From Phycisphaerae bacterium (GTDB lineage: Bacteria; Planctomycetota; Phycisphaerae; UBA1845), in assembly GCA_013360585.1 (NCBI GenBank), contig JABWBH010000022.1, positions 1 to 64,000 of the forward strand: a stretch of DNA of 64,000 nt. The letters are read 5' to 3'. Both the position numbers and the translations under genes were made by a program. Shown one piece after another: positions 1 through 64,000 of the stretch. Position 1 is the first letter of the stretch; every line of letters starts with the position of its first letter. The notes beneath the pieces were generated by a model. It did no database searches and had not been told where the DNA came from. It worked only from the letters and a program-made list of their open reading frames with translations.

Positions 1-997
1 CCAGCGCCATCGCCCCGCGGACCTCGCGCACGGGGCGCTCGAAGTCCCCGCGCCCGATCGACTTGCCCACCAGCGCCGCCACGGCGATGCCCACGCCCGC
101 CGTCGGCATGAACGACAGGCGCATGAACTGCCACGCGGAGTTGCTGGCGATCTGGTGCGCCGTGCTGAAGCGCCCGATCAGGGCGTTGACGAAGACCATC
201 CAGACGAACACGTCGCTTAACCACTGCACGCCCGTCGGCAGTCCCAGGCGGACGACGTCGCGCATCCGTGACCACGACGGTCTCCAGGTGCGCCGCGTGG
301 CGAACCGTGCGTCGAAATCCCGCGTCCGCATCGTCAGCACCAGTCGCACCGTGCGGAAGCTCGTGCCCGCCACGGTCCCCCACGCCGCGCCCGCGACGCC
401 GATCGGTTCGATCCCGAACCACCCGAACATCAGCGTCGCGCCAACGAGGACGTTGACGACGTTGGCTTCCAGCGCCGACCACATCGTCACCCAGGGTCGG
501 TGGACGCCGTTGAAGAACTGAGCGAAGCCCTCAGCGGCGATCGTGGGGGCGACGCTGAGGATGGCGACGCTTCCGTAAGCGTACTTGGCGTCGAAGACCG
601 TCGCATCGGGGGTTAACGCCTGCATGACCGGGCGCAGAAAGGGGATCAACGGGACCGTCGCCAGCCCGAAAATCGCCGCCAGGTACGCCGCCTGCCACCC
701 GTAAGCGCCGCACTCGTCGTACTTCTCGCGCCCCAGCGACTGCGCGACGTAGGTTCCGACGAGGTTGATCGTGCCCATCCCCAGCACGATGTAACACCAG
801 ACGATCATCTGCGCCGGAAGGATCGCCGCCGCGGCCTTCGGATCGCCCAGCATCGACACCAGCTTGTAATCCACGACGTCGATCATCGCTCGGGCGGTCA
901 TCGTCAGCACGGTCGGGACGGCCATCGCGATGACGCCGCGCAGCTCCGACCGCGCGTCGTGGGAGGAAAGCTCAGGCGTGACCGTCGAAGTGGACAT
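1..997 (-). CDS. MATE family efflux protein (3' end missing)
   Basis: The minus-strand frame opens with an ATG at 997 (MSTSTVTPELSSHDA) and runs off the left edge of the window without a stop, so about 332 residues are visible. After a short polar N-terminus it alternates hydrophobic segments and short loops, including GVIAMAVPTVLTMTARAMIDVVD and GMGTINLVGTYVAQSLG. This is the layout of MATE (NorM/DinF-type) multidrug and toxin exporters, which use an ion gradient and usually have about 450 residues and 12 membrane helices. The two-halved repeat is partly visible, with the second half starting near the residues encoded around 270. The substrate cannot be told from sequence. It is followed 30 bases downstream of its start, on the same strand, by nothing upstream except the methyltransferase gene, whose stop lies at 1027, so the two may be co-transcribed. 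Confidence 0.85.
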   Translation of the reverse strand, partial: MSTSTVTPELSSHDARSELRGVIAMAVPTVLTMTARAMIDVVDYKLVSMLGDPKAAAAILPAQMIVWCYIVLGMGTINLVGTYVAQSLGREKYDECGAYGWQAAYLAAIFGLATVPLIPFLRPVMQALTPDATVFDAKYAYGSVAILSVAPTIAAEGFAQFFNGVHRPWVTMWSALEANVVNVLVGATLMFGWFGIEPIGVAGAAWGTVAGTSFRTVRLVLTMRTRDFDARFATRRTWRPSWSRMRDVVRLGLPTGVQWLSDVFVWMVFVNALIGRFSTAHQIASNSAWQFMRLSFMPTAGVGIAVAALVGKSIGRGDFERPVREVRGAMAL

Positions 998-1026
998 CGG
1001 ATCGGTGCGCTCCGGAAAAGGCGTCG

Positions 1027-1866
1027 TCAGGCCGGCGTCCTGTCCGCGTGCGGCGCTTCGGTTGGCGCTTCGCCCACGGTGACCAGCAGCGGCATCAGCA
1101 GGTTGATCTTGCGCTGGCGGAGGTTGACGAACCCGGCCTGCTCGAAAAGCCGGCGCACGAGCGACCACGGCGCATGATGCACGTTCTTCTCGATCCGCTG
1201 GATGATCACGTCGAAGACGAACCAGCCGACGGCGTTGTCCCGGAAGCCGTCAATGAGCACGAGCCTGCCTCCGGGGGCGAGCACGCGGCGCATCTCGGCG
1301 ACGACGGCGTCCTGATGCGGGTAATGATGAAACGAGTTCGAGCACGTCACCACGTCGAAGGACGCATCCGCAAAGGGCAGGTGCTCGCTGTCGGCGTTGA
1401 CCACGTCCGCCGGGCGCTGCGGGCGCACCCGCTCCGCCTTGTCGCGGGCCTTGCGGCACATGCTGGCCACGAAATCCAGCGCCGTGATCCGCGCCGGCCA
1501 GTCCGCCGAGGCGACCAGCGCCGCGAACGAGCCGGTTCCGCAACCGATGTCCAGCAGGCGGAAGGACTTCGGCTCGCCGCCGCACCAGTCCGCGATCTCC
1601 TCCAGCAGCGCCAGGTACGCGGGTCGGAACAGAAAGGTGTTCAGCAGCGACCGGTCATACGTTTCCGCCCAGCCGTGAAACTGACGATCGGCGCCGGACC
1701 GGAACGCGTGCGCGCGACGCCTGGCGTCGTCGTGCTCCGAACCGGCGGCGAAGGCGCTGGGCGCTGGGGGGGCGGCGCTGGGGCCGGCGGGGGCGGCGCT
1801 GAGTCCGGCGGGTGCGTCGTCTTCCCGCAGCGGCGATGAAGTTGAGTTCGGATTGACCACGATCAT
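1027..1866 (-). CDS. class I SAM-dependent methyltransferase
   Basis: This 279-residue protein has the UbiE/MenG-like class I methyltransferase fold. Motif I is LLDIGCGTGSFAALV, the acidic ribose-binding loop follows, and the post-motif region FDVVTCSNSFHHYPHQ and the LAPGGRLVLIDGF strand are typical. The first 50 residues are a low-complexity Ala/Pro/Ser stretch. An in-frame ATG lies further upstream at 2067, but the ATG at 1866 has a GAGG ribosome site 8 bases ahead and the upstream extension is arginine-rich and unlike a protein, so I place the start at 1866. The substrate is unknown; the AETYDRSLLNTFLF segment before motif I resembles small-molecule or lipid methyltransferases. It precedes the MATE gene on the same strand. 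Confidence 0.85.
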   Translation of the reverse strand: MIVVNPNSTSSPLREDDAPAGLSAAPAGPSAAPPAPSAFAAGSEHDDARRRAHAFRSGADRQFHGWAETYDRSLLNTFLFRPAYLALLEEIADWCGGEPKSFRLLDIGCGTGSFAALVASADWPARITALDFVASMCRKARDKAERVRPQRPADVVNADSEHLPFADASFDVVTCSNSFHHYPHQDAVVAEMRRVLAPGGRLVLIDGFRDNAVGWFVFDVIIQRIEKNVHHAPWSLVRRLFEQAGFVNLRQRKINLLMPLLVTVGEAPTEAPHADRTPA

Positions 1867-2420
1867 AATGACCTCATCGCACACCCGCGCCCGCCGGCGC
1901 AGCGACCTCTTTACCCTCGCTCCGTGCTTGCAGCGCAGCCGGCCACATGCATCCGAAGCCGCAGAATCCTGAGCCAACCCGCAGGAGGGTTCCGAAAGGA
2001 CATGAACCGGGCGATGAGCATATCCGAGCGTGCGCCGCTCGCCAAGGTCCGGGTTCCGCGCTTTCAACCCGCGTCCGGAGGACGGACGCCGCGTCGCACC
2101 CGCTTATCCTTGACGTTGTGAAACAAGGGCAAGAGCAGGAAGCAGGCCCCCTCGCTACGACAACAGCATCAACCGCAGAGAACCGGGGGGGACGCCAACG
2201 TTCTGAAGCAACAGAATCTTGGCCGCGATGCTCGATGCAGCCGGCGACGGAGCGTGAACATCCGATCCGCCTCCTGGCCGCGGGCTTCAGCGCCAATAAC
2301 GATCCGCCGCCGCGAACCGCGGACTTCAGTCCGCGCGGACCCTGCGACGAATGAGCGTCGTTATGACGAGCGATGGTGCTACGGCTGATCGTGAAAAGCT
2401 CCAGCCTGTGCGAAGCCTCA
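1867..2420. other. 554-bp intergenic region with REP-like hairpin
   Basis: No convincing gene is present: open frames here overlap in several phases and are arginine/alanine-rich. At 2317-2336 there is a hairpin with arms CGCGGACT and AGTCCGCG around a two-base centre, the same 8+2+8 architecture and nearly the same sequence as the hairpins inside the 98-bp repeats at 26160 and 57201. A second, imperfect half (CCGCGGGCTTCAGCG) lies at about 2278. The region separates two minus-strand genes and presumably contains the methyltransferase promoter, which I could not identify with confidence. Confidence 0.5.
2317..2336. repeat. REP-like palindrome
   Basis: The arms CGCGGACT/AGTCCGCG (2318-2325 and 2328-2335) pair perfectly and extend by one G/C pair. 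The hairpin matches the core of the 98-bp dispersed repeat (arms CGCGGGCT/AGCCCGCG at 26202-26219), including the ACCGCGG shoulder, so it is probably a degenerate or partial member of the same family. Confidence 0.5.
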
Positions 2421-4109
2421 TCACCACTCCGGTCCGCCGTCATACGTCCCGAAGACCTCGCGCATCGTGTTCATCATCTCGCCCACGGTGGCGTCGGCTT
2501 CCGCGGCGTGGATGAGGGCGGGCATGACGTTGCGGCCGGCCTGGGCGTCGTCGCGGAGACGGGCGAGGGCGTCGGCGTGGCGTTTCCCGTCGCGCCGGGC
2601 TTTAAGCTCTTTCAAGCGCGAGACCTGGGTCTCTTCGGTGTGATGCTCGATCTTGAGGATGTCGATGCCGTGCGGCTCGACCTCGGTGAAGTCAGTGACG
2701 CCAACGATCTTGAGGTCGCCCGCGTCGATGCGTCGCTGCTCGGCGAGGGCGGACTCGGCGATGCGCCGGCGGAAATAACCGCGGTCGATCGCTTTGAGCA
2801 CGCCGCCCATCGCGTCGATCTGGTCGATGATGGCGGTCGCCTGGGCCTCCATCTCGCTGGTGAGCTTCTCGAGATAGTAGCTGCCCGCGAGCGGATCAAC
2901 GACGCCGGGGATCTGCGTCTCGTAAGCGAGGATCTGCTGCGTGCGCAGCGCCACGGTGGCGGCGCGCTCCGTCGGCAGGGCGAGGGTCTCGTCCATGCTG
3001 TTGGTATGCAGCGACTGACACCCGCCGAGCACCGCGGCCATCGCCTGATAGGCGACGCGCACGATGTTGTTGAGCGGCTGCTGCTCGGTCAGCGTGACGC
3101 CGGCGGTCTGGGCGTGGAAGCGGAGCATCATGCTGCGTTCTTTTTTCGCCTTGAAGCGATGCTTCATCGCGTTCGCCCAGATCTTCCGCGCCGCGCGGAA
3201 CTTGGCGATCTCCTCGAAGAAGTCGTTATGCACGTCGAAGAAGAAGCTGAGGCGCGGGGCGAAGGCGTCCACGTCGATACCCCGCTTGATCGACTCTTCC
3301 GCGTAGCACATTCCGTCCGCCAGCGTGAACGCCAGTTCCTCGGCGGCCGTCGCGCCGGCTTCGCGGATGTGGTAGCCGCTGACCGACACCGTGTTCCACT
3401 GCGGCATGTGCTTCGTGCAGTATTCGATCGTGTCGATGACGAGCTTGGTGCTCGGCGCAGGCGGGAAGACGAATTCGTTCTGGGCGTGGAACTCCTTGAG
3501 GATGTCGTTCTGGAGCGTGCCACGCAGCTTGTCGAGCGGGACGCCCTCCTCCTTGGCCACACAGATGTAAAACGCCAGGAGGATCGCCGCCGGAGCGTTG
3601 ATCGTCATGCTCGTGCTGACCTCGCCGAGGTTGATCCCGTCAAAGAGCCGGCGCATGTCGGCGAGCGAGGCAATCGCCACCCCGCAACGCCCGACTTCGC
3701 CCAGCGCCAGCGGATCGTCGCTGTCCCGACCCATCAACGTCGGAAGGTCGAACGCGGTGGACAGACCGGTCTGCCCCTGCTTGAGGAGGAACTTGAAACG
3801 CTGGTTGGTGTCGGAGGCGTCGCCGAACCCGGCGAACATGCGCATCGTCCAGAGCTTGTCGCGGTACATCGTGCGGTGGACGCCGCGCGTAAACGGGAAC
3901 ACGCCGGGATCGGGCAGCGACTCTTCCAGGCGAAGCCCGCGAACATCCGCCGCAGTGTAGAACGGCTGGCGCGCGCCGGCGTTCGTGCGCTCCGCGTTCG
4001 TCGCGTGGCGTCGTTCGGCTCGAGGCCCCGCTTCGTTGCCTGGCGCCCCGTGCGGCGCGACGCCTTCACTTGTCCAGGGACCGCTGCTTTCAACTGGTCT
4101 TACACTCAT
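2421..4109 (-). CDS. mcmA1: methylmalonyl-CoA mutase large (catalytic) subunit
   Basis: This 562-residue protein is the substrate-binding TIM-barrel subunit of an adenosylcobalamin-dependent acyl-CoA mutase, which interconverts methylmalonyl-CoA and succinyl-CoA or a related pair. The family signature [18 protein letters not shown] is intact, as are the [24 protein letters not shown]-terminal barrel region, the [15 protein letters not shown] strand and the [17 protein letters not shown] motif. It ends at GTYDGGPEW with no cobalamin-binding (DxHxxG) domain, so it must work with a separate B12-binding small subunit, which is not in this window. The first 50 residues are variable and of low complexity. 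The start at 4109 has GGAAGG about 8 bases upstream. Residue choices that distinguish methylmalonyl- from isobutyryl- or ethylmalonyl-CoA mutases need an alignment. Confidence 0.9.
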
Positions 4110-4446
4110 ACACGCCTTCCGTCAGCCACTCCTTATCGCGTTGGGCTCCGATGGTTCATCGGCACGCTACGCCCACCCGAGCCAACCGGGAGCCTGCGCA
4201 TTGTATCACTCGGCGCTTTTCTCCAACAGCGCTATCCCCCCGCGCGGGTTCTTAGGGGGGGCGGGCAAGCGGAGGTCGGAAGGAGCGGTTCGATGAGCGC
4301 CGAGGGGGTTCCCCGCGGTTCCTCGTGGGTTGGACGGGGTAGCGCCAACCGCTAAGATGGCACGGAATATGCCCGCTTAGTCGATCGTGGTGCGGGCGGG
4401 AGCAGACGGTCTTCGCTCCCCCACGGTCGCAATCTGGAGTCAACCC
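4110..4446. other. 337-bp divergent intergenic region
   Basis: This stretch lies between the mutase (minus) and glutamate dehydrogenase (plus), so it should carry both promoters. No gene is supported. A short possible hairpin pairs CCCCCC (4236-4241) with the G-run at 4255-4261. An in-frame ATG for the dehydrogenase at 4387 is present but has no ribosome site; the real start is taken as 4447. I see no strong sigma70 hexamer pair. Confidence 0.4.
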
Positions 4447-5697
4447 ATGTCGGATATGAACCCGTTCAAGATCGCACAGGCGCAACTGGATGAAGCGGCA
4501 GCCAAGCTGGGGCTGGATCCCGCGACGCACGAACTGCTGCGCTGGCCGATGCGTGAGTACCGCTTCACCCTGCCGGTCAAGATGGACTCGGGCGAGACGA
4601 AGATTTTTCACGGCTACCGGGTGCAATACAACGCCGCCCGGGGTCCGACGAAGGGGGGGCTCCGCTGGCACCCGGATGAGACGATCGACACCGTGCGGGC
4701 GCTGGCGGCGTGGATGACGTGGAAGACGGCGGTGGTGGACATTCCGCTGGGCGGCGGCAAGGGCGGGGTCACCTGCAATCCGAAGGAGCTTTCAGAGGCG
4801 GAGAAGGAGCGTCTCGCCCGGGCGTACATCCGCGCCGTGGGGCGTGAACTCGGCGTGCATCGGGACGTGCCCGCGCCGGACGTCTACACCACCCCGCAGA
4901 TCATGGCGTGGATGATGGACGAGTACGAGACCATCATGGGTCACTCGCACCCCGGGGTCATCACCGGCAAACCGATTCCGCTCGGCGGGTCGCAGGGTCG
5001 CGGCGACGCGACGGCGCGCGGCGGGTTGTATGTCGTCCGCGAGGCGCTGAAGCTGCGCAACCTCGATCCGAAGAAGACGACCTACGCAATTCAGGGCTTC
5101 GGCAACGCCGGGCAGTTCGCGGCGACGCTGCATCCGGAGATTCTCGGGGGCGGAACGATGCTGGCGGCGAGCGACTCGCGCGGCGGCGTCTTCTCCGCGG
5201 GAGGCATCGACCCGCACGCCCTGGTGAAGCACAAGCTGGAGACCGGCAGCGTCGTTGGATATCCCGGGACGAAGCCGATCACCAACGAGGCGCTGCTCGA
5301 ACTTGAGGTGGACGTGCTTTACCCGTCGGCGCTGGAGGGCGTGATCACGAAGAACAACGCCGAGCGGATCAAGGCGAAGATCTCCTGCGAGCTGGCCAAC
5401 GGACCGACGACGCCCGACGCGGACAAAATTCTGCATCAGCGGGGCATTTTCGTTCTGCCGGATTTCATGGCCAACGCCGGCGGCGTCACCGTCTCGTACT
5501 TCGAGCAGGTGCAGAACACGTACAACTACTACTGGTCGCTGCCCGACGTGCATGCGCAGCTCGACCGCCGCATGACCGAGGCGTTCAAGGCGGTGCATGA
5601 CATGCACAAGGCCAACAACGTGCATATGCGCCTGGCGGCGTACATGGTGGCGGTGTCGCGCGTGGCCGAGGCGTGCAAACTCCGCGGGTGGGTGTAA
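4447..5697 (+). CDS. gdhA: glutamate dehydrogenase (Glu/Leu/Phe/Val dehydrogenase family)
   Basis: This 416-residue protein catalyses reversible oxidative deamination of glutamate to 2-oxoglutarate and ammonia. Its length matches hexameric bacterial and archaeal GDH I/II enzymes. The catalytic lysine region [16 protein letters not shown], the [18 protein letters not shown] segment and the Rossmann motif [11 protein letters not shown] are all intact, as is the C-terminal [15 protein letters not shown] signature. The start ATG at 4447 has GGAG 9 bases upstream; an upstream in-frame ATG at 4387 adds 20 unconserved residues. Coenzyme preference (NAD or NADP) is not evident to me. It stands alone as a transcription unit, divergent from the mutase gene. 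Confidence 0.92.
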
Positions 5698-5740
5698 GCG
5701 GGGTCGCCGGCGGGACCGGGTTCGGGCGTTGGCGGAAAGT

Positions 5741-5801
5741 CGAGCCGCGCCCGTCTGTCCTTGACGTCGCGCCGCGACGTCAAGGGTCAGGAAGCATTCA
5801 G
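5741..5801. repeat. dispersed GAGCCGCGCCCG repeat, copy 1
   Basis: The first 25 bases (5741-5765) match 59128-59152 at 24 of 25 positions and the following 35 bases retain GAGGAAGCRTTC-like similarity, so the unit is about 60 bp. A shorter relative (GAGCCGCGCCCGTAAGGGAG) occurs at 57933. Both full copies lie just downstream of a plus-strand gene stop. Confidence 0.6.
5759..5785. terminator. perfect 13+1+13 palindrome downstream of gdhA
   Basis: The arms CCTTGACGTCGCG and CGCGACGTCAAGG are exact reverse complements separated by one base. The palindrome sits 61 bases after the gdhA stop and could act as a terminator or as an operator-like dyad; there is no T-run after it. A loop of one base is too short to fold fully, so the top few pairs would open in RNA. 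Confidence 0.4.
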
Positions 5802-5970
5802 GGAGGCCGCGAGGCACAAAGGCAACGGGGTGCAAAAACACGAAGAATGCCTGCCCCGAGTCCCCGAGTCCCCGGTGCCCGATGCGGCGTGTCCCGTACT
5901 GCGCCCGCCCGTCGCCTCGCCACCCGGTGGAGCGATGCCGGCAGCATGAAAAAAAATGTCCAGATTTCCC

Positions 5971-5999
5971 TTGACCGCCCGATACTCGCTTGGTAGACT
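5971..5999 (+). promoter_or_regulatory. sigma70-like promoter
   Basis: TTGACC (5971-5976) and TAGACT (5994-5999) are separated by 17 bases, and an A-tract lies just upstream at 5949-5956 where an UP element would be. This would start transcription near 6006, giving a leader of about 150 bases that contains the TTCCC tract before the gene at 6157. Confidence 0.55.
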
Positions 6000-6055
6000 G
6001 CGAGGCGGAGAGTGAGATCCGGGCAGGGCGGAAGGCGCCGCGTCGGTCCCTTTTC

Positions 6056-6129
6056 TTCCCTTCCCTTCCCTTCCCTTCCCTTCCCTTCCCTTCCCTTCCC
6101 TTCCCTTCCCTTCCCTTCCCTTCCCTTCC
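6056..6129. repeat. TTCCC pentanucleotide tandem tract
   Basis: Fourteen perfect TTCCC units plus a partial TTCC lie in tandem. The tract is purely pyrimidine on the plus strand, lies between the promoter at 5971 and the ribosome site at about 6143, and is followed by GGGAGC, which could pair with it in RNA. Slippage of a tract this long would change leader length or structure but not the reading frame of the downstream gene. Confidence 0.95.
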
Positions 6130-6156
6130 TTGGGAGCAGTTTAAGGAGACCGAATC

Positions 6157-6555
6157 ATGTCGAATCGTAAGACTTGTAAAAAACGGTTGATCATGAGAAT
6201 CATGATTGGATTTTTCTTTTCGGTTCCGGTTGTCAGCGCCGACGTCATCTGCGGATATGCATACAGTGATTTCTGCGGCGTGCCCGGCGGAGGCCCAAGC
6301 CCATGCGATCCGGGCAGCTTCTGGGATTGCGGAAAATCGTTTACATCGGCGAATTGCGGCTGTCACTACGATTCTGACGAAGACGGAAAAGTGTTGACGA
6401 CGGGTTCAACCATCTGCCTTACAGAGTATGAATGTGAGTGGTCCTGGTCGCCAAGCTCCTTCGGTTGCGTAATCGTCTGGAGTTCAGGAGTTCCCATTCC
6501 GCACCCGACTTGCACTGAAACGAGCCAGGACTGCGAGAATGGAGATCCTGTGTGA
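6157..6555 (+). CDS. small cysteine-rich secreted protein, unknown
   Basis: This 132-residue protein has a signal peptide (KKRLIMRIMIGFFFSVPVVSA, cleavage predicted after VSA) and a mature part of about 100 residues with twelve cysteines, including CGYAYSDFCG, CGKS, NCGCHYD and CTETSQDC. The many cysteines suggest a disulphide-stabilised extracellular protein. The ATG at 6157 has AAGGAG about 9 bases upstream. I do not recognise the family. Base composition is lower in GC than the flanking genes, and the leader carries the TTCCC tract, so expression may be variable. Confidence 0.7.
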   Translation: MSNRKTCKKRLIMRIMIGFFFSVPVVSADVICGYAYSDFCGVPGGGPSPCDPGSFWDCGKSFTSANCGCHYDSDEDGKVLTTGSTICLTEYECEWSWSPSSFGCVIVWSSGVPIPHPTCTETSQDCENGDPV

Positions 6556-6927
6556 CTCGGTCATCCGGTATTACGGGAACAGATGACGGCCAATCCTGAA
6601 ACGGGATCCTTGTTCAAAAGCAATGCCGCACCGGTAAAAATGCAGGCACTTCAAGTCCTTGTTCATGGTTTGGTAACTGCGCCTGAAAGCAACTGCTTCC
6701 CTATCATCGCGCTCATGCACTGCTTCGGAGAGATCCATTTCCATTGTCCGGGAGAGCATCCCCGTCAGAACAGCGATTCCTGTTTTTTCGTCCGCAATCG
6801 ATTTCCTGGGATCACGGCTCGGATTCGCTGCTGCATGGACAAGGCGATGCAACGACGTTTTGAATCTGCTGGAGGGTCGAAGCCATCGAATTGCTGACGG
6901 CATACGTGGGATCCAAGGAGTGATGGC
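6556..6927. other. 372-bp region without a clear gene
   Basis: The stretch is lower in GC than the window average. Open frames exist on both strands (about 104 residues at 6583-6897 plus, about 110 residues at 6571-6903 minus). The minus frame has the more protein-like composition, but neither has a ribosome site or recognisable domain, so I call no gene. It may be the decayed end of a neighbouring gene. Confidence 0.4.
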
Positions 6928-8748
6928 ATGTCATGTCTCGTACTGTTGTGTTGGTTCGCGCCGGTATTGCAATCCACGGAATCATCACTTCCTCCTGATT
7001 TGAACTACCTGATTCAGCAGCGAACGGCATATCAGAACATGAGCGTCGAATGGAGTGTTCAAGCCCGGGCGCGCGTGACCTATTATACATCCAGGTTCGC
7101 CGGGCTTGATCGACTTTTTGTCAAGCGTGGAGACCTGGACGGTGTTGTTGCGCCGGAGACCAGAGGCCAGGATTTTTCCTGCTCGGTGCAGCATTATCTC
7201 ATCAAAGATGGGAATCTTTGGTCTTACTTGGATGACGACCTTCATTTACGTGTCGGATCGGAGGAGAGCCGTATTGACCCCACCTTCGATGTCCGAACCG
7301 TAGGGTTGATGCCAGCCGATCCTTCCGGTGTGACCTTGGAAGAATTTGTTGCGCGGCTCGAGGGTGTTTTTTCGGTCAGGGACGATGGAGAGCTCCGACA
7401 TGTGACCGCGGTTCTCCCGGACGGTGGAACACTGGAATGGTGGCTAGACCCGACAAAAGGTGGAGCCCCACATCGTTGTATCGCCCGTGATGCCGCCCGT
7501 CGGCATACAGCCGAGGCGTCTCTTTCCTATGACCGCTCGGCGCCGCCTTTCTGGTTTCCAACTCAGGTCACGTGGAAGGTGGACGGCGTCCTGAAGAAGA
7601 CGGCGAACTTCCATTCCGTATGCTACGACGATCAAGGGCTTGGAGACTCGATACCCTGGACCGAACTCGGCGCTTTTCCGGGACTCTCTGTGATCCGTGC
7701 CGGTCAAGAGGGCAAGCGAATGCCCATTTGGGATGGATTCGAAGAAGTGCCGGCGAATGAGTTTTGGTCGCGTGCCAAGCGCGGGGAAGTGGATTTGGAG
7801 AAGTTTAATGAACTGGTCGCCAGGATCAGGAACGGAGAAGGACAAGGCAGAACTCCCAAGTTTTATGATCCGGCTTCTCTTGAACCGAGGATTCTTACCC
7901 ATGCACCGAGTCTCTGGGAGGATTACACGCGGCGGTTCATTCAGCGTTTTCGTCTGGAGGGCGAGCAGATCGACCGGGCGTGGATGCATTTGAAGGAATG
8001 CCAGAAGCCCGCGTATGCCTATCTCGACGAGCAGAAGAGCGCCATCCGCGAGGCGGAGACGGAACGCGCGAAGGTCGCGGCTGAATTGGCAAAGGTCGAG
8101 GTCGCGGCTGAATTGGCAAAGGTCGAGGCCGATCGGGCGAAGCCTGCGGCGAATCCGTCGCGGTCGGCTGGGGCGAAAGCAAAATCCTCTGCCGGCGCCG
8201 GGACGAAGGACGAAACCTCCGGCAGCGCTCGGACGAAGGACGACGCCTCAGACCGTGATCGGACGAAGGACGAAGCCTCCGGCAGCGCTCGGACGAAGGA
8301 CGAAGCTTCCGCCGGTGATCGGGTGAAGGTGGACGCCTCCGCCGGGGGTTCCTCTCAGGAGCGATCGGCGGCCAAAGCTTCCGATCCCACAAGTGCGGAC
8401 GCGGCGGATGATGCCGGGGCGAAACCACGCGCGGCGCTCCAGGATGAACTGGAGAAGCTCGACGAGCGATTGAAGAAACTCTACGAGCCGATCGAAAAGA
8501 TCTTCGAGGAGAAGCTCAAGCCCGGCCTGGCGAAGCTTCCCACCCAAGCCCAGATCGACGCCGCCCGCGCTCGGGAAGGCGAGGCGTCGTGGAAGCGTGA
8601 TGCACGGTTGTGGAACCGTGATGCACGGTCACGCAGCGGTCTCACACGGTCGCGCAACCGTAGCAGCCCGTTGAAAAGGGGGGCGCCTCCCGGAGGGAGA
8701 CGCCCCCCTTTTCAACGGGCTGTTAGGGGCGGGGTTATGAGAGTTTAG
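6928..8748 (+). CDS. exported repeat-containing protein, unknown
   Basis: This 606-residue protein has a short N-terminal hydrophobic signal (MSCLVLLCWFAPVLQS) and a folded-looking domain to about residue 340. From about 365 it is a charged coiled-coil/low-complexity tail with AELAKVEVA duplicated, then five 10-residue units of the type RTKDEASGSA (residues 425-474), then a second helical segment around 500-530 (LDERLKKLYEPIEKIFEEKLKPGL). The last 30 residues are encoded by a large hairpin (8664-8722) and are probably not original coding sequence, implying loss of the ancestral stop. The ATG at 6928 has AAGGAG 8 bases upstream. I do not recognise the N-terminal domain; it may be a planctomycete envelope protein. 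GC is low in the first half and normal in the repeats. Confidence 0.75.
   Translation: MSCLVLLCWFAPVLQSTESSLPPDLNYLIQQRTAYQNMSVEWSVQARARVTYYTSRFAGLDRLFVKRGDLDGVVAPETRGQDFSCSVQHYLIKDGNLWSYLDDDLHLRVGSEESRIDPTFDVRTVGLMPADPSGVTLEEFVARLEGVFSVRDDGELRHVTAVLPDGGTLEWWLDPTKGGAPHRCIARDAARRHTAEASLSYDRSAPPFWFPTQVTWKVDGVLKKTANFHSVCYDDQGLGDSIPWTELGAFPGLSVIRAGQEGKRMPIWDGFEEVPANEFWSRAKRGEVDLEKFNELVARIRNGEGQGRTPKFYDPASLEPRILTHAPSLWEDYTRRFIQRFRLEGEQIDRAWMHLKECQKPAYAYLDEQKSAIREAETERAKVAAELAKVEVAAELAKVEADRAKPAANPSRSAGAKAKSSAGAGTKDETSGSARTKDDASDRDRTKDEASGSARTKDEASAGDRVKVDASAGGSSQERSAAKASDPTSADAADDAGAKPRAALQDELEKLDERLKKLYEPIEKIFEEKLKPGLAKLPTQAQIDAARAREGEASWKRDARLWNRDARSRSGLTRSRNRSSPLKRGAPPGGRRPPFQRAVRGGVMRV
8074..8127. 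repeat. 27-bp perfect tandem duplication
   Basis: Two identical, in-frame 27-base units (8074-8100, 8101-8127) encode VAAELAKVE twice in the coiled-coil segment of the exported protein at 6928. Confidence 0.9.
8200..8349. repeat. five in-frame 30-bp repeats
   Basis: Five 30-base units encode ten-residue repeats of the pattern (G/R)TKDEASGSA, with the first, third and fourth most alike. They lie without spacers inside the coding sequence at 6928, so this is a protein repeat and not a CRISPR array. Confidence 0.85.
8664..8722. terminator. 22-bp-arm hairpin, likely terminator or REP element
   Basis: The arms 8664-8685 and 8701-8722 are exact reverse complements over 22 bases (each contains GTTGAAAAGGGGGGCG or its complement), with an inner CTCCC/GGGAG stem in the loop. 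The distal arm contains CCCCTTTT. It would fold into a very stable stem and lies at the end of the 6928 gene, whose frame runs through it. It may terminate transcription in either direction. Confidence 0.75.
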
Positions 8749-8936
8749 CCGGTTGCGGCGAAGTTCTGCGAAGAATCTCCGAATGAGATAAGATAGGGAG
8801 AGGTAAGTACGCACGGGTGAGGCAGACTTGTGCGGGCGATGGGGCACGAAGCGTCAGGCGGCCTGAAGGGCGGGCGGCGGGCGGCGCTGCGGGGCGAGCG
8901 AGAGCGGGGATTGAGAGCGGGGGTCGAGAACGAGGC

Positions 8937-10058
8937 ATGTCGGCGACGATCGCGACATTTGAGCGGCTGAAGTCGAAGGGGATCGCGGCCTTTAAGGGCG
9001 GGGATTATGCGACGGCGCGGTCGTATCTGGTGGACGCGGCGGAGTGCATGATCGAGCTTGCGGAGTCGGCGAAGACGGCGGAAGCGCGCCGGCAGCACGA
9101 GGAACTGGCGGGAGAGCTGGTCAGCCTGGCGAAGGAATGCGACGCGCGACGATCGCATCCGCAGGGCGCACCTCGCGTCCGCCAGCGGGAGAAGGACGAG
9201 GAAAACGCGACGGACGCCTCGGACTGGGTGGTCCGTGAGCGTCCGACGATCGGATTCGACGACATCGCGGGCCTGGAGGACGTCAAGACGGAAATCCGCC
9301 TGAAGATGATCTACCCCTTCGCGCATCCGGAACTGGCGGCGAAATACGGAATCACCGTCGGAGGAGGGATTCTCCTTTACGGACCGCCCGGAACGGGGAA
9401 GACGATGATCGCCAAGGCGATCGCCCGCGAGATCGATGCGACGTTCTTCCTTATCAGTCCCGCGCAAATCATGAGCAAGTGGGTGGGCGAGGCGGAGCAG
9501 AACATCAAGAAGTTGTTTGACGCGGCGAAGGCGGAGACGCCGTCGGTGATCTTCATCGACGAAGTTGAGGCGCTGGTTCCGCGGCGCAAGAGCGACGCCT
9601 CGACGGTCATGCAGCGCGTCGTGCCGCAGGTGCTTCAGGAGCTGGAGGGGTTCGACCGCAAGTCGGATCGGGCGCTGTTGTTCGTCGGGGCGACGAACAA
9701 GCCGTGGTTGATCGACGAGGCGATGCTGCGTCCGGGGCGGCTGGATGCGAAGGTGTACGTCGGACTGCCGGATCCGCCGGCGCGGTTCAAACTGCTGGAG
9801 ATTTACCTGGGGAAGAAACCGCTGGCGCCGGACGTGGAGTTCGGCGAGTTCTGCGACCTTCTGGAGGGATACAGCGGCGCGGACATCCGCAACATCGCCC
9901 AGCAGGCGGCGCACCTGCCGTTTCTGGAGGCGATCGGGGGCCAGCCGCCGCGTCCGATCGGCAGGTCGGACTTGTTGTCCGTGATCGAGCGTACGCCGCC
10001 GTCGGTGGACAAGGGGGATCTGACGAGGTTTGAGAAGTTCACCGCGACGGGCGACTGA
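8937..10058 (+). CDS. Vps4/katanin-like AAA ATPase with MIT-like N-terminus
   Basis: This 373-residue protein belongs to the AAA family and most resembles the meiotic clade (Vps4, katanin, spastin). Residues 1-72 are predicted helical with a FKGGDYATARSYLVDAAEC segment like an MIT domain. Walker A is GPPGTGKT (149-156), Walker B VIFIDE (204-209), sensor 1 GATN (251-254) and the second region of homology LRPGR with arginine fingers (264-268). The pore loop reads MSKWVGEAE, very close to the SKWMGESE of Vps4, and the C-terminus PPSVDKGDLTRFEKFT matches the Vps4 C-terminal helix pattern. The ATG at 8937 is chosen over an upstream one at 8817, which adds 40 low-complexity residues. Such enzymes pull apart polymers or membranes-associated assemblies; the target here is unknown. 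The next gene, 42 bases on, is the likely partner. Confidence 0.88.
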   Translation: MSATIATFERLKSKGIAAFKGGDYATARSYLVDAAECMIELAESAKTAEARRQHEELAGELVSLAKECDARRSHPQGAPRVRQREKDEENATDASDWVVRERPTIGFDDIAGLEDVKTEIRLKMIYPFAHPELAAKYGITVGGGILLYGPPGTGKTMIAKAIAREIDATFFLISPAQIMSKWVGEAEQNIKKLFDAAKAETPSVIFIDEVEALVPRRKSDASTVMQRVVPQVLQELEGFDRKSDRALLFVGATNKPWLIDEAMLRPGRLDAKVYVGLPDPPARFKLLEIYLGKKPLAPDVEFGEFCDLLEGYSGADIRNIAQQAAHLPFLEAIGGQPPRPIGRSDLLSVIERTPPSVDKGDLTRFEKFTATGD

Positions 10059-10100
10059 CGCGGGAGAAATGACGCCCGGGATGGGCTTGAGCCTGCAACG

Positions 10101-11927
10101 ATGCTGCGACGAGCGCCGCAACCTGATCCGCGACGGGAGGGGTCCGGCGGGACCGCGCCTTCGGCGGTGACGATCGACGCGATCCTGTCGTCTCCGGACG
10201 TGGTGGCGCTGCGGATCAGTGCGAGAGAGGCGCTCGACGCCTTGCGGCGGGTGTCGAGGATGCCTGCGGGTGGGATCGGACTGGCGTTTCACGAGGGCGG
10301 GGAGCGCGAACTGATTCCTGAAGGAGCGGATACGACGGTACGGGGCGTCGTCGAGGTGTTTGCCGCGAGGACATCGCCGACGGCGGTTGCAGTTCGGATC
10401 GACCGGCTGGTCAGCGCGGACGCCTACCCGGTCGAAGTGCGTTTGCAGGTTCGCGTCCGCGTCGGGTCCGATCCGGGCGACCTGACTTCATTGCGCGAGC
10501 GTCTGTCCGACGCAGGGGGTGTTGTCCGGCGGGAGGCGATTGCGGCGGAGTTCGCCGGTTCAATGAAGACCGCGCTGGCGGACGTTGCGGCGTCGATGCC
10601 GATGTCGGAACTGGCGACCGATGCGGGGCGACGGCGGATGACCGAAACGGCGCAGCGGGAACTGGAGCGGGCGGCGTTCCTCTGCGGCCTGATCGTGGAC
10701 GTCTCCCCGGAACCGGAGGTGTATTCAGAGGCCTACGACCGCGCCTGTCGTGCGGCGGAGCATGCGGAGCAACGTCGTCGGCAGCACGAAGCCGATGCGG
10801 CGCTGCGGGACGCGCGGCGAGCCGAGCATGCGCGGGAGATCGAGCAATATGCTTCGTTGTTGTCGAAGCTGGACCGGATGACGACCGAACATCCGGAGGC
10901 TCGGAGGGCGGACCTGATCCGGCGGTTCGCCGAGCCGGAGCGAGCGCGGTTATACGAGGGCATGCTCGCCCGTCAGCGGACGGCGCGGCGCACTGAATTC
11001 GTGGTGGCGGCTGCGGGGGACGAGGTGCTGCTGTTTTCGCCGTCGGATGGCGGGGCGCCGTCGCGGCGGATCGTTCTTCGGGGCGAAGCCGGTCCACCCC
11101 GGTCCGTCCGGTTCGTTGCAGCGGACAAGGGGCTCCGGATGCTTCTGGTCGGAGCGGCGACGGGCGTATATCTGGTGGACCTGGAGCGAGGTGAGATTCT
11201 TCAGGCGCGTACCGTGTCGGCGACTCCTCCTTCCGTCAAGGGTGGCTTTAATAGCGCAGCGCTGGCGGGAGGATGCATCCTTGCATCGCACTCGGAGCTG
11301 GGCCTGCATCGGTGGTCGCAGGATGACCTGGAGGCGTTCAGTACACCGGTAATTCCTGATCGGACGGCCGGGGCGTCATCGGTGCGGGCGGTACAGGTTT
11401 GCGGGGGGGAGCTGTATTGCGCCGCGGGCGGCACGGTGCTGGCGTGGGGGGTCGCGGAAACGAGCCCCGGGACGGTGCGCGAGCTTCGGGGCGCGCGATC
11501 GGTGATCACCGCGCTGTGCGCTACGGAGGCGCTCGGCGTGTTTGCCGGAACGGCGGACGGGTCGTTGCTGCACTGGGAGGGGCCGAATGAGGATCGCCCC
11601 GTCGAGCTGCATCTCGGGCGGAGTCGACCGGTCGAGTCCGTCAGCGTCGTGGAGTCTGAGGGCTTGACGCGGGTCATCTTCACGGACACGTCGCCAGCGG
11701 TTCATGCGAGGGTTCTGGGGGACACGGTGTCGTGGCGGTATGAGGCATCGGGTCAGACGTTGCGCCGGGCAGCTGCGGCGGAGGACGTGATCGCGGCGGT
11801 CACGGAACTGCGGGACCGGTTGATGTGGTTCGACGCCCTCGATCCGAACCGGCCCGTCGCGGTCGTTCATGTGGCGCGGGACTTCGGACACACGATTCAG
11901 GACGTATGTCTGGCGCCTGTTGCGTGA
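10101..11927 (+). CDS. SPFH-like domain plus coiled coil plus beta-propeller protein
   Basis: This 608-residue protein is not a named family that I recognise. Residues about 50-210 look like an SPFH/band-7 domain: a PAGGIGLAFHEGGERELIPEG opening, beta strands VEVRLQVRVRV, then the helical DVAASMPMSELATDAGRR region. A charged coiled coil follows (about 215-285, rich in RRAEHAREIEQ). Residues about 295-608 are repeated beta strands with GxxDGSLLHWEG and TGVYLVDLERGEIL blades, as in WD40-like propellers. No signal peptide or membrane helix is seen, so it is probably cytoplasmic or peripheral. The start has a weak ribosome site; a GTG at about 10168 is an alternative. It is 42 bases downstream of the Vps4-like ATPase and likely co-transcribed with it, which suggests a substrate or adaptor. 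Confidence 0.6.
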   Translation: MLRRAPQPDPRREGSGGTAPSAVTIDAILSSPDVVALRISAREALDALRRVSRMPAGGIGLAFHEGGERELIPEGADTTVRGVVEVFAARTSPTAVAVRIDRLVSADAYPVEVRLQVRVRVGSDPGDLTSLRERLSDAGGVVRREAIAAEFAGSMKTALADVAASMPMSELATDAGRRRMTETAQRELERAAFLCGLIVDVSPEPEVYSEAYDRACRAAEHAEQRRRQHEADAALRDARRAEHAREIEQYASLLSKLDRMTTEHPEARRADLIRRFAEPERARLYEGMLARQRTARRTEFVVAAAGDEVLLFSPSDGGAPSRRIVLRGEAGPPRSVRFVAADKGLRMLLVGAATGVYLVDLERGEILQARTVSATPPSVKGGFNSAALAGGCILASHSELGLHRWSQDDLEAFSTPVIPDRTAGASSVRAVQVCGGELYCAAGGTVLAWGVAETSPGTVRELRGARSVITALCATEALGVFAGTADGSLLHWEGPNEDRPVELHLGRSRPVESVSVVESEGLTRVIFTDTSPAVHARVLGDTVSWRYEASGQTLRRAAAAEDVIAAVTELRDRLMWFDALDPNRPVAVVHVARDFGHTIQDVCLAPVA

Positions 11928-12084
11928 GGGGCGGCGGAGAGCTGGCGGCTTTGCGAAGGCCCCGACGAGGCGGTGTCTGATTCCGCCGCGTTTTCGGATG
12001 CGCGGCGCTTGCATCGTCGCGGAAGCGGCGTATTCTCAGCGCGGCGGCGCGGACACGGCAGGTTCCATCCCGGAGGTTTTCGTC

Positions 12085-13101
12085 TTGGCGCGCAAACGAG
12101 GTCAGAACCGACGTCGCGCGAGCATGTTGATTGTGCTCGGTCTGCTGGCATGCGGCGGGTATGCGTGGTACTTCGAGGTCGGTCCGTTCTCGCGGAAGGC
12201 GTCGCCGGAACCCGAGCCGATCAGTCCGACACTGCTGGCGTCGCTGCGCTCCGAGGACCACGCGACGACCGGCAATCCCTTTCCTGAGGTTTCGGAGAAA
12301 GGCGCGCAATCCGCTCCGTCGAGCGGCCCTGCGACGCCGTCGGCGCCCTCGGCGGCGCAGGGATTGAAACTGATCGAGTCCGCGCGAGGCCAGATTCAAT
12401 CCGGGAATCTCATCGCCGCGCGGCAGCAGCTCTCCGAGGCGATGAACTCGGGGCTGGAAAGTGCGAAGCAGGTAGAAATCCGGGCGGAGCTGGTGCGTCT
12501 CGGTCAGGCAACCGTGTTTTCGCCGCGCGTCTACGCTGACGACCCGCTGGCGGGGCAGTACATCGTCGCGGGCGGAGACACGCTGGAGAAGATCGCCCGG
12601 AAGCACAAGGTGACGGCCGGTCTGCTGGCGCGCATCAACAATATTCCTAACATCAACCTGATCCGGCAGGGGCAGACGCTCAAGGTTCTGCACGGTCCGT
12701 TTCACGCGAAGGTGACGAAAAGCGCCTTCCGGATGGACGTGTACCTTCAGGACACGTTCGTGCAGTCGTTTCCGGTGGGGCTGGGAGCGGAGGACGGGAC
12801 GCCGACGGGGACGTGGGAAGTCGGCGAGAAGTTGGTGAACCCGACGTTTTATCATCCGCGCGAAAACAAGGTGTACGCGGCGGACGACCCGATGAACCCG
12901 CTGGGCGAACGCTGGATTGCGTTGAAAGGCGTCGCCGGCAACGCGGTGGGGCAGATGCGTTACGGCCTTCACGGAACGATCGAGCCGGACTCGATCGGGC
13001 GGAGCGTCTCGCTGGGGTGCATCCGGATGCACAATCCGGATGTTGAGCTGGTGTACGACATGCTCGTGCCCGCGCTGTCGACCGTGCTGGTGGCGGATTG
13101 A
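12085..13101 (+). CDS. L,D-transpeptidase with LysM domain
   Basis: This 338-residue membrane-anchored protein makes or remodels peptidoglycan cross-links, or anchors proteins to it. It has a cationic N-terminus with one membrane segment (MLIVLGLLACGGYAWYF), a proline/alanine linker, a short helical region, a LysM domain (GQYIVAGGDTLEKIARKHKV to GQTLKVL) and a YkuD catalytic domain with the HGT...SLGCIRM active-site motif containing the nucleophilic cysteine. I choose the TTG at 12085 because GGAGG lies 8 bases upstream; ATG codons further upstream at 11869 fall within the previous gene and add an arginine-rich extension. It is the third gene after the AAA/SPFH pair on the same strand. Confidence 0.88.
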   Translation: MARKRGQNRRRASMLIVLGLLACGGYAWYFEVGPFSRKASPEPEPISPTLLASLRSEDHATTGNPFPEVSEKGAQSAPSSGPATPSAPSAAQGLKLIESARGQIQSGNLIAARQQLSEAMNSGLESAKQVEIRAELVRLGQATVFSPRVYADDPLAGQYIVAGGDTLEKIARKHKVTAGLLARINNIPNINLIRQGQTLKVLHGPFHAKVTKSAFRMDVYLQDTFVQSFPVGLGAEDGTPTGTWEVGEKLVNPTFYHPRENKVYAADDPMNPLGERWIALKGVAGNAVGQMRYGLHGTIEPDSIGRSVSLGCIRMHNPDVELVYDMLVPALSTVLVAD

Positions 13102-13126
13102 CGGTATTGCGGGAGCGGAGGGGGGC

Positions 13127-13492
13127 TTGGCGGCGTCTCGTTTCAATCTTCGACGGGTCGAGGTGCAGGCCGCGTGGGCGTTGAAGCTCGCGGTGCTGGC
13201 GTTGCTTCCGCTCGGCGTGGCGGCGTGGCAGCTCGTCATCCGGTATGACCCGGAGATGCGGGGGGTGCCCTACGGGGCGCGGTCGTGGCTTCTGCCGGCG
13301 ATGCTCGTGTGCCTCGGAGCGGCCGTCGCGCTGAGCTTTATCGGCGCGCTTCTCGGATACAACAGCGCGGATCACCGGCGAAACGACCGCCCGGGGCGAT
13401 CGTGGGCCGGCTTCTTCGTCGGCGTCGCCGGGGCGACGATCGGCATCATTGCGTTGATCGCGTTCTGGTTGCTGAAGATCGCGGTCGCTTGA
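13127..13492 (+). CDS. small membrane protein, unknown
   Basis: The 121-residue product has three predicted membrane helices: LKLAVLALLPLGVAAWQLVI, LLPAMLVCLGAAVALSFIGA and FFVGVAGATIGIIALIAFWL. A loop with HRRNDRPGRS lies between the second and third. The start is taken as TTG at 13127, which has GGAGGGG immediately ahead; translation from the next ATG would lose the first helix. It begins 25 bases after the L,D-transpeptidase stop and is probably in the same operon. I do not recognise the family. Confidence 0.6.
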   Translation: MAASRFNLRRVEVQAAWALKLAVLALLPLGVAAWQLVIRYDPEMRGVPYGARSWLLPAMLVCLGAAVALSFIGALLGYNSADHRRNDRPGRSWAGFFVGVAGATIGIIALIAFWLLKIAVA

Positions 13493-13564
13493 GCGCTTGT
13501 CATCCGGCGGAATCCTTGCGGTTGCAGGTTGCCCCTCGTTGTCAGGCGCGCTATCCTCCGAGTC

Positions 13565-14692
13565 ATGCTGGATTCACGTGCGCAAAAAATACTGACGGAC
13601 CTGCTGACGCTCCCGACCGCGCCTTTCGCGGAGCATCACGTCCTCGGCTACGTCGAGGCGTTCCTGCGAGAACGCCGCGGCCTGCGTTGGACGCGCGATG
13701 ACGCCGGCAACGTGCTCATTCATTTCAAGCGTGGGCGCAAGACGGTGCGCCGCCCGGCCTGCATTACGGCGCACCTTGATCACCCCGGTTTCGTTGCGGA
13801 CCGGATGATCGGACCGCGACGGGTGCGGGCGTTCTGGCGAGGGTGGGTTCCGCCGGAGTTGTTCGTCGGGGCGAAGATGCGCTTCTTTCAGAATGACCGG
13901 TGGATCCGCGGAAAGGTGGCGTCGATCCGCACCGCGGTGAAAGCGGGGCGCAAGCGGGTGGACACGGCGGTGATCGACGTGACGACGCCGGTGGCGCCCG
14001 GGTCGATCGGGATGTGGGACTTCCCCGACCCGAAGATCCGCGGCGGGCGCATTTACGCCCGCGGGTGCGACGATCTGGCGGGTGCGGCGGCGATCCTCAC
14101 CTGTCTGGATCGCCTGACGCGGTCGCGCGCGCCGGGAGAGGCGTACTTCCTTCTGACGCGGGCGGAGGAAGTCGGATTCATCGGGACGATCGCCGCCTGC
14201 CGCCTCGGAACGATCCCGAAGCGCTGCGTCGTCGTCAACGTCGAGACCAGTTCGCAACTGCCCAATGCGCGGCAGGGTGACGGACCGATCCTGCGTGTCG
14301 GCGACAAGACCTCGTTGTTCGACCCCGGCGTGGCGGCGTGGCTGGGGGCGGTGGCGGGGCGGATCACGAAGCGCGACGGGGCGTTCAAGTTTCAGCGGAA
14401 ACTGATGGACGGGGGAACGTGCGAGGCGTCGGCTTTCTGCCAGTTCGGATACGAGGCCGCAGGCGTCTGCGTCGCGCTGGGGAACTATCACAACGTGGAC
14501 CGCGAGAACAACGTCCTCGCGCCCGAGTACATTCATCTTGAGGACTGGGCAAACCTGGTCCGGTGGTTCGAGGCGCTGGCCGCCGCGGATCACCCGTTTG
14601 TGCCCGGGAACCCGGAACTGGCGGCGTGGATCGCGGATCTTGAGGCGACGTACGCGGACCTGCTTGCCGCTTCGGTCGATGCGCCGGCGTAG
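13565..14692 (+). CDS. M42/M28-like zinc peptidase
   Basis: This 375-residue cytoplasmic protein has the metal-ligand layout of co-catalytic zinc aminopeptidases: THLDHPGF-like AHLDHPG (first histidine), GCDDLAGAAA (bridging aspartate), the TRAEEVGF catalytic-base/ligand glutamates, then NVETS and the C-terminal NYHNVD histidine. The inserted beta-domain between the first two motifs (GAKMRFFQNDRWIRGKVAS) is characteristic of the M42 glutamyl aminopeptidase/endoglucanase group. Start ATG at 13565. Substrate is unknown, presumably short peptides. It lies 72 bases after the small membrane protein. Confidence 0.82.
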   Translation: MLDSRAQKILTDLLTLPTAPFAEHHVLGYVEAFLRERRGLRWTRDDAGNVLIHFKRGRKTVRRPACITAHLDHPGFVADRMIGPRRVRAFWRGWVPPELFVGAKMRFFQNDRWIRGKVASIRTAVKAGRKRVDTAVIDVTTPVAPGSIGMWDFPDPKIRGGRIYARGCDDLAGAAAILTCLDRLTRSRAPGEAYFLLTRAEEVGFIGTIAACRLGTIPKRCVVVNVETSSQLPNARQGDGPILRVGDKTSLFDPGVAAWLGAVAGRITKRDGAFKFQRKLMDGGTCEASAFCQFGYEAAGVCVALGNYHNVDRENNVLAPEYIHLEDWANLVRWFEALAAADHPFVPGNPELAAWIADLEATYADLLAASVDAPA

Positions 14693-14878
14693 CGGACGTT
14701 CATCGCTACCGCGCGCCGCCTCCCTGTGAATGCGCCCACCCTGGATCGCCCCCCGCCGAGGCGCATTCATCAGGAAGCGGTCGTTCCGGGCGCTCGGCAC
14801 AATCGCTGCCTCACGATCGCGGTCCGGCCGGGCGCGTTGTTGCTCGGCGAAAGAACCGGGTCACGGTGCGGCGCGACA

Positions 14879-17512
14879 TCACGGCGTCGCCGGCAGCGGG
14901 CGGATCTTGATGTTGCGAAACCAGACCTTGTCGCCGTGATCCTGAAGCGCGATGCGGCCTTTCGGCTCCTTGCCGAAGCGGGGCAGCGTCTTGAACTTGC
15001 TGCCCTCGATGAGCTTGTTCCAGGCATCGCTGCCCAGTTCGAATCCGCAGACTTTGACGCCGTTAAGCCAGTGTTCGACGCGGGCGCCCTGCACGACGAT
15101 CCGTGCCTGATTGAACCGTCCGACCGGCAGCGTCAGATCCCGCGGGCAGGCGTACAAGGCGTAACACGCACCGGCGGAGGTCAGGGGGTTCTGGCCGTCG
15201 TTGTGCAGGTCGTTGTCCAGCACCTGCATCTCGGGACCGGTGTGCCAGACCGCATCAAGCCCGTCGCCTTCCGCGACCCGGTAGAAGATGCCGCTGTTGC
15301 CGCCGGGCGCGACTTTCCACTCCAGGCTCAGCTCGAAATTGTCGTACTCACCCGCGGTGACGATGTCGCCGCCGCCACCCACGCGCGTCAGGCAGCCGTC
15401 TTCGACCGCCCACCCGTCGGGCATCGCGTCCTTCTTGAATCCGCGCCATCCCGCCGTGGTCTTCCCGTCGAAAAGAAGCTTCCAGCCCGCCGCCGTTTCT
15501 TCGGGACTTAAGGCGTTGATCGCGGCGAGCGACGGCGCGGGCGACACGACCGTTCCGGTCTCCGTCGGCAGGGTGTTCATCGTGTACCACGTCTCCGCCG
15601 TCCAGAGGTCCGCGCCGCTCTCGGATCGGAACCCGCCGAGCAGCCGCAGATACACCACGCGATCCGCTTTCAATCCGGGAATCTCGAGGAACACCTGCTT
15701 GCGGTCCGCGGAGACGCTGGCGGATTTCACGTCCAGCGGCTGCTCGTCAGTCTTATGCGCGCCGGCTTCGCTCGACCAGGCGTAGCGCCACTGCTGAGCA
15801 AAGTAGAAGCGCGGATCGCCGCCGAAACCTGCGGGAAGCGGCTGGGTGAATTCGACCAGCAAACCGTTAGACTTCGCGCGAACCGTGTGCATCTCGAACG
15901 CGGATTTGTCGTTGAAACGAAGCTTGTGAAAACCGGCGTGATTCTTCCCCGGCTGACCCCACCCCGGGATGCTCCACCCGCCGAGGAACAAGGCGCCGTC
16001 CTGCGTCCACGCGAGCCGCGCCACACCGGATTCAAAACCCTGAGAAAACTGGAAAACGCAGCCTTGATACTCGTCGCCCACCTTCTCGAGCGCCGCCCGC
16101 GCGAGACCGCCGTAGGAGATGTCGCCGATGAGCATCTGCCCCTTGTACGGACCCGTCGGGATCAGCGACGGCTGCATCGGCGTCATTGCGACCTCGGCAT
16201 AAGGGAGGTAGACGGCGGGCGGCGACGGCGTCTTGTCCTGAAAAGGACCGGGCGGCGATGTCTTCACGCCGAAGAACCGTCCCGCTTTGACGTGAACGAG
16301 CTTTCCCGCCGGAACCCCGTCTCCGAACGTGTCGGTGGCGAACAACTCGCCGTCCGGACCGACGCCCAGACCCGTGGGGGATCGCAACCCGGAAGCGACG
16401 TATTCGAACTCGCCGTTGTCGAGCACCTTGATCACCGTTCCGCGACCGGCGACCTGCGGACTGAGCGTGCGCCCGGCTTCATCCAGAGCGAGCGCCAGGG
16501 CGATGTGAAGCGAGCCGTCCTTGAGCACCGGACCGGTCGAGAACTCATGATAATTGCCGCTGATCGGCCAGTTGGCGCAGACCGCCCGGTATTCCTTCGT
16601 GGTTCCCAGCGACCCCGGGTCGCAGATCAGTTGCGTCAGTTCCTGTCTCTGAAGCACAAACAGATCTTCGCCCACCACGGCGCAGCCCATCACATCCTCG
16701 AGACCGAACGCCAGCGGCCTCAGACGCATGTCGCCGCGATCGTCGCTTTCCCACCCGCTGAGGGCGTAAACCTCGTTGCGGAAATCCCAGCCGGTGACGA
16801 CGAGGTCGCCCCTCGGATGAAACGCAAGCCCGCTGACCCGAGGTTCGTACAACGCCGAGCCGCGGATCAGAAAAAGATCGCAGGCGGGGTGCAATCCGGC
16901 GAGCGGCTGTCCGTCGCCGGGTCGTCCGCGCTGAAGCTGAAAAGCAACGCGACGCGGTCCGGACATCGTCATCCGCGACTCGGTGGGGGGAACCCGAAGG
17001 CGGTCGGTCGGGATCGGCTCAAAGTCGCCCTCCGCGCCGGGGCGCTTCCACTCCAGCTTCAGCAAGGCGTCTCCCGTGTTGTCGAAATGCAGGATCCGGA
17101 TTCTCTGCGGACCGACCACCAGCCCCGCCGAGACTGTTGCGGACTCCCCGGATCGCAGCCCGTCGAGATCGATGACCGTGCGATCGCTCAGAAAGAAGCG
17201 GGCGCCGTCGTCGCAGGTCAGTCGGAACTGGTACTCGCCGGACTCCTCGATCATCAGCGTGGCGATCACCTCGGTCACGAACCGGTCCTGCATCGGCGCG
17301 AAGTCGCCGCGCGTGGAGGCGAGGTCGATCACGGGAGCAATCCGGCAGAGGTTCGCCGGTTCGCCGTCCACGGGCGCGTAGATCCGCGTCATTGTCCGCC
17401 CCACGTCATAAAGCCGCACCAGCGCTCCGGGCTCCCCCGATGAAGGCGCCTGCGCCAGCACATGAAGGCCCGGAACCAGCGCCAAAAGCGTAGAGCATAC
17501 AATCCGATGCAT
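14879..17512 (-). CDS. PA14 + sorbosone-dehydrogenase-like propeller + DUF1080 secreted protein
   Basis: This 877-residue protein has a signal peptide (MHRIVCSTLLALVPGLHVLAQ). Residues about 25-180 form a PA14-type carbohydrate-binding domain (SGEYQFRLTCDDGARFFLSD). Residues about 190-600 form a PVC-type glucose/sorbosone-dehydrogenase-like beta-propeller (GLRSPTGLGVGPDGELFATD, GPYKGQMLIGDISYGGL). Residues about 665-877 form DUF1080, the 3-keto-disaccharide hydrolase fold (GWKLLFDGKTTAGWRG, NSGIFYRV, ALQDHGDKVWFRNIKIRPL). The chain is therefore likely to act on glycans outside the cytoplasm. GGGAG lies upstream of the ATG. It is the last gene of a three-gene minus-strand cluster with a DUF6797-like gene and an MFS transporter. 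Confidence 0.88.
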   Translation of the reverse strand: MHRIVCSTLLALVPGLHVLAQAPSSGEPGALVRLYDVGRTMTRIYAPVDGEPANLCRIAPVIDLASTRGDFAPMQDRFVTEVIATLMIEESGEYQFRLTCDDGARFFLSDRTVIDLDGLRSGESATVSAGLVVGPQRIRILHFDNTGDALLKLEWKRPGAEGDFEPIPTDRLRVPPTESRMTMSGPRRVAFQLQRGRPGDGQPLAGLHPACDLFLIRGSALYEPRVSGLAFHPRGDLVVTGWDFRNEVYALSGWESDDRGDMRLRPLAFGLEDVMGCAVVGEDLFVLQRQELTQLICDPGSLGTTKEYRAVCANWPISGNYHEFSTGPVLKDGSLHIALALALDEAGRTLSPQVAGRGTVIKVLDNGEFEYVASGLRSPTGLGVGPDGELFATDTFGDGVPAGKLVHVKAGRFFGVKTSPPGPFQDKTPSPPAVYLPYAEVAMTPMQPSLIPTGPYKGQMLIGDISYGGLARAALEKVGDEYQGCVFQFSQGFESGVARLAWTQDGALFLGGWSIPGWGQPGKNHAGFHKLRFNDKSAFEMHTVRAKSNGLLVEFTQPLPAGFGGDPRFYFAQQWRYAWSSEAGAHKTDEQPLDVKSASVSADRKQVFLEIPGLKADRVVYLRLLGGFRSESGADLWTAETWYTMNTLPTETGTVVSPAPSLAAINALSPEETAAGWKLLFDGKTTAGWRGFKKDAMPDGWAVEDGCLTRVGGGGDIVTAGEYDNFELSLEWKVAPGGNSGIFYRVAEGDGLDAVWHTGPEMQVLDNDLHNDGQNPLTSAGACYALYACPRDLTLPVGRFNQARIVVQGARVEHWLNGVKVCGFELGSDAWNKLIEGSKFKTLPRFGKEPKGRIALQDHGDKVWFRNIKIRPLPATP

Positions 17513-17606
17513 CCTCGGTGATCTCCCTGTTACAACCCCGTTTCCGCCCGCGCAACGGCGTCGCCGCGCGGGTCCGGGCGGGGGGCGCCGACCGCCGGTC
17601 GCGCTG

Positions 17607-18266
17607 CTAGTTGAATGCGAATCCGCAGATCGAGTATCCGTCCTTCTTGAACGTCAGCACGTACGTCTCCTGGTCCACGCCGACGCCGGCGGTTCCGAGG
17701 GTCTCGAAGCGGTCCCACGGAACTTCGCCGCGCAGCGGCAGGCTGATGCGCGTCTTCGGCGGCATGTCGTCGAACTCGATCCGCCGCTGGAGGATCAGTT
17801 CGTCGTTCTGCCCGAAGTGCGTCTGAAGCACCTCCGTCCCCTTGACTTCCTCGCCCCCGGGCAGGGTCAGCGAGAAATGAAACTTCACGTTGTTCTCGCC
17901 GAAGGTGTATCCCCGGAAACGCACCGCGGGAAACACCGGTTGACCGTTCTGCTCGACCTGCCAGATCGACGTGTCCGACGCCTGATAGTACCAGCGCTCT
18001 GCGCGCAAGGTGGACATTGCCGAGCGATCGCCCGACGAGGCCCACGTCCGCTGGTCGAATTCCCCCTTCCACGCCAGCGCCAGGCGGCATTCGCGGGCGT
18101 CGTAGGCTACCGTGATGTCCGGGCTGAGGACGACCACCGCCATCCGGGGCATGCCGTTCAGCGTGCATCGCGTGACCCGCAGCGTCTTTCCGATCGGCTG
18201 CTGCTGCGCCTCAGGACCGCTTATCATGATCCCCAGGAGCAACCGGATTAAAGCGCCGCTCATCAT
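17607..18266 (-). CDS. DUF6797-like secreted protein
   Basis: This 219-residue protein begins with a weak signal-like segment (ALIRLLLGIMISGPEAQ) and is mostly beta strands. The pattern RMAVVVLSPDITVAYDARECRLALAWKGEF and its AVRFRGYTFGENNVKFHFSL continuation match the DUF6797 module that usually precedes cytochrome or DUF1080 modules in PVC proteins. I infer the name from pattern memory only. Its ATG overlaps the stop of the upstream transporter by four bases (ATGA), so the two are translationally coupled. The DUF1080 gene follows 94 bases on. Together they suggest a periplasmic sugar-processing set. Confidence 0.6.
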   Translation of the reverse strand: MMSGALIRLLLGIMISGPEAQQQPIGKTLRVTRCTLNGMPRMAVVVLSPDITVAYDARECRLALAWKGEFDQRTWASSGDRSAMSTLRAERWYYQASDTSIWQVEQNGQPVFPAVRFRGYTFGENNVKFHFSLTLPGGEEVKGTEVLQTHFGQNDELILQRRIEFDDMPPKTRISLPLRGEVPWDRFETLGTAGVGVDQETYVLTFKKDGYSICGFAFN

Positions 18267-19558
18267 TGTTCAGCCTCCGAAGCGTCGGACGAAGATTCAT
18301 CTCTGAAGAACACGGTAATGACCGCCGCACACATCAAACCGATCCAGGACAACGTATACCACATCGCCCGGTAGTCCACCACGAGCACCTCTTCGGCTGT
18401 GACAGAACTGAAACGTTCGCTAAGCAGGCCCGATAAGTAGCCGCCGACGACCGGTCCGCCGCCGAGGATGAGGATGCCGATCAGGGTCTGCGCGGAGTGC
18501 CGCACATCCGCCGGCGCGATCCGGTCCACGTAAATGTACGACGCCGCGAAGAAGCAGGCGTAGCACAGCCCGTGCAGCGCCTGACTGGCCACGATAACGC
18601 TCAGCGGAAGCGATGTCGTTCCGAACACGGCGAACCGCGCCGCATACGCGAGGCAGCCCAGGGTGATCACCGCGCGGAACCCGAGCGTCGTCAGCATCAG
18701 GCCCAGCGTCGGCAGAATCAGCAGCTCCGCGAACTGACCGACGGTCATCGCCGGTCCGATGTGGCTGGTCTTCAGACCGACCGAAGGCAGAAAGTTCGGT
18801 GTCTGAATGAAGTAAATATTGTGGATCGCGGCGATGGCGAGGCTGACTATCACCAGCAGAGTGAACGATGGTCGCCGGAAAAGGCGGGCCGCGCGGGCGA
18901 ACGCCAGCTTCTCGACCGCGTCCCGCTTCGGCGGCGTGTGCGGCAGGAAGAGGCAAAGAAAGGCGTAAACGATCGACATTCCCCCTGAAAAACGCAGGGC
19001 GTTGTTGAGGAGCCGGATGACGTCCTCCCGCTCCGACCAGATCAGAAACGGCGGTTGTGCGGACAACTTCAGGTCCGTCTGAAGGAAGAACACCGGAAAC
19101 GCCCAGCTCGCCGCGATCCAGCCGATCGTCCCCCAGACCCGCACCCAGGGGAACTCCCGCTTCGCATCCGACAGGTGGGACAAGGCCAGCGAGTTGGTCA
19201 GCGCCAGCGTCGGCATGTACACGATGCTGTAAGCGATCGACAAGCCCAGCCACGCGGAAAAGCTCGTCTGCGAGGCAAGCGTCCACTGAATTGCGCCGCC
19301 GACCGCCAGCAGGACCGCAAGCACCCGCTCCGTGCTGAACACGCGGTCGGCGAACTGACCGGCGATGAAGGGGGCACAGATCGCGCCGATCGACCCCCCC
19401 AGCCCGAGAATCCAGCCGACCTGGCGGCCGTCGAACCCCAGCCCGCCGTCGGACACGGGCGCGCCCAGCAGCCTTGCGGCGACGGGCAGCCACGCGCCCC
19501 AGACCGCATACTGGAGCAGCATCATCCCCGCCAGGCGAATGTAGATGTCCACGCGCAT
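18263..19558 (-). CDS. MFS transporter, nucleoside/sugar symporter type
   Basis: This 431-residue inner-membrane protein has twelve predicted helices. It opens with LAGMMLLQYAVWGAWLPVAARLL, the start typical of the NupG/XapB nucleoside-proton symporter group and related LacY-like carriers used in PVC bacteria for sugars. FPWVRVWGTIGWIAASW and ALHGLCYACFFAASYIYVD are also typical. It overlaps the DUF6797-like gene by four bases and heads the minus-strand cluster, suggesting uptake of the product released by the DUF1080 protein. Substrate is inferred only. Confidence 0.85.
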   Translation of the reverse strand: MRVDIYIRLAGMMLLQYAVWGAWLPVAARLLGAPVSDGGLGFDGRQVGWILGLGGSIGAICAPFIAGQFADRVFSTERVLAVLLAVGGAIQWTLASQTSFSAWLGLSIAYSIVYMPTLALTNSLALSHLSDAKREFPWVRVWGTIGWIAASWAFPVFFLQTDLKLSAQPPFLIWSEREDVIRLLNNALRFSGGMSIVYAFLCLFLPHTPPKRDAVEKLAFARAARLFRRPSFTLLVIVSLAIAAIHNIYFIQTPNFLPSVGLKTSHIGPAMTVGQFAELLILPTLGLMLTTLGFRAVITLGCLAYAARFAVFGTTSLPLSVIVASQALHGLCYACFFAASYIYVDRIAPADVRHSAQTLIGILILGGGPVVGGYLSGLLSERFSSVTAEEVLVVDYRAMWYTLSWIGLMCAAVITVFFRDESSSDASEAEQ

Positions 19559-19723
19559 TCAGGTGACGCTCGAAACCGCCGCGCCGGTCCGCGATCAGAC
19601 GCCGGGGGTAGTAGAGCCGACGTGAGAGCGTGGGGCAAGGCCGGCTTCCGCCGCCATCGCCGAGCAACAATGATCCGCGCACGTCGATCCGTCGCGGCCG
19701 AGGATCGTGCGTTGCGGGAAGGA

Positions 19724-20479
19724 TCAGGCCCGGCCGCTGATCGCGGCGGCGATCGGGTTCACCATCTGGGGCACCACGAAATCCGCCGCGAGTTCGTCCG
19801 CCAGATCGTACAAGCGCGCCTGCACCGAGGCGGGAGACTCCAGCTTCGTCACGCCCCAGTATTGCCGCGCGGTCAGATAGATGCTGATCGGCTGAGGCTC
19901 GTACTCCCCGGCGCGGATCTCGAACGTGTTCGTGCGCGACTTGATCTCGACGTAGGCCTGAAGGTCGCACTCCGGCGTGATCGAGATGCCCAGGTACGGC
20001 TGGGCGTCGAGGACGTGCGCCGCCCGGTGGGAATACAGCAGACCGCCGAGCGGATGATCGCGCCAGAGGGTATCCGCCAGAAGCTGGTCGTGATTACCGT
20101 GGTATTCGAGATCGAATCCGTAAATGACGTCCATGTGGTCGAAGTCCAGCTCGCTGAACGTCAGGTGATAGGGCGCCTGCTGGAGAATGAAGTCGGCGAA
20201 GCGGCGGACGCTGTCGGCGTCCGGCGGGTCGTACATGCCGAAGCGCAGACTGGCGGGATCCAGCCTCAACCAGCGGCGACCGGACGAAGACGACCGGTCG
20301 CCCTCGAGAACAAGGCTGCCGTCCTCACGGCGGCGAAAGCGCGACAGGTCCGGAAACTCCTTGCGGATGCGGTCGAAGAAGTGCAGCACCGTCTCCCGCT
20401 CGAGCGGCATATCGAGCTTGAGGAACAGTCGCGTGGTAACGTAGAACTCATCGCAGATCGCGCCAAGCCTAGCGCTCAT
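19724..20479 (-). CDS. conserved-looking hypothetical protein
   Basis: This 251-residue soluble protein has no signal peptide or membrane helix. It starts MSARLGAICDEFYVTTRLFLKLDMPLERETVLHFFDRI and has clear alpha/beta composition with a DHMDVIYGFDLEYHGNHDQLL region. I do not recognise the family. The ATG at 20479 has GGAGAA about 9 bases upstream; an earlier ATG at 20554 lies within the promoter proposed at 20526-20554 and is not used. It is transcribed alone, divergent from the gene at 20852. Confidence 0.75.
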   Translation of the reverse strand: MSARLGAICDEFYVTTRLFLKLDMPLERETVLHFFDRIRKEFPDLSRFRRREDGSLVLEGDRSSSSGRRWLRLDPASLRFGMYDPPDADSVRRFADFILQQAPYHLTFSELDFDHMDVIYGFDLEYHGNHDQLLADTLWRDHPLGGLLYSHRAAHVLDAQPYLGISITPECDLQAYVEIKSRTNTFEIRAGEYEPQPISIYLTARQYWGVTKLESPASVQARLYDLADELAADFVVPQMVNPIAAAISGRA

Positions 20480-20525
20480 CGAGTGCTTCTCCGGACAACC
20501 GGTCGACGGACTCCCGCTACTCCTT

Positions 20526-20554
20526 ATTATCGGGCAGGTAGGCGGCAAATTCAA
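20526..20554 (-). promoter_or_regulatory. sigma70-like promoter
   Basis: On the minus strand TTGAAT (20549-20554) and GATAAT (20526-20531) are separated by 17 bases. Transcription would begin near 20519, giving a leader of about 40 bases before the ATG at 20479. Confidence 0.6.
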
Positions 20555-20614
20555 TTGTTGTCTTGACGCCTCGCGGCGCAGGGCGACCGCATTCTACTTC
20601 GACTCCGGGCGGGA

Positions 20615-20638
20615 TGGCCTGGTGTACTCACCTGGCCA
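20615..20638. repeat. imperfect hairpin
   Basis: TGGCC-T-GGTG and CACC-T-GGCCA pair around a four-base loop with one T-T mismatch. Confidence 0.6.
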
Positions 20639-20671
20639 TGCTACAGGAGCAGAAGGCTTGTTCCTTCCGGA

Positions 20672-20697
20672 CACGGGTCCGCTGCTGCGGACCCGTG
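20672..20697. repeat. perfect 11-bp-arm hairpin
   Basis: The arms CACGGGTCCGC and GCGGACCCGTG are exact reverse complements around the loop TGCT. Position between divergent genes argues against a simple terminator and for a dispersed palindrome. Confidence 0.7.
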
Positions 20698-20851
20698 CCA
20701 CGCGACGTGCCGGCCGATCTCAGAGTGCGGTTGCCCTGCTACGGAGCCTGCCCGGGAGGCGTAACGCCGAACCTCGGACGCCGGGTTGCAGTTTCGGTCG
20801 CCGCACCGACACTTATCCGGCGGGCGGGGGACGCCGGGACGGGGGCATCGC

Positions 20852-21622
20852 GTGACCGCAGACGACAGCAAAACCCTGGTTCTTTCCACGACGTCGGAGC
20901 GGAAGCTGCGCGTTGTTTTCGCGCTGCTGCTTTTCTCGGCGTTTGCGGCTTACTTCCTTTATGACGGGTACATCGGGTACCCGGCGCGGAATGCGGAGGC
21001 GCTGCGCAACGTGCTCGACCCACGTCCGCAGGAGGTGCTGACGATCAACAAGGCGGTTCATCCGCGGTGCGTCAGGATTTACGGCGCGGGAACGCCGATT
21101 GCGGATATCGAGAAGGATCTGGGATCGGCGCCTTGGCGGAACGACGACGAGATCCGCTGGTTCGGGCCCGCCGGAAGCCTGAAGGTGATCGCGTCGGGCG
21201 CCGTCGTGAAAGAGATCGCGTGGGTCTGGGGTCCGCACGACGACGTGTATCTTCAGCGATGGATCGGGTTCGCGCTGCTGGCGGCGGCGGCGGGTTTCGG
21301 GCTTCAGTGCGTCCGGGTGATGATGACAAAGGCGGTGCTGGACGAAACCGGGCTTTCCCTGCGCGGGCATCGCCACATCGCATTCGATGAGATTCTTCAC
21401 CTCGACGCCGGACAACTCGGCGTCAACGGCTGGTTGGATCTTCAGGTTCGCCACGGTTCGCACAAGCCTTTCACGCTTCGGCTGGACGCTTACGTTTACG
21501 ACGGGCTTGAGGAACTCGCCCGCCGCCTTTGTGCGCGGAAGGGGTGGGCGATGCCTGACGGTCCTCCGGCGGCCTTACCGGAGGAGCCCGGTCCGTCAGA
21601 ATCGCATCCGGCGCAGCGCTGA
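20852..21622 (+). CDS. membrane protein with PH-like C-terminal domain, unknown
   Basis: This 256-residue protein has two predicted membrane helices (VVFALLLFSAFAAYFLYDGYI and WIGFALLAAAAGFGLQCVRV) flanking an exposed domain of about 90 residues. After the second helix comes a compact beta-rich segment (AVLDETGLSLRGHRHIAFDEILHLDAGQL) that resembles bacterial PH-like domains. The start is the GTG at 20852, giving VTADDSKTLVLSTTSERKLR; an earlier frame extension is low-complexity. Function unknown. Confidence 0.6.
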   Translation: MTADDSKTLVLSTTSERKLRVVFALLLFSAFAAYFLYDGYIGYPARNAEALRNVLDPRPQEVLTINKAVHPRCVRIYGAGTPIADIEKDLGSAPWRNDDEIRWFGPAGSLKVIASGAVVKEIAWVWGPHDDVYLQRWIGFALLAAAAGFGLQCVRVMMTKAVLDETGLSLRGHRHIAFDEILHLDAGQLGVNGWLDLQVRHGSHKPFTLRLDAYVYDGLEELARRLCARKGWAMPDGPPAALPEEPGPSESHPAQR

Positions 21623-22033
21623 ACGCCGGCCCTTGGTGCGCGCTCGAATTCGGCCACCAGCCCGATTAAGAGTTTCTCACACAGGTTCTCAGGCCCTCAA
21701 ATCGGCAGGTCGGAACGCGGTTCCGAAAAAAAGCGCGGGTCGCGCGGCAGTTTCGTCCTCGGTTGTCGTCCTTATTCTTGAACTGAGATGGGGCTTCCTC
21801 GATCGGGCCGCTGAGAAATCCTCGGCGAATCCGGCAAGTTCGTGCAACGGTTCCCTCCCTCGAGCCGGGGTTATCGTGCGCGCGGACGGCGGGTCCGGAT
21901 GTCGGGTCGTGCGGCCTAGCATCGGGGGTCAGTCGCTCGGAATCAGGATAGACGGGCCGGTCCGTCCGGATAGGCCGGCGAAGAAGTGGAACAGGGCCGC
22001 GTGACGACGCGGACGGGAAACAGGGAGAGTCGA
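21623..22033. other. 411-bp intergenic region
   Basis: No gene or strong repeat is visible. Open frames cover it on both strands but lack ribosome sites and have shadow-like composition. It presumably carries the promoter for the exported proteins that follow. Confidence 0.4.
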
Positions 22034-22534
22034 ATGATGAGAAGAGGACTAACGATGGGAGGCGTGGCGGTGCTGATGCTCAGCGCCGCAACCCGGGGGC
22101 AGGATTACGCGATCCCCTGGTTCACGATTGACGGAGGCGGACATATTTCGTCGTCCGGCGGCGCGTACACGCTGGGCGCGACGATCGGACAGCCGGACGC
22201 CGGCGCCGTGATGAGCGGCGGGGCGTACGTGCTGGCGGGCGGATTCTGGCCGGGTGCGGCGTCGTCCGACGCCTGCACCGGTGCGGAACGGATCAAGAAG
22301 GCGTCGTGCAAGAACCGCAACGGGAGCAACCTCCTGAAGGTCATCCTCGTGGACGGTGTGCCGGGCGACGACTTCACGATCGAGCTGACCGACGGGACGC
22401 AGAAGTCCGGCACGATCAACAACCGCGGCAAGGGCAAGGGCAAGTTCACGAACCGCCCGGCCGGCGACGCGGCGAAGGCGACCGCCACCTGGGGTTGCGG
22501 CGCGTCGGACGTGAAGACGTACACCTGCCCGTAA
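22034..22534 (+). CDS. small exported protein with Cys-tailed C-terminal domain
   Basis: This 166-residue protein has a signal peptide (MMRRGLTMGGVAVLMLSAATRGQ). A glycine-rich motif follows (FTIDGGGHISSSGGAYTLGATIGQPDAG...SGGAYVLAGGFWPG) that recurs in many planctomycete exported proteins. Residues about 92-166 form a beta-rich domain with paired cysteines ending in KTYTCP. That last domain is visibly related to the C-terminus of the protease-like protein at 40861, which ends RSVTCP. GGGAGAG lies upstream of the ATG pair at 22034. It may be cell-surface attached through the shared domain. Confidence 0.7.
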   Translation: MMRRGLTMGGVAVLMLSAATRGQDYAIPWFTIDGGGHISSSGGAYTLGATIGQPDAGAVMSGGAYVLAGGFWPGAASSDACTGAERIKKASCKNRNGSNLLKVILVDGVPGDDFTIELTDGTQKSGTINNRGKGKGKFTNRPAGDAAKATATWGCGASDVKTYTCP

Positions 22535-22724
22535 CACGGCGGGCGATGCCCCCGGTTGAGGACGATGATCGACGGGTTGAACGCCGGTCGGTTGGAGAAT
22601 CAGGGACGAGAGCGGAGGTCTTCGGCGCGCGGTGCGCCGGGGAGAGGCCTCCGGAAGCGAATCAAAACCGCGACCCCGATGCGGCGGGTCGCGTACACGA
22701 AACGGAACGAAGGAGAAGAGAATC

Positions 22725-24308
22725 ATGAAGCGTTTTGCGATGGGTTGCGTGATGGGATTGCTGATGCTGGCGTCGAGCGCGTTCGCGCAGGCGCCGGTGT
22801 CGACGGTGTTTTCGTATCAGGGCAAACTGACGGACAACGGATCGCCGGCGAACGGTTCGTACGACATCAAGGCGTACCTGTTTGACGCGCTGGCGGGCGG
22901 CAACCAGATGGCGGCGACGACGGCGACGGTGAGCGTGACGGACGGTCTGCTCAACACCGAGCTGAACTTCGGGGCGGCGTTCAACGGGACGGCGCTGTGG
23001 CTGGAGATTCAGGTCAGCCCCGCCGGACAGAACAACTTCGTGACGCTGACGCCGCGTCAGCCGCTGAACGCAGCGCCGTTTGCGTCGTATGCGTTGAATT
23101 CGTACTGGACCGCCAGCGGAAACGCGATCCAGAACACGAACACCGGGTTCGTCGGCATCAACCGCACGTCGCAGGTCAGCGGCGCGGAGTATTTCGGCAT
23201 TCAGGCGCCGGCGACCGGGACGAACTACGGCGGCATGTACATCCGCACGGACAGCGCGACGGCGAAGCCGTTCTACGGATACACGACGGGCGCGGAGACG
23301 GCGTGGACGTACCTGGACGGCAATAACGGCACGTTCAACGTTTACAACGGCGGCGTGCGCATGACCATCGAGAACACGGGCAACGTCGGCATCGGCGAGA
23401 CCGATCCGTCGGCGAAGCTGCACATCGACAACGGCAGCGCCTCCAGCCGGGCGTTGTATGCGACCAAGACGGGTTCGGGCATCGTGACGGAGTTCAACGT
23501 TGCCAACGGAAACAGCGCGATGCCGCTTTACGCGGTCACCTACGGCACGGGTCGCGCGGCGCTGTTTGAAGCGCACACGTCGAACACCACGGGCGCGGTT
23601 CATATTCTCAAGAACAACGGTCCGGCGCTCCAGGTCACGGCCGACGTCGGATTCGGTTCGCATGACACCACCGCGGCGATGTCGATCGTGAGCAATAACG
23701 ACAGCGAACTGACGACGGGCGGCATTCTCGTGCTGGGCGACGTCGGCGGCGGCAACCTGGCGATGGACGGCAACGAGATCATGGCGCGGAACAACGGCGC
23801 GGCTTCGACGCTCTACCTGAACAACGAGGGCGGCAACACGATCATCTCCCCGCTGGGTCACACGATCGTCAGCGTGCTGGAGATCACTGGCGGCGCGGAC
23901 TTCTCCGAGGGTTTCGAGGTCAGCGGTGCGATCGAGCCGGGGATGGTCGTCGTGATCGATCCGGCGAACCCGGGCGAGCTGAAGCCGGCGACGAGCGCGT
24001 ATGACCGGAAGGTCGCGGGGATCGTCAGCGGCGCGGGCGGCGTCAAGCCGGGCATGATCATGAGCCAGAACGGAACGCTCGCGTCGGGCGAGCATCCGGT
24101 GGCGTTGACCGGTCGCGTGTACTGCTGGTGCGACGCCTCGACGGGCGCGATCGAACCGGGCGACCTGCTGACCACGTCGAGCACGCCGGGTCACGCGATG
24201 AAGGTTTCGGATCACGCGGCGGCGCAGGGCGCGATCCTCGGCAAGGCGATGACCTCGCTGAAGGCCGGCGAGAAGGGTCTGGTCCTGGTTCTGGTCAGCT
24301 TGCAGTAA
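22725..24308 (+). CDS. exported tail-fibre-like surface protein
   Basis: This 527-residue protein has a signal peptide (MKRFAMGCVMGLLMLASSAFAQ). The N-terminal segment FSYQGKLTDNGSPANGSYDIKAYLFDA is a module common to planctomycete and other bacterial exported fibres. The middle has Asn/Gly-rich strands with NVGIGETDPSAKLHIDN, the phage-tail-fibre-like shaft repeat. The C-terminal 120 residues (FEVSGAIEPGMVVVIDPANPGELKPATSAYDRKVAGI onward) form a compact beta domain found at the end of such fibres. AAGGAG precedes the ATG. Likely extracellular; exact role unknown. Confidence 0.75.
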   Translation: MKRFAMGCVMGLLMLASSAFAQAPVSTVFSYQGKLTDNGSPANGSYDIKAYLFDALAGGNQMAATTATVSVTDGLLNTELNFGAAFNGTALWLEIQVSPAGQNNFVTLTPRQPLNAAPFASYALNSYWTASGNAIQNTNTGFVGINRTSQVSGAEYFGIQAPATGTNYGGMYIRTDSATAKPFYGYTTGAETAWTYLDGNNGTFNVYNGGVRMTIENTGNVGIGETDPSAKLHIDNGSASSRALYATKTGSGIVTEFNVANGNSAMPLYAVTYGTGRAALFEAHTSNTTGAVHILKNNGPALQVTADVGFGSHDTTAAMSIVSNNDSELTTGGILVLGDVGGGNLAMDGNEIMARNNGAASTLYLNNEGGNTIISPLGHTIVSVLEITGGADFSEGFEVSGAIEPGMVVVIDPANPGELKPATSAYDRKVAGIVSGAGGVKPGMIMSQNGTLASGEHPVALTGRVYCWCDASTGAIEPGDLLTTSSTPGHAMKVSDHAAAQGAILGKAMTSLKAGEKGLVLVLVSLQ

Positions 24309-24341
24309 GGATCGGACGGGGTTTCGGTTGCGGTAGACGGG

Positions 24342-24362
24342 CCGCGCCTCATTGAGGCGCGG
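24342..24362. terminator. perfect 10+1+10 palindrome after fibre gene
   Basis: CCGCGCCTCA and TGAGGCGCGG are exact reverse complements around a single T, 34 bases after the gene stop at 24308. It is a plausible terminator hairpin although there is no T-run. Confidence 0.55.
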
Positions 24363-24422
24363 GGTTCTGCAAGACTCGGACGCCCGGATCGCCGCAGAAG
24401 CGAACCCGGCCGCTGAACGGAG

Positions 24423-26004
24423 ATGGAGAACATGAACAACAAAAACAAGAACAACCTGAAGCGGGAGGCGGCGGCGCGGCGAGCGTTGACCGCCCTGACC
24501 GCGGCGGTGATGAGCACCGCGGGGGCGGTCGTCGCGAAGGACGCCGACCTGTCGGATACGGAGGCGGAATCGGCGGTGGTCGTGCGATCGCCCTGGGGCT
24601 TCGTCGATCACGCTCCGGTCGTGGGAATGCTGGTGCAGGAGGACGTGAGCGCGTTCGAGGCGCTGCGTTGCCGGCCGACGGTGACGATCGTCGAGTTCTC
24701 GCTGGAGCAGGACTTCCAGGTCAATCTGGAGCTGGAGCAGTTCTGGGTCACGGACAACGACACGCAGTTCATCGTCGCCGGCGACGGGGGCGAGGAGCGG
24801 ATCGAGGCGCCGGAGGTGGCGACGTTCCGCGGGTACGTGGCGGGCTACGAGGATTCGTGGGTGTTCCTCGGCGTGACGCCGACGGAGGTGCAGGGCGTGG
24901 TGCGGCTGTCGGAGGGCGTCGAGTACGTCATCAGCACGCCGCGTCCGTCGCAGGCGCTGGATCAGGATCGCCTGCCGATGATCTTCGAGCGGTTCGCCAC
25001 GAAGGGGCTGTTCTCGCCGCCGGTGTGGAACTGCGACCCCGAGGAATCGCCCGAGGCGGTTCCGATGACAGAGCTGCTGGAGCGTGCGGAGGCGGGCGGC
25101 GTCGGCGACGACGGCGATGACGAGACGATCAGCGGGTACACGTGGAAGGTGCTGGACCTGGCGATCGACTGCGACTGGGAGTTCCGCAACCTGTTCGGAA
25201 GCGTCAACGAGACGGCGGCGTACGCGACGCTGCTGACGGCGGCGGCCAGCTCGATCTACGAGCGGGACATGGAGCTGAAGATCGCGTTGCACTACATCCG
25301 GGTGTGGAACACGTCGAACGACCCGTACACGATGTTCACGACGGCGACGGCGCTGCCCGAATTCCGGGATTACTGGAACGCCAACATGGGCGGCGTCGGA
25401 CGGGCGTTCGCGCACCTGCTGTCGGCGAAGGACATGGTGCAATAACTCCAGCTACGGCGTGGACGGCAACATGACCGGCGCGTTCCCGTATCCGCTGGAG
25501 ATGAACAGCGACGAGAACTGGGACATCATCGTGTTCATTCACGAGATGGGTCACAACATCGGGACGCATCACACCCACTGTTATGACCCGCCGCTGGATC
25601 GCTGCTACAACGAGGAGGGTGACTGTTACAACGGCAGCGAGGTCTGTCAGGTGGGGACGATCATGAGCTACTGTCACACGTGCAGCGGCGGATTGTCCAA
25701 CATGACGCTTCAGTTTCACTCGTCGTGCATTGTTGTCATGCGGACGTACGTGGACGGGCGCAGTTGTCCGGTGACGGCGCGAAATCCGTGCTACGTGAAC
25801 GGCGCGTACAACGGGACGGAGCGAGGCACGAACTCGCAGCCGTTCAACACGGTGTTCGAGGGAGCCAAGTACGTGATTCCGGGCGGAACGATCCGCATCA
25901 CGCCGGGGACGTACTCGACCACGTTCCCGGTCTGGTATCCGCTGAACCGGCCGATGACCCTGAACACCAACGGCAACGGAACCGTGGTGATCGGGCAGCA
26001 GTAA
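24423..26004 (+). pseudogene. secreted reprolysin-like zinc metalloprotease, frameshifted
   Basis: Two frames together make one protease. The first (24423-25445) starts at ATG with an N-terminal targeting region, then a propeptide-like part and the first half of a catalytic domain (WKVLDLAIDCDWEF, ALHYIRVWNTSNDPYTMF), and stops with ...LLSAKDMVQ. The second frame, shifted by one and readable as CNNSSYGVDGNM before its first ATG at 25459, carries the zinc site HEMGHNIGTHH (from 25540) and a cysteine-rich region. A beta-helix-like tail ends at 26004. In reprolysin-like relatives a glycine-rich strand of roughly nine residues sits between KDM and the CNN cysteine, so a small deletion near 25433 seems to have both removed it and shifted frame. 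As read, the zinc site cannot be joined to the rest. Confidence 0.75.
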
Positions 26005-26159
26005 TCCCGAGTCGGGAAACCGGCGATCGGGAGAGAGAGTGAACACCAGCCGCGGGGAGCCGGCGGCGCGGACCGGTCAGCGACAAGCTGACGACGGACG
26101 CGTCGCCGGGCTTCCCGCGGTGTTTTTATACGCGGCGCTGCAAGACCACGGGCTCAACC

Positions 26160-26257
26160 CGTCATTCTCGATTCCGCGGGGCGCCACGAAACGAGCGTTC
26201 GCGCGGGCTGAAGCCCGCGGTTCGGATGGCGCTCCACATTCGTGAATCATGATTTAG
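26160..26257. repeat. 98-bp dispersed palindromic repeat, copy 1
   Basis: This copy matches 57201-57298 at 92 of 98 positions with no gaps. It contains the hairpin CGCGGGCT/AGCCCGCG (26202-26219). Its right end supplies the TAA stop (26254-26256) of the minus-strand thermonuclease gene. Confidence 0.85.
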
Positions 26258-26883
26258 CGGCGGGAATCGATGCGTTGGCGCCAGGCGGGCAGGCGTTCGG
26301 GGGTGAGGTCGGCCCAGAGTCCGGCGCGGCGGGCGCGGGCGTCCTTTTCGAGGGCCTCGAAGCGCGCCGCGTACGCATGATCGAACCGCAGGTCGGCGTA
26401 GGCATGACCGGTAACGACGAGGGTCTCATTGAAAGAGGGTTCACCGCGGGCTGGATGCACGTAGGCGAGGAGGCGCCCGTAAAAGTCGCGCGTTTTGAGC
26501 GGGTCGAGCACGACGTAGACCTCACGATCCCGCAGGGCGCTTTTCGCGAAGACAGACGCCTCCGCGCCGAAATGCATCGCGCCGTCGCGGGAGCCGGCGA
26601 CCTCGGGCGTGTCCACGCCCCAGAGTCGGACGCGGGTGACGGGGTGCTCGCCGTCCGGAACCGCGAGGTCGAACGTGTCGCCGTCCACGACGTTGACCAC
26701 GCGGAACGTGCACCCGTGATAGCGGCGGACGTCGTCGCCGCGTTGCGGGTCGCTGAATCCGCGCCAAACCGCCCCCGCTGCTGACACCGCGAGCAGGAAC
26801 GCCACGGCACGCACCCACGGCAGACGCAGGTGAAAGCGCCATGTCCGCCGAATCGGACGGTTCACCTCGAGGGCCGGCAACAT
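26254..26883 (-). CDS. thermonuclease family (SNase-like) protein
   Basis: This 209-residue protein has an N-terminal membrane anchor or signal (VRAVAFLLAVSAAGAVW) and a staphylococcal-nuclease OB-fold domain. Active-site elements are visible: VVDGDTFDL (calcium-binding aspartates), VRLWGVDTPEV (first catalytic arginine), the ASVFAKSALRDREVYVVLD glutamate/arginine region, and TRDFYGRLLAYV (second arginine). It is expected to cleave nucleic acids outside the cytoplasm. Its stop codon is supplied by the 98-bp repeat, so the original C-terminus may have been altered by a few residues. Confidence 0.88.
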   Translation of the reverse strand: MLPALEVNRPIRRTWRFHLRLPWVRAVAFLLAVSAAGAVWRGFSDPQRGDDVRRYHGCTFRVVNVVDGDTFDLAVPDGEHPVTRVRLWGVDTPEVAGSRDGAMHFGAEASVFAKSALRDREVYVVLDPLKTRDFYGRLLAYVHPARGEPSFNETLVVTGHAYADLRFDHAYAARFEALEKDARARRAGLWADLTPERLPAWRQRIDSRR

Positions 26884-27143
26884 GATCGCAGTCTCGCTCC
26901 TTCACTTCGCCGACGGACGTCGAACGTGCATGCGCATCGTCCCCGCCCGGTCGGCGGTTCCGTGTCCTCCGTCGTACGCTCGCGGCATCCTTTCGGATTG
27001 CGGAACTCCGGTCTGCCGCCGGTGTTCCTCCTGTCTGCGCTGAGGGTATTCCGGTCCGCGGAGGCGAAGCAGCGCTTCGCGGTCCGGGCGTGCGAGCAAA
27101 GTCTCGCGGTCCTCCGAGCGTTACGACTTTGTGCTTCGCCGTT

Positions 27144-27404
27144 TCAGCGTGGCGGCGCGTCTCCCGCGGTCGGCGGCGCGGCGACGGGAAACGGACGGGA
27201 TTCGACCTTGCCCTGGTCGTCAATCTGAAGCTGCTGGACGCGGAGTTCGGCGCGGGCGAGCACGTCGCGGCAGTGGCGGATGAGCTGAACGCCCTCCTCG
27301 TAACGGGCGATCGACTCCTCCAGGCCGATCTGGCCGCGCTCGATCTGCTCGGCGATCGCCTCAAGGCGCTGCAGGGCTTCCTCGAACGTCGGTTTCGGAT
27401 TCAT
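27144..27404 (-). CDS. xseB: exodeoxyribonuclease VII small subunit
   Basis: This 86-residue protein has the whole XseB family signature: TFEEALQRLEAIAEQIERGQIGLEESIARYEEGVQLIRHCRDVLARAE. XseB pairs with XseA to form a single-strand-specific exonuclease. The C-terminal 25 residues are low-complexity. Its start lies inside the 3' end of the GT87-like gene (44-base overlap, another frame), so they are transcribed together. No xseA is present in the window. Confidence 0.93.
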   Translation of the reverse strand: MNPKPTFEEALQRLEAIAEQIERGQIGLEESIARYEEGVQLIRHCRDVLARAELRVQQLQIDDQGKVESRPFPVAAPPTAGDAPPR

Positions 27405-28614
27405 ACGTCGCGGGTTCGCCTTCGGACTCGACCGGAACGGGAGCGAGAACCGTGGCCGTCCAGATCAGAAAGGTAAGGACATAAGGCCGGTATGTCCACA
27501 TTGCGTCGCGCATCGGGGCTGCGAGGAAGATGAACGCGAGGACCGCGGCGGGGATGAGCGTCGCGGGTCGGCGCAGGGCGAAGCGGGCGAGTTCGAAGGC
27601 TGACGGCAGGACGATGACCCAGGAATAATCCTTCATGCGCGGGGCGACGAGGGCGTAGGTGACGACGCCGAGGTGGATCCAGCGGGGGTCGCGCCGCGAG
27701 GCGGGAAGCGTGCGGAGCGTCAGGAGGATGATGGCGAGGGCGACGACCGGGTAGACCGCGCGGCCGACGGCGCGGCGCTCGACGCCTTCGAAGACGTCGT
27801 AAGGCTCCATCACGATGACTGCGCCCTGGGTCAGGAGTTTCAGTAGCGAGGGATTGCTCAGCCCGGCCTCGCCGCCGGCGATGCGCGTCGAGCTTTGTGC
27901 GTAGGCGGAGGCGGCGACGGGGTCGTGCAGATACACGCCCGCGCCGATCAGGACGACGACGGCGAGGGAGACGAAAAAGTAAGCGGCGCGGCGCGGCACG
28001 TCGGTAAACCAGAGCAGCCCGAGCAGCAGGAGGGGCTGAAGCTTGAACTGAGCGCCGAGGATGACGCCGGCGCAGAAGAGCACCGGGTATCCGGCGGTCA
28101 GCGCCGCCACGCCCATCCAGATCGGAAGGATTTCAAAGAGGGAGACGTTGCCCGCGGTGAGGTCGCGGGGGGCGGCTGCGTTCAGGCCGAGCGCGACGAA
28201 CACGAGAAACCAGCCTCGCGTCCCGCGGGGAATAAACCGGAACGTCCACAGCAACAGCAGCGCCGTCAGGACGGCGAACTTCGCCAGCAGAAAGAGCGCT
28301 TTCGACGCCTGAATCTCCCCGCGGTCGAAGAGCGCGAAGAACGCAAGGGTGTGATGAGGATAGGCAAAAGGGAACACCGCGTGCTGGGCGAGGGATTTCA
28401 GCGAATCCGGGTCGTAGGGGTCCGCGCCGTTCCGGTAAGCGTGCAGGGCGTAGTAGTAACTCTCGAAATCCCACTGTCCTGCCGGAGCGAAGGTCAATTC
28501 GAACTCGAGCGATCGGAAGGCCTGAGCGAGTATGACGACGGCCAGCGCCCCCGTAACCCAGCGAAACCCTCGTGAACGAGGATTCAGGGAGAGCCGGGGT
28601 TGCAGTTCGGTCAT
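27361..28614 (-). CDS. GT87-like (DUF2029) membrane mannosyltransferase
   Basis: This 417-residue protein has about ten membrane helices and the GT-C fold of the DUF2029/GT87 family, which uses polyprenyl-phosphate-linked sugars to build lipoglycans. The first loop has the expected acidic pair (GQWDFESYYYALHAYRNGADPYD) followed by FAYPHHTLAFFA. Later loops contain GNVSLFEILP and QFKLQPLLLLGLLWF, typical of this family. The acceptor is unknown. It overlaps xseB at its 3' end. Confidence 0.82.
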   Translation of the reverse strand: MTELQPRLSLNPRSRGFRWVTGALAVVILAQAFRSLEFELTFAPAGQWDFESYYYALHAYRNGADPYDPDSLKSLAQHAVFPFAYPHHTLAFFALFDRGEIQASKALFLLAKFAVLTALLLLWTFRFIPRGTRGWFLVFVALGLNAAAPRDLTAGNVSLFEILPIWMGVAALTAGYPVLFCAGVILGAQFKLQPLLLLGLLWFTDVPRRAAYFFVSLAVVVLIGAGVYLHDPVAASAYAQSSTRIAGGEAGLSNPSLLKLLTQGAVIVMEPYDVFEGVERRAVGRAVYPVVALAIILLTLRTLPASRRDPRWIHLGVVTYALVAPRMKDYSWVIVLPSAFELARFALRRPATLIPAAVLAFIFLAAPMRDAMWTYRPYVLTFLIWTATVLAPVPVESEGEPATYESETDVRGSPAAP

Positions 28615-28826
28615 CGGTAATATTCCAGGTCCGCCCCCGCGCAGGCGAGCTGATCGCGTTGACTGGTCCGGCGGATGTTCGCCGGACGGTCGCGGCGTCG
28701 GGATTTTTGCCGTCGTCGCGTTTCCAACGTAACATGATGCGCGCAGCGCAGCGGGGCGACAAGACTTTAAGAATACCGCCGACGACGGTGGCGACGCGGG
28801 GTCGGGAATCGCTTGGAGGGCGACGG

Positions 28827-29675
28827 GTGAGGACGTTGATGTTCAGTGTGGCGGCGACATGGTCGGGCGCTCTGCTTTGCGCCGGTCAGGCGCCTCCGCC
28901 GGATCCCAAGCCAGCCGACCCGCCTCCCGGCGCTTCGGCCGCCTTACCGGAAGAGCCTCCCTCCGCCGCGAAGCCGACGGTGGACGACGTGCTTGACGCC
29001 CTGCAGAAGGCCGGAGAGACGCTGCGGGACGTGCGTTGTCGGGTGGTGTTCGAGGAGGACAACCGGATCAACCTGACCAGCGTCCGGCGGGAAGGGAAGC
29101 TGCTTTACCGCAAGGGAGATCCGAATCCGCAGTTTTTCATTACGTTTGAACGGACGGTTCAGGACGGGCGTGCGGTCGCGGATCAGAAGAAGACGTGGTA
29201 CCTCTTCAACGGTCAGTTGCTGCTGGAGGGACGCGAGAAGACCCGTCACGTGTATGAGTGGGAGGTGGCGTCGGAGGGCGAGAGGATCGACTTCTTCGAT
29301 CTGGACAAGACGCCTTTTCCCCTGCCTTTCGGGCACCGGAAGGATTACATCCTTGAGCGTTTTGAGGTCTCTCGCGTCGAGGCGAAGCCCGAGGATCCGG
29401 CGAATTGCGACCACCTCGTATGCACGCCGAAACCGGGCACGCGGATGGCGAAGCGCTATCGTCGGCTCGAGTTCTTCGTGGACCGCGACATCCACCTTCC
29501 GGTGCGGATTCAGGCGACGTCGACGGACGGATACAAGGAGACGCGCGCGCACTTCCCCGAGTTGGGGAAGTCGGCGATCAACACGGGGCTGAAGGCGGAG
29601 GATTTCGCCGAGCCGGCGGAGTGGAAAAAAGACGGGTACGCGCGGACCCGGGACCGGCTGGAAGAGAAAGACTGA
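28827..29675 (+). CDS. LolA-like outer-membrane lipoprotein-sorting protein
   Basis: This 282-residue exported protein begins at a GTG (28827) with GGAGG 8 bases upstream, giving the signal VRTLMFSVAATWSGALLCAGQ. A proline-rich linker leads to a half-barrel beta domain: VDDVLDALQKAGETLRDVRCRVVFEE, LTSVRREGKLLYRKGDP, YLFNGQLLLEGREKTRH, FFVDRDIHLPVRIQATSTDG. This is the LolA/LppX-like fold that shields lipids or lipoproteins across the periplasm. An ATG further upstream adds low-complexity residues and is rejected. The next gene is 76 bases on. Confidence 0.75.
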   Translation: MRTLMFSVAATWSGALLCAGQAPPPDPKPADPPPGASAALPEEPPSAAKPTVDDVLDALQKAGETLRDVRCRVVFEEDNRINLTSVRREGKLLYRKGDPNPQFFITFERTVQDGRAVADQKKTWYLFNGQLLLEGREKTRHVYEWEVASEGERIDFFDLDKTPFPLPFGHRKDYILERFEVSRVEAKPEDPANCDHLVCTPKPGTRMAKRYRRLEFFVDRDIHLPVRIQATSTDGYKETRAHFPELGKSAINTGLKAEDFAEPAEWKKDGYARTRDRLEEKD

Positions 29676-29751
29676 TTCCGCCCGTCGTCTGTCCGCGGGC
29701 GCCCGGGGAACGCGCCTGTCAGGAAGAACAAGAGAGGAACCGAAGCGACTT

Positions 29752-30882
29752 ATGTCCGCAACGATGCTGGCTGTGCGCAAGATGAAACCGGACCGGGGGC
29801 TGGAGCTTCAGGAGGTTCCGCGTCCGCGGATCGGTGTGGAGGACGTGCTGGTGTACGTCGAGGCGGCGAGCATCTGCGGGACGGACCTGCACATCTGGCA
29901 GTGGGATGCGTGGTCTCAGCGCCGGATCAAGCCTCCGCTGACGCTGGGGCATGAGTTCGCGGGGACGATCGTGGAGGTCGGGGAGAAAGTGCGCAGCGCC
30001 GCGGTGGGGGACTTCGTGTCGGCGGAGTCGCACGTGACGTGCGGGATCTGCTACCAGTGCCGGACGGGGCAGGCGCACATGTGTCCGCAGACTCAGATTC
30101 TCGGGGTGGACCGGGACGGGGCGTTCGCGCATTACGTGGCGGTGCCCGAGAAGGTCATCTGGCAGAACAACCGGGAGAAGATTCCGCCGCAGATCGCGAC
30201 GCTTCAGGAGCCCTTCGGGAACGCGGTCTTCGCGACGATGGGGCAGCAGGTCAGCGGGCTTTCGGTGGCGGTGATGGGCTGCGGACCGATCGGGCTTTTC
30301 ACGATCGGGATCTGCAAGGCGTTGGGCGCGAAGGCGGTGTACGCGACGGACCTGAACCCGTTCCGCATGAACCTGGCGCGGACGATGGGGGCGACGCAGG
30401 TGTTCGACCCGTCGAAGGACGGGGACGTGGTCAAGTCGATTGTGGGGGTCAATCACGGGTACGGCGTGGACCTCGTGTTGGAGATGAGCGGCGCGCCGTC
30501 GGCGATCAATGCGGCGTTCCGCGTGGTGCGTAACGGGGGGCAGGTGACGCTTTTCGGGATCCCGTCGAAACCGGTGGAGATCGACGTCGCGGAGATGATG
30601 ATTTTCAAGAACCTGACGGTGCGGGCGCTGAACGGCCGGCAGATTTTCGACACGTGGTACAAGACGCGGTGGCTGCTGGAGGACCGGATCGTCAATCTTC
30701 AGCCGCTGATCACACGGACGGTGAAGCTGTCCGAGGTGAGCGAGGCGGTGCAGGAGCTTCAGGGGGGAGAGGCGTGCAAGATCGTCGTGCTGCCGAACGA
30801 CGGGAAGCCCGCGCCGCTTCCGGCGGTGCGTCGCGAGCGGACGCCGGATCCGAACATCGAGGGGCGCGTGGTGCATCGTTAA
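29752..30882 (+). CDS. tdh: L-threonine 3-dehydrogenase
   Basis: This 376-residue zinc-dependent medium-chain dehydrogenase oxidises threonine to 2-amino-3-ketobutyrate with NAD. Catalytic-zinc ligands Cys42 (ASICGTDLHIW) and His67-Glu68 (LGHEF) are intact, as are the four structural-zinc cysteines 97, 100, 103 and 111. QEPFGNAVFATM is the Tdh-specific segment, and VMGCGPIGLF is the Rossmann loop. The last 25 residues (PAPLPAVRRERTPDPN) extend beyond the usual end. A partner 2-amino-3-ketobutyrate ligase (kbl) is not adjacent, so the exact substrate is inferred from family resemblance. Confidence 0.88.
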   Translation: MSATMLAVRKMKPDRGLELQEVPRPRIGVEDVLVYVEAASICGTDLHIWQWDAWSQRRIKPPLTLGHEFAGTIVEVGEKVRSAAVGDFVSAESHVTCGICYQCRTGQAHMCPQTQILGVDRDGAFAHYVAVPEKVIWQNNREKIPPQIATLQEPFGNAVFATMGQQVSGLSVAVMGCGPIGLFTIGICKALGAKAVYATDLNPFRMNLARTMGATQVFDPSKDGDVVKSIVGVNHGYGVDLVLEMSGAPSAINAAFRVVRNGGQVTLFGIPSKPVEIDVAEMMIFKNLTVRALNGRQIFDTWYKTRWLLEDRIVNLQPLITRTVKLSEVSEAVQELQGGEACKIVVLPNDGKPAPLPAVRRERTPDPNIEGRVVHR

Positions 30883-30967
30883 GCGCCCGGCGCGGCGGCA
30901 TGCGAACCGCGCGAGCGGCGGCATGACGCTGAAGGAGGTGCGCGCGGGCTTTCAAGGAGCGGATGAC

Positions 30968-33247
30968 ATGATCGCTTTCGTGCTCGGGCTGGCGGTGCTG
31001 GGGGTGGCGTCAGGGGCGGCGAATGATGCGAGGTCTGCGGCGCAGGACGTGGAGACGGCGAAGCTGGCGACGGCCGGGCAGCGGATCACGAAGAGCGTCA
31101 AGGTCGCCGCGGGAACGTACGACGTTCCGGACGCGGCGGGGACTGGCGCCGTCCTCATCGAAGGGGAGGGGCTGACCGTCGATTTCGGCGGGGCGACGTT
31201 GAGCGGCGCGGCGTCGGGCGTTGCGCCCGATCAATTCACGGGCACGGGCGTCGTCATCCGCGGGAAGAAGATCACGATCCGCAACCTCAAGGTGCGCGGA
31301 TACAAGGTCGGGATTCACGCGCGGGAGTGCGACGGGCTGACGATCGAAGACACGGATATTTCCGACAATTACCGCAAGCGGCTGCTTTCGACGCCGGAGC
31401 GGGAGGACGGCAGTGACTGGATCTTCCCGCATCACAACGACAGCCGGGAGTGGATGACGAACTACGGCGCGGGGCTTTATGTGGAGCGGGCGGCGGGCGT
31501 GACGCTGCGGCGGATCCGGGCGCGCGACGGGCAGAACGGGATCATCCTGGACCGCGTCGTGGACAGCGCGGTGTACGACAACGACTGCTCGTTCCTGTCG
31601 GGCTGGGGGTTGGCGATGTGGCGCAGCAGCGGGAACGTGATCGCTCGGAACGCGTTCGACTTCTGCGTCCGAGGCTACAGCCACGGCGTGTACAACCGGG
31701 GGCAGGACTCGGCGGGCATCCTGATGTTCGAGCAGAACCACCGGAACCTCATCGCGGAGAATTCGTGCACGCACGGCGGCGACGGGTTCTTCGGATTCGG
31801 GGGGCGTGACGCGCTGGGCGAGACGTGGCTGGAACGGGAGATCGAGCGGCTGCGCAAGGAGAAGGGGGAGGCCGGGGCGACGGATGCGCCTCCCGTGCCG
31901 TCGGAAGTGATCGAGGCGCACCGGCGTCTTGGGAACAACGACAATATTCTGATTGCGAACGACTTCTCGTATGCGCCTGCGCACGGGATCGAGATGACGT
32001 TCAGCTTCGGGAACAAGTTCATCAACAACCGTCTCGTGGGCAACGCGATCTGCGGGGTCTGGGGGGGGTATTCGCAGGACACGTTGATTGAGGGGAACAC
32101 GTTCGAGGATAACGGGGAGATGGGCTACGGCGCGGAACGCGGGGGCGTGAACATCGAACACGGGCGCGGGAACCGGATTCTGAACAACACGTTCAACCGG
32201 AACAAGTGCGGCGTATTCCTCTGGGACGACGACGACGCGCACCTGCTGCGGACGCCGTGGGCGAAGGCGAATCACGCCGGATCGCGCGACAACGTGATCG
32301 CGCTGAACACGTTCACCGACAATGATCCGGCGATCCAGTTGCGTCGGACGGTGAACACGCAGCTTGCGGAGAACAAGGCGACGGGGGGGCGGATCCTCGA
32401 TCACGAGGAGGGGAGCGACCTGCGGATCACGGCGGCGGACGCTTTGCCGGCGCAACCGTCGATCGCGCTGGCGCCGCTGCCGGGGGAGACGCGACCGGTG
32501 GGGGCGAGGAAGCACCTGGCGGGACGGCAGCACATCGTCATGACGGAGTGGGGTCCGTATGACTACGTGGGCTGCCTGCTGGTTCCGGGGACGGTGGCGG
32601 CGTCGGGAGCGTCGGCGCACGTTCAGGTGCTGGGGCCGAAAGGCGCCTTCCGGGTTCGTGAGGTTTCAGGCGACGTCAAGGCGTCGCCCTCTGAGGGGAC
32701 GCTGCCCGGGCGCATTGCGATCGAGGCCGCCAGGGAAGGCTTCGTGCCTTTCAAGGTCAGCGTGGAAGTCAAGACGGGCGAGGACGCGGGGACGACGCTG
32801 ACGGCGAGCGGGTCGCTGCTGAACGCGAAGTGGACGGTGAACTTTTTCAGGTGGGATCCGGCGAGCGACCCTCGTGAGAGTGAAGACCACTGGAAGAAGA
32901 TCGTCGCGCAGCCGCCGGCGGAGACGCAGACGCTTGCCGGACTGGACTTCAAGTGGCACGGCGGGGCGGTGAGCGAGAAGGTGGGGCAGGACCACTTCGC
33001 GACCGTGGCGCGGACGACGATCGAACTGCCGGCGTCGCCGTCGGGGAAGTGGCGCATCCGCACGGTCTCGGACGACGGGGTGCGCGTGTTCGTCGATGAC
33101 AAGCCGGTGTTGTCGAACTGGACGTGGCACGGACCGACGGAGGACGTCGTGGAAGTCCAGCTTGCGCCGGGACGACACGAGTTCCGCGTTGAGCATTTCG
33201 AGATCAACGGGTGGGCGGTGCTTCAGTTCCGTCTCGAACCGGTGTAA
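30968..33247 (+). CDS. exported right-handed beta-helix protein with C-terminal PA14 domain
   Basis: This 759-residue protein starts at the ATG at 30968 with GGAG 8 bases upstream and a signal peptide (MIAFVLGLAVLGVASGA). Residues about 35-500 show parallel beta-helix rungs: IRGKKITIRNLKVRGYKVGIHA, NVIARNAFDFCVRGYSHG, NRILNNTFNRNKCGVFLWDDD. This resembles NosD-like and pectate-lyase-like repeats. Residues about 640-759 form a PA14 domain (WRIRTVSDDGVRVFVDDKPVLSNW). Such proteins bind or cleave polysaccharides outside the cell; no clear catalytic triad is visible to me. It lies 86 bases after tdh. Confidence 0.8.
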   Translation: MIAFVLGLAVLGVASGAANDARSAAQDVETAKLATAGQRITKSVKVAAGTYDVPDAAGTGAVLIEGEGLTVDFGGATLSGAASGVAPDQFTGTGVVIRGKKITIRNLKVRGYKVGIHARECDGLTIEDTDISDNYRKRLLSTPEREDGSDWIFPHHNDSREWMTNYGAGLYVERAAGVTLRRIRARDGQNGIILDRVVDSAVYDNDCSFLSGWGLAMWRSSGNVIARNAFDFCVRGYSHGVYNRGQDSAGILMFEQNHRNLIAENSCTHGGDGFFGFGGRDALGETWLEREIERLRKEKGEAGATDAPPVPSEVIEAHRRLGNNDNILIANDFSYAPAHGIEMTFSFGNKFINNRLVGNAICGVWGGYSQDTLIEGNTFEDNGEMGYGAERGGVNIEHGRGNRILNNTFNRNKCGVFLWDDDDAHLLRTPWAKANHAGSRDNVIALNTFTDNDPAIQLRRTVNTQLAENKATGGRILDHEEGSDLRITAADALPAQPSIALAPLPGETRPVGARKHLAGRQHIVMTEWGPYDYVGCLLVPGTVAASGASAHVQVLGPKGAFRVREVSGDVKASPSEGTLPGRIAIEAAREGFVPFKVSVEVKTGEDAGTTLTASGSLLNAKWTVNFFRWDPASDPRESEDHWKKIVAQPPAETQTLAGLDFKWHGGAVSEKVGQDHFATVARTTIELPASPSGKWRIRTVSDDGVRVFVDDKPVLSNWTWHGPTEDVVEVQLAPGRHEFRVEHFEINGWAVLQFRLEPV

Positions 33248-33252
33248 GTCGC

Positions 33253-34197
33253 ATGACGACGGAGCCGGCGGGGGGCGGGGGCGGAGGAGGCGACGGGTCA
33301 CGACCGGCGGGCGAGCGGGGGGACCGGCTGAGGCGTATTCGAGCCCGTCTTCGTCGCTGGTTCCTGATCATCGGCGGCACTTATGCCGCCGTGTGTCTTG
33401 TGCTGGTCGGCTGTCAGTCCCGGTTGATCTACTTTCCGACGCACGGCGCAGGCATGACGCCGGCGGACCTCAATCTTCGGTATGAGCGGGCGGCGCTAGC
33501 GACCTCGGACGGGGTGACGATCGTGGGGTGGTACGTTCCGGCGGAGTCGCCGCGCGGGACCGCTCTGATTTTTCACGGGAACGCGGGGAACCTGTCCGAC
33601 GTGCTGCTGGACTTCTCGCAGTGGCGGAGGCTGGGGTTCAACGTGTTCGGCGTGGATTACCGGGGATTCGGCGAGAGCGAGGGGTCGCCGAGCGAGCGGG
33701 GCCTGTATCTGGACGCGGAGGCGGCGTGGAACTACGTCGTCGAGACGAGAGGCGAGGAGCCGCAGCGGGTTGTGATCTTCGGGCGGTCGCTCGGCGGAGC
33801 GGTGGCGATCGACCTGGCGTCGCGGCATGAACCGGGGGCGTTGGTGGTCGAGTCCACGTTCACGACGCTGCCGGACGTGGGGGCGGTTCATTATCCGCTG
33901 CTGCCGGTGCGATTGCTGGCGCGTCATCGTTATGAATCCGTCCGGAAGGTTCCGGGGATCCGGTGTCCGAAGCTCTTTCTGCACGGGCGGGACGACGAAC
34001 TGATTCCGATCCGGCTGGGTCGGCGGTTGTTCGAGGCGGCGGGGGAGCCGAAGGCGTTCATTGAGACGGGCGGGGATCACGTTACGGCGGGCGCGTTCTA
34101 CAATGAGGAGACGACGGAGGAGGTTTCAAGGTGGTTGGGTCGCGTGTTGCGCGACGGCGCCCCGGACGCCGTGAAAGACGGCGAGGAGGATCGGTGA
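33253..34197 (+). CDS. BEM46/ABHD13-like alpha/beta hydrolase
   Basis: This 314-residue protein has a glycine-rich cytoplasmic tail, one membrane segment (WFLIIGGTYAAVCLVLVGC) and an alpha/beta hydrolase domain. The oxyanion region is IFHGNAGNLSD, the nucleophile elbow is GRSLGG, the acid lies in LFLHGRDDELIP and the histidine in GGDHVTAG. The RLIYFPTHG approach is characteristic of the BEM46 family. Substrate unknown; it is probably a membrane-tethered esterase. It begins 6 bases after the beta-helix gene and precedes the amidohydrolase by 4 bases, so the three form one operon. Confidence 0.87.
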   Translation: MTTEPAGGGGGGGDGSRPAGERGDRLRRIRARLRRWFLIIGGTYAAVCLVLVGCQSRLIYFPTHGAGMTPADLNLRYERAALATSDGVTIVGWYVPAESPRGTALIFHGNAGNLSDVLLDFSQWRRLGFNVFGVDYRGFGESEGSPSERGLYLDAEAAWNYVVETRGEEPQRVVIFGRSLGGAVAIDLASRHEPGALVVESTFTTLPDVGAVHYPLLPVRLLARHRYESVRKVPGIRCPKLFLHGRDDELIPIRLGRRLFEAAGEPKAFIETGGDHVTAGAFYNEETTEEVSRWLGRVLRDGAPDAVKDGEEDR

Positions 34198-34201
34198 CGG
34201 C

Positions 34202-35182
34202 ATGAGTGCGAGAGTCGATCCGGCGAACCTTCTGGGGCTGAATTACCGAGATGTTCCGCGGCGCAAGGCGGCGGGACCGATCCTGGACGCGCATTGTCAT
34301 ATTCACATGTGCGGTCAGACGGCGACGTTCTTTGAGGCGGCGGACGCATACGGCGTCACGGCGCACCTGACGATGACGCCGCTGTCCGACGTTCCCGCGC
34401 TGAAGCGCCTGCGCGGGGATCGGGTCGGGTTCATTGCGATCCCGAACTGGAAGGAAATGTCCGGGTCGGAGGCGTTCCGGACGCGGTGGATGAAAGATCT
34501 CGACGCTTTCCGGGAGGCCGGGGCGCGGGTGTGCAAGTTCTGGATGGCGCCGCCGATCCGGGCGGAGCAGGGGTGGACGCTGGAGCATGCGTTTCTGCGT
34601 CCGGTGGTGGATCATGCGCGGTCGCTGGGTTTTGCGTTCATGATCCACGTCGCGGACCCGAGCGCCTGGTGGGGGCGAGGCGCGCGATATGAGAACACGA
34701 CGGTCTTCGGAACGAAGCTGGAGCAGTACCCGCCGTTGGAGTGGTTTCTGAAGTACGTGTCGCCGACGACGGTGATCGGGGCCCATCTGGGCGGGTTCGT
34801 CGAGGATCCGGAGTTTCTCGACCGGTTGCTGGAGCGGCATGCGAATCTGGTGCTCGACAGCAGCGCGACGAAGTGGATCGTACGTGAGGTCGCGCGCCGG
34901 CCGGAGAAGGTGCGTGCTTTCCTGCTTCGTCGGGTGGATCGGGTGCTCTTCGGGAGCGACCTGGTAGTGCGCGACGCTTATGCGGGATTCGATCACTACG
35001 CGAGCCGATACTGGGCGCATCAGGCGATGTGGGAGACGGATTATCGCGGGGAGTCGCCGATCGAGGATCCGGACGGCGAGCATCCGCCGCGGCTGGCGGG
35101 TCTTGATCTTCCGCCGGAGGTGTTGTCGGCGATGTACATCGGGAATGCGCGGCGGCTGGGGCTGGCGCCGGGCAAGGGGTAA
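34202..35182 (+). CDS. amidohydrolase-like TIM-barrel metal hydrolase
   Basis: This 326-residue protein resembles the Amidohydro_2 family. DAHCHIHMCG supplies the first HxH metal ligands, AFMIHVADP the middle histidine, IGAHLGG the next and LFGSDLVV the aspartate near the C-terminus. Members decarboxylate or hydrolyse small ring compounds, but the substrate here cannot be predicted. It follows the alpha/beta hydrolase by four bases. The next gene is convergent. Confidence 0.85.
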   Translation: MSARVDPANLLGLNYRDVPRRKAAGPILDAHCHIHMCGQTATFFEAADAYGVTAHLTMTPLSDVPALKRLRGDRVGFIAIPNWKEMSGSEAFRTRWMKDLDAFREAGARVCKFWMAPPIRAEQGWTLEHAFLRPVVDHARSLGFAFMIHVADPSAWWGRGARYENTTVFGTKLEQYPPLEWFLKYVSPTTVIGAHLGGFVEDPEFLDRLLERHANLVLDSSATKWIVREVARRPEKVRAFLLRRVDRVLFGSDLVVRDAYAGFDHYASRYWAHQAMWETDYRGESPIEDPDGEHPPRLAGLDLPPEVLSAMYIGNARRLGLAPGKG

Positions 35183-35264
35183 CGCGCACTGAGTTGCGGA
35201 GTGCGTACACGAAGCAAAGCTCGGCGCGTAAGGCGCGTCGTGAGAGGTGCGGTCTGGAGATCGG

Positions 35265-36062
35265 TCAGGTCCAGCCGAGGGCGACGGTGAGCATTGTGGC
35301 GAGATTGAAAAGAGCGTGGACGGCGGCGGGGATGAGGACGGAGCGGGTTCGTTCGTACAACAGGCCGAGGACGACGCCGAGCACGATCAGGGGGGGGATC
35401 GCGTGCAACTGCGGATGCGCTGCGCCGAAGATGACGGCGGAGGCGGCAATCGCAACGCCGCGTGAGGTCCAGTTGGCCAGCGCCGGTTGAACAATGCCGC
35501 GGAAGAAGGCCTCCTCGCAGAGCGGGGCAACGATGACGGCGCCCAGCCAGAGCGTCAGCACGGCGACGGGGGGGAGGATTCCGCCGCGCAACAGTTCGAC
35601 GACGCGGTGGGACTCGACCTTGTAATCCGGTTGAGCGAGATGAATCAGGATCTGCGTGGCCCAGTAAGCGGGGTAGCTGGCCAGCATTGCGACGGTGAAT
35701 CCCCCGAAGATGAAGGCGGCGGCGCGCTTCGGCGACAGTTTCGCGAGGAACCAGCCAGCCGCGCCCGCCGCCGCGCGTCTTGAGACTACGAGGAGACAGC
35801 CGGCAAGCCCCGCCACCTGGGCGAGGTTGCCGGCGGCGACGGTCCAGGTCTGGCGGAGGGCGTCGTCGCGCGGGTCGGGGGGAGGCGCGGCGTCCGGATC
35901 GACATGAAGACCGAGGCGTCGCAGGACGGCGGAGACGAGGACGGCGGCAGCGATGTAAAACAGGGCCGGGAGAATCACATCCTCAGCGCGGAGGTTGAGC
36001 GCAGGCGCTTCGGGGCGCGTCGCGGCGGCGGGGACCGAAGGAGTCGTGTTCTGCGGATTCAC
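35265..36062 (-). CDS. CPBP family intramembrane metalloprotease
   Basis: This 265-residue protein has about seven membrane helices and the CAAX/Rce1-like abortive-infection protease signature: CEEAFFRGIVQ (catalytic glutamates and arginine), FGAAHPQLH (first histidine) and VHALFN (second histidine). It is complete and all residues are present, so it should be active in the membrane. Substrate unknown. It is convergent with the amidohydrolase and divergent from the CBM9-like gene. Confidence 0.9.
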   Translation of the reverse strand: MNPQNTTPSVPAAATRPEAPALNLRAEDVILPALFYIAAAVLVSAVLRRLGLHVDPDAAPPPDPRDDALRQTWTVAAGNLAQVAGLAGCLLVVSRRAAAGAAGWFLAKLSPKRAAAFIFGGFTVAMLASYPAYWATQILIHLAQPDYKVESHRVVELLRGGILPPVAVLTLWLGAVIVAPLCEEAFFRGIVQPALANWTSRGVAIAASAVIFGAAHPQLHAIPPLIVLGVVLGLLYERTRSVLIPAAVHALFNLATMLTVALGWT

Positions 36063-36255
36063 TCGGCGATCGGCGGTCCGCGGGCGAACTACGGAATCCG
36101 GCGCGCGACTCTGCGCTGCTGCACTTCAACATCCGGGCGTGACGAAGTTGCCCGCGAGCGTCACGCGGATGAAGATGCTACCCGGGACAAGGACGGGAGG
36201 CACGGCGGCGTGTCCGGGGCCGCATGCGTCGTCGGTCGGGAGGTTCACATCGCGC

Positions 36256-36912
36256 ATGACGGGGCTGATACCGAACCGGTTTCTTTTCGACTTCGAGTTT
36301 CCGCTGGCGTACCTGTCGAATGCGCCGGCGCTGGACGGTCGGTTACGCGGTTGGAGTGATCGGGCGCGCGTGCCTGCGTTGTGGGAGATCGAGGGGCGGA
36401 GCGGATTTGCGGCGATCTGGGCGGGGTGGAACGCGACGGGGCTTTTCTTCGGATGCCGGGTGAGCGGCAAGCGGCGTCGACCGGAAGGGGATGCGAGGCG
36501 GTACTGGGAGAGCGACGGTCTGCGGGTTTGTCTGAACATGCGTCCGGCGCCGAATCTGCGCCGGGCGACGCGCTTCTGCCGTCAGTTGTTTTTCCTGCCG
36601 CGCGGGAGCGGCCGGGGCGCGGCGACATGCGGATCGGCGCCGTTTCAGCGGGCGCGTGAGAGCGCGCCGGAGGTGGATCCCGGCGATCTTCACGTTGCGG
36701 CATCGGTGGATGCGGACGGATACTCGCTTGAAGGGAGCGTGGCTTGTCGGGCGCTGCCCGGATTCGATCCGGTCGAGCACCCGCGGATCGGTTTTTTCGT
36801 CATCGTGGAGGATAGCGAACTGGGGCAGCAGTTTCTGACGGTCGGGGACGACCTGCTCTGGTACGTCGATCCTTCGACATGGGCGACGGCGCGGTTGTCG
36901 CGGGAAGATTGA
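36256..36912 (+). CDS. CBM9-like carbohydrate-binding domain protein
   Basis: This 218-residue protein resembles the carbohydrate-binding-module-9-like domain: APALDGRLRGWSDRARVPALWE, then IWAGWNATGLFFGCRVSGK, the YWESDGLRVCLNMRP strand, and SLEGSVACRALPGFDPVEHPRIGFFVIVED. No signal peptide is evident from the ATG at 36256, chosen because of a GGGAGG site; extension upstream adds arginine-rich residues. It stands 51 bases ahead of the histidine kinase. Ligand unknown. Confidence 0.7.
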   Translation: MTGLIPNRFLFDFEFPLAYLSNAPALDGRLRGWSDRARVPALWEIEGRSGFAAIWAGWNATGLFFGCRVSGKRRRPEGDARRYWESDGLRVCLNMRPAPNLRRATRFCRQLFFLPRGSGRGAATCGSAPFQRARESAPEVDPGDLHVAASVDADGYSLEGSVACRALPGFDPVEHPRIGFFVIVEDSELGQQFLTVGDDLLWYVDPSTWATARLSRED

Positions 36913-36963
36913 AGCGGATCGCCGATCGACAGGCTGGCGCCGGAAGTCGCGCCCGGGGGGCGG

Positions 36964-38880
36964 ATGATCAGGCCGAGTCGTTTTTTCTGGCGCATTTTTC
37001 TGGCGCAGGTGTCGGTGCTGGCGCTGGTGCTGCTGGTCTGTCTTGGGCTGGTGGTATCGGATCGGGAGCGGACCGCACTGTCGGCGCTGGACGCGCGGCT
37101 GGATGCGCTGGCGCGGACGGCGGCGGAGTTCTGGCCGACGATCGCGTCGCTGGCCGGAAATCGGGCGGAGGCGGACCGTGCGGCGCGTCGGCTGGCGTTG
37201 GCCGGGGGCGGGACGCTTCGCGTGACGTTCCTTGCGGGAGACGGGACGGTTCTTGCGGATTCCGCTGCGCAACCGTCGACGGACAATCACGCGGATCGGC
37301 CGGAAGTGCACGGCGCGCTGGAGCGCGGGTCTGCGCGGAGTCGCCGGTGGTCGCACACGATGTCGGGACACTGGCGTTACTCCGCAGTTCGGATCGGCGC
37401 GGAGGGCGAGGCGGCGGGGGTGGCGCGGGCGTCGCTCCCGCAAGAGGAATATGACGCGGCGGCGGCGGCGGAATTCAGATCGACGGGGTTGATCTTCGCG
37501 CTGGCGTGGGGGATTGGCGCACTGGTTGCGCTGGGGCTTTCGCGTTTGTTGAGCGTTCCGCTGCGGCGACTGGTGCGCTTGGCGCGGCGACAGGACGCGG
37601 CTTCGGCGCGTTCTCTGGGGGAGGTCGACGAAGTTGACGTGCTGGCGGAATCCCTGACCGGGCTGCGCGAGGAGCTGACGGTCACGGAGGCGCTGCTGGA
37701 GCATCAGCGTGTTACATTCGAGCTGCTGATGGCGCAGTTGCGCGACGGGGTGATCGTGGCGGACGCGCGAGGTCGGATCGCGCTGATCAACCCGGCGGCG
37801 ATGCAGTTGCTGGACCTGACGACCACGGCGGCGGGGGGAGCGGGAGTTTTTCAGGGGAAACCGATCGAGGCGTGCATCCCGCTGCTGGAGCTTCAGGGCA
37901 TGCTTCGGACGAACGAGGCGGGGAGCGAAGACGATGGCGTCGAGGGGTCGCCGGACGGAGATCGGCGCGTAGAGCTGCGGCGGCGCGGGGGCTCGGTGGT
38001 GTTGCTGGCGCGGAGTTCACCGATCCGGCTTCGTGGAACGCCGGCGGAAGGGGGCGAGGACCAGGTCGGGCGTCTGCTGATTCTGACGGACGTCACGGAG
38101 CTCGCGCGGACGGTGCAGGTGCGCAGCGACTTCGTGGCGAACGCCTCGCACGAGCTTCGTACGCCGCTGGCAGCGATCCGGATGGCTTCGGAGATGCTGC
38201 GGAGCGTGGACGCGGCGTCGGAGCCGGAGGAGCTGCGCCGGTGTCTTGAGGTGATCGACCGTCACACGGCGTGGCTGGAGGAACTGGTCCGCGACCTGCT
38301 GGACCTGTCGAAGCTTGAGTCTCCGATGGCGCGGTTTCAGCCGCGGATCATTGAAGTTGAGCGGTTCGTGTCGGAACTTGCGGAGCGTTTTACGGCGACA
38401 ATTCAGCGGAAAGGGCTGCACTTCCGGGTGGACGGTTCCGGAGGTCCGCGGCGGATTGCGGTGAACCCGAGCCTGCTTCGGATGGTGCTGGACAACCTGG
38501 TGGACAACGCGCTGAAGTTCACACCGCCGCAGGGGCGAGTGACGGTCGCGTGGCGAAGCGTCGATCGGCAGGTGGTTTTTGAGGTGGCGGACACCGGTTG
38601 CGGGATTCCGATCGAGGATCAGGCGCGGGTGTTCGAGCGGTTCTACCAGGTGGAGCGAGCGCGGAGCGGGGCGAGGGAGGACATGCCTCGCGGAACGGGG
38701 TTGGGGTTGTCGATCGTGCGACATGCGGTGGCGGCGATGCGCGGTCAGATCGAGCTGCACAGCGTGCTGGGGCGCGGGACACGGATGCAAGTGTCGCTGC
38801 CGCAGGGGCTGAAGCCGATCGAGGAAGCGGAAGGCCTTCAGGACTCGGTCGATGCGGCGGGCGCTGCCGGAAGTCAGTAG
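36964..38880 (+). CDS. PhoR-like sensor histidine kinase
   Basis: This 638-residue kinase has an N-terminal membrane helix, an extracytoplasmic domain to about residue 170, a second helix (GLIFALAWGIGALVALGLSRLL), a HAMP-like linker, a PAS domain (VIVADARGRIALINPAA) and the HisKA and ATPase domains. The phospho-accepting residue is His396 (NASHELRTPLAA); N box NLVDNALKF, G1 VADTGCGIP and G2 GTGLGLSIV are present. The order matches PhoR kinases of phosphate starvation. No response regulator gene is adjacent in the window, so the partner lies elsewhere. It overlaps the next gene by 29 bases. Confidence 0.88.
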   Translation: MIRPSRFFWRIFLAQVSVLALVLLVCLGLVVSDRERTALSALDARLDALARTAAEFWPTIASLAGNRAEADRAARRLALAGGGTLRVTFLAGDGTVLADSAAQPSTDNHADRPEVHGALERGSARSRRWSHTMSGHWRYSAVRIGAEGEAAGVARASLPQEEYDAAAAAEFRSTGLIFALAWGIGALVALGLSRLLSVPLRRLVRLARRQDAASARSLGEVDEVDVLAESLTGLREELTVTEALLEHQRVTFELLMAQLRDGVIVADARGRIALINPAAMQLLDLTTTAAGGAGVFQGKPIEACIPLLELQGMLRTNEAGSEDDGVEGSPDGDRRVELRRRGGSVVLLARSSPIRLRGTPAEGGEDQVGRLLILTDVTELARTVQVRSDFVANASHELRTPLAAIRMASEMLRSVDAASEPEELRRCLEVIDRHTAWLEELVRDLLDLSKLESPMARFQPRIIEVERFVSELAERFTATIQRKGLHFRVDGSGGPRRIAVNPSLLRMVLDNLVDNALKFTPPQGRVTVAWRSVDRQVVFEVADTGCGIPIEDQARVFERFYQVERARSGAREDMPRGTGLGLSIVRHAVAAMRGQIELHSVLGRGTRMQVSLPQGLKPIEEAEGLQDSVDAAGAAGSQ

Positions 38881-40603
38881 ACGGCGATCGGGGCGCGGGC
38901 GGCAAGTTGTGCCGGCGGTGAGCATCTTCACGGCTGCGCTGCTGGTCCGCCTCGTCCACCTGACGTGCATCCGAGACGTACCCTTCTTTGATGTGCCCGT
39001 CGGGGATGCACGTGCGTACGTGGACTGGGGTCTGCGGATCGCCGAAGGAGACTGGATCGGGAGCGAGCCTTTCTATCAGGCGCCGTTGTACCCTTATCTG
39101 CTGGGGGTGATTTTCCGTGTGACCGGTCCGTCGCTTGTGGCGGTGCGGCTGGTCCAGGTCGTGATGGGCGGTTTGTCGTGCGTGTTGCTGACCGGCGTGG
39201 CGGGGCGCTGCTTCGGTCGGCGGGCGGGTTGGGCGGCGGGGTTGATGCTGGCGTTCTACCCGCCGGCGATCTTCTTCGACGGGCTGATTCAGAAGACTTC
39301 CCTGGCGTGCTTCCTGACGTGCGCGCTGCTTTCGGCGTGGTCAAAGCTGGTTACCCGCGCGAGTTGCGGCGGTGGGGCTGTCGCGGGCGCCTTGCTCGGG
39401 TTGCTGATCCTGACCCGGGAGAATGCGTGGGCGTGGTCGCCGCTGCTGGTCGTCACGCCGTGGGGGTTGGGACGGAAGGCAGAGGGGGGGAGACAGGTTC
39501 GCGTCGGAGTCGCGGCAGGGGTGATCGCGGGGCTTGCCGCCGTGCTGACGCCGGTGGGGGCGCGGAACTGGCGCGTCGGAGGGGAGTGGTCGTTCTCGAC
39601 GTTTCAGATGGGTCCGAACTTCTACATCGGCAACGGCCGCGACGCAGACGGGCGATATCGTCCGCTGGTGCGCGGGCACGAGACGCCGGAGTTCGAGCGA
39701 TCGGACGCGGTGCGGTTGGCGGAGTCGGCGGAGGGGCGGTCGCTGACGTCGCGCGAGGTGTCGCGTTACTGGATGGCGCGGGCGCTGGCGGAGATGCGAG
39801 AGTCTCCGCTGCGCGCGGTGCAATTGCTGGGGTTGAAGGCGCTGATGGCGCTGAATGTGTACGAGGTGGGAGACGTGGAGGCGTTCTCGGTGTACCGGCG
39901 TGAATCCCCGGTGCTCGGAGTGCTGGGGCGTGTGCTGAATTTCGGTGTGGTGCTGGGGCTGGCCTCGGCGGGCGCGGCGGCAACGTGGCGGCGGCGGAAG
40001 GCGCGGAACTGGCTGGGGGCGATGTTTCTGGCGATGCTCGTCGCGGTGTCGGCGTTCTTCATTCTGGGTCGATACCGCTTTCCGCTGGTCCTGGTGATGA
40101 TGCCTTGGGCGGGTGCGGGCCTTCTTCACATCACTCGAAACGTGATGCGGCGGCGCACCGGACGGTTGCGAGTCGCCGTCTTTGCGGGCGCCGCGGGGGC
40201 ATGTCTTGCGTTTGTTCCGCCGGTACATCCTGAGGCGCGGCTGGACGCGCTGGCGTTGTCGAACCTCGGCGTGGCGTACGCTGAGCGGGGTGATCTGAGT
40301 TCCGCGCTGGATTGCTTCAGCCGGGCGGCGGAGGTTTTCCCGGAATCGGCGGAAACGCGGTTCAATCTGGCGCGGGCGCTGGTGCTTTCCGGGCGAGCGG
40401 GCGAGGCGCTCGAGCATTTCGAGGCGGCGAGCGTGTGCGCCCCGGACGTCATTGAGATTCACCTGGCTTGGGCGGAGGCGCTGGAGGAACTCGGGCGCTC
40501 ATCCGAGGCGCATGCTCGCTACGAAACAGCCGCCAGGCTCGACCCCTCAGAGGTCCGCGCCCGCGCGGGACTGATGCGGACGTCCCCGTCCTCGAAGCCG
40601 TGA
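38852..40603 (+). CDS. GT39/PMT-like glycosyltransferase with C-terminal TPRs
   Basis: This 583-residue protein has about ten membrane helices of a GT-C glycosyltransferase of the ArnT/PMT_2 (GT39) type. GDARAYVDWGLRIAEGDWIG contains the acidic first-loop residue, and PFYQAPLYPYLLGVIF is typical. Residues about 470-570 form three TPR units (LSNLGVAYAERGDLSSALDCF and so on), which is seen in planctomycete members. It would transfer sugars from polyprenyl phosphate to proteins or lipids at the outer face of the membrane. It overlaps the kinase gene by 29 bases in another frame, suggesting coupled expression, although the start codon has a weak ribosome site. Confidence 0.8.
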   Translation: MRRALPEVSRRRSGRGRQVVPAVSIFTAALLVRLVHLTCIRDVPFFDVPVGDARAYVDWGLRIAEGDWIGSEPFYQAPLYPYLLGVIFRVTGPSLVAVRLVQVVMGGLSCVLLTGVAGRCFGRRAGWAAGLMLAFYPPAIFFDGLIQKTSLACFLTCALLSAWSKLVTRASCGGGAVAGALLGLLILTRENAWAWSPLLVVTPWGLGRKAEGGRQVRVGVAAGVIAGLAAVLTPVGARNWRVGGEWSFSTFQMGPNFYIGNGRDADGRYRPLVRGHETPEFERSDAVRLAESAEGRSLTSREVSRYWMARALAEMRESPLRAVQLLGLKALMALNVYEVGDVEAFSVYRRESPVLGVLGRVLNFGVVLGLASAGAAATWRRRKARNWLGAMFLAMLVAVSAFFILGRYRFPLVLVMMPWAGAGLLHITRNVMRRRTGRLRVAVFAGAAGACLAFVPPVHPEARLDALALSNLGVAYAERGDLSSALDCFSRAAEVFPESAETRFNLARALVLSGRAGEALEHFEAASVCAPDVIEIHLAWAEALEELGRSSEAHARYETAARLDPSEVRARAGLMRTSPSSKP

Positions 40604-40860
40604 GGGCTGCGCGGTGTTCTCCCGATCTGCGGTTTTTCACATTTCTTAACCCTGCGTCTGTAAGGACGCCGCAGGCCGTCGCGGAGTAAGAACGGGCCGA
40701 CGGCGTGCGATGCACGACCTGCCGAGACGAAAGCGAGGCGATGCCGAGTCTGAGTTTCGCAGCGGGGGCACGCCGATCGGCCCGGTTCAGGAGCGCCGCG
40801 CGGCGCTTCGCAAGGTCAGGGGTGCGGGGCGAAGGCCCGCGTAATCGAGGAGGCTTACAC

Positions 40861-42240
40861 ATGTACGCGAGGAATCTGATGAGCGCAGTGGTGTTCGGGT
40901 TAGGGGCGAGCCTTGTCCCGGCGTCGTGGGCGCAGACGGAGCAGAACGGGTCGCTGGTCACCAATGATGACAAGGGGATTTCGGGCGACCGGCTGAGGGA
41001 GTTGCTGGACGAATACATCCCGACGGACAACGCGCACAGCACGCTGATCGTGCTGACGCAATGCTACGGGGGCAACATGGTGGGGGCTCTTTCCGACGGG
41101 CGTGAGAACACGGCGGTGATTTCGGCGACCAGCGAAGGCGAGCGGGCCAAGTACGGCGCTTACGACGACGACGCGGCGGCCGGACTCAAACCCGGCGCGG
41201 GGCGAACGTCGGACGACGTTCACAATGACGGGTCCGCCGACTCCGGCGTCCGGGAGACACCGAGCAAGGCCGGCGACGCCGTGCCGCTGGATCCGGTCGA
41301 TCCTGACGACGGTCCGATCAAGAGTCGTCACATTCTCGTGTATGCGGGTTCGCCCGACGGCGGCGGGGGAACGAGCGACGAGAAGCAGCTCGAGACGATC
41401 GAGAACAATTTCGCGGGCAAGGCGAACACGACCGTGACCTCGGTCGGCGGCGACGGGACGGGAGACTGGGACTACCCCGCGACGGAGGAAGGCCTCAAGG
41501 ATGCGCTGGAGGAGATCTCGAAGATGATGAACGAGAACGAGCAGTTCATCCTCTTTGTGACGGATCACGGGGATCAGGACGCGGCGGACAAGGAATGCAC
41601 GGAGTTCTCGCGAGGCTCTTATCAGTGGGATCCGCTGTTTCTGTGGGAGCCGGTGTACCTTCACATGGCGCTGGAGCCGGACAACGTTCCCGCGCTGACG
41701 ATCTTCGTGCCGACGGACTTCCAGCCGCGTCCGTGCAACGTGCGGGTGAACGACATGATGTTTCAGAGCGTTCCCTTCCAGTTCCGCGTGGATCTGAACG
41801 ATGACGGTCAGCACGGACCTGGCGACGGCTGGGAGGCGTGGATTCCGCTTCCGGAAGAGATGCTGCTCTGGGATTTCCAGGTCATCGGGGGAGCGGAAGG
41901 ACTGCCGAGCGGGCTTCGCGGCGTGGAGGCGCGTCTCAGCAGCGGCGGGATCGCAAAGAGCGGTCGGGACAGCGGCGGCGGGTGCAGCGCGAACGCGCAG
42001 TGCAGCGGCGGCGAGTCGCTGAAGGCGACGTCGACCGTGCGCGGATGCGGTTGCCAGGTAAAGGCGGTGCTCAAGGGCGGCGTCGCGGGGCAGATCTACG
42101 CGGTTGAGATGCCGTCGGGGGACTGCGTGCGGAAGGCGGCGAACAACCGCGGGAAGGTCGTCGTGAAGGAGTGCCCGAGCGATAGCGGCACGGTGCGGGT
42201 CTCGGATTGCGGATTGTCGAGGAGCGTGACCTGTCCGTAA
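40861..42240 (+). CDS. exported caspase/legumain-like cysteine protease, permuted order
   Basis: This 459-residue protein has a signal peptide (ARNLMSAVVFGLGASLVPASWA) and GGAGG ahead of the ATG. TLIVLTQCYGGNMVGAL (Cys68) resembles the catalytic-cysteine strand of clan CD proteases, and NTAVISATSEGERA matches the following strand. HILVYAG (157-162) and the helix after it look like the first strand and helix of the fold, and FILFVTDHGD (His236) matches the catalytic-histidine strand of legumain/caspase-like enzymes. In normal members histidine comes before cysteine, so the order here is circularly permuted. A beta-rich region (about 250-380) and a cysteine-containing C-terminal domain ending SVTCP follow; the last resembles the end of the protein at 22034. 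Confidence 0.6.
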   Translation: MYARNLMSAVVFGLGASLVPASWAQTEQNGSLVTNDDKGISGDRLRELLDEYIPTDNAHSTLIVLTQCYGGNMVGALSDGRENTAVISATSEGERAKYGAYDDDAAAGLKPGAGRTSDDVHNDGSADSGVRETPSKAGDAVPLDPVDPDDGPIKSRHILVYAGSPDGGGGTSDEKQLETIENNFAGKANTTVTSVGGDGTGDWDYPATEEGLKDALEEISKMMNENEQFILFVTDHGDQDAADKECTEFSRGSYQWDPLFLWEPVYLHMALEPDNVPALTIFVPTDFQPRPCNVRVNDMMFQSVPFQFRVDLNDDGQHGPGDGWEAWIPLPEEMLLWDFQVIGGAEGLPSGLRGVEARLSSGGIAKSGRDSGGGCSANAQCSGGESLKATSTVRGCGCQVKAVLKGGVAGQIYAVEMPSGDCVRKAANNRGKVVVKECPSDSGTVRVSDCGLSRSVTCP

Positions 42241-42267
42241 CGTTGAGACGGTGATCGGCGAGAGCCG

Positions 42268-42313
42268 GGCGGCGGGCGCGGGAGTCAGACTCCGCGCCCG
42301 CCGCCTTTCTTTG
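42268..42313 (+). terminator. rho-independent-like terminator
   Basis: A stem pairs GGCGGCGGGCGCGGGAGT (42268-42285) with ACTCCGCGCCCGCCGCC (42289-42305), with one bulged G and a three-base loop. It is followed by TTTCTTTG. It lies 28 bases after the protease gene and would stop transcription before the dUTPase. Confidence 0.8.
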
Positions 42314-42396
42314 ACGGCGGGTTCGGCGGGATCGACAATCCGAGGAGGAGTCATTGAGGGGCTTGAGGCATCGAGGTGGAACGATCGAGGGCGCGC

Positions 42397-42813
42397 ATGC
42401 TTGACGAAATGTTCAGGTTTCAGGCGGAACTCAACCGCCGGATCGGTCACGACACGGAGTCGCTGCACGATCGGTGGGATCCGTTGCAGGCGGGAAAGTG
42501 GCTGAACGACTACATGATGGCGGCGGCGAACGAGCTGGAGGAATTGCGGGACTGCACGTACTGGAAGCACTGGTGCCGGGAGGCGCGGGAGGGGCGGCGG
42601 TTCGAGATTCACGATCTTCAGAACGCCCGCGTTGAAGTGATCGATCTGCTTTTCTTCTGGATCAGCCTGGCGCAGTGCGTCGGGCTTTCGGCGCAGGACG
42701 TGTACGAGCTTTATCTTCAGAAGCTGAAGGTCAATCACCGGCGTCAGGACGACAACTACTCGATGCAGAACAAGGACGAGGGCGACAACCGGGACATCCG
42801 GGTGAACCGGTAG
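42397..42813 (+). CDS. dimeric dUTPase-like protein
   Basis: This 138-residue protein matches the all-alpha dimeric dUTPase/dUDPase family related to MazG pyrophosphatases. Visible elements are FRFQAELNRRIGHD, KWLNDYMMAAANELEELRDC (first ExxE), EIHDLQNARVEVIDLLFF (the ExxxD metal-site helix) and the C-terminal NHRRQDDNYSMQNKDEGDNRDI. It hydrolyses dUTP to dUMP to keep uracil out of DNA. The ATG at 42397 is chosen over an in-frame ATG 21 bases upstream because GAGGG lies just ahead. It is 26 bases from the next gene. Confidence 0.85.
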   Translation: MLDEMFRFQAELNRRIGHDTESLHDRWDPLQAGKWLNDYMMAAANELEELRDCTYWKHWCREAREGRRFEIHDLQNARVEVIDLLFFWISLAQCVGLSAQDVYELYLQKLKVNHRRQDDNYSMQNKDEGDNRDIRVNR

Positions 42814-42838
42814 CCCCCGACCGGCGCGCAACGAGCGG

Positions 42839-44800
42839 ATGAACCCTGTCACGAACATTCCGGAACGCCTGCTGCGCAACCGCAACTTTCTGCTGCTGTG
42901 GTGCGCCTACGGGATCAGCGCGATCGGCGATCACCTGACGGAGATCGCGATCCTCAAGACGCAGAACGCCGCGGACCCGTCGGTGGATGCGACACCGCTG
43001 ACGGCGCGCATGACGTTCATGTTCTTCCTGCCCTTCACGCTGCTGGGTCCGATGACGGGCATGCTCGCCGACCGGTTCCCTCGGCGAGGATTGATGATCT
43101 TCGCGGACGTCGCGCGGTTCGCGCTGATGCTCGGATTCGTGGCGCTGGTTCCGATGATGCATGCGTGGGGGCCTTGGTGGGCGTCGTCGCCGCTGCTGCT
43201 GCTGGGGGTGTTCGCGGCGGTGTTCGCGCCGGCGCGGAGCGCGCTGGTTCCGGCGCTGATCCGTCCGGATCAGTTGACCCGCGCCAACGGCATGATCAGC
43301 GGACTGGGCATCATCGCCACGATGGTCGCGCAGCTTCTGGGCGGGTGGATCGCGTTCCGATATCCGGCGGGCGTGGCGTTCGTCTGCGACGCCGTCACGT
43401 TCGCCATCAGCGCCTGCCTGATCTTTCTGATTCGGGTTCCGGCGGCGAACACGGGTGCAGGAACGCGGGTCAGCGTCGACGGAGGCGGGTCGGATGTCGG
43501 AGGGGAGGCGACCACCTGGCGCGGTGTGGCGGAGGGGTTCCGCTACGTGCTCGGACATCGGCGGGTGCTCGAGTTGATCGCGGCGGGATGTGTTGTCTGG
43601 TTCTGCGGGGCGCTCGTGAACAGTTCGATCCCGGCGGTAGTGCGCGACGTGTATGAGCGGCCGGATTATCAGGTGTTCAGCTTTTACCGGGCGCTGATCG
43701 GAGGCGGCTTCATCCTCGGATCGCTGGTGGTGATCACGCTGGGGGATGCGATGCCCGGCGACGTGTTTATCACCTGGGGGCTGGCGGCGGTGGGGGCGGG
43801 GTTGGCGCTTTTCGGCGCGTCGGCGTTCATGCACGGCTGGCCGGAGGCGGCGTCGCGCGTTGGTGCGGCGGCGGTGGTGCTGGGCGGGATCGGGGCGGTG
43901 ACGGTGATGGCGGCGTTCAGCGCGCAGCTTCAGCGGATCGTGCCGAACCGGTTCCGGGGTCGCGTTTTCGGCGTGAGCAACTTGTCCTCGACGGCGGCGC
44001 TGCTGCTGTGCACCGGCGGGTTGGCGATCCCGGCGTGGGAGAGGCTCGACCGCTGGGTCGGCGGGTTGATCCTGGCGGCGGCGGGGCTGGCGTTCGCCTC
44101 CGCGGCGGCGTCGATCCGGATTCGTGTGCGGCGTTCGCCGCACCGGCCTTGGATCCTTTTCCTTGAGAACGTCAATCAGTTCCTGACGAAGTTCTGGTGG
44201 CGGATGCGGGTGGTGAACAAGCCGACGGTTCCGCACAAGGGCGGGGTGCTGGTCGTGGCGAATCACACGTGCTACGGCGATCCGTTGCTGCTGCTGGGGG
44301 CGGTCCCGTACCGGCCTTTCGGATTCCTCGTGGCGAAGGAATACACCGAGATGCGCGTTCTGGGGTGGTTCATGCGCGTCGTGGACTGCATTCCGGTAAA
44401 GCGCGACGGGATGGACGCGGCGGCGACGCGCCGGGCGATGCGCCACCTGCGCGACGGCGGCGCCCTCGGGATCTTCATCGAGGGGCGGATCGTTCCGCCC
44501 GGCGAGCCGAGCGAGCTGAAGGACGGCGTGGCGATGCTCGCCCTGGCGACGGGCGCGAGGCTCGTACCGGCGCACATCAGCGGAACGTATTATTACAAAA
44601 GCCTCTGGAAAGGCATGTTCGTGCGCCACCGGGCCCGCGTCCGGTTCGGCAAGCCGATCGACCTTTCCGCGTTCGCCGGGACGCGCGATCGCGAGACCGT
44701 GCGTCGCGTCACCGGTATGATCTTCGAGCGGATTCGGGATCTCGGCCGGGAGGATGGGACGACGACGGACCGCGGGGCGGCACCGGTGTCCGCCTTGTGA
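42839..44800 (+). CDS. MFS transporter fused to PlsC-type acyltransferase
   Basis: This 653-residue fusion has an MFS carrier of the EntS/LplT group in residues about 1-440 (LLRNRNFLLLWCAYGISAIGDHLTEIA, GMLADRFPRRGLMIFADVARF, FSAQLQRIVPNRFRGRVFGVSNL). From about 445 to 620 it is a 1-acylglycerol-phosphate acyltransferase domain with the HX4D motif (NHTCYGD, His476-Asp481) and FIEGRIVPPGEPSELKDG in place of the usual FPEGTR block. By analogy with LplT-Aas fusions, it probably flips lysophospholipids inward and re-acylates them. It lies 26 bases after the dUTPase. Confidence 0.85.
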   Translation: MNPVTNIPERLLRNRNFLLLWCAYGISAIGDHLTEIAILKTQNAADPSVDATPLTARMTFMFFLPFTLLGPMTGMLADRFPRRGLMIFADVARFALMLGFVALVPMMHAWGPWWASSPLLLLGVFAAVFAPARSALVPALIRPDQLTRANGMISGLGIIATMVAQLLGGWIAFRYPAGVAFVCDAVTFAISACLIFLIRVPAANTGAGTRVSVDGGGSDVGGEATTWRGVAEGFRYVLGHRRVLELIAAGCVVWFCGALVNSSIPAVVRDVYERPDYQVFSFYRALIGGGFILGSLVVITLGDAMPGDVFITWGLAAVGAGLALFGASAFMHGWPEAASRVGAAAVVLGGIGAVTVMAAFSAQLQRIVPNRFRGRVFGVSNLSSTAALLLCTGGLAIPAWERLDRWVGGLILAAAGLAFASAAASIRIRVRRSPHRPWILFLENVNQFLTKFWWRMRVVNKPTVPHKGGVLVVANHTCYGDPLLLLGAVPYRPFGFLVAKEYTEMRVLGWFMRVVDCIPVKRDGMDAAATRRAMRHLRDGGALGIFIEGRIVPPGEPSELKDGVAMLALATGARLVPAHISGTYYYKSLWKGMFVRHRARVRFGKPIDLSAFAGTRDRETVRRVTGMIFERIRDLGREDGTTTDRGAAPVSAL

Positions 44801-44871
44801 TGCACGGGCGCCTCCGCAGCGCTGAGACTCGGTTCGACGGCGCGATGCCGCGGCGTCCGAGCCGTCGAGAG

Positions 44872-46125
44872 TCAGCGGCCTGCGTTCGGATCGTCGATCG
44901 CTTCGATCACGAGGAACCGGTCAATCACGCCTGCACCGCTGCGGTGTTCGGCGAACGCCAGGATCAGCGGGACATCGACGTCGCGGTGGCGGTCGCGGTG
45001 GCACCGGAGAAACGCGGATCGGGCGGGAGAACCGGCCAGCGTCCAGCGCAGGCGGTCGGCAAGCGAAAGCCTGCCGCTCACGCGGCACCGGAGTAAGCCG
45101 CCCCACGGCGCGGCGAAAACGGGTTCAGGATTGTCACCGTCCACCGTCCGTGAGACGGCGCGAGCGAGAACCGGCGCCCAGTCCGCCGTCGTCAACTCCG
45201 CGTCCAGCCGGTGCGTCAGCACGTGACGTCGACCGTCCCGCAGCATGACGCGGCCTCGCCACCCTCCGCCGGCGTCGAGGACCGCGAAATACCGGCCGTC
45301 TCCGTCGAGGCGGCGGTCGCGGATGCGCGCAAGTCGCTGACGGTGGCGCGCGACCAGCGGGGCGGCGTCCGTGATGAGCTTCCGCAGGCGAAGGCGACGA
45401 GCTCGCGGGTCGGCGTCCGGGTCGCGCGCACGCAGGTACTCCCGGAGGAATCTCACTCGCTGGGTGCGCGAGGCGACGCGATGAAAATGCTGGTCGAGCT
45501 GAACGAGATCGGCGGTGCAGGCGGGGTTCGGCGCGTTACTGCGGATTTTCGCGGAGCGCCAGTCCAGAATGTGCACGCGCCACGCGCCGTCTTCCCCCCG
45601 CGCGACCAGCAGGTTCCGCGGATGCAGATCGCGATGAACGACGCCCGCGGCATGCATCTGCGCGACCGCGGCTGCGACGGCGGAAATAAGTTCACGTTCG
45701 CCCGTGACCGACCCGAGCGGCGCGGCGCGGATGTGTTCCCACGCTGCGCGCAGCGCCTCAGCAGGCTCCGCGCTTTCGGTGATCAGGACGAAGACGCACG
45801 GCGACGTGCGACTCTCGCCCCACGCCAGCGGCTGCACCGCCGGCGCACCCGCGCGCCATGCCGCGCAGGTTCGACGAAACTCGACCCGTCCGGGCGCAAG
45901 ACGAAGCCACCGGCGCACCGCCGCCGATCCTCCTCCAAGTCGCCACGCTTTTATGAAGACTTCGCGCCCGTCCCACGCCGTCCGGTACACCGCGCGCTGC
46001 GCGGACGTTTTGACGATCTCGGCTCGCGCCTCTGTGTCGAGGTGGAACCAGTCTGGCGCACCGGGTTCGTCGGGATCGAAGGCCGCGTCATCCGCAATGA
46101 GCCAGCGCGCCGCAGTTTGCGTCAT
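44872..46125 (-). CDS. lipopolysaccharide-kinase (WaaP/Kdo kinase) family protein
   Basis: This 417-residue protein has a protein-kinase-like fold. VFIKAWRLGGGSAAVRRWLRL contains the ATP-binding lysine, VVHRDLHPRNLLVARG is the catalytic loop with Asp and Asn, and ILDWRSAKI is the DFG-equivalent metal loop. Members phosphorylate the inner core of LPS, consistent with a diderm envelope. The start is taken as ATG 46125 (MTQTAARWLIADDAA), upstream of which the same frame overlaps the M16 gene and becomes arginine-rich. The C-terminal third is poorly conserved. Confidence 0.8.
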   Translation of the reverse strand: MTQTAARWLIADDAAFDPDEPGAPDWFHLDTEARAEIVKTSAQRAVYRTAWDGREVFIKAWRLGGGSAAVRRWLRLAPGRVEFRRTCAAWRAGAPAVQPLAWGESRTSPCVFVLITESAEPAEALRAAWEHIRAAPLGSVTGERELISAVAAAVAQMHAAGVVHRDLHPRNLLVARGEDGAWRVHILDWRSAKIRSNAPNPACTADLVQLDQHFHRVASRTQRVRFLREYLRARDPDADPRARRLRLRKLITDAAPLVARHRQRLARIRDRRLDGDGRYFAVLDAGGGWRGRVMLRDGRRHVLTHRLDAELTTADWAPVLARAVSRTVDGDNPEPVFAAPWGGLLRCRVSGRLSLADRLRWTLAGSPARSAFLRCHRDRHRDVDVPLILAFAEHRSGAGVIDRFLVIEAIDDPNAGR

Positions 46126-46240
46126 GCGTGGCGCCGTCGCGCGCCGGTCATCGACGGGGTTCGGTTTCACGCTCGCGTCGGAACCTTTCAGGCGCCGGAT
46201 TGTTGCGGCGGCGCTCGCCGCCCCGGCGCGGACCGCGCCG

Positions 46241-49000
46241 TTACGGGCGGGGGGCGGACTCCCGCGACGCGCCGACCGCCGGACCTCGATCGCGTTCCGC
46301 CGGGTTGCCCGCTTCGTCAAGCTCGATCGGCGCAGGCAGCTTCAGGTCCGCAATCTGCCCGAGGATGACGTCGCGGTCGCCGACCAGCACGAGTACGCAT
46401 TTCTCCAGAGCGACGGCCGGTCGGGCCAGTTCATTAAGACGCGACGCGGGAACCGTGTTCAACGCCGTCAGATCCTCCGCCAGGCTCGAGAACGGCCGGT
46501 CCAGGTGCGCCAACTCGCCCGCGAACGTCAGCAACCCCGACAGCGACTCGATGCCTTCAAGCACGTCCGTCCGAACCTGCGCCTTCGCCTTCGCCGCCTC
46601 GTCCTCGCTGATGTCACCCCCGCGGATGCGATCAAACTCCGCGAAGAACTCCTTCAACGACGCGCCGGTCACTTCCGCGTGAACACTCGCGCCCGCCTGA
46701 AAGAACCCCGCACGCCGACCGAATACGTAGGCGCACCGCGCGCCGTAGGTGTACCCCTTGTCCTCCCGGAGATTCTGATTCAGCCGGCTGGTGAAGCTCC
46801 CGCCGAGGATCGTGCCGAACGCCTCCAGCGCGATGCGCTGCGGCGCGTCGTATGCGGGTCCGGGGGCGAAGAAACGCACGACGGTCTGCACAGCACCGGG
46901 GCGGTGCACGAGCACGACGCGCATCGCCCCTTCGGGCGCGCCCGACCAGGTCGGCTCCTCCCCCGCCTCCGGGCCGATCCACGATCCGAACACCGGTTCG
47001 AGCTTCGCCTTCATCTGCTCAGGGGAAAGGTCGCCAGCGGTGAGCAGGACCGCGCGTCGCGGTGAGTATGCGCGGGCGTGAAACGCCTTGACCTGGTCGA
47101 GTTCGAGCTTCTGCACGGCTTCGGGCGTGCCGTCCACCGGCCGCCCGTAAGGATGCGCGTCTCCGAAGAACGCCCGCAGCCCCACGGCGCCCGCCACCGA
47201 CGCCGGGTCGTCTCGCTCGGATTTGAGATCGTTGACCGCGTCGCGCTTCACGCGCTTCCACTCCTTCGCGTCAAACGCGGGGCGCATCACCGCATCCGCC
47301 ATCAGACCCAGCGCCGGATCCAGGTTCCGCGTGAGAATCTGAAGATCGACCGACGACCACTCTCGATCGACCGATGCGGAGAAGTCGGCGCCGATCGCCT
47401 TCAGCGCCTCCTCGAATTCCAGCGCCCCGCGCGACCCCGCCCCGGCCGAGAGCATGTCCGCCGTCACTGACGCCAGTCCGCAGGTCTCGAACGTGTCCAG
47501 CGACGCGCCGCCGTTGAACACGAACGAGACGCACGTCAGCGGAAGCGCCTTGCGCTCCCAGTGCTGCACTTTCAGTCCGTTGGACAGCGTGAACGCCGCC
47601 GGCTCCGGGAGCGTCACCTTGTCCGACGACGCGGTCTTCGGCGCCGCCGCGCGAGGATCCGACGGCGGAGCAGGAAGCTCCGGCAGCACGTGCAGAATCA
47701 ACCGGGCGTCGGGCGTGAGCACCTGTCGCACCCAGTTCCGCACGCCTTCCGCCGTCGCGTTACGGTAGCGGTCCAGGTCGCGCTTGAATCCGTCCGGTTC
47801 CCCGAACGCGAACTCGTACTGATTCAACATGTCCGCCCGCTCGAGCACGGGCTGCATGCCGTCGAGCATCTCGTGCTCGAGCGACGCCTTCTCCCGCTCG
47901 AGTTCCTCCTTCGACGGTCCCTTCTCGCGCAGCTCGGCGAGCACGTCGTCCACCGCCTTCTCGACCGCCGCCAGATCCGCCTCCGGCGGCGCGTCCACGA
48001 TGACGTGAAAAATCGACCCCAGCAGCATCGACTGCTGATACGCGCTGACATCGACGGCCAGCTTGTTCTCGCCGTACATCAGGCGCTGGTAGAGGCGGCT
48101 GGTGATGCCGTTGCTGAGCACCCGGGCGAGGAGGTCCATCTCCGCGTCGCCGTCGGCGTAGTGCTTCGGGCTGTGATACACCATCCAGACCCGAGGGAAC
48201 TCGACGTCGTCGCTCATCGTCGTGCGCTTGACGCGGTCCAGCTTCACGGGCGCCGCGGACATGTGCACCGGTTCGGACCCGCGCGGCAGCGTCCCGAAGA
48301 GCTGCGCGATCAGCGGCTTGATCGTCGCCGGATCGAAATCCCCGGCGACCACCAGCGACGCATTGCAGGGCACGTAGTACGTTGCGAAGAAATTCTTCAC
48401 GTCGTCGACGGTGGCCGCCTGAAGATCCTCGTGCGAGCCGATGACGGTGTGATGATAAGGGTGTCCCGCCGGGAACATCATCTCCGGGATGCGCAGCTCC
48501 GCCCGCCCGTAAGGCGTGTTCTCGGAGGTCTGCCGGCGCTCGTTCCGCACGACCTCGCGCTGTTTGTCCAGCTTCTCGAGGGTCATGTTCTCGCCGAGCG
48601 CCTCAAGCCGGTCCGCGTCGAGCCACAGCAGCGTCGGCAGCAGGCTCGACGGACCGAACGAGTAATAATTCGTGCGATCCTCGCTGGTCGAAGCGTTGTT
48701 CCAGCCTCCGCCGGATTCCATCAGAACGTCGAAGGCGTTGCCCGGAACGCGCGCGGTGCCCATGAACATCAGGTGCTCAAACAAATGCGCGAACCCGCTG
48801 CGCCCCGGCTGCTCGTCCTTCGAGCCGACGCGATACCAGAGGTTCACCGCAGCCACGGGGAGGGAGTGATCCTCGTGAAGGATGACCGTCATGCCGTTGG
48901 GAAGCGTGTACTTCTCGACGGATACGGTTTGTCCGACCGCGGACACGGTCGTGAGGAAAAGCGAAATCAGGATCCCTTTGAGAATCATGCTGCGCACCAA
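46241..49000 (-). CDS. M16 family zinc peptidase, two-domain
   Basis: This is a full-length exported M16 (pitrilysin/insulinase) metallopeptidase of about 919 residues. After a signal (MILKGILISLFLTTVSAVG) the active N-terminal half carries the inverted zinc motif HLFEH (residues 72-76) with LHEDHSLPVAAVNLWYRVGS ahead and EVVRNERRQTSENTPYG supplying the third ligand. The second half (from about 470) repeats the fold without a zinc motif, as normal. The TTG at 49000 has GGGAG 7 bases upstream; the downstream ATG at 48988 is an alternative. Substrates are peptides or small unfolded proteins in the periplasm. Confidence 0.9.
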   Translation of the reverse strand: MVRSMILKGILISLFLTTVSAVGQTVSVEKYTLPNGMTVILHEDHSLPVAAVNLWYRVGSKDEQPGRSGFAHLFEHLMFMGTARVPGNAFDVLMESGGGWNNASTSEDRTNYYSFGPSSLLPTLLWLDADRLEALGENMTLEKLDKQREVVRNERRQTSENTPYGRAELRIPEMMFPAGHPYHHTVIGSHEDLQAATVDDVKNFFATYYVPCNASLVVAGDFDPATIKPLIAQLFGTLPRGSEPVHMSAAPVKLDRVKRTTMSDDVEFPRVWMVYHSPKHYADGDAEMDLLARVLSNGITSRLYQRLMYGENKLAVDVSAYQQSMLLGSIFHVIVDAPPEADLAAVEKAVDDVLAELREKGPSKEELEREKASLEHEMLDGMQPVLERADMLNQYEFAFGEPDGFKRDLDRYRNATAEGVRNWVRQVLTPDARLILHVLPELPAPPSDPRAAAPKTASSDKVTLPEPAAFTLSNGLKVQHWERKALPLTCVSFVFNGGASLDTFETCGLASVTADMLSAGAGSRGALEFEEALKAIGADFSASVDREWSSVDLQILTRNLDPALGLMADAVMRPAFDAKEWKRVKRDAVNDLKSERDDPASVAGAVGLRAFFGDAHPYGRPVDGTPEAVQKLELDQVKAFHARAYSPRRAVLLTAGDLSPEQMKAKLEPVFGSWIGPEAGEEPTWSGAPEGAMRVVLVHRPGAVQTVVRFFAPGPAYDAPQRIALEAFGTILGGSFTSRLNQNLREDKGYTYGARCAYVFGRRAGFFQAGASVHAEVTGASLKEFFAEFDRIRGGDISEDEAAKAKAQVRTDVLEGIESLSGLLTFAGELAHLDRPFSSLAEDLTALNTVPASRLNELARPAVALEKCVLVLVGDRDVILGQIADLKLPAPIELDEAGNPAERDRGPAVGASRESAPRP

Positions 49001-49080
49001 GTTGCCGCTCCCTTCTGAATACACTCCGGAGTCTTACCGACATTTTACTCGGCGGAGTCGATCGCTCCAGCGCCGCCGTG

Positions 49081-50013
49081 TCAGCGCGCCACCGGCGCGG
49101 CGGACAACATCAGCAGACACGCCGTCCCCGCCGTCGCCAGATGTAGCAGGAACGGCACCAGCCAGGAACCGCCGCGCAACGCCAAATACGCCGACGCCAG
49201 CCCGCCCGGAACGGAGAGCAGGAACTCCCGCGGATCCTTCCCCCAGTGAACCAACCCGAAAAGAAACGTGGACATCAACAAGGCCGCGGTCGCTCCGTCC
49301 GGCAAACCCAGCCACCGCGTCACGCCGCGCCAGCCCCGGCCGCCGTCGCGCGCCTGGGCGAACCCCAGCCAGCGCAGGATCGCGATCGCCCTGCGTCCGT
49401 CCGGCATGCGATCCGGCGCCCCCTCGAGCAGGGCGGATTGCGTGGGGCAGGCGAGGCGCGGCTCCGGCCACCTTCCGCCGGGACAAGACAGAGCGAGGAC
49501 GACCCCGTGCAAATACAAGTGTTCGCCGAACATCATGACGGCGTAGCTGCTGAGGAACGTCGCCGGCGACGCTCGCAGGTCGCGGATGTAGTAGGGGACG
49601 AACGACGGGCTCGCCACCATCCAGATCAGGAAAGGCAGTGCGACCGCATACCCGACGATCAGAAGCCGCCACCCCTGGCGGTTCGGCCGGCGGGTGCCGT
49701 AATCCGACGGCCGACCGCGCCGCAGCAACGCCATCACGCCCGCGGGCGCGACCGTCAGGATGAGCGTGAAGTAGACCGCGTTCGCCGCGTGGCGCTTCAC
49801 CGCCGGCGACGGGGCGGATCCCGTCCAACGCACCGTCGCGCGCTCGATCCCGTCGCCGATCCGGTCAAAGAGCGCCTTGCGCACGGCCAACCAGCCGTCC
49901 GCCCACCCGTCCGGAAGCGCCTCGCGCGGCGGAACCACGAGAAACAAGCCGGTGTAGAGAATCAGCGCCGCCGCAAAGGCCATCCGCGCGACGCCCGGTC
50001 GGTCGCGGTTCAC
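49081..50013 (-). CDS. CPBP-like membrane protease, degenerate
   Basis: This 310-residue membrane protein has about seven helices. The expected EExxxR motif reads GEHLYLHG, where the second glutamate and the arginine have become histidine, while later motifs FGLVHWGKD and LLHLATA are partly kept. It may therefore be an inactive or altered CAAX-type protease homologue. Its ATG overlaps the Hsp20 stop by four bases, so translation is coupled to that gene. Role unknown. Confidence 0.7.
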   Translation of the reverse strand: MNRDRPGVARMAFAAALILYTGLFLVVPPREALPDGWADGWLAVRKALFDRIGDGIERATVRWTGSAPSPAVKRHAANAVYFTLILTVAPAGVMALLRRGRPSDYGTRRPNRQGWRLLIVGYAVALPFLIWMVASPSFVPYYIRDLRASPATFLSSYAVMMFGEHLYLHGVVLALSCPGGRWPEPRLACPTQSALLEGAPDRMPDGRRAIAILRWLGFAQARDGGRGWRGVTRWLGLPDGATAALLMSTFLFGLVHWGKDPREFLLSVPGGLASAYLALRGGSWLVPFLLHLATAGTACLLMLSAAPVAR

Positions 50014-50468
50014 TCGCTGCCTTCAACCTTGATCGTCCGCGCCGTCGCGGACCGCGACTTGGGCAGCACGATCTCGAGCACGCCCTTGCGGCATGAGGCT
50101 GTGATCCGGTCAGGCTCGATCTTGTGCGGGATCGGCAGCGTCCGGGCGAACGCGCCGTAACGACGCTCGCTGACGAGTTTCTTTCCCGCCGCCGCCTCGC
50201 CGGAAGGCTCGGACTTGTTGCCGCTGATCGTCAGCAACCCCTCCGCGTAGGACACATCCACCGCGCCGATGTCGACGCCGGGAACTTCCGCCGTGACCAC
50301 GACGCGCTCCGCCTCGTCGCGCACCTCGACGTAAGGGATCCAGTCGCTTTCGCTGAAAGGGTTGACCCGCGCACCGGCCGCCCAGAGACGCTGGAACATC
50401 CGCTGCATCTCGTCCTGAATGTCCGTCATGTTCAGATGAATCTCTTTGCCGAAGGGATTGAAAGGCAT
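50010..50468 (-). CDS. Hsp20/alpha-crystallin small heat-shock protein
   Basis: This 152-residue chaperone has the alpha-crystallin domain: WIPYVEVRDEAERVVVTAEVPGVDIGAVDVSYAEGLLTISGNK, then RRYGAFARTLPIPHKIEPDRITASCRKGVLEIVLPKS (the GVLxI signature is intact). It should bind unfolding proteins without ATP. The N-terminus MPFNPFGKEIHLNMTDIQDEM is short and polar. It is followed by the degenerate CPBP-like gene with a four-base overlap. A palindrome lies 60 bases upstream. Confidence 0.93.
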   Translation of the reverse strand: MPFNPFGKEIHLNMTDIQDEMQRMFQRLWAAGARVNPFSESDWIPYVEVRDEAERVVVTAEVPGVDIGAVDVSYAEGLLTISGNKSEPSGEAAAGKKLVSERRYGAFARTLPIPHKIEPDRITASCRKGVLEIVLPKSRSATARTIKVEGSE

Positions 50469-50524
50469 GATCGATCTCCCCGAAGCCCCGGCCGCTCCGC
50501 CTCAAACGCGTTGCAGAATCGTCC

Positions 50525-50542
50525 CGCGGGCGTCAACCCGCG
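50525..50542. promoter_or_regulatory. palindrome upstream of Hsp20
   Basis: CGCGGG (50525-50530) and CCCGCG (50537-50542) flank CGTCAA, 57 bases ahead of the Hsp20 start. It could be an operator or a small terminator of the YceH gene upstream. It is not a CIRCE element. Confidence 0.35.
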
Positions 50543-50605
50543 CGGATTCCACGTGGAGTCAAGCGCCGCCGGGTCAAAGCCGGATCGTACATCCGCGCGT
50601 TGATT

Positions 50606-51259
50606 TTAGGTCTGAGACTCCAGCCGAGCAAGCCGCGCCTCCAGCGCCTCGATGCGGCGCTCGAGGTCGTCGAGACGCGGCGTGGACCCCGCGCCCTCAG
50701 GCGGCGACGGCGACGCTTCAAGGTCGCTTCGCGCCGGCGACCGCGAGATCATCTCCGTGTCCACCGGTCCGCAGAGCAGATGTGCGTAGCGATCCTCGCG
50801 CTGACCGGCGCCGCGCGGAATCAGCGTCACCCGCGGAGGGTCGGCCTGCATCAGCTCGGAAAGGATTTCCGTGACCGCCGCCGCATCCGCCAGCAACGTC
50901 ATCCGCGATCCGCGCGCCCGAAGCTCGGCGACGGTCTGCGGACCGCGCAGCATCAGCTCCGCCATCACCGCCTGCTTGCTCCGGCTCCAGCGCAGCAGCT
51001 CCACGCATTTGTGCTGATAACGGTTCGAGCGCGCCCCCGGCGACGGCGGTGCCTGATCGACCAGACCTTTGTTCCGAAGGAGGTTCAGCGCCCGGAAGAC
51101 CTGCCCCTCGTCATACTCCACGACCGGATCCCGGTTGCTCTTCTGGTTGCACCCGGCCGTCATCGCGTTGATCGTCAGCGGATAGGCCTCCGGCGTCGTC
51201 AGGGACTTCTCGATCAGCACGCCCAGCAGGCGCGCTTCCTCGGCGGTCAGCGTCTGCAT
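50606..51259 (-). CDS. YceH/UPF0502 family winged-helix protein
   Basis: This 217-residue protein is a two-winged-helix protein of the YceH (DUF480) family. LTAEEARLLGVLIEKSLTTPEAYPLTINAMTAGCNQKSNRDPVVEYDE is the family signature, and ELMLRGPQTVAELRARGSRM the second wing domain. The C-terminus has a short coiled coil (LDDLERRIEALEARLARLE). The start is ATG 51259, which has AGGGGG six bases ahead; an ATG six bases further upstream lies too close to that site. Function is not established. Confidence 0.9.
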   Translation of the reverse strand: MQTLTAEEARLLGVLIEKSLTTPEAYPLTINAMTAGCNQKSNRDPVVEYDEGQVFRALNLLRNKGLVDQAPPSPGARSNRYQHKCVELLRWSRSKQAVMAELMLRGPQTVAELRARGSRMTLLADAAAVTEILSELMQADPPRVTLIPRGAGQREDRYAHLLCGPVDTEMISRSPARSDLEASPSPPEGAGSTPRLDDLERRIEALEARLARLESQT

Positions 51260-51559
51260 TGTCATCCCCCTGTCGCGATCGGACGCCGCCTTCGCCGGGG
51301 CAGGCGCGGGCCGCGTTCTTCACCGGCCCCCTTGTACCCCCGCACCGTGCCGGTTTCCACCACGCCATCGCACGAGGGCCCGACCCGCCGCCCCACCCGC
51401 AGAGGATGCGCTTCAGGCGGCGCGATGGGGAGGACGATGAATCCGGGGAGTCGGCGCGCTCGCCCGTGGGGCGGGGACGCAGCCGCCGAGGTTAACCGGA
51501 CACTTGCCGCGGCGTAGCATGATCCCGATGCATGCCGAGAGGGGAGGGGACGGGCCGCA

Positions 51560-52447
51560 ATGATGCAACCCGACGTTCACGCCCGCGCGCCGCGCCGTCG
51601 CGCTGCGATCCGCGCCGGCGCCTTCGTCAGCTTGGCGGCGATCGTCGCCGGAACCCTGCTGCCCGCCGGGTGCGACGCCGTGATCGAGCGTCCGCAGCCG
51701 AGGCTCTTTTACTTCCCGCTGTCGATCGGCGATCGCGACATCGGCCCCGCTTTTCTCGATACCGGCGGCGAGTTCGAGGTTCTGCTCAGCGAACCCTTCG
51801 GGTTGCCGATCCAGGGCGAGCTGGAAGTCCTCGCGTTCGGCGGACGCGAGCACGTTTCCGTCACCGGGCCTTTCGATTACACCGTCGCGGGTCTGACGAT
51901 GCGGGGGACGGGGGCGATCGTCGGACTGTCCGCCTGTGTCTGCAACGGCGTCGGACTGGGGTTCCTTCAGAAAGCAAAAAAAGTCGTTCATCTGGATTTC
52001 ACGACCGGCGACGCCGCGCTGACCGATGAGGTTCCCGCCGACGCCTTCGGGTTGTCCTCCGCCCGCCCCGAGGGGCTGCTCCGGGATTTCTCCGGCTCCT
52101 TCATCGAAGTCGAAGTCTCGGACGGCGACCGCGCCGCCGTCCTTCACGCCCTCCTCGACACCGGATCGACGCGCACGGTGATGCGCGCGGGGATCGTCCC
52201 GCCGCAGCCATCGCGCGGCGCAGATCTCGTGGTGGTCACGATCGGACATCCCGTGCTGGGCGTCGCCCGCGTCTACGCCTCGACCTACGACACCGAGGGG
52301 CTGCCCGACATGATCATCGGCACGGACCTGATGGGCGCCTGGGCGGACACCTGGTGCTTCGACTACCGCGACGACGCCCGCACCGTCTGGGTCGCGGACC
52401 TGGCGGAAACGGGCGGAACCGCGACGGCGGACACGGCTTCGCAATAA
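51560..52447 (+). CDS. two-lobed retropepsin-like aspartic protease, probable lipoprotein
   Basis: This 295-residue protein has an N-terminal hydrophobic segment ending LLPAGC (Cys38), a possible lipobox. Two aspartic-protease-like lobes follow. Lobe 1 has FLDTGGEFEVLL (Asp67) and AIVGLSACVCNG; lobe 2 has LLDTGSTRTVM (Asp200) and DMIIGTDLMGAWADTW. Each lobe has the retropepsin order of a DTG loop followed by a hydrophobic-hydrophobic-Gly strand. Single-lobed enzymes dimerise, so this looks like an internal duplication resembling pepsin. DTGG in lobe 1 is an unusual active-site loop. It is transcribed alone, convergent with the propeller-repeat gene. Confidence 0.65.
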   Translation: MMQPDVHARAPRRRAAIRAGAFVSLAAIVAGTLLPAGCDAVIERPQPRLFYFPLSIGDRDIGPAFLDTGGEFEVLLSEPFGLPIQGELEVLAFGGREHVSVTGPFDYTVAGLTMRGTGAIVGLSACVCNGVGLGFLQKAKKVVHLDFTTGDAALTDEVPADAFGLSSARPEGLLRDFSGSFIEVEVSDGDRAAVLHALLDTGSTRTVMRAGIVPPQPSRGADLVVVTIGHPVLGVARVYASTYDTEGLPDMIIGTDLMGAWADTWCFDYRDDARTVWVADLAETGGTATADTASQ

Positions 52448-52477
52448 CCGAAAAAGCGACGGGCCTCGCTCCCGCCG

Positions 52478-53563
52478 TCACGGTCGTCCCGCCGGTCCGA
52501 TCACCTTGCGCAGGCGCGCGGTCCAGAGCACGGCCTCGGCGCGCCCTTCGGGGGAGCGGGCGGCGCCGGTGACGTAGACGCGCCCTTTGTGAACGCTGAT
52601 GCCTTTCGCGTTCGAGCGCGACCAGCCCGGACCCAGGACGGTCTCGAGGTTGACGTAGCTCGCCGGATCATCGCCGAACCAGACCCCGGCCTCGGCGTTG
52701 CCGGTGAAGTTGGCGTAGCCGCAGTGGAGGTCGCCCGTGGTGGCTTGGAGCCGCCCGCCGCGCGCGCCCGGCGGCGTGAGGTTGACATAGGATTCCGGCG
52801 ACCCGCGCCACAGGGCGGGAAACTCCCCGCTGAAGAACCGCGCCCGCCCGACCTGCACGTGCGTGCCGTCCTTCGCCACGCCCATTCCCAGGATCGCTGA
52901 CTCCAGACATCCTTCAGGGTTCATGTCCACGAAGCTTTCCGCGCTGCCGTTCCACAACGCGGCATGAAGCCCGCCGCCCTCCTCAGTGGTATCGACGCTC
53001 CCGCCTTGATACGTGCCGTCCGTGGCGTACGCGGTTGAGTGCCTGGCCCACGTCGGGTGCAGGTCCACGAAACTCTCCGGCGTACCGAACCACAAGGCTG
53101 CGTGCGGTAAACCGGTTGCCAGAAACGACGCGTACCCGACTTGCTGATCCCCGTTCGATGCATATGCTGCTGGGGCTGAGTAATCCGGCCCGGGGTTCAG
53201 GCTGATATAGGTCTTCGGTTGGCCAGTCCAGAGGATGGCGTGGGTGCTGTTGAGCGTCGACGAGAGGTACCCAACCTGGAACACCCCGTCAGTTCCGTAA
53301 ACCTTTCCCGAGTTCCACCCTTCAGGGAGCAGATCGACAAAGTCGTTCCGCCTGGCGTTCCACACGACCGGATGCGCGTAGTAGATGAACTCCCCGAAGA
53401 CCAGGATGTAGCCGCCCTGCCGGCGTTCCGAAGCGGCGTACGCCTGGGACTCCGTAATCCCCTCCGGGTTCAGCGACTCCCCCCGCCACTGGGCGAAGGC
53501 GGGGAACGTGCCCAGGACGAGGTTTGCTACCGCCGCACCAGGGACGACGGATCTGAGAAGCAT
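52478..53563 (-). CDS. exported propeller-like repeat protein
   Basis: This 361-residue protein starts at ATG 53563 with AAGGAG 8 bases ahead and a signal (RSVVPGAAVANLVLGTFPAFAQ). The rest is about seven repeats of 40-48 residues with the pattern HAALWxGxxESFVDLxP...AYATDGxxQGG, like HAF-type extracellular repeats and likely to form a beta-propeller. One unit is truncated. The upstream promoter is listed at 53600. Function unknown; it is probably secreted or surface exposed. Confidence 0.7.
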   Translation of the reverse strand: MLLRSVVPGAAVANLVLGTFPAFAQWRGESLNPEGITESQAYAASERRQGGYILVFGEFIYYAHPVVWNARRNDFVDLLPEGWNSGKVYGTDGVFQVGYLSSTLNSTHAILWTGQPKTYISLNPGPDYSAPAAYASNGDQQVGYASFLATGLPHAALWFGTPESFVDLHPTWARHSTAYATDGTYQGGSVDTTEEGGGLHAALWNGSAESFVDMNPEGCLESAILGMGVAKDGTHVQVGRARFFSGEFPALWRGSPESYVNLTPPGARGGRLQATTGDLHCGYANFTGNAEAGVWFGDDPASYVNLETVLGPGWSRSNAKGISVHKGRVYVTGAARSPEGRAEAVLWTARLRKVIGPAGRP

Positions 53564-53599
53564 GGCAGAAACTCCTTGCACGTAACGGCCAGCGGGCTT

Positions 53600-53629
53600 A
53601 TTATACCCAGCAAGGAGCAGGTTCGCCAA
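53600..53629 (-). promoter_or_regulatory. sigma70-like promoter
   Basis: On the minus strand TTGGCG (53624-53629) and TATAAT (53600-53605) are 18 bases apart. Transcription would start near 53593 with about 30 bases of leader before ATG 53563. The region is divergent, with the dockerin gene start at 53677. Confidence 0.65.
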
Positions 53630-53676
53630 TCGTGGCGTCGGATGCGCCTTCTGATGCCGCTTCATGGAGAACGCCC

Positions 53677-55350
53677 ATGTCCGTTTTGACCCGTCTTTTC
53701 GGTATGTTTTCGCCCCTTTCTTTGTTTTCAGTCGCCGCATTGGGCCAGTCCTACGCGGTGATCGGACCCGCGCGGCAGGTGAATCCGTCTGGATCCACCT
53801 GGCGCGAGTGCAGCGTCGCCGCGCGTTTCGGAAATCCTCAGGAAGTCGTCGCCGCCGCCAATGACATCCCCTCCGGGAGGACGGCTTACGGCGTAACGCT
53901 CAACGGCGGCTTGTCGTTCGTCAACGGGCAGATCCCCTCCTTCGGGCTGGATCCGTGGGTCGCGGCCGACCCGGTGACCGACGCGATCTGGATCACCGCC
54001 CTCGGCACGGGGCAGCAACCCTGCCAGGGCGGTTGTGTCGCCGTCGCCTGGAAGGCCCCCGGGGCGACGACGTTCAACCTGGGCTGCACGGTCTTTGACA
54101 CCGGCGCTTCGCCGCTCGGTCTGCCGGACAAGCCCGCGATCGGCATCGGCCCCAACGGCCAACACCATGTGGCGCTTCTGGCCAGCCGCTATCAGGGCGG
54201 TCCCGATCACGCCATGTGGAGCTCACGCGGAAACCCACCCGGTATTTGTCCGTGGGTGACGGATCGGGTGCAGCCGTTCGATAACCACAGCGGTCCGGAG
54301 TGGGAAGGCTGGGGATCGATCCCGGTCATTCTGTCCACGGGCCGGATCGTCGTGGTGACGCGCGACGAGAAGAAGTCCGGACAACAATACCAGTGGGAGT
54401 ACAACGGCGGGCTGCCGCACGTCGCCTACGCCGACGCGCCCAACCCGGACTTGGACTGGAAGCCGGATGATGAAGTGCCAATCCTGGTAGCCGAAGGGGC
54501 GGCCATTCAGCCGACGCAGATTCAGGTAGGCGATTCCGGCAACTTCCGCGGGGATTCGCCGTACGCCATTGATCGTCGGCAGTGCGCGCCGGCCATCGCC
54601 GTCGATCCGGACAACGATGACATCTACGTGGCCTTCTACGCCCGCCATGTCCCGGGATCGTTTCAGGATAATCTCAATACGGACATTTACATCTCTCGTG
54701 GCTTTGACACCGGCGGCAGCCTGGTTTTCCCAGGATTACCGGGGGATCCAAACCTCCTCCACCTCATCGACGAACTCCTCACCGGTCAGCCGGGCGGCGT
54801 GAAGGGTCCGGACCAGGTGATGCCGTCGATCGTGGTGGATGCGTGCGGCGGGGTCAACCTTGTGTTTTATGACAACCGCCACGACCCTGACCTCGCCGAC
54901 GACGTGCATTGGATGGATCTGTATTACGTGCGCATCACGGGCTACGGCACGCCGCAGCAGGCGATCCAGCAGGAGCGCCTCACGCCCGCGTCCTTCCGGC
55001 TGAACGATCTCCCCGGTCTGTTCCTCGGTGATTACCACAACATGGTCGCCGCCTCGCCCGGCATGACCAGCCCCACGCCGCTGGTCTACCCCGCGTATAT
55101 CGCCCTGGCCCAGGACGAGCAGGGTAACTGGACGCGGCAGAACTGTTATTTGCGCAAGATCACCATCTATTGCTCCGGCGACCTGAACCTCAACGGCGAG
55201 CTGGACGACGAGGACGTGCGGCTCTTTGACGCCGCGTTCGCCGAGAAGCGCTGCGAAGCCGATCTGACCGGCGATGACGTCGTGGATAACGCCGATGAGA
55301 AGCTCTTCCGGGAGATCCGCGCCAGGGGCTGCAACAGCCGAGGTCGATAG
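53677..55350 (+). CDS. exported protein with C-terminal dockerin-like domain
   Basis: This 557-residue protein has a signal peptide (LTRLFGMFSPLSLFSVAALGQ). Residues about 40-480 look like a sialidase-type beta-propeller (SLGAP-like PVTDAIWITALGTG, GSIPVILSTGRIVVVTRDE, PAIAVDPDNDDIYVAFY). The end carries two calcium-binding dockerin repeats, DLNLNGELDDEDVRLFDAAF and DLTGDDVVDNADEKLFREI, which bind cohesin modules or serve as structural Ca domains in planctomycetes. GGAGAA precedes the ATG. Catalytic arginines of true sialidases are not evident. Confidence 0.75.
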   Translation: MSVLTRLFGMFSPLSLFSVAALGQSYAVIGPARQVNPSGSTWRECSVAARFGNPQEVVAAANDIPSGRTAYGVTLNGGLSFVNGQIPSFGLDPWVAADPVTDAIWITALGTGQQPCQGGCVAVAWKAPGATTFNLGCTVFDTGASPLGLPDKPAIGIGPNGQHHVALLASRYQGGPDHAMWSSRGNPPGICPWVTDRVQPFDNHSGPEWEGWGSIPVILSTGRIVVVTRDEKKSGQQYQWEYNGGLPHVAYADAPNPDLDWKPDDEVPILVAEGAAIQPTQIQVGDSGNFRGDSPYAIDRRQCAPAIAVDPDNDDIYVAFYARHVPGSFQDNLNTDIYISRGFDTGGSLVFPGLPGDPNLLHLIDELLTGQPGGVKGPDQVMPSIVVDACGGVNLVFYDNRHDPDLADDVHWMDLYYVRITGYGTPQQAIQQERLTPASFRLNDLPGLFLGDYHNMVAASPGMTSPTPLVYPAYIALAQDEQGNWTRQNCYLRKITIYCSGDLNLNGELDDEDVRLFDAAFAEKRCEADLTGDDVVDNADEKLFREIRARGCNSRGR

Positions 55351-55536
55351 ACGACGCTCTTCGATCGAAGGAAGCCACACCAGGTCCGCCGCGTCGTGTC
55401 TCGCCTTGCACTTCGCCCCCGGCGCCGCGCGAGGCGTCACCTTCGAGAAAGCGGATTCTTCGTTATCTCTCCGCGAGGGTCTTGCCCCTCTGTTCGGTTT
55501 GACATTGGAGCGCGCGACCTGCAAGCTTCCGCCGAT

Positions 55537-56985
55537 ATGCACGACCCTCAAGGCTCGACGCCCGCCGCCTCGATCGCTCCTGGGGACGACGGTGCGGCGC
55601 GGGCGGGCGACGCTCCCGTGCATCCGTCCTTTGGGCAGGCGCTGCTCTTCTGGCTGAAGCTCGGGTTCATCAGCTTCGGCGGACCGACCGGGCAGATCGC
55701 GGTCATGCACGAGGAGCTGGTCGAGCGCCGGCGTTGGATCAGCGAGTCCCGCTTCCTGCACGCCCTGAACTTCTGCATGTTGCTGCCCGGTCCGGAGGCG
55801 CAGCAGCTTGCGACTTACATCGGCTGGCTGCTGCATCGCACCTGGGGCGGGATCGTGGCGGGCGTGCTCTTTGTCCTGCCGGGCGCCGCGCTGTTGTGGC
55901 TGCTTTCGTACGTTTACGTCACGTTCGGAAACGTCGGCTGGGTCGAGTCCGTGTTTTACGGCCTGAAGCCCGCGGTGATCGCCGTGGTGGCGATGGCGGT
56001 GTGGCGCATCGGGAGCAAGGCGCTGAAGAACGAGGTGATGTGGGTGCTGGCGGGGCTGGCGTTTATCTCGATCTACGTTTTCAAGGCGCCCTTCCCGGCG
56101 ATCGTCCTCGGCGCGGGCGTGATCGGCCTGCTGGGGGCGCGCGCCCGCCCGGAGAAGTTCGTCGTCCTTCGCGGGCACGGAGCGTCGCAGTCCGCCGGCG
56201 AGGCGACGCCGCACCCGCGCGCCGTGATCGACGATGACACGGCGCTTCCCGAATTCGCGACGGCCTCGGTCGGCCGGGCGCTGCGCGTCATGCTCGTCTG
56301 CGGCGCGATCTGGTGGGCGCCCGTGCTGGTCGCGGCGGCGTTCGGCGGACGCGAGCACGTGCTGGTCCGCGAAGGCGTCTTCTTCAGCAAGGCCGCGATG
56401 GTCACCTTCGGCGGAGCGTACGCCGTCCTGCCCTACGTCGCGCAGCACGCGGTGGAGCGCGAGGGGTGGCTGACCGCCGCGCAGATGCTCGACGGTCTGG
56501 GGCTGGCGGAGACGACGCCCGGACCGCTCATTCTGGTCGTGCAGTGGGTCGGGTTCCTCGGCGGCTGGCATGGCGGTGGCGGCGGGGACGCGGACGGGTC
56601 GTCGCACGCCGGCGGGGCGATGATCTCCGGCGGCGCGTCGCCGCTGACGATGGCGACGCTGGGCGCGGCGATCACCACGTGGACGACGTTCGCACCGTGC
56701 TTTCTCTGGATTCTCCTCGGCGCGCCCTACATCGAGCGCCTGCGCCGTCACGCGGCGCTGACCGCGGCGCTGTCTGCGATCACGGCGTCGGTCGTCGGCG
56801 TGGTGCTGAATCTGGCGGTGTGGTTCGCGTGGCAGGTGCTCTGGTCGAAGGAGCGCGGCGTGGACGGCGCGGCGCTGGTCATCGCCGTCGGGGCGTTCGT
56901 CGCGCTGGCGATGAAGCGGAACCTCATCCTCGTCATCCTCTGCGGCGGCGCGGCGGGGGCGCTGTGGCGTGCGCTGTCCGCCTGA
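55537..56985 (+). CDS. chrA: chromate transporter, two-domain
   Basis: This 482-residue inner-membrane protein is a full-length ChrA-type (CHR family) carrier. The N-terminal half has the signature [32 protein letters not shown] and [23 protein letters not shown]. The second half repeats it ([22 protein letters not shown] and [21 protein letters not shown]). A His/Gly-rich loop ([19 protein letters not shown]) lies in the second half. Members export chromate in exchange for sulfate or act on sulfate; actual substrate untested. The ATG at 55537 has no strong ribosome site, so the start is uncertain. Confidence 0.88.
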
Positions 56986-57042
56986 GCCGCCGGGGCATCG
57001 TGCGGTCCGTACCGGGAAGATCCGCATTCCGGGACCATCTGG

Positions 57043-57198
57043 GTGATCCGGTCGAAGGGTGTAACGCAACTGGCTTCGGAGCGCAAGGATCTGCTCGTCT
57101 TGGGACTGACTGAACAGCCGCGAGAGGAGCTGAAAGGCTTCCTCGACGAACTCAAGCCGCGGTTTCCAATCGGATCAAGGCGGCATCAGCAGGACTAA
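57043..57198 (+). pseudogene. possible gene fragment between chrA and repeat
   Basis: In the same frame after the chrA stop (56983-56985), a protein-like stretch continues from about 57004 to TAA at 57196 (for example TIWVIRSKGVTQLASERKDL and LGLTEQPREELKGFLDELKP). Its composition is better than that of other open frames nearby, which suggests the 3' end of a lost gene rather than random sequence. A GTG at 57043 could start 51 residues. It ends three bases before the 98-bp repeat. I do not recognise it. Confidence 0.35.
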
Positions 57199-57200
57199 AT

Positions 57201-57298
57201 CGTCATTCTCGACTCCGCGGCGCGCCACGAAACGAGCGTTCGCGCGAGCTGAAGCCTGCGGCTCGGATGGCGCTCCACATTCGTGAATAATGATTTAG
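57201..57298. repeat. 98-bp dispersed palindromic repeat, copy 2
   Basis: This copy matches 26160-26257 at 92 of 98 positions without gaps. The internal hairpin (57243-57260) has one mismatch and one G-T pair. On the minus strand its 98 bases supply the last 31 codons and stop of the RDD gene. Confidence 0.85.
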
Positions 57299-57802
57299 GT
57301 TCCGCTTCAGCGACGCGCCGAACGAGATCGGCGTCAGATCCCGGCAATACACGACGCGCAGCCCGAACGCCGCCTTGCCCGGCGACTGACCGCGGAATCC
57401 ATCCTTGCACAGCAGGCTCAGCAGGAAGAAAAACGGGATCAGCAGATTCAGCGAACCCGGCGCGCCGGGTTGTGCGGTGACGTTCATCAGCGGGAGCGGC
57501 CAGCAGGGCGTCGCGGCGACGACGCACGGCGACAGGACCAGCTCCGTCAGGTCGGACGCCATCAAGGCCCCCGTCCACGCCCTGAGTATCAGGCCCACCG
57601 CCGTCCAGAAAACCCCCAGCGCGATCATGTCGATCAGGTACGCCATCCAGCGCCGCTCGATGAACCGCTCCGAGCACGAGGCGCAGACGTAGCCGGTGTA
57701 GAATTTGACCCACTTGGAATGCTTGCGCACCTGCCCGCACAACGGACAAGGCGGCGCGGGAGGCGTGGCGTCGGCGTCGATCGGCGGCGAGCCGGGGTTC
57801 AT
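57203..57802 (-). CDS. zinc-ribbon RDD family membrane protein, C-terminus from repeat
   Basis: This 199-residue protein has a CPLCGQ...CASC zinc-ribbon-like N-terminus and an RDD domain (RRWMAYLIDMIALGVFW, then KDGFRGQSPGKAAFGLRVVY). The ATG at 57802 has GGAGAAGG ahead; an in-frame ATG at 57904 is weaker. After SLKRN the natural sequence is replaced by 31 residues read from the 98-bp repeat (LNHYSRMWSAIRAAG...). Loss of the normal end may have altered the last helix. Role unknown. Confidence 0.75.
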   Translation of the reverse strand: MNPGSPPIDADATPPAPPCPLCGQVRKHSKWVKFYTGYVCASCSERFIERRWMAYLIDMIALGVFWTAVGLILRAWTGALMASDLTELVLSPCVVAATPCWPLPLMNVTAQPGAPGSLNLLIPFFFLLSLLCKDGFRGQSPGKAAFGLRVVYCRDLTPISFGASLKRNLNHYSRMWSAIRAAGFSSRERSFRGAPRSRE

Positions 57803-58304
57803 GACCTTCTCCTGCGGATCATCGGGCGTCAGGCTGTAACCGACCTTGCGCAGGTTTTCAACGGACCCGGCGGCGGCGAACGCGCCGCCCTCCGGACCCG
57901 GCATCGCGCCTGGCGGAGGCGCGGTTTCAAAAGCGAGCCGCGCCCGTAAGGGAGCGCTCTTCTGAGTCTCCTTCGGAATTCGGTGCTCGGTGCTTTGGGT
58001 GCGAGGAATCGCGCTGCCTCATGGCGCGTGGCGACTCCTTTCTTGCGCACTGATATTGCAAGCGGCGTGAGTGAATCCGAACGCTTCCCTCGTCCGTATT
58101 GGTTCATGCCGGGCCGCGGCGGGAAAGACCCTTGCGCGAGGCGCGGCAGGATGGGTGATCGCGCCCGCGAGGGGCGAGCGTGATGGACGGGTTGTTCAAA
58201 CTCCCGCGGTCCGAGCGGGGAACTCGCATCCCGACGGGGGCGGGTCGGCTCAGCCGCGGCGTCCGAAGTGTAGACGATTCAGGTGCTTTTCGGAGGGTTT
58301 TTCA
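57803..58304. other. 502-bp divergent intergenic region
   Basis: The region lies between the RDD gene (minus) and the DUF4394 gene (plus). A short relative of the GAGCCGCGCCCG repeat (GAGCCGCGCCCGTAAGGGAG) is at 57933-57956. No gene is supported. GGAGGG at about 58290 serves the plus-strand gene; I see no clear promoter hexamers. Confidence 0.45.
57933..57956. repeat. short GAGCCGCGCCCG-type repeat
   Basis: This segment shares GAGCCGCGCCCG with 5741 and 59128 but then diverges to TAAGGGAGCG. Confidence 0.5.
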
Positions 58305-59111
58305 ATGAGACGTGCGGGTTTCCCTGGGCTTTCGGTTCTGGCGGCGATGACCGCGGCGGCGAGCGCGGCGGCGCCTAATATTCAGATGTTCGGGCTTACG
58401 TCCGACCAGCGGTTGATCGCGTTCGAGACGCGCGCGACGCGCGACGCGTTCGGCGTCGGGACGATCAGCGGTCTGGACACGGATACGCGGATCGTCGGTA
58501 TCGACTTCCGTCCGGCGACCGGCGAGCTTTACGGGCTGGGCGACGCGGGCGGCGTCTACCTCCTCAACACGTCGAACGCGGCGGCGACGCTGAAGTCGCG
58601 CCTGACCGTCGCGCTGGAGGGGACGGCCTTCGGCGTGGACTTCAACCCGACGGTGGACCGGTTCCGCATTGTCAGCAACACCGGTCAGAACCTCCGCGTC
58701 AACGTGGACACCGGCGCCACCATCGTGGATCTGCCGCTTGTGTACACGACGACGGCGACCGGCGTCGCCGGGGCCGCGTACACCAACAATGATGCGGATC
58801 CCAACACCGGTACGACGCTCTTCGACCTCGACACCGACCTCGACCAGATCGTCATCCAGGCGCCGCCGAACAACGGCAACCTCAACGCCGTCGGCAAGTT
58901 GCGGCAGGATACCTCCGCGGACGCGGGCTTCGATATTTACACGCAGATCCGCAACGGCGAGACGACCGGCAACTTCGGCTTCGCGGTGCTCACCGTGGAC
59001 GGTCGGTCGCGCCTGTATGAGATCAACCTGCTCACCGGCGCCGCCCGCAAGGCCGGTTCGTTCAACCGCGAGTTCCAGGTGATCGATGTGGCGGCGCCGA
59101 CGAACCCGTAA
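58305..59111 (+). CDS. exported DUF4394 protein
   Basis: This 268-residue protein has a signal peptide (RRAGFPGLSVLAAMTAAASAA) and matches DUF4394: MFGLTSDQRLIAFETRATR, ISGLDTDTRIVGIDFRPATGELYGLG, GTAFGVDFNPTVDRFRIVSNTGQNLRVN. The fold is probably a beta-propeller, found on many bacterial secreted proteins. GGAGGG precedes the ATG at 58305. Function unknown. Confidence 0.8.
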   Translation: MRRAGFPGLSVLAAMTAAASAAAPNIQMFGLTSDQRLIAFETRATRDAFGVGTISGLDTDTRIVGIDFRPATGELYGLGDAGGVYLLNTSNAAATLKSRLTVALEGTAFGVDFNPTVDRFRIVSNTGQNLRVNVDTGATIVDLPLVYTTTATGVAGAAYTNNDADPNTGTTLFDLDTDLDQIVIQAPPNNGNLNAVGKLRQDTSADAGFDIYTQIRNGETTGNFGFAVLTVDGRSRLYEINLLTGAARKAGSFNREFQVIDVAAPTNP

Positions 59112-59127
59112 GTCGGGGTCGTGGAAT

Positions 59128-59187
59128 CGAGCCGCGCCCGCCTGTCCTTGACCTTGCGAAGCGCGGTCCGGAGTGAGGAAGCGTTCC
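59128..59187. repeat. dispersed GAGCCGCGCCCG repeat, copy 2
   Basis: About 60 bp related to 5741-5801, with 24 of the first 25 bases identical. It lies 17 bases after the DUF4394 gene stop, mirroring copy 1 after gdhA. Confidence 0.6.
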
Positions 59188-59300
59188 TGATTCGCCCCGT
59201 CTGCGGAGGGTTCTGAAAACGCAATCGAACGCGGCGACAAACGCAGCGATAACGAACGCACAGGGAATGCCGGAACCTCCTGTTGGAAACGCGCCGGGTC

Positions 59301-59331
59301 GGCCGGGCCTCAATGCGAGGCGCGGCCGGCC
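59301..59331. terminator. imperfect hairpin between convergent genes
   Basis: GGCCGG (59301-59306) pairs with CCGGCC (59326-59331), and GCCTC with GAGGC nearer the loop; four bases bulge on one side. It lies between convergent genes, so it may terminate in both directions. Confidence 0.4.
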
Positions 59332-59435
59332 CGCGCGGCGTTGTAGCGTCTTCGTTCTGAACCGAGGGTCGGGGGTCGCCGCCCGCTCGGCGGCGTAAGA
59401 AACGTCACCATCTTCGTGCCGTGGTAGCTTACTCG

Positions 59436-60410
59436 CTACTCCCCCGCGAAGACCCGCTTGATCACGTCCTCGATGGGCGGATCCTCGATGGTCAGGTCGA
59501 GCACGGGCAGGTCCGCCAGGAGGCGCGTCGTCGCGGCGGCGGCGTCGGCCTTGGGGACGCGGAGCGTGACCTTCCGCCCCTCGCGGGCGAGGACGCTTCC
59601 GACGCGCTCGAAGTCGTACCCGTCGACATCCTGGTTCAGATCGACGGCGATCACCTTGAACGGCGCGAGGCGCGCGGAAAGCTGGGCGAGCTGTCCGTCG
59701 AAGAGGAGCCTGCCCTTGTCGATGACGATGATCCGCTTGCACAGCGCGGTGACGTCGGCCATGTAATGCGAGGTGAGGATGATCGTCGCCCCGGTGCGGC
59801 GGTTGTAGTCGGCGATGAACTTCCGGATGCGGGCCTGCATCGTAATGTCCAGCCCCAGCGTCGGCTCGTCGAGGAAGAGCACCGCCGGCCGGTGCAGCAG
59901 CGACGCGCACAGCTCGCACTTCATCCGCTCCCCCAGCGACAGCGTCCGCACCGGTTTCTTCAGCACGTCGCCGAGTTCGAGCAACTCGACAAGCTCATTC
60001 TGCGCCGCCTGGCCCTCGGCGCGGTCCACCTGGTACACCGCGAGGTGGACGAGGAAGGAATCCGCCGCGGGCAGATCCCACGCGAGCTGGCTGCGCTGGC
60101 CCATCACCATGCTGATCCGGCGCAGGAAGTCATCCTCGCGTTTCCAGGGGGTGAACCCGAGCACCACGGCGTTTCCGGCGGTGGGGTGCAGAAGTCCGGC
60201 GAGCATCTTCAGCGTCGTCGTCTTGCCCGCGCCGTTGGGACCGAGGAAGCCGACGATCTCCCCGGCGTCGATCGAAACGTCGATTCCGTCCACGGCGCGG
60301 ACCTCGCGGTGCTTCCGGCGCCAGACGCTGCGCAGCGCGGCGGCGAACCCGGGGTCGCGCTCGGGAACCTTGAAGGTCTTCGATAACCCAACCAGTTCAA
60401 TCTGCGGCAT
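59436..60410 (-). CDS. ABC-2 type exporter ATP-binding protein
   Basis: This 324-residue cytoplasmic ATPase belongs to ABC-2 exporters (DrrA/viologen-exporter-like). Walker A is LGPNGAGKTTT, the signature reads LSLGERMKCELCASLLHRP, Walker B LFLDEPTLGLD and the switch histidine TSHYM. A C-terminal beta domain (about 250-324) is typical of this group. No permease gene is adjacent in the window on either side, so the partner lies elsewhere or has been lost. Confidence 0.88.
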   Translation of the reverse strand: MPQIELVGLSKTFKVPERDPGFAAALRSVWRRKHREVRAVDGIDVSIDAGEIVGFLGPNGAGKTTTLKMLAGLLHPTAGNAVVLGFTPWKREDDFLRRISMVMGQRSQLAWDLPAADSFLVHLAVYQVDRAEGQAAQNELVELLELGDVLKKPVRTLSLGERMKCELCASLLHRPAVLFLDEPTLGLDITMQARIRKFIADYNRRTGATIILTSHYMADVTALCKRIIVIDKGRLLFDGQLAQLSARLAPFKVIAVDLNQDVDGYDFERVGSVLAREGRKVTLRVPKADAAAATTRLLADLPVLDLTIEDPPIEDVIKRVFAGE

Positions 60411-60615
60411 GAGGCCGGCGCCAGAGTGCGAAATACGCCCGCAATCCCGGGGGATTCAATCCGCCCGTCTGCATGTGCAAAGCGGCGCTTCGCACTCCCG
60501 GATCGTGGAGCGAGCTTCCGATTCAGGACGCTGGATTGTCGGTTGTTGGCGTTGGACCGTCAATCCGCAGCTTGAACCGCAGTCGCTGTGCCGGAACGCG
60601 CGCCATCACCGCTGC

Positions 60616-62019
60616 TCACTCGTCCCGCGCCAGCGAGGGACCGCCCAGGAGGGTCAGCGGCGTCGCGGACTCGTTCATCTTGCCCGCGAGCTTGTCGTGC
60701 AGCTCGACCTTCAGCACGTACTCGCCCGCGGGGATGGTCGGCGGAAGCGTCAGGCGGTGGGCGATGAAGAAGTCGCTTCGGCGGCGCGTGCAGCGGTCCT
60801 CGATGTTCGCCGGCGGCTGCTCCCAGACCGATCGTCCGTCCGGCGTCAGCAGCTCGACGCGGCTTTCGAACCGGCTGACAAAGGCGCCGTCCTCCGGCTG
60901 GGAGGCGAAGTTTCGGACTTCGCAGTAGAGGATCGTGTGATTCACCCGCCCGGCGATGAACTGGTCCGCCGGCATCGCTTCGTAGACGCCGAAGGTCAGG
61001 ACGCGTCGGCACAGCGCGGTCGTCGGGATCGAAAGATCGGCGAGCGGCGAGAGAATGTCCTGAAGATGTTCTGCGGCGGCCAGCGCCGCGTTCGCGCCGG
61101 TCGTTGGATCGAGCATCGCGCCGCGCGCCGCGCGGATCGCATCCGCCGTGACGGTCAACAACTCCCGCTGGTTCGGCGCCAGCTCCGCGGAGAGGTCCGC
61201 CGCCTGCGCCGCATCTCCCAGCGCCAGACCGATCAGGCTTCCCTGCCACGCCCGATCCACCGGACTTAGCCCGCACCCCTCGCTGCTCAGTTGCTCAAGG
61301 TATTCCGAAATCGACAAACGCGAGGCCGGTGGCGTCGCATCCACCGGCTGGTTTGACACTTCCGCGGGCGGGAGTGACGTTCCGGTGTGACTCGCCGTCG
61401 GTGCGTCCAACCGCGCGACGCGCACGACCTTGATGACCGGAAGCGCCGGCGCTGACTCGGTCAAGATCGCGGAGTCGCCGGACAATCCCGTCCCGACGTC
61501 GATCGCAGCACCGGGTGCATCAGCATCGATCGAGACGGCTGTGTTAGCGCCGTCCGTGTTGGTCGAGCTTTTGTTCGCGCCGTCGATCGGTTGGGGGTCC
61601 GCGATCCGGGCGACCGGAGTTTGCTGCCTCACGGGCGGGACTTCCGGCACCGTCGAGCCGGCCCCCGACGACGGCTGCGCGCGGCGAAGTTCCTCGAGAA
61701 ACTCGTCGATGTCCGTCTGAACGACAGCGGTCTCGTCGGGCACAGGCGCTGCCGGCGCGTCCGTGTCCTGCCAGGATTCCTGCGGGTCGAACGCGGCCGC
61801 GCCCTTTGACGCCGCCTGACCTTGGTTAAGGCATCCGGTCATGCCCGCCAGGAGCGCCACGGCTGCCGCGCTCGCCAAGACCGCGGTCACGCCGGCCCGG
61901 AACGCACGAGGCGCCGCGGTCCGCGAGCGAACCTCCTGGGGCGTTCGTTCCCTCGGGTCCGCGTGATTCCGTCCGCCGTTTGATGCGCGATGCGCACCCG
62001 GTCGTTTTCCGGCTTCCAT
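60616..62019 (-). CDS. probable lipoprotein, unknown
   Basis: This 467-residue protein has a cationic N-terminus and a membrane segment ending AGMTGC, a probable lipobox. A long low-complexity linker follows, and a helical domain at about 230-330 (AWQGSLIGLALGDAAQAADLSAELAPNQRELL). A C-terminal beta domain has FIAGRVNHTILYCEVRNFAS and PAGEYVLKVELHDKLAGK. GGAGG lies 8 bases ahead of the ATG at 62019. I do not recognise the family; the C-terminal part looks like a planctomycete-type beta sandwich. Confidence 0.65.
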   Translation of the reverse strand: MEAGKRPGAHRASNGGRNHADPRERTPQEVRSRTAAPRAFRAGVTAVLASAAAVALLAGMTGCLNQGQAASKGAAAFDPQESWQDTDAPAAPVPDETAVVQTDIDEFLEELRRAQPSSGAGSTVPEVPPVRQQTPVARIADPQPIDGANKSSTNTDGANTAVSIDADAPGAAIDVGTGLSGDSAILTESAPALPVIKVVRVARLDAPTASHTGTSLPPAEVSNQPVDATPPASRLSISEYLEQLSSEGCGLSPVDRAWQGSLIGLALGDAAQAADLSAELAPNQRELLTVTADAIRAARGAMLDPTTGANAALAAAEHLQDILSPLADLSIPTTALCRRVLTFGVYEAMPADQFIAGRVNHTILYCEVRNFASQPEDGAFVSRFESRVELLTPDGRSVWEQPPANIEDRCTRRRSDFFIAHRLTLPPTIPAGEYVLKVELHDKLAGKMNESATPLTLLGGPSLARDE

Positions 62020-62093
62020 GCCGATCGCCTCCGTCGGGCGGAATCCTCCCGCCCTCTTTGTTTCACCTCACACACCCCGCTGGCGCCGCGTCA

Positions 62094-63116
62094 TCACGAC
62101 ATCGCTCGCGCCGCCGTCACACGCCGTCCGCCCGCGCTGTGCGTCACAATCCACTTCTCGATCGCCAGCGCCGCGCTTCCGCCGGTCTTGATCGCCAGCT
62201 CCGCCGTGTGAAGATCCGAAAGCTGCTTCTCGACCTGACGCGTCGTCACCCGCGACAACCGTCGCTCGACGACGTGCGCATCGCCGCGCAACAAGCCCGA
62301 TGCGATCCGGAACACCGACTGCCCCTCGTCCAGCGCCCGACGCGCCTGAAGCAACCGCCGCACGCCCCACGCCAGCCCGCCGACCGACCGGTCTTTCGCC
62401 GCCGGGTCCGTCGCCAGCACCTGTCGCCAGTGTGCGATCGCCGCCGCCGTGTCCCCGTCCGCCATCGCGTCCAGCAGGGCGAATACGTTCTCCTCCCGCC
62501 AGGTCGAAAGCAGCGCCTCGACGTCTTCCTCGCGGATTTCCCGGCGGTCGCCCGTATACGTCGCCAGCTTCGCCAGCTCCATGTCCAGCAGGCCCATCTC
62601 GTCGCCCGCAAGCTCCCGGATCAGCGCCGCCGTCCGCTCCGAAAGCGCCTTGCCGTATTCCTGCTGCGCGTGGCGGATGAGCCAGCCGGTCAGCGCCCGC
62701 CCGCGGAAGGTCTCGATCTCCTCGATCGCGCCGCCCGCCGCCAGCGCCTTGTACACCCGCGTCCGCTTGTCCAGCGACGCGCACACCAGCACGATCACCC
62801 CCGTCGGCGACGGATCCTCCAGGTATCGCTCGATCGCCTCCCGATGCCGCGAAACAAAGGTCTCGCCGTCCTCGACCACGACGACGCGCCGCCCCCCGAA
62901 CATCGACACCGTCCGCGCCTCGTCGAGCACTTCCGCCAGCGCCGCCTGCTTGCCCTCGAAGTCGGAGATCTGAAGGTCGCCGCCGGACGCTCGCTCCAGC
63001 GCGGCCAGAATCCCCCGCAAGGCCCGTCGGCGCAAAAACCCGTCCTCCGAGACCACGGCGCGAACCGGCGCCTCCACCGGCGCCGCACGTTCTGCTTGTG
63101 CCCTGCGTGCCGTCAA
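62094..63116 (-). CDS. holA: DNA polymerase III delta subunit
   Basis: This 340-residue protein is the clamp-loader delta subunit. Typical elements are RAVVSEDGFLRRRALRGIL, RTVSMFGGRRVVVVEDGETF and SLDKRTRVYKALA. The helical C-terminal domain contains AALIRELAGDEMGLLDMELAKLATYTGDRREIREEDVEALL and ENVFALLDAMADGD. It opens the beta clamp and cooperates with DnaX and HolB. It starts 11 bases after the TPR gene. Confidence 0.88.
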   Translation of the reverse strand: MTARRAQAERAAPVEAPVRAVVSEDGFLRRRALRGILAALERASGGDLQISDFEGKQAALAEVLDEARTVSMFGGRRVVVVEDGETFVSRHREAIERYLEDPSPTGVIVLVCASLDKRTRVYKALAAGGAIEEIETFRGRALTGWLIRHAQQEYGKALSERTAALIRELAGDEMGLLDMELAKLATYTGDRREIREEDVEALLSTWREENVFALLDAMADGDTAAAIAHWRQVLATDPAAKDRSVGGLAWGVRRLLQARRALDEGQSVFRIASGLLRGDAHVVERRLSRVTTRQVEKQLSDLHTAELAIKTGGSAALAIEKWIVTHSAGGRRVTAARAMS

Positions 63117-63127
63117 CGTTTGTCCTC

Positions 63128-64000
63128 TTAATCCGCTCCCGCCGCGGCGCCGCTGAAACGCCGGCGCAGAACATCAAGATTGTCCAGCCGCTTCTGCACC
63201 GCCGCCGCCACGTCCGTCGCCCGCGGATCCACCGTCGCCGCCCGGTGGTAGCATTCCCGCGCCCCAACGTCATCCCCTCGCTTCAACATGACGTCGCCTA
63301 AGTCCATCCACGTCCGTGCGTCGTTCGGATCGCGATCGACGATGTGCTTGAGGTGCTCGCCGGCGCGCTCCAGTTCGTGCCGCTGCACCAGCACCCGCGC
63401 AAGCCCCGACCGCGATTCCCGATGCCCCGCGTCAAGACCCAGCGCCAACTCGAACGCATCCCCGGCCCGATCCCACTCCCGAAGATCGTAAAGAACGCTT
63501 CCCAGCTCGGCAATCGCCTCGACATTCCCCGGGTCCAGCCGCGCCGCCTCCGTCGCCCGCGCCAACGCAAGCCGCAGCGATCGACGCTGCCGCGCTTCGC
63601 GCGCCTCCGCCAGAAGCCGTGCCGCTCTCGCCGACTCGGTCGCGCTCGGTCCGACGGGCGCCTTCGATCCCGCCTGCGGCGCGACCGGCGCCGTCACATC
63701 CACCAGATCGCCTAACGCTTCCCCCGCGTGTCCGCCCCGGTCGTACGCTCGAAGCCGCAGTCGGATCAAACCCGTCAAGTCCGCCGGAATCAGCCAGTCA
63801 TACTGACCCGAGTTGCTCAACCGCTCGCCGCAGATCGGCCGCCACGTCGATTCCCCGTCACTCTGGTACGAAAGTTCGATGCCGCGCGGCAGCAGGTGCG
63901 CATCCAGCGCCGACCACCGCACCGCCACAACGCGCTGACCGCCCCGGACCGCAACCCTCGCGGGGTGCAACTGCACCGCCGGCGGCGTTGAGTCCACGAA
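63128..64000 (-). CDS. TPR protein, 5' end outside window
   Basis: At least 290 residues are visible, but the frame continues beyond the right edge with no clear start. The N-terminal visible part is a beta sandwich (PARVAVRGGQRVVAVRWSALDAHLLPRGIELSYQ and RLRLRAYDRGGHAG). The rest holds three or four TPR units (EAIAELGSVLYDLREWDRAGDAFELAL, ARTWMDLGDVMLKRGDDVGARECY). It may be a scaffold or sorting protein. holA follows in the same direction. Confidence 0.75.
   Translation of the reverse strand, partial: FVDSTPPAVQLHPARVAVRGGQRVVAVRWSALDAHLLPRGIELSYQSDGESTWRPICGERLSNSGQYDWLIPADLTGLIRLRLRAYDRGGHAGEALGDLVDVTAPVAPQAGSKAPVGPSATESARAARLLAEAREARQRRSLRLALARATEAARLDPGNVEAIAELGSVLYDLREWDRAGDAFELALGLDAGHRESRSGLARVLVQRHELERAGEHLKHIVDRDPNDARTWMDLGDVMLKRGDDVGARECYHRAATVDPRATDVAAAVQKRLDNLDVLRRRFSGAAAGAD

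Follow-up and report, generated by a model that had tools for sequence, protein, structure and literature searches.

Which machine does a Vps4-like AAA ATPase serve in a bacterium, when it is encoded next to a protein that joins an SPFH-like domain to a beta-propeller? The two genes, hereafter V and S, were found in the window, the whole stretch of 64,000 nucleotides of Phycisphaerae DNA that we analyzed. Both ORFs are located where a previous sequence-only reading had placed them, on the same strand and 42 bp apart (table 1). That reading had proposed a role for the pair in membrane remodelling. According to the literature, the membrane-cutting set formed by ESCRT-III and driven by Vps4 has been described so far in archaea and eukaryotes only, and bacteria are said to have no clear Vps4 homologue (PMC7615534). 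A conserved ESCRT-III/Vps4 set in bacteria would alter this known distribution.

Table 1. Features of the V and S genes in the window
Feature	Position	Strand	Evidence
V, Vps4-like AAA ATPase, 373 aa	8937..10058	+	Pfam AAA and Vps4_C, CdvC match, tree
V residues 1-72, MIT-like N-terminal helical region	8937..9152	+	Profile similarity to archaeal Vps4 N-termini
V Walker A GPPGTGKT	9381..9404	+	Sequence; conserved in relatives
V pore loop SKWVGE	9474..9491	+	Sequence; conserved in relatives
V Walker B IFIDE	9549..9563	+	Sequence; conserved in relatives
V residues 338-370, Vps4_C-type C-terminal region	9948..10046	+	PF09336
S, SPFH-like domain, long helix and beta-propeller, 608 aa	10101..11927	+	Conserved beside V
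S SPFH/Band-7-like domain, about residues 34-210	10200..10730	+	Band_7 in family; AF2 secondary structure
S long helix/coiled coil, residues 210-263	10728..10889	+	AF2 model
S seven-bladed beta-propeller, residues 298-606	10992..11918	+	Foldseek, VIA

The ATPase and its SPFH-like neighbour

V contains a single AAA domain (Pfam AAA, 137.9 bits), followed by a C-terminal helix that was rightly taken for Vps4-style, as Vps4_C (PF09336) scores 27.5 bits for a cut-off of 21.3. The Walker A, Walker B, and pore loop motifs are all intact and mostly invariant among relatives, which holds for the Vps4 pore loop singled out earlier. Among the NCBIfam models, archaeal CdvC ranks first, above CDC48 and proteasome ATPases, with a near-full-length match (residues 15-369, E = 1.6e-70) that lies far under the CdvC equivalog cut-off. 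A PDB search with the single V sequence is led by p97 chains because the scores of their two domains add up. We rejected a CDC48/p97 identity, as V has one AAA domain in 373 aa versus two AAA domains, and also an FtsH identity, as V shows no TM-like hydropathy and no protease domain among its best 25 Pfam matches, AAA and Vps4_C filling the protein. In a tree of 53 AAA domains, built with eukaryotic Vps4, katanin, and spastin left out, V joins the archaeal Vps4s L118 and L149 (support 88/83, the fork being drawn open) and is grouped away from CDC48 and FtsH; the Vps4-like group that includes V is split from archaeal CDC48 with a support of 99/95. The exact place of V is unsure because the branches are long. 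Judging from domain content, scores, and tree, V belongs to the Vps4 branch of AAA ATPases, as the sequence-only reading had it.

The N-terminus of V had been described as MIT-like. Pfam MIT does not match V; the archaeal Vps4 L118 itself reaches just 19.5 bits for a cut-off of 30. A profile of the bacterial V N-termini places two of the four archaeal Vps4 N-termini tried ahead of 10,000 shuffled sequences (E = 8.7e-4 and 2.1e-3 in a set of 10,010 sequences). The CdvC alignment covers this region from residue 15. The MIT-like character is only moderately supported.

The architecture proposed for S, an SPFH/band-7 domain joined to a coiled coil and a propeller, agrees with our results. On S itself, Band_7 scores 17 bits, under the cut-off of 23.6; it is found in 7 of the 24 members of the S family, with a best E-value of 1.1e-6, which suggests that the N-terminal domain is Band-7/SPFH-like. 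The AF2 model of S (mean pLDDT 87.4) has an alpha/beta domain at the N-terminus, then a long helix and the propeller. In the structural searches with the whole protein, the propeller fills the Foldseek and VIA hit lists, with Foldseek E-values down to 1.6e-11 and, for the seven-bladed 7bid, a VIA Z of 29.5 and an rmsd of 2.7 over 276 residues. No clear TM segment was found at the N-terminus of S, the best 19-residue hydropathy window (1.45) being at residue 467, inside the propeller. Membrane-coat-like proteins have been described in planctomycetes (Santarella-Mellwig 2010, cited in PMC6524685). Such proteins reportedly contain a beta-propeller and act on membranes. S is likewise a beta-propeller protein. 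Unlike these coat proteins, which carry an alpha-solenoid, S combines an SPFH-like domain, a helix, and a propeller, and its model contains no alpha-solenoid.

Gene order and distribution in Planctomycetota

A scan of genome contigs returned planctomycete V loci at 52-98% identity, together with one archaeal and two weak unrelated loci. The V-S pair is conserved: S or an S fragment follows V in 27 Phycisphaerae loci, the window included, at intergenic distances of -38 to 958 bp (median 111). V has no S beside it in another clade (L065-L078, mostly 52-54% identity). The gene order A-B-(PspC)-D-V, mostly followed by S, characterizes 16-17 Phycisphaerae loci, with A of about 500 aa, B of about 201 aa, and D of about 202 aa. 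The PspC gene (Pfam, 85.4 bits) is placed between B and D and is present in many, not all, of the A-B-D-V loci. L043 is one example, with a PspC gene and two small helical ORFs upstream of V. Related gene orders occur in other planctomycete lineages, where the operons are compact. In L127, for example, an A-related gene is followed by two other short ORFs that take the place of B, and then by a second AAA ATPase, D, V, and S, all spaced about -28 to +35 bp apart. As argued below, D is a predicted ESCRT-III protein, and its gene directly upstream of V in relatives supports the proposal that V and S belong to a membrane-remodelling system.

The sequence-only reading had noted the lack of an ESCRT-III or PspA-like gene. 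This is true of the window but not of the source genome, in which D, PspC, B, and A are located on contig C52 (515-4681). V and S are on contig C48, 8.9 kb from the contig start, hence the lack of an ESCRT-III gene in the window. The locus of the source genome is so either split or broken by assembly. A separate TPR-AAA protein (L003) is also encoded in this genome.

Among 246 Planctomycetota genomes, D is present in 47, S in 43, and both in 42 (Fisher p = 1.4e-40, kinship being uncorrected). One genome has S only and five D only, at least one of which (G177) does carry an S-like gene. All 15 further V-bearing genomes that were checked and have no D beside V encode D elsewhere, mostly next to A- or B-like genes; these include the clade lacking S beside V. 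D was found in none of the 15 other genomes sampled within the same class, which are 97-100% complete, and the system is thus patchy.

As most of these genomes are MAGs and the two halves of the source locus are on separate contigs, the genes might be suspected to result from archaeal contamination or binning errors. Against this, orthologues are present in dozens of independent genomes that span many families (22 for the D-bearing genomes among the 246 sampled), several of them on long contigs, and V shares just 31-37% identity with the archaeal Vps4s used for comparison. This breadth of occurrence largely refutes contamination, whose probability we consider negligible.

Protein D and the coiled-coil proteins A and B

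The AF2 model of D, built from 17 sequences, has a middling mean pLDDT of 71.9 and consists of four helices (residues 7-49, 52-110, 115-153, and 162-201). When it was compared with 350,542 PDB chains using Foldseek, the first 15 hits were all ESCRT-III family members: CHMP2A-CHMP3, Loki CHMP4-7, CdvB, CHMP1B/IST1, Vipp1, and CdvB2. The top match, CHMP2A-CHMP3, has a probability of 1.00 and an E-value of 0.042, which is weak although the best of the list. VIA gives a Z of 9.5 for D with CHMP2A-CHMP3 and an rmsd of 1.4 A over 102 residues with the Snf7 core. Since helical hairpins of unrelated proteins reach VIA Z-values of 8-9 with the D model, similar to those of ESCRT-III, the fold argument rests on the Foldseek ranking and not on Z.

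Sequence comparisons point in the same direction. Archaeal ESCRT-III references were drawn from a wider sample of archaeal genomes; the one from L118 is encoded directly beside an archaeal vps4 and matches Snf7 with 42.8 bits. The planctomycete D profile ranks the archaeal L118 and L119 proteins above 20,000 shuffled controls, which do not preserve helical periodicity, and also picks up the archaeal ESCRT-III gene in L135. By hhalign, D matches archaeal ESCRT-III with a probability of 94% (E = 2.2e-8) in global and 88.8% in local alignment, whereas another archaeal ESCRT-III pair (L120/L124) gave nothing. PF03357 had no match in the archaeal genome of L080, and no ESCRT-III protein came up when the PDB sequences were searched with the profiles of D or A. 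On D, neither Pfam Snf7 nor PspA_IM30 is above cut-off; one D protein matches Snf7 at 0.023.

The C-terminus of D carries a further signature. The canonical MIM1 motif is (D/E)xxLxxRLxxL. A relaxed MIM1-like leucine pattern ends 40 of the 48 distinct D sequences, versus 5.3 expected from the shuffled mean; related sequences share this motif by descent, and these are not 40 independent cases. Four D proteins (L108, L113, L115, and L097) have a near-canonical form, and most of the motifs have E or G at the position of the canonical R. In ESCRT-III, the role of MIM1 is known (PMC7240154). Taken as a whole, the model ranking, the profile matches, and this C-terminal motif indicate that D belongs to the ESCRT-III proteins.

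B is homologous to the C-terminal part of A (hhalign, 96.8%). Profile comparisons of these two with D or archaeal ESCRT-III gave no match, nor did hhalign of D with B using early alignments of low diversity; B and the A C-terminus are ESCRT-III-like by size and layout only. Several members of the A family have weak winged-helix Pfam matches, and in A a likely winged helix precedes a coiled-coil part. In archaea, ESCRT-III is usually accompanied by a winged helix (PMC10936438). Pfam assigned no accepted family to B, D, and A members, and we judged matches to CodY, SHE3, and Lge1 to be due to chance. A PspA identity was rejected for D, B, and A, as PspA_IM30 (PF04012) matches neither the representative proteins nor the D and A alignments.

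Another explanation of these loci would be that V and S form a membrane protein quality-control pair, like FtsH-HflKC, and that the linked coiled-coil proteins merely resemble ESCRT-III. HflKC and other SPFH proteins are known to bind AAA proteases, and the weak Foldseek E-values of D, together with the commonness of helical hairpins, would fit such a resemblance. We nevertheless consider this explanation improbable: V has neither a protease domain nor a TM segment and groups with Vps4, not with FtsH; it goes with D even in loci that have no S beside V; and D combines a profile match to archaeal ESCRT-III with a MIM1-like end.

A probable bacterial ESCRT system and its possible roles

The protein families, the gene linkage, the co-occurrence, and the fold and C-terminal motif of D together point to a genuine ESCRT-III/Vps4 system in bacteria, in which V is very probably the Vps4 ATPase and D the putative filament protein. 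As a member of its family, D would polymerize on the membrane as ESCRT-III filaments, probably together with B and the A C-terminus. The MIT-like N-terminus would attach the V hexamer to the MIM1-like helix that ends D, and V would thread D through its pore, remodelling or dismantling the filament. Such remodelling would drive membrane constriction, scission, or repair. S might be a scaffold or an adaptor for cargo or site, and PspC a small membrane anchor.

In archaeal Cdv systems, CdvB is the ESCRT-III protein and CdvC is Vps4 (Makarova et al. 2024, PMC10936438). Like these systems, the planctomycete set encodes a Vps4-type ATPase with at least one ESCRT-III-type protein and a winged-helix component, and the locus of the archaeal Meth_adaptin ESCRT type also has an SPFH/coiled-coil protein (PMC10936438). 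Unlike them, it is bacterial, no CdvA was seen, PspC is in the locus, the winged helix is likely N-terminal to a coiled coil in one protein (A), and the SPFH domain is fused to a propeller. A predicted MIM1-like helix at the end of D, next to a Vps4 with a putative MIT-like N-terminus, is shared with Asgard and eukaryotic ESCRT (PMC7240154), and the best Foldseek match of D is a eukaryotic CHMP2A-CHMP3 filament, although the sequence identity of the planctomycete proteins is low. The ESCRT-III superfamily fold and the PspC and Band-7 partners are reminiscent of bacterial PspA/Vipp1 (IM30) (PMC8281802, PMC11237479); D differs in having no PspA_IM30 match, a fold matching CHMP/CdvB ahead of Vipp1, and a dedicated Vps4. 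Vps4-like AAA ATPases transferred to some bacteria were described previously, with snf7 displaced by a TPR and 6TM gene (Ravi et al. 2024, PMC11237479). V is likewise a Vps4-like AAA ATPase in bacteria, but the planctomycete loci keep an ESCRT-III gene beside it. Our literature search, with subscription papers and most preprints outside it, did not turn up any description of an ESCRT-III/Vps4 system in planctomycetes, and priority is thus not established.

A broader proposal is that Planctomycetota own a complete ESCRT-III/Vps4 machine of their lineage for membrane scission, whether in FtsZ-less cytokinesis, budding, or internal-membrane vesiculation. We advance it tentatively, as a possibility with somewhat more against it than for it. 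If true, an ESCRT driven by MIT-MIM1 would exist outside archaea and eukaryotes, and the origin of Vps4-driven ESCRT would be reopened. A small bacterial ESCRT would also be on offer for reconstitution.

Two more specific versions of the preferred reading, a bacterial ESCRT system of V and D, name a cellular role. Our first choice, which nonetheless falls a little short of an even chance, is a membrane stress and repair function of the PSP type: filaments would patch the inner membrane where it is damaged, the SPFH protein and PspC would sense or anchor, and V would recycle. In many loci, as in the source genome, the PspC gene is flanked by B and D. SPFH/Band-7 genes accompany PspA in other bacteria (PMC11237479) and are also associated with one type of archaeal ESCRT (PMC10936438). 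In addition, the source genome has no PspA_IM30 match at 1e-4, so that D could take the place of PspA. However, many loci are without PspC, and several D-bearing genomes also carry PspA, which makes D no simple replacement.

The second choice is cytokinesis, as performed by Cdv in Sulfolobales, with a constricting ring of D, B, and A that V would disassemble and that S and PspC would tether. According to the literature, planctomycetes divide without FtsZ in a way that is unexplained, and Phycisphaerae do so in a binary-fission-like mode (PMC6952346, PMC5147048). In our analysis, ftsZ had no match in the source genome (97% complete) or in any D-bearing genome sampled. This absence is unspecific as support for a division role, as 237 of the 246 Planctomycetota genomes, with or without D, have no ftsZ match, nearly the whole phylum. 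Moreover, division in this class does not need D, since the 15 other nearly complete genomes sampled have none. We therefore regard cytokinesis as rather unlikely; the set still provides concrete candidate genes for planctomycete division without FtsZ. Vesiculation is a possible role as well, and the same genes are concrete candidates for the formation of planctomycete internal membranes and buds.

Other AAA ATPases

In the AAA-domain tree, the AAA domain of a TPR-AAA protein encoded elsewhere in the genome of the window (L003) clusters with two archaeal Vps4 proteins (99/92). Vps4-like ATPases have been described in bacteria (Ravi et al., PMC11237479), and L003 is perhaps similar to these. 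In other planctomycete ESCRT loci (L127, L126, L129, and others), a second AAA ATPase is encoded upstream of the ESCRT-III-type protein gene. These second ATPases are divergent and form a separate long branch in the same tree, and the Vps4_C match of the one at L127 is weak (16.7 bits).

Surroundings of the ATPase and SPFH-like genes

Shortly 5' of the Vps4-like ATPase gene lies a near-perfect long inverted repeat (arms CGTTGAAAAGGGGGGCGCCTCCC...GGGAGACGCCCCCCTTTTCAACG), which looks like the terminator of the upstream gene. The 606-aa ORF upstream of the ATPase gene, whose C-terminal half contains a degenerate repeat (SGSARTKDEAS...), was not observed as a member of the conserved locus. Within a minus-strand ORF, a short tandem repeat, one frame of which reads REGKGREGKGREGKG, lies just 3' of the glutamate dehydrogenase-like gene. 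The SPFH-like/propeller gene is immediately followed by a LysM and L,D-transpeptidase-like gene. In other planctomycete families, homologs of the SPFH-like/propeller protein are longer, about 800–930 aa as read (L023, L029–L038, and similar loci).

Coordinates of features in the window and at other loci
Feature	Location	Strand	Remark
ORF with tandem repeat	window 4792-6366	-	
606-aa ORF	window 6928-8748	+	
Inverted repeat	window 8669-8727		
LysM + L,D-transpeptidase-like gene	window about 12085-13101 (ORF 11869-13101)	+	translation, by eye
TPR-AAA protein L003	G000:C46, about 7144-7536		468 aa
Second AAA ATPase	L127:6568-7761		
Second AAA ATPase	L126:10051-11274		
Second AAA ATPase	L129:8827-10059
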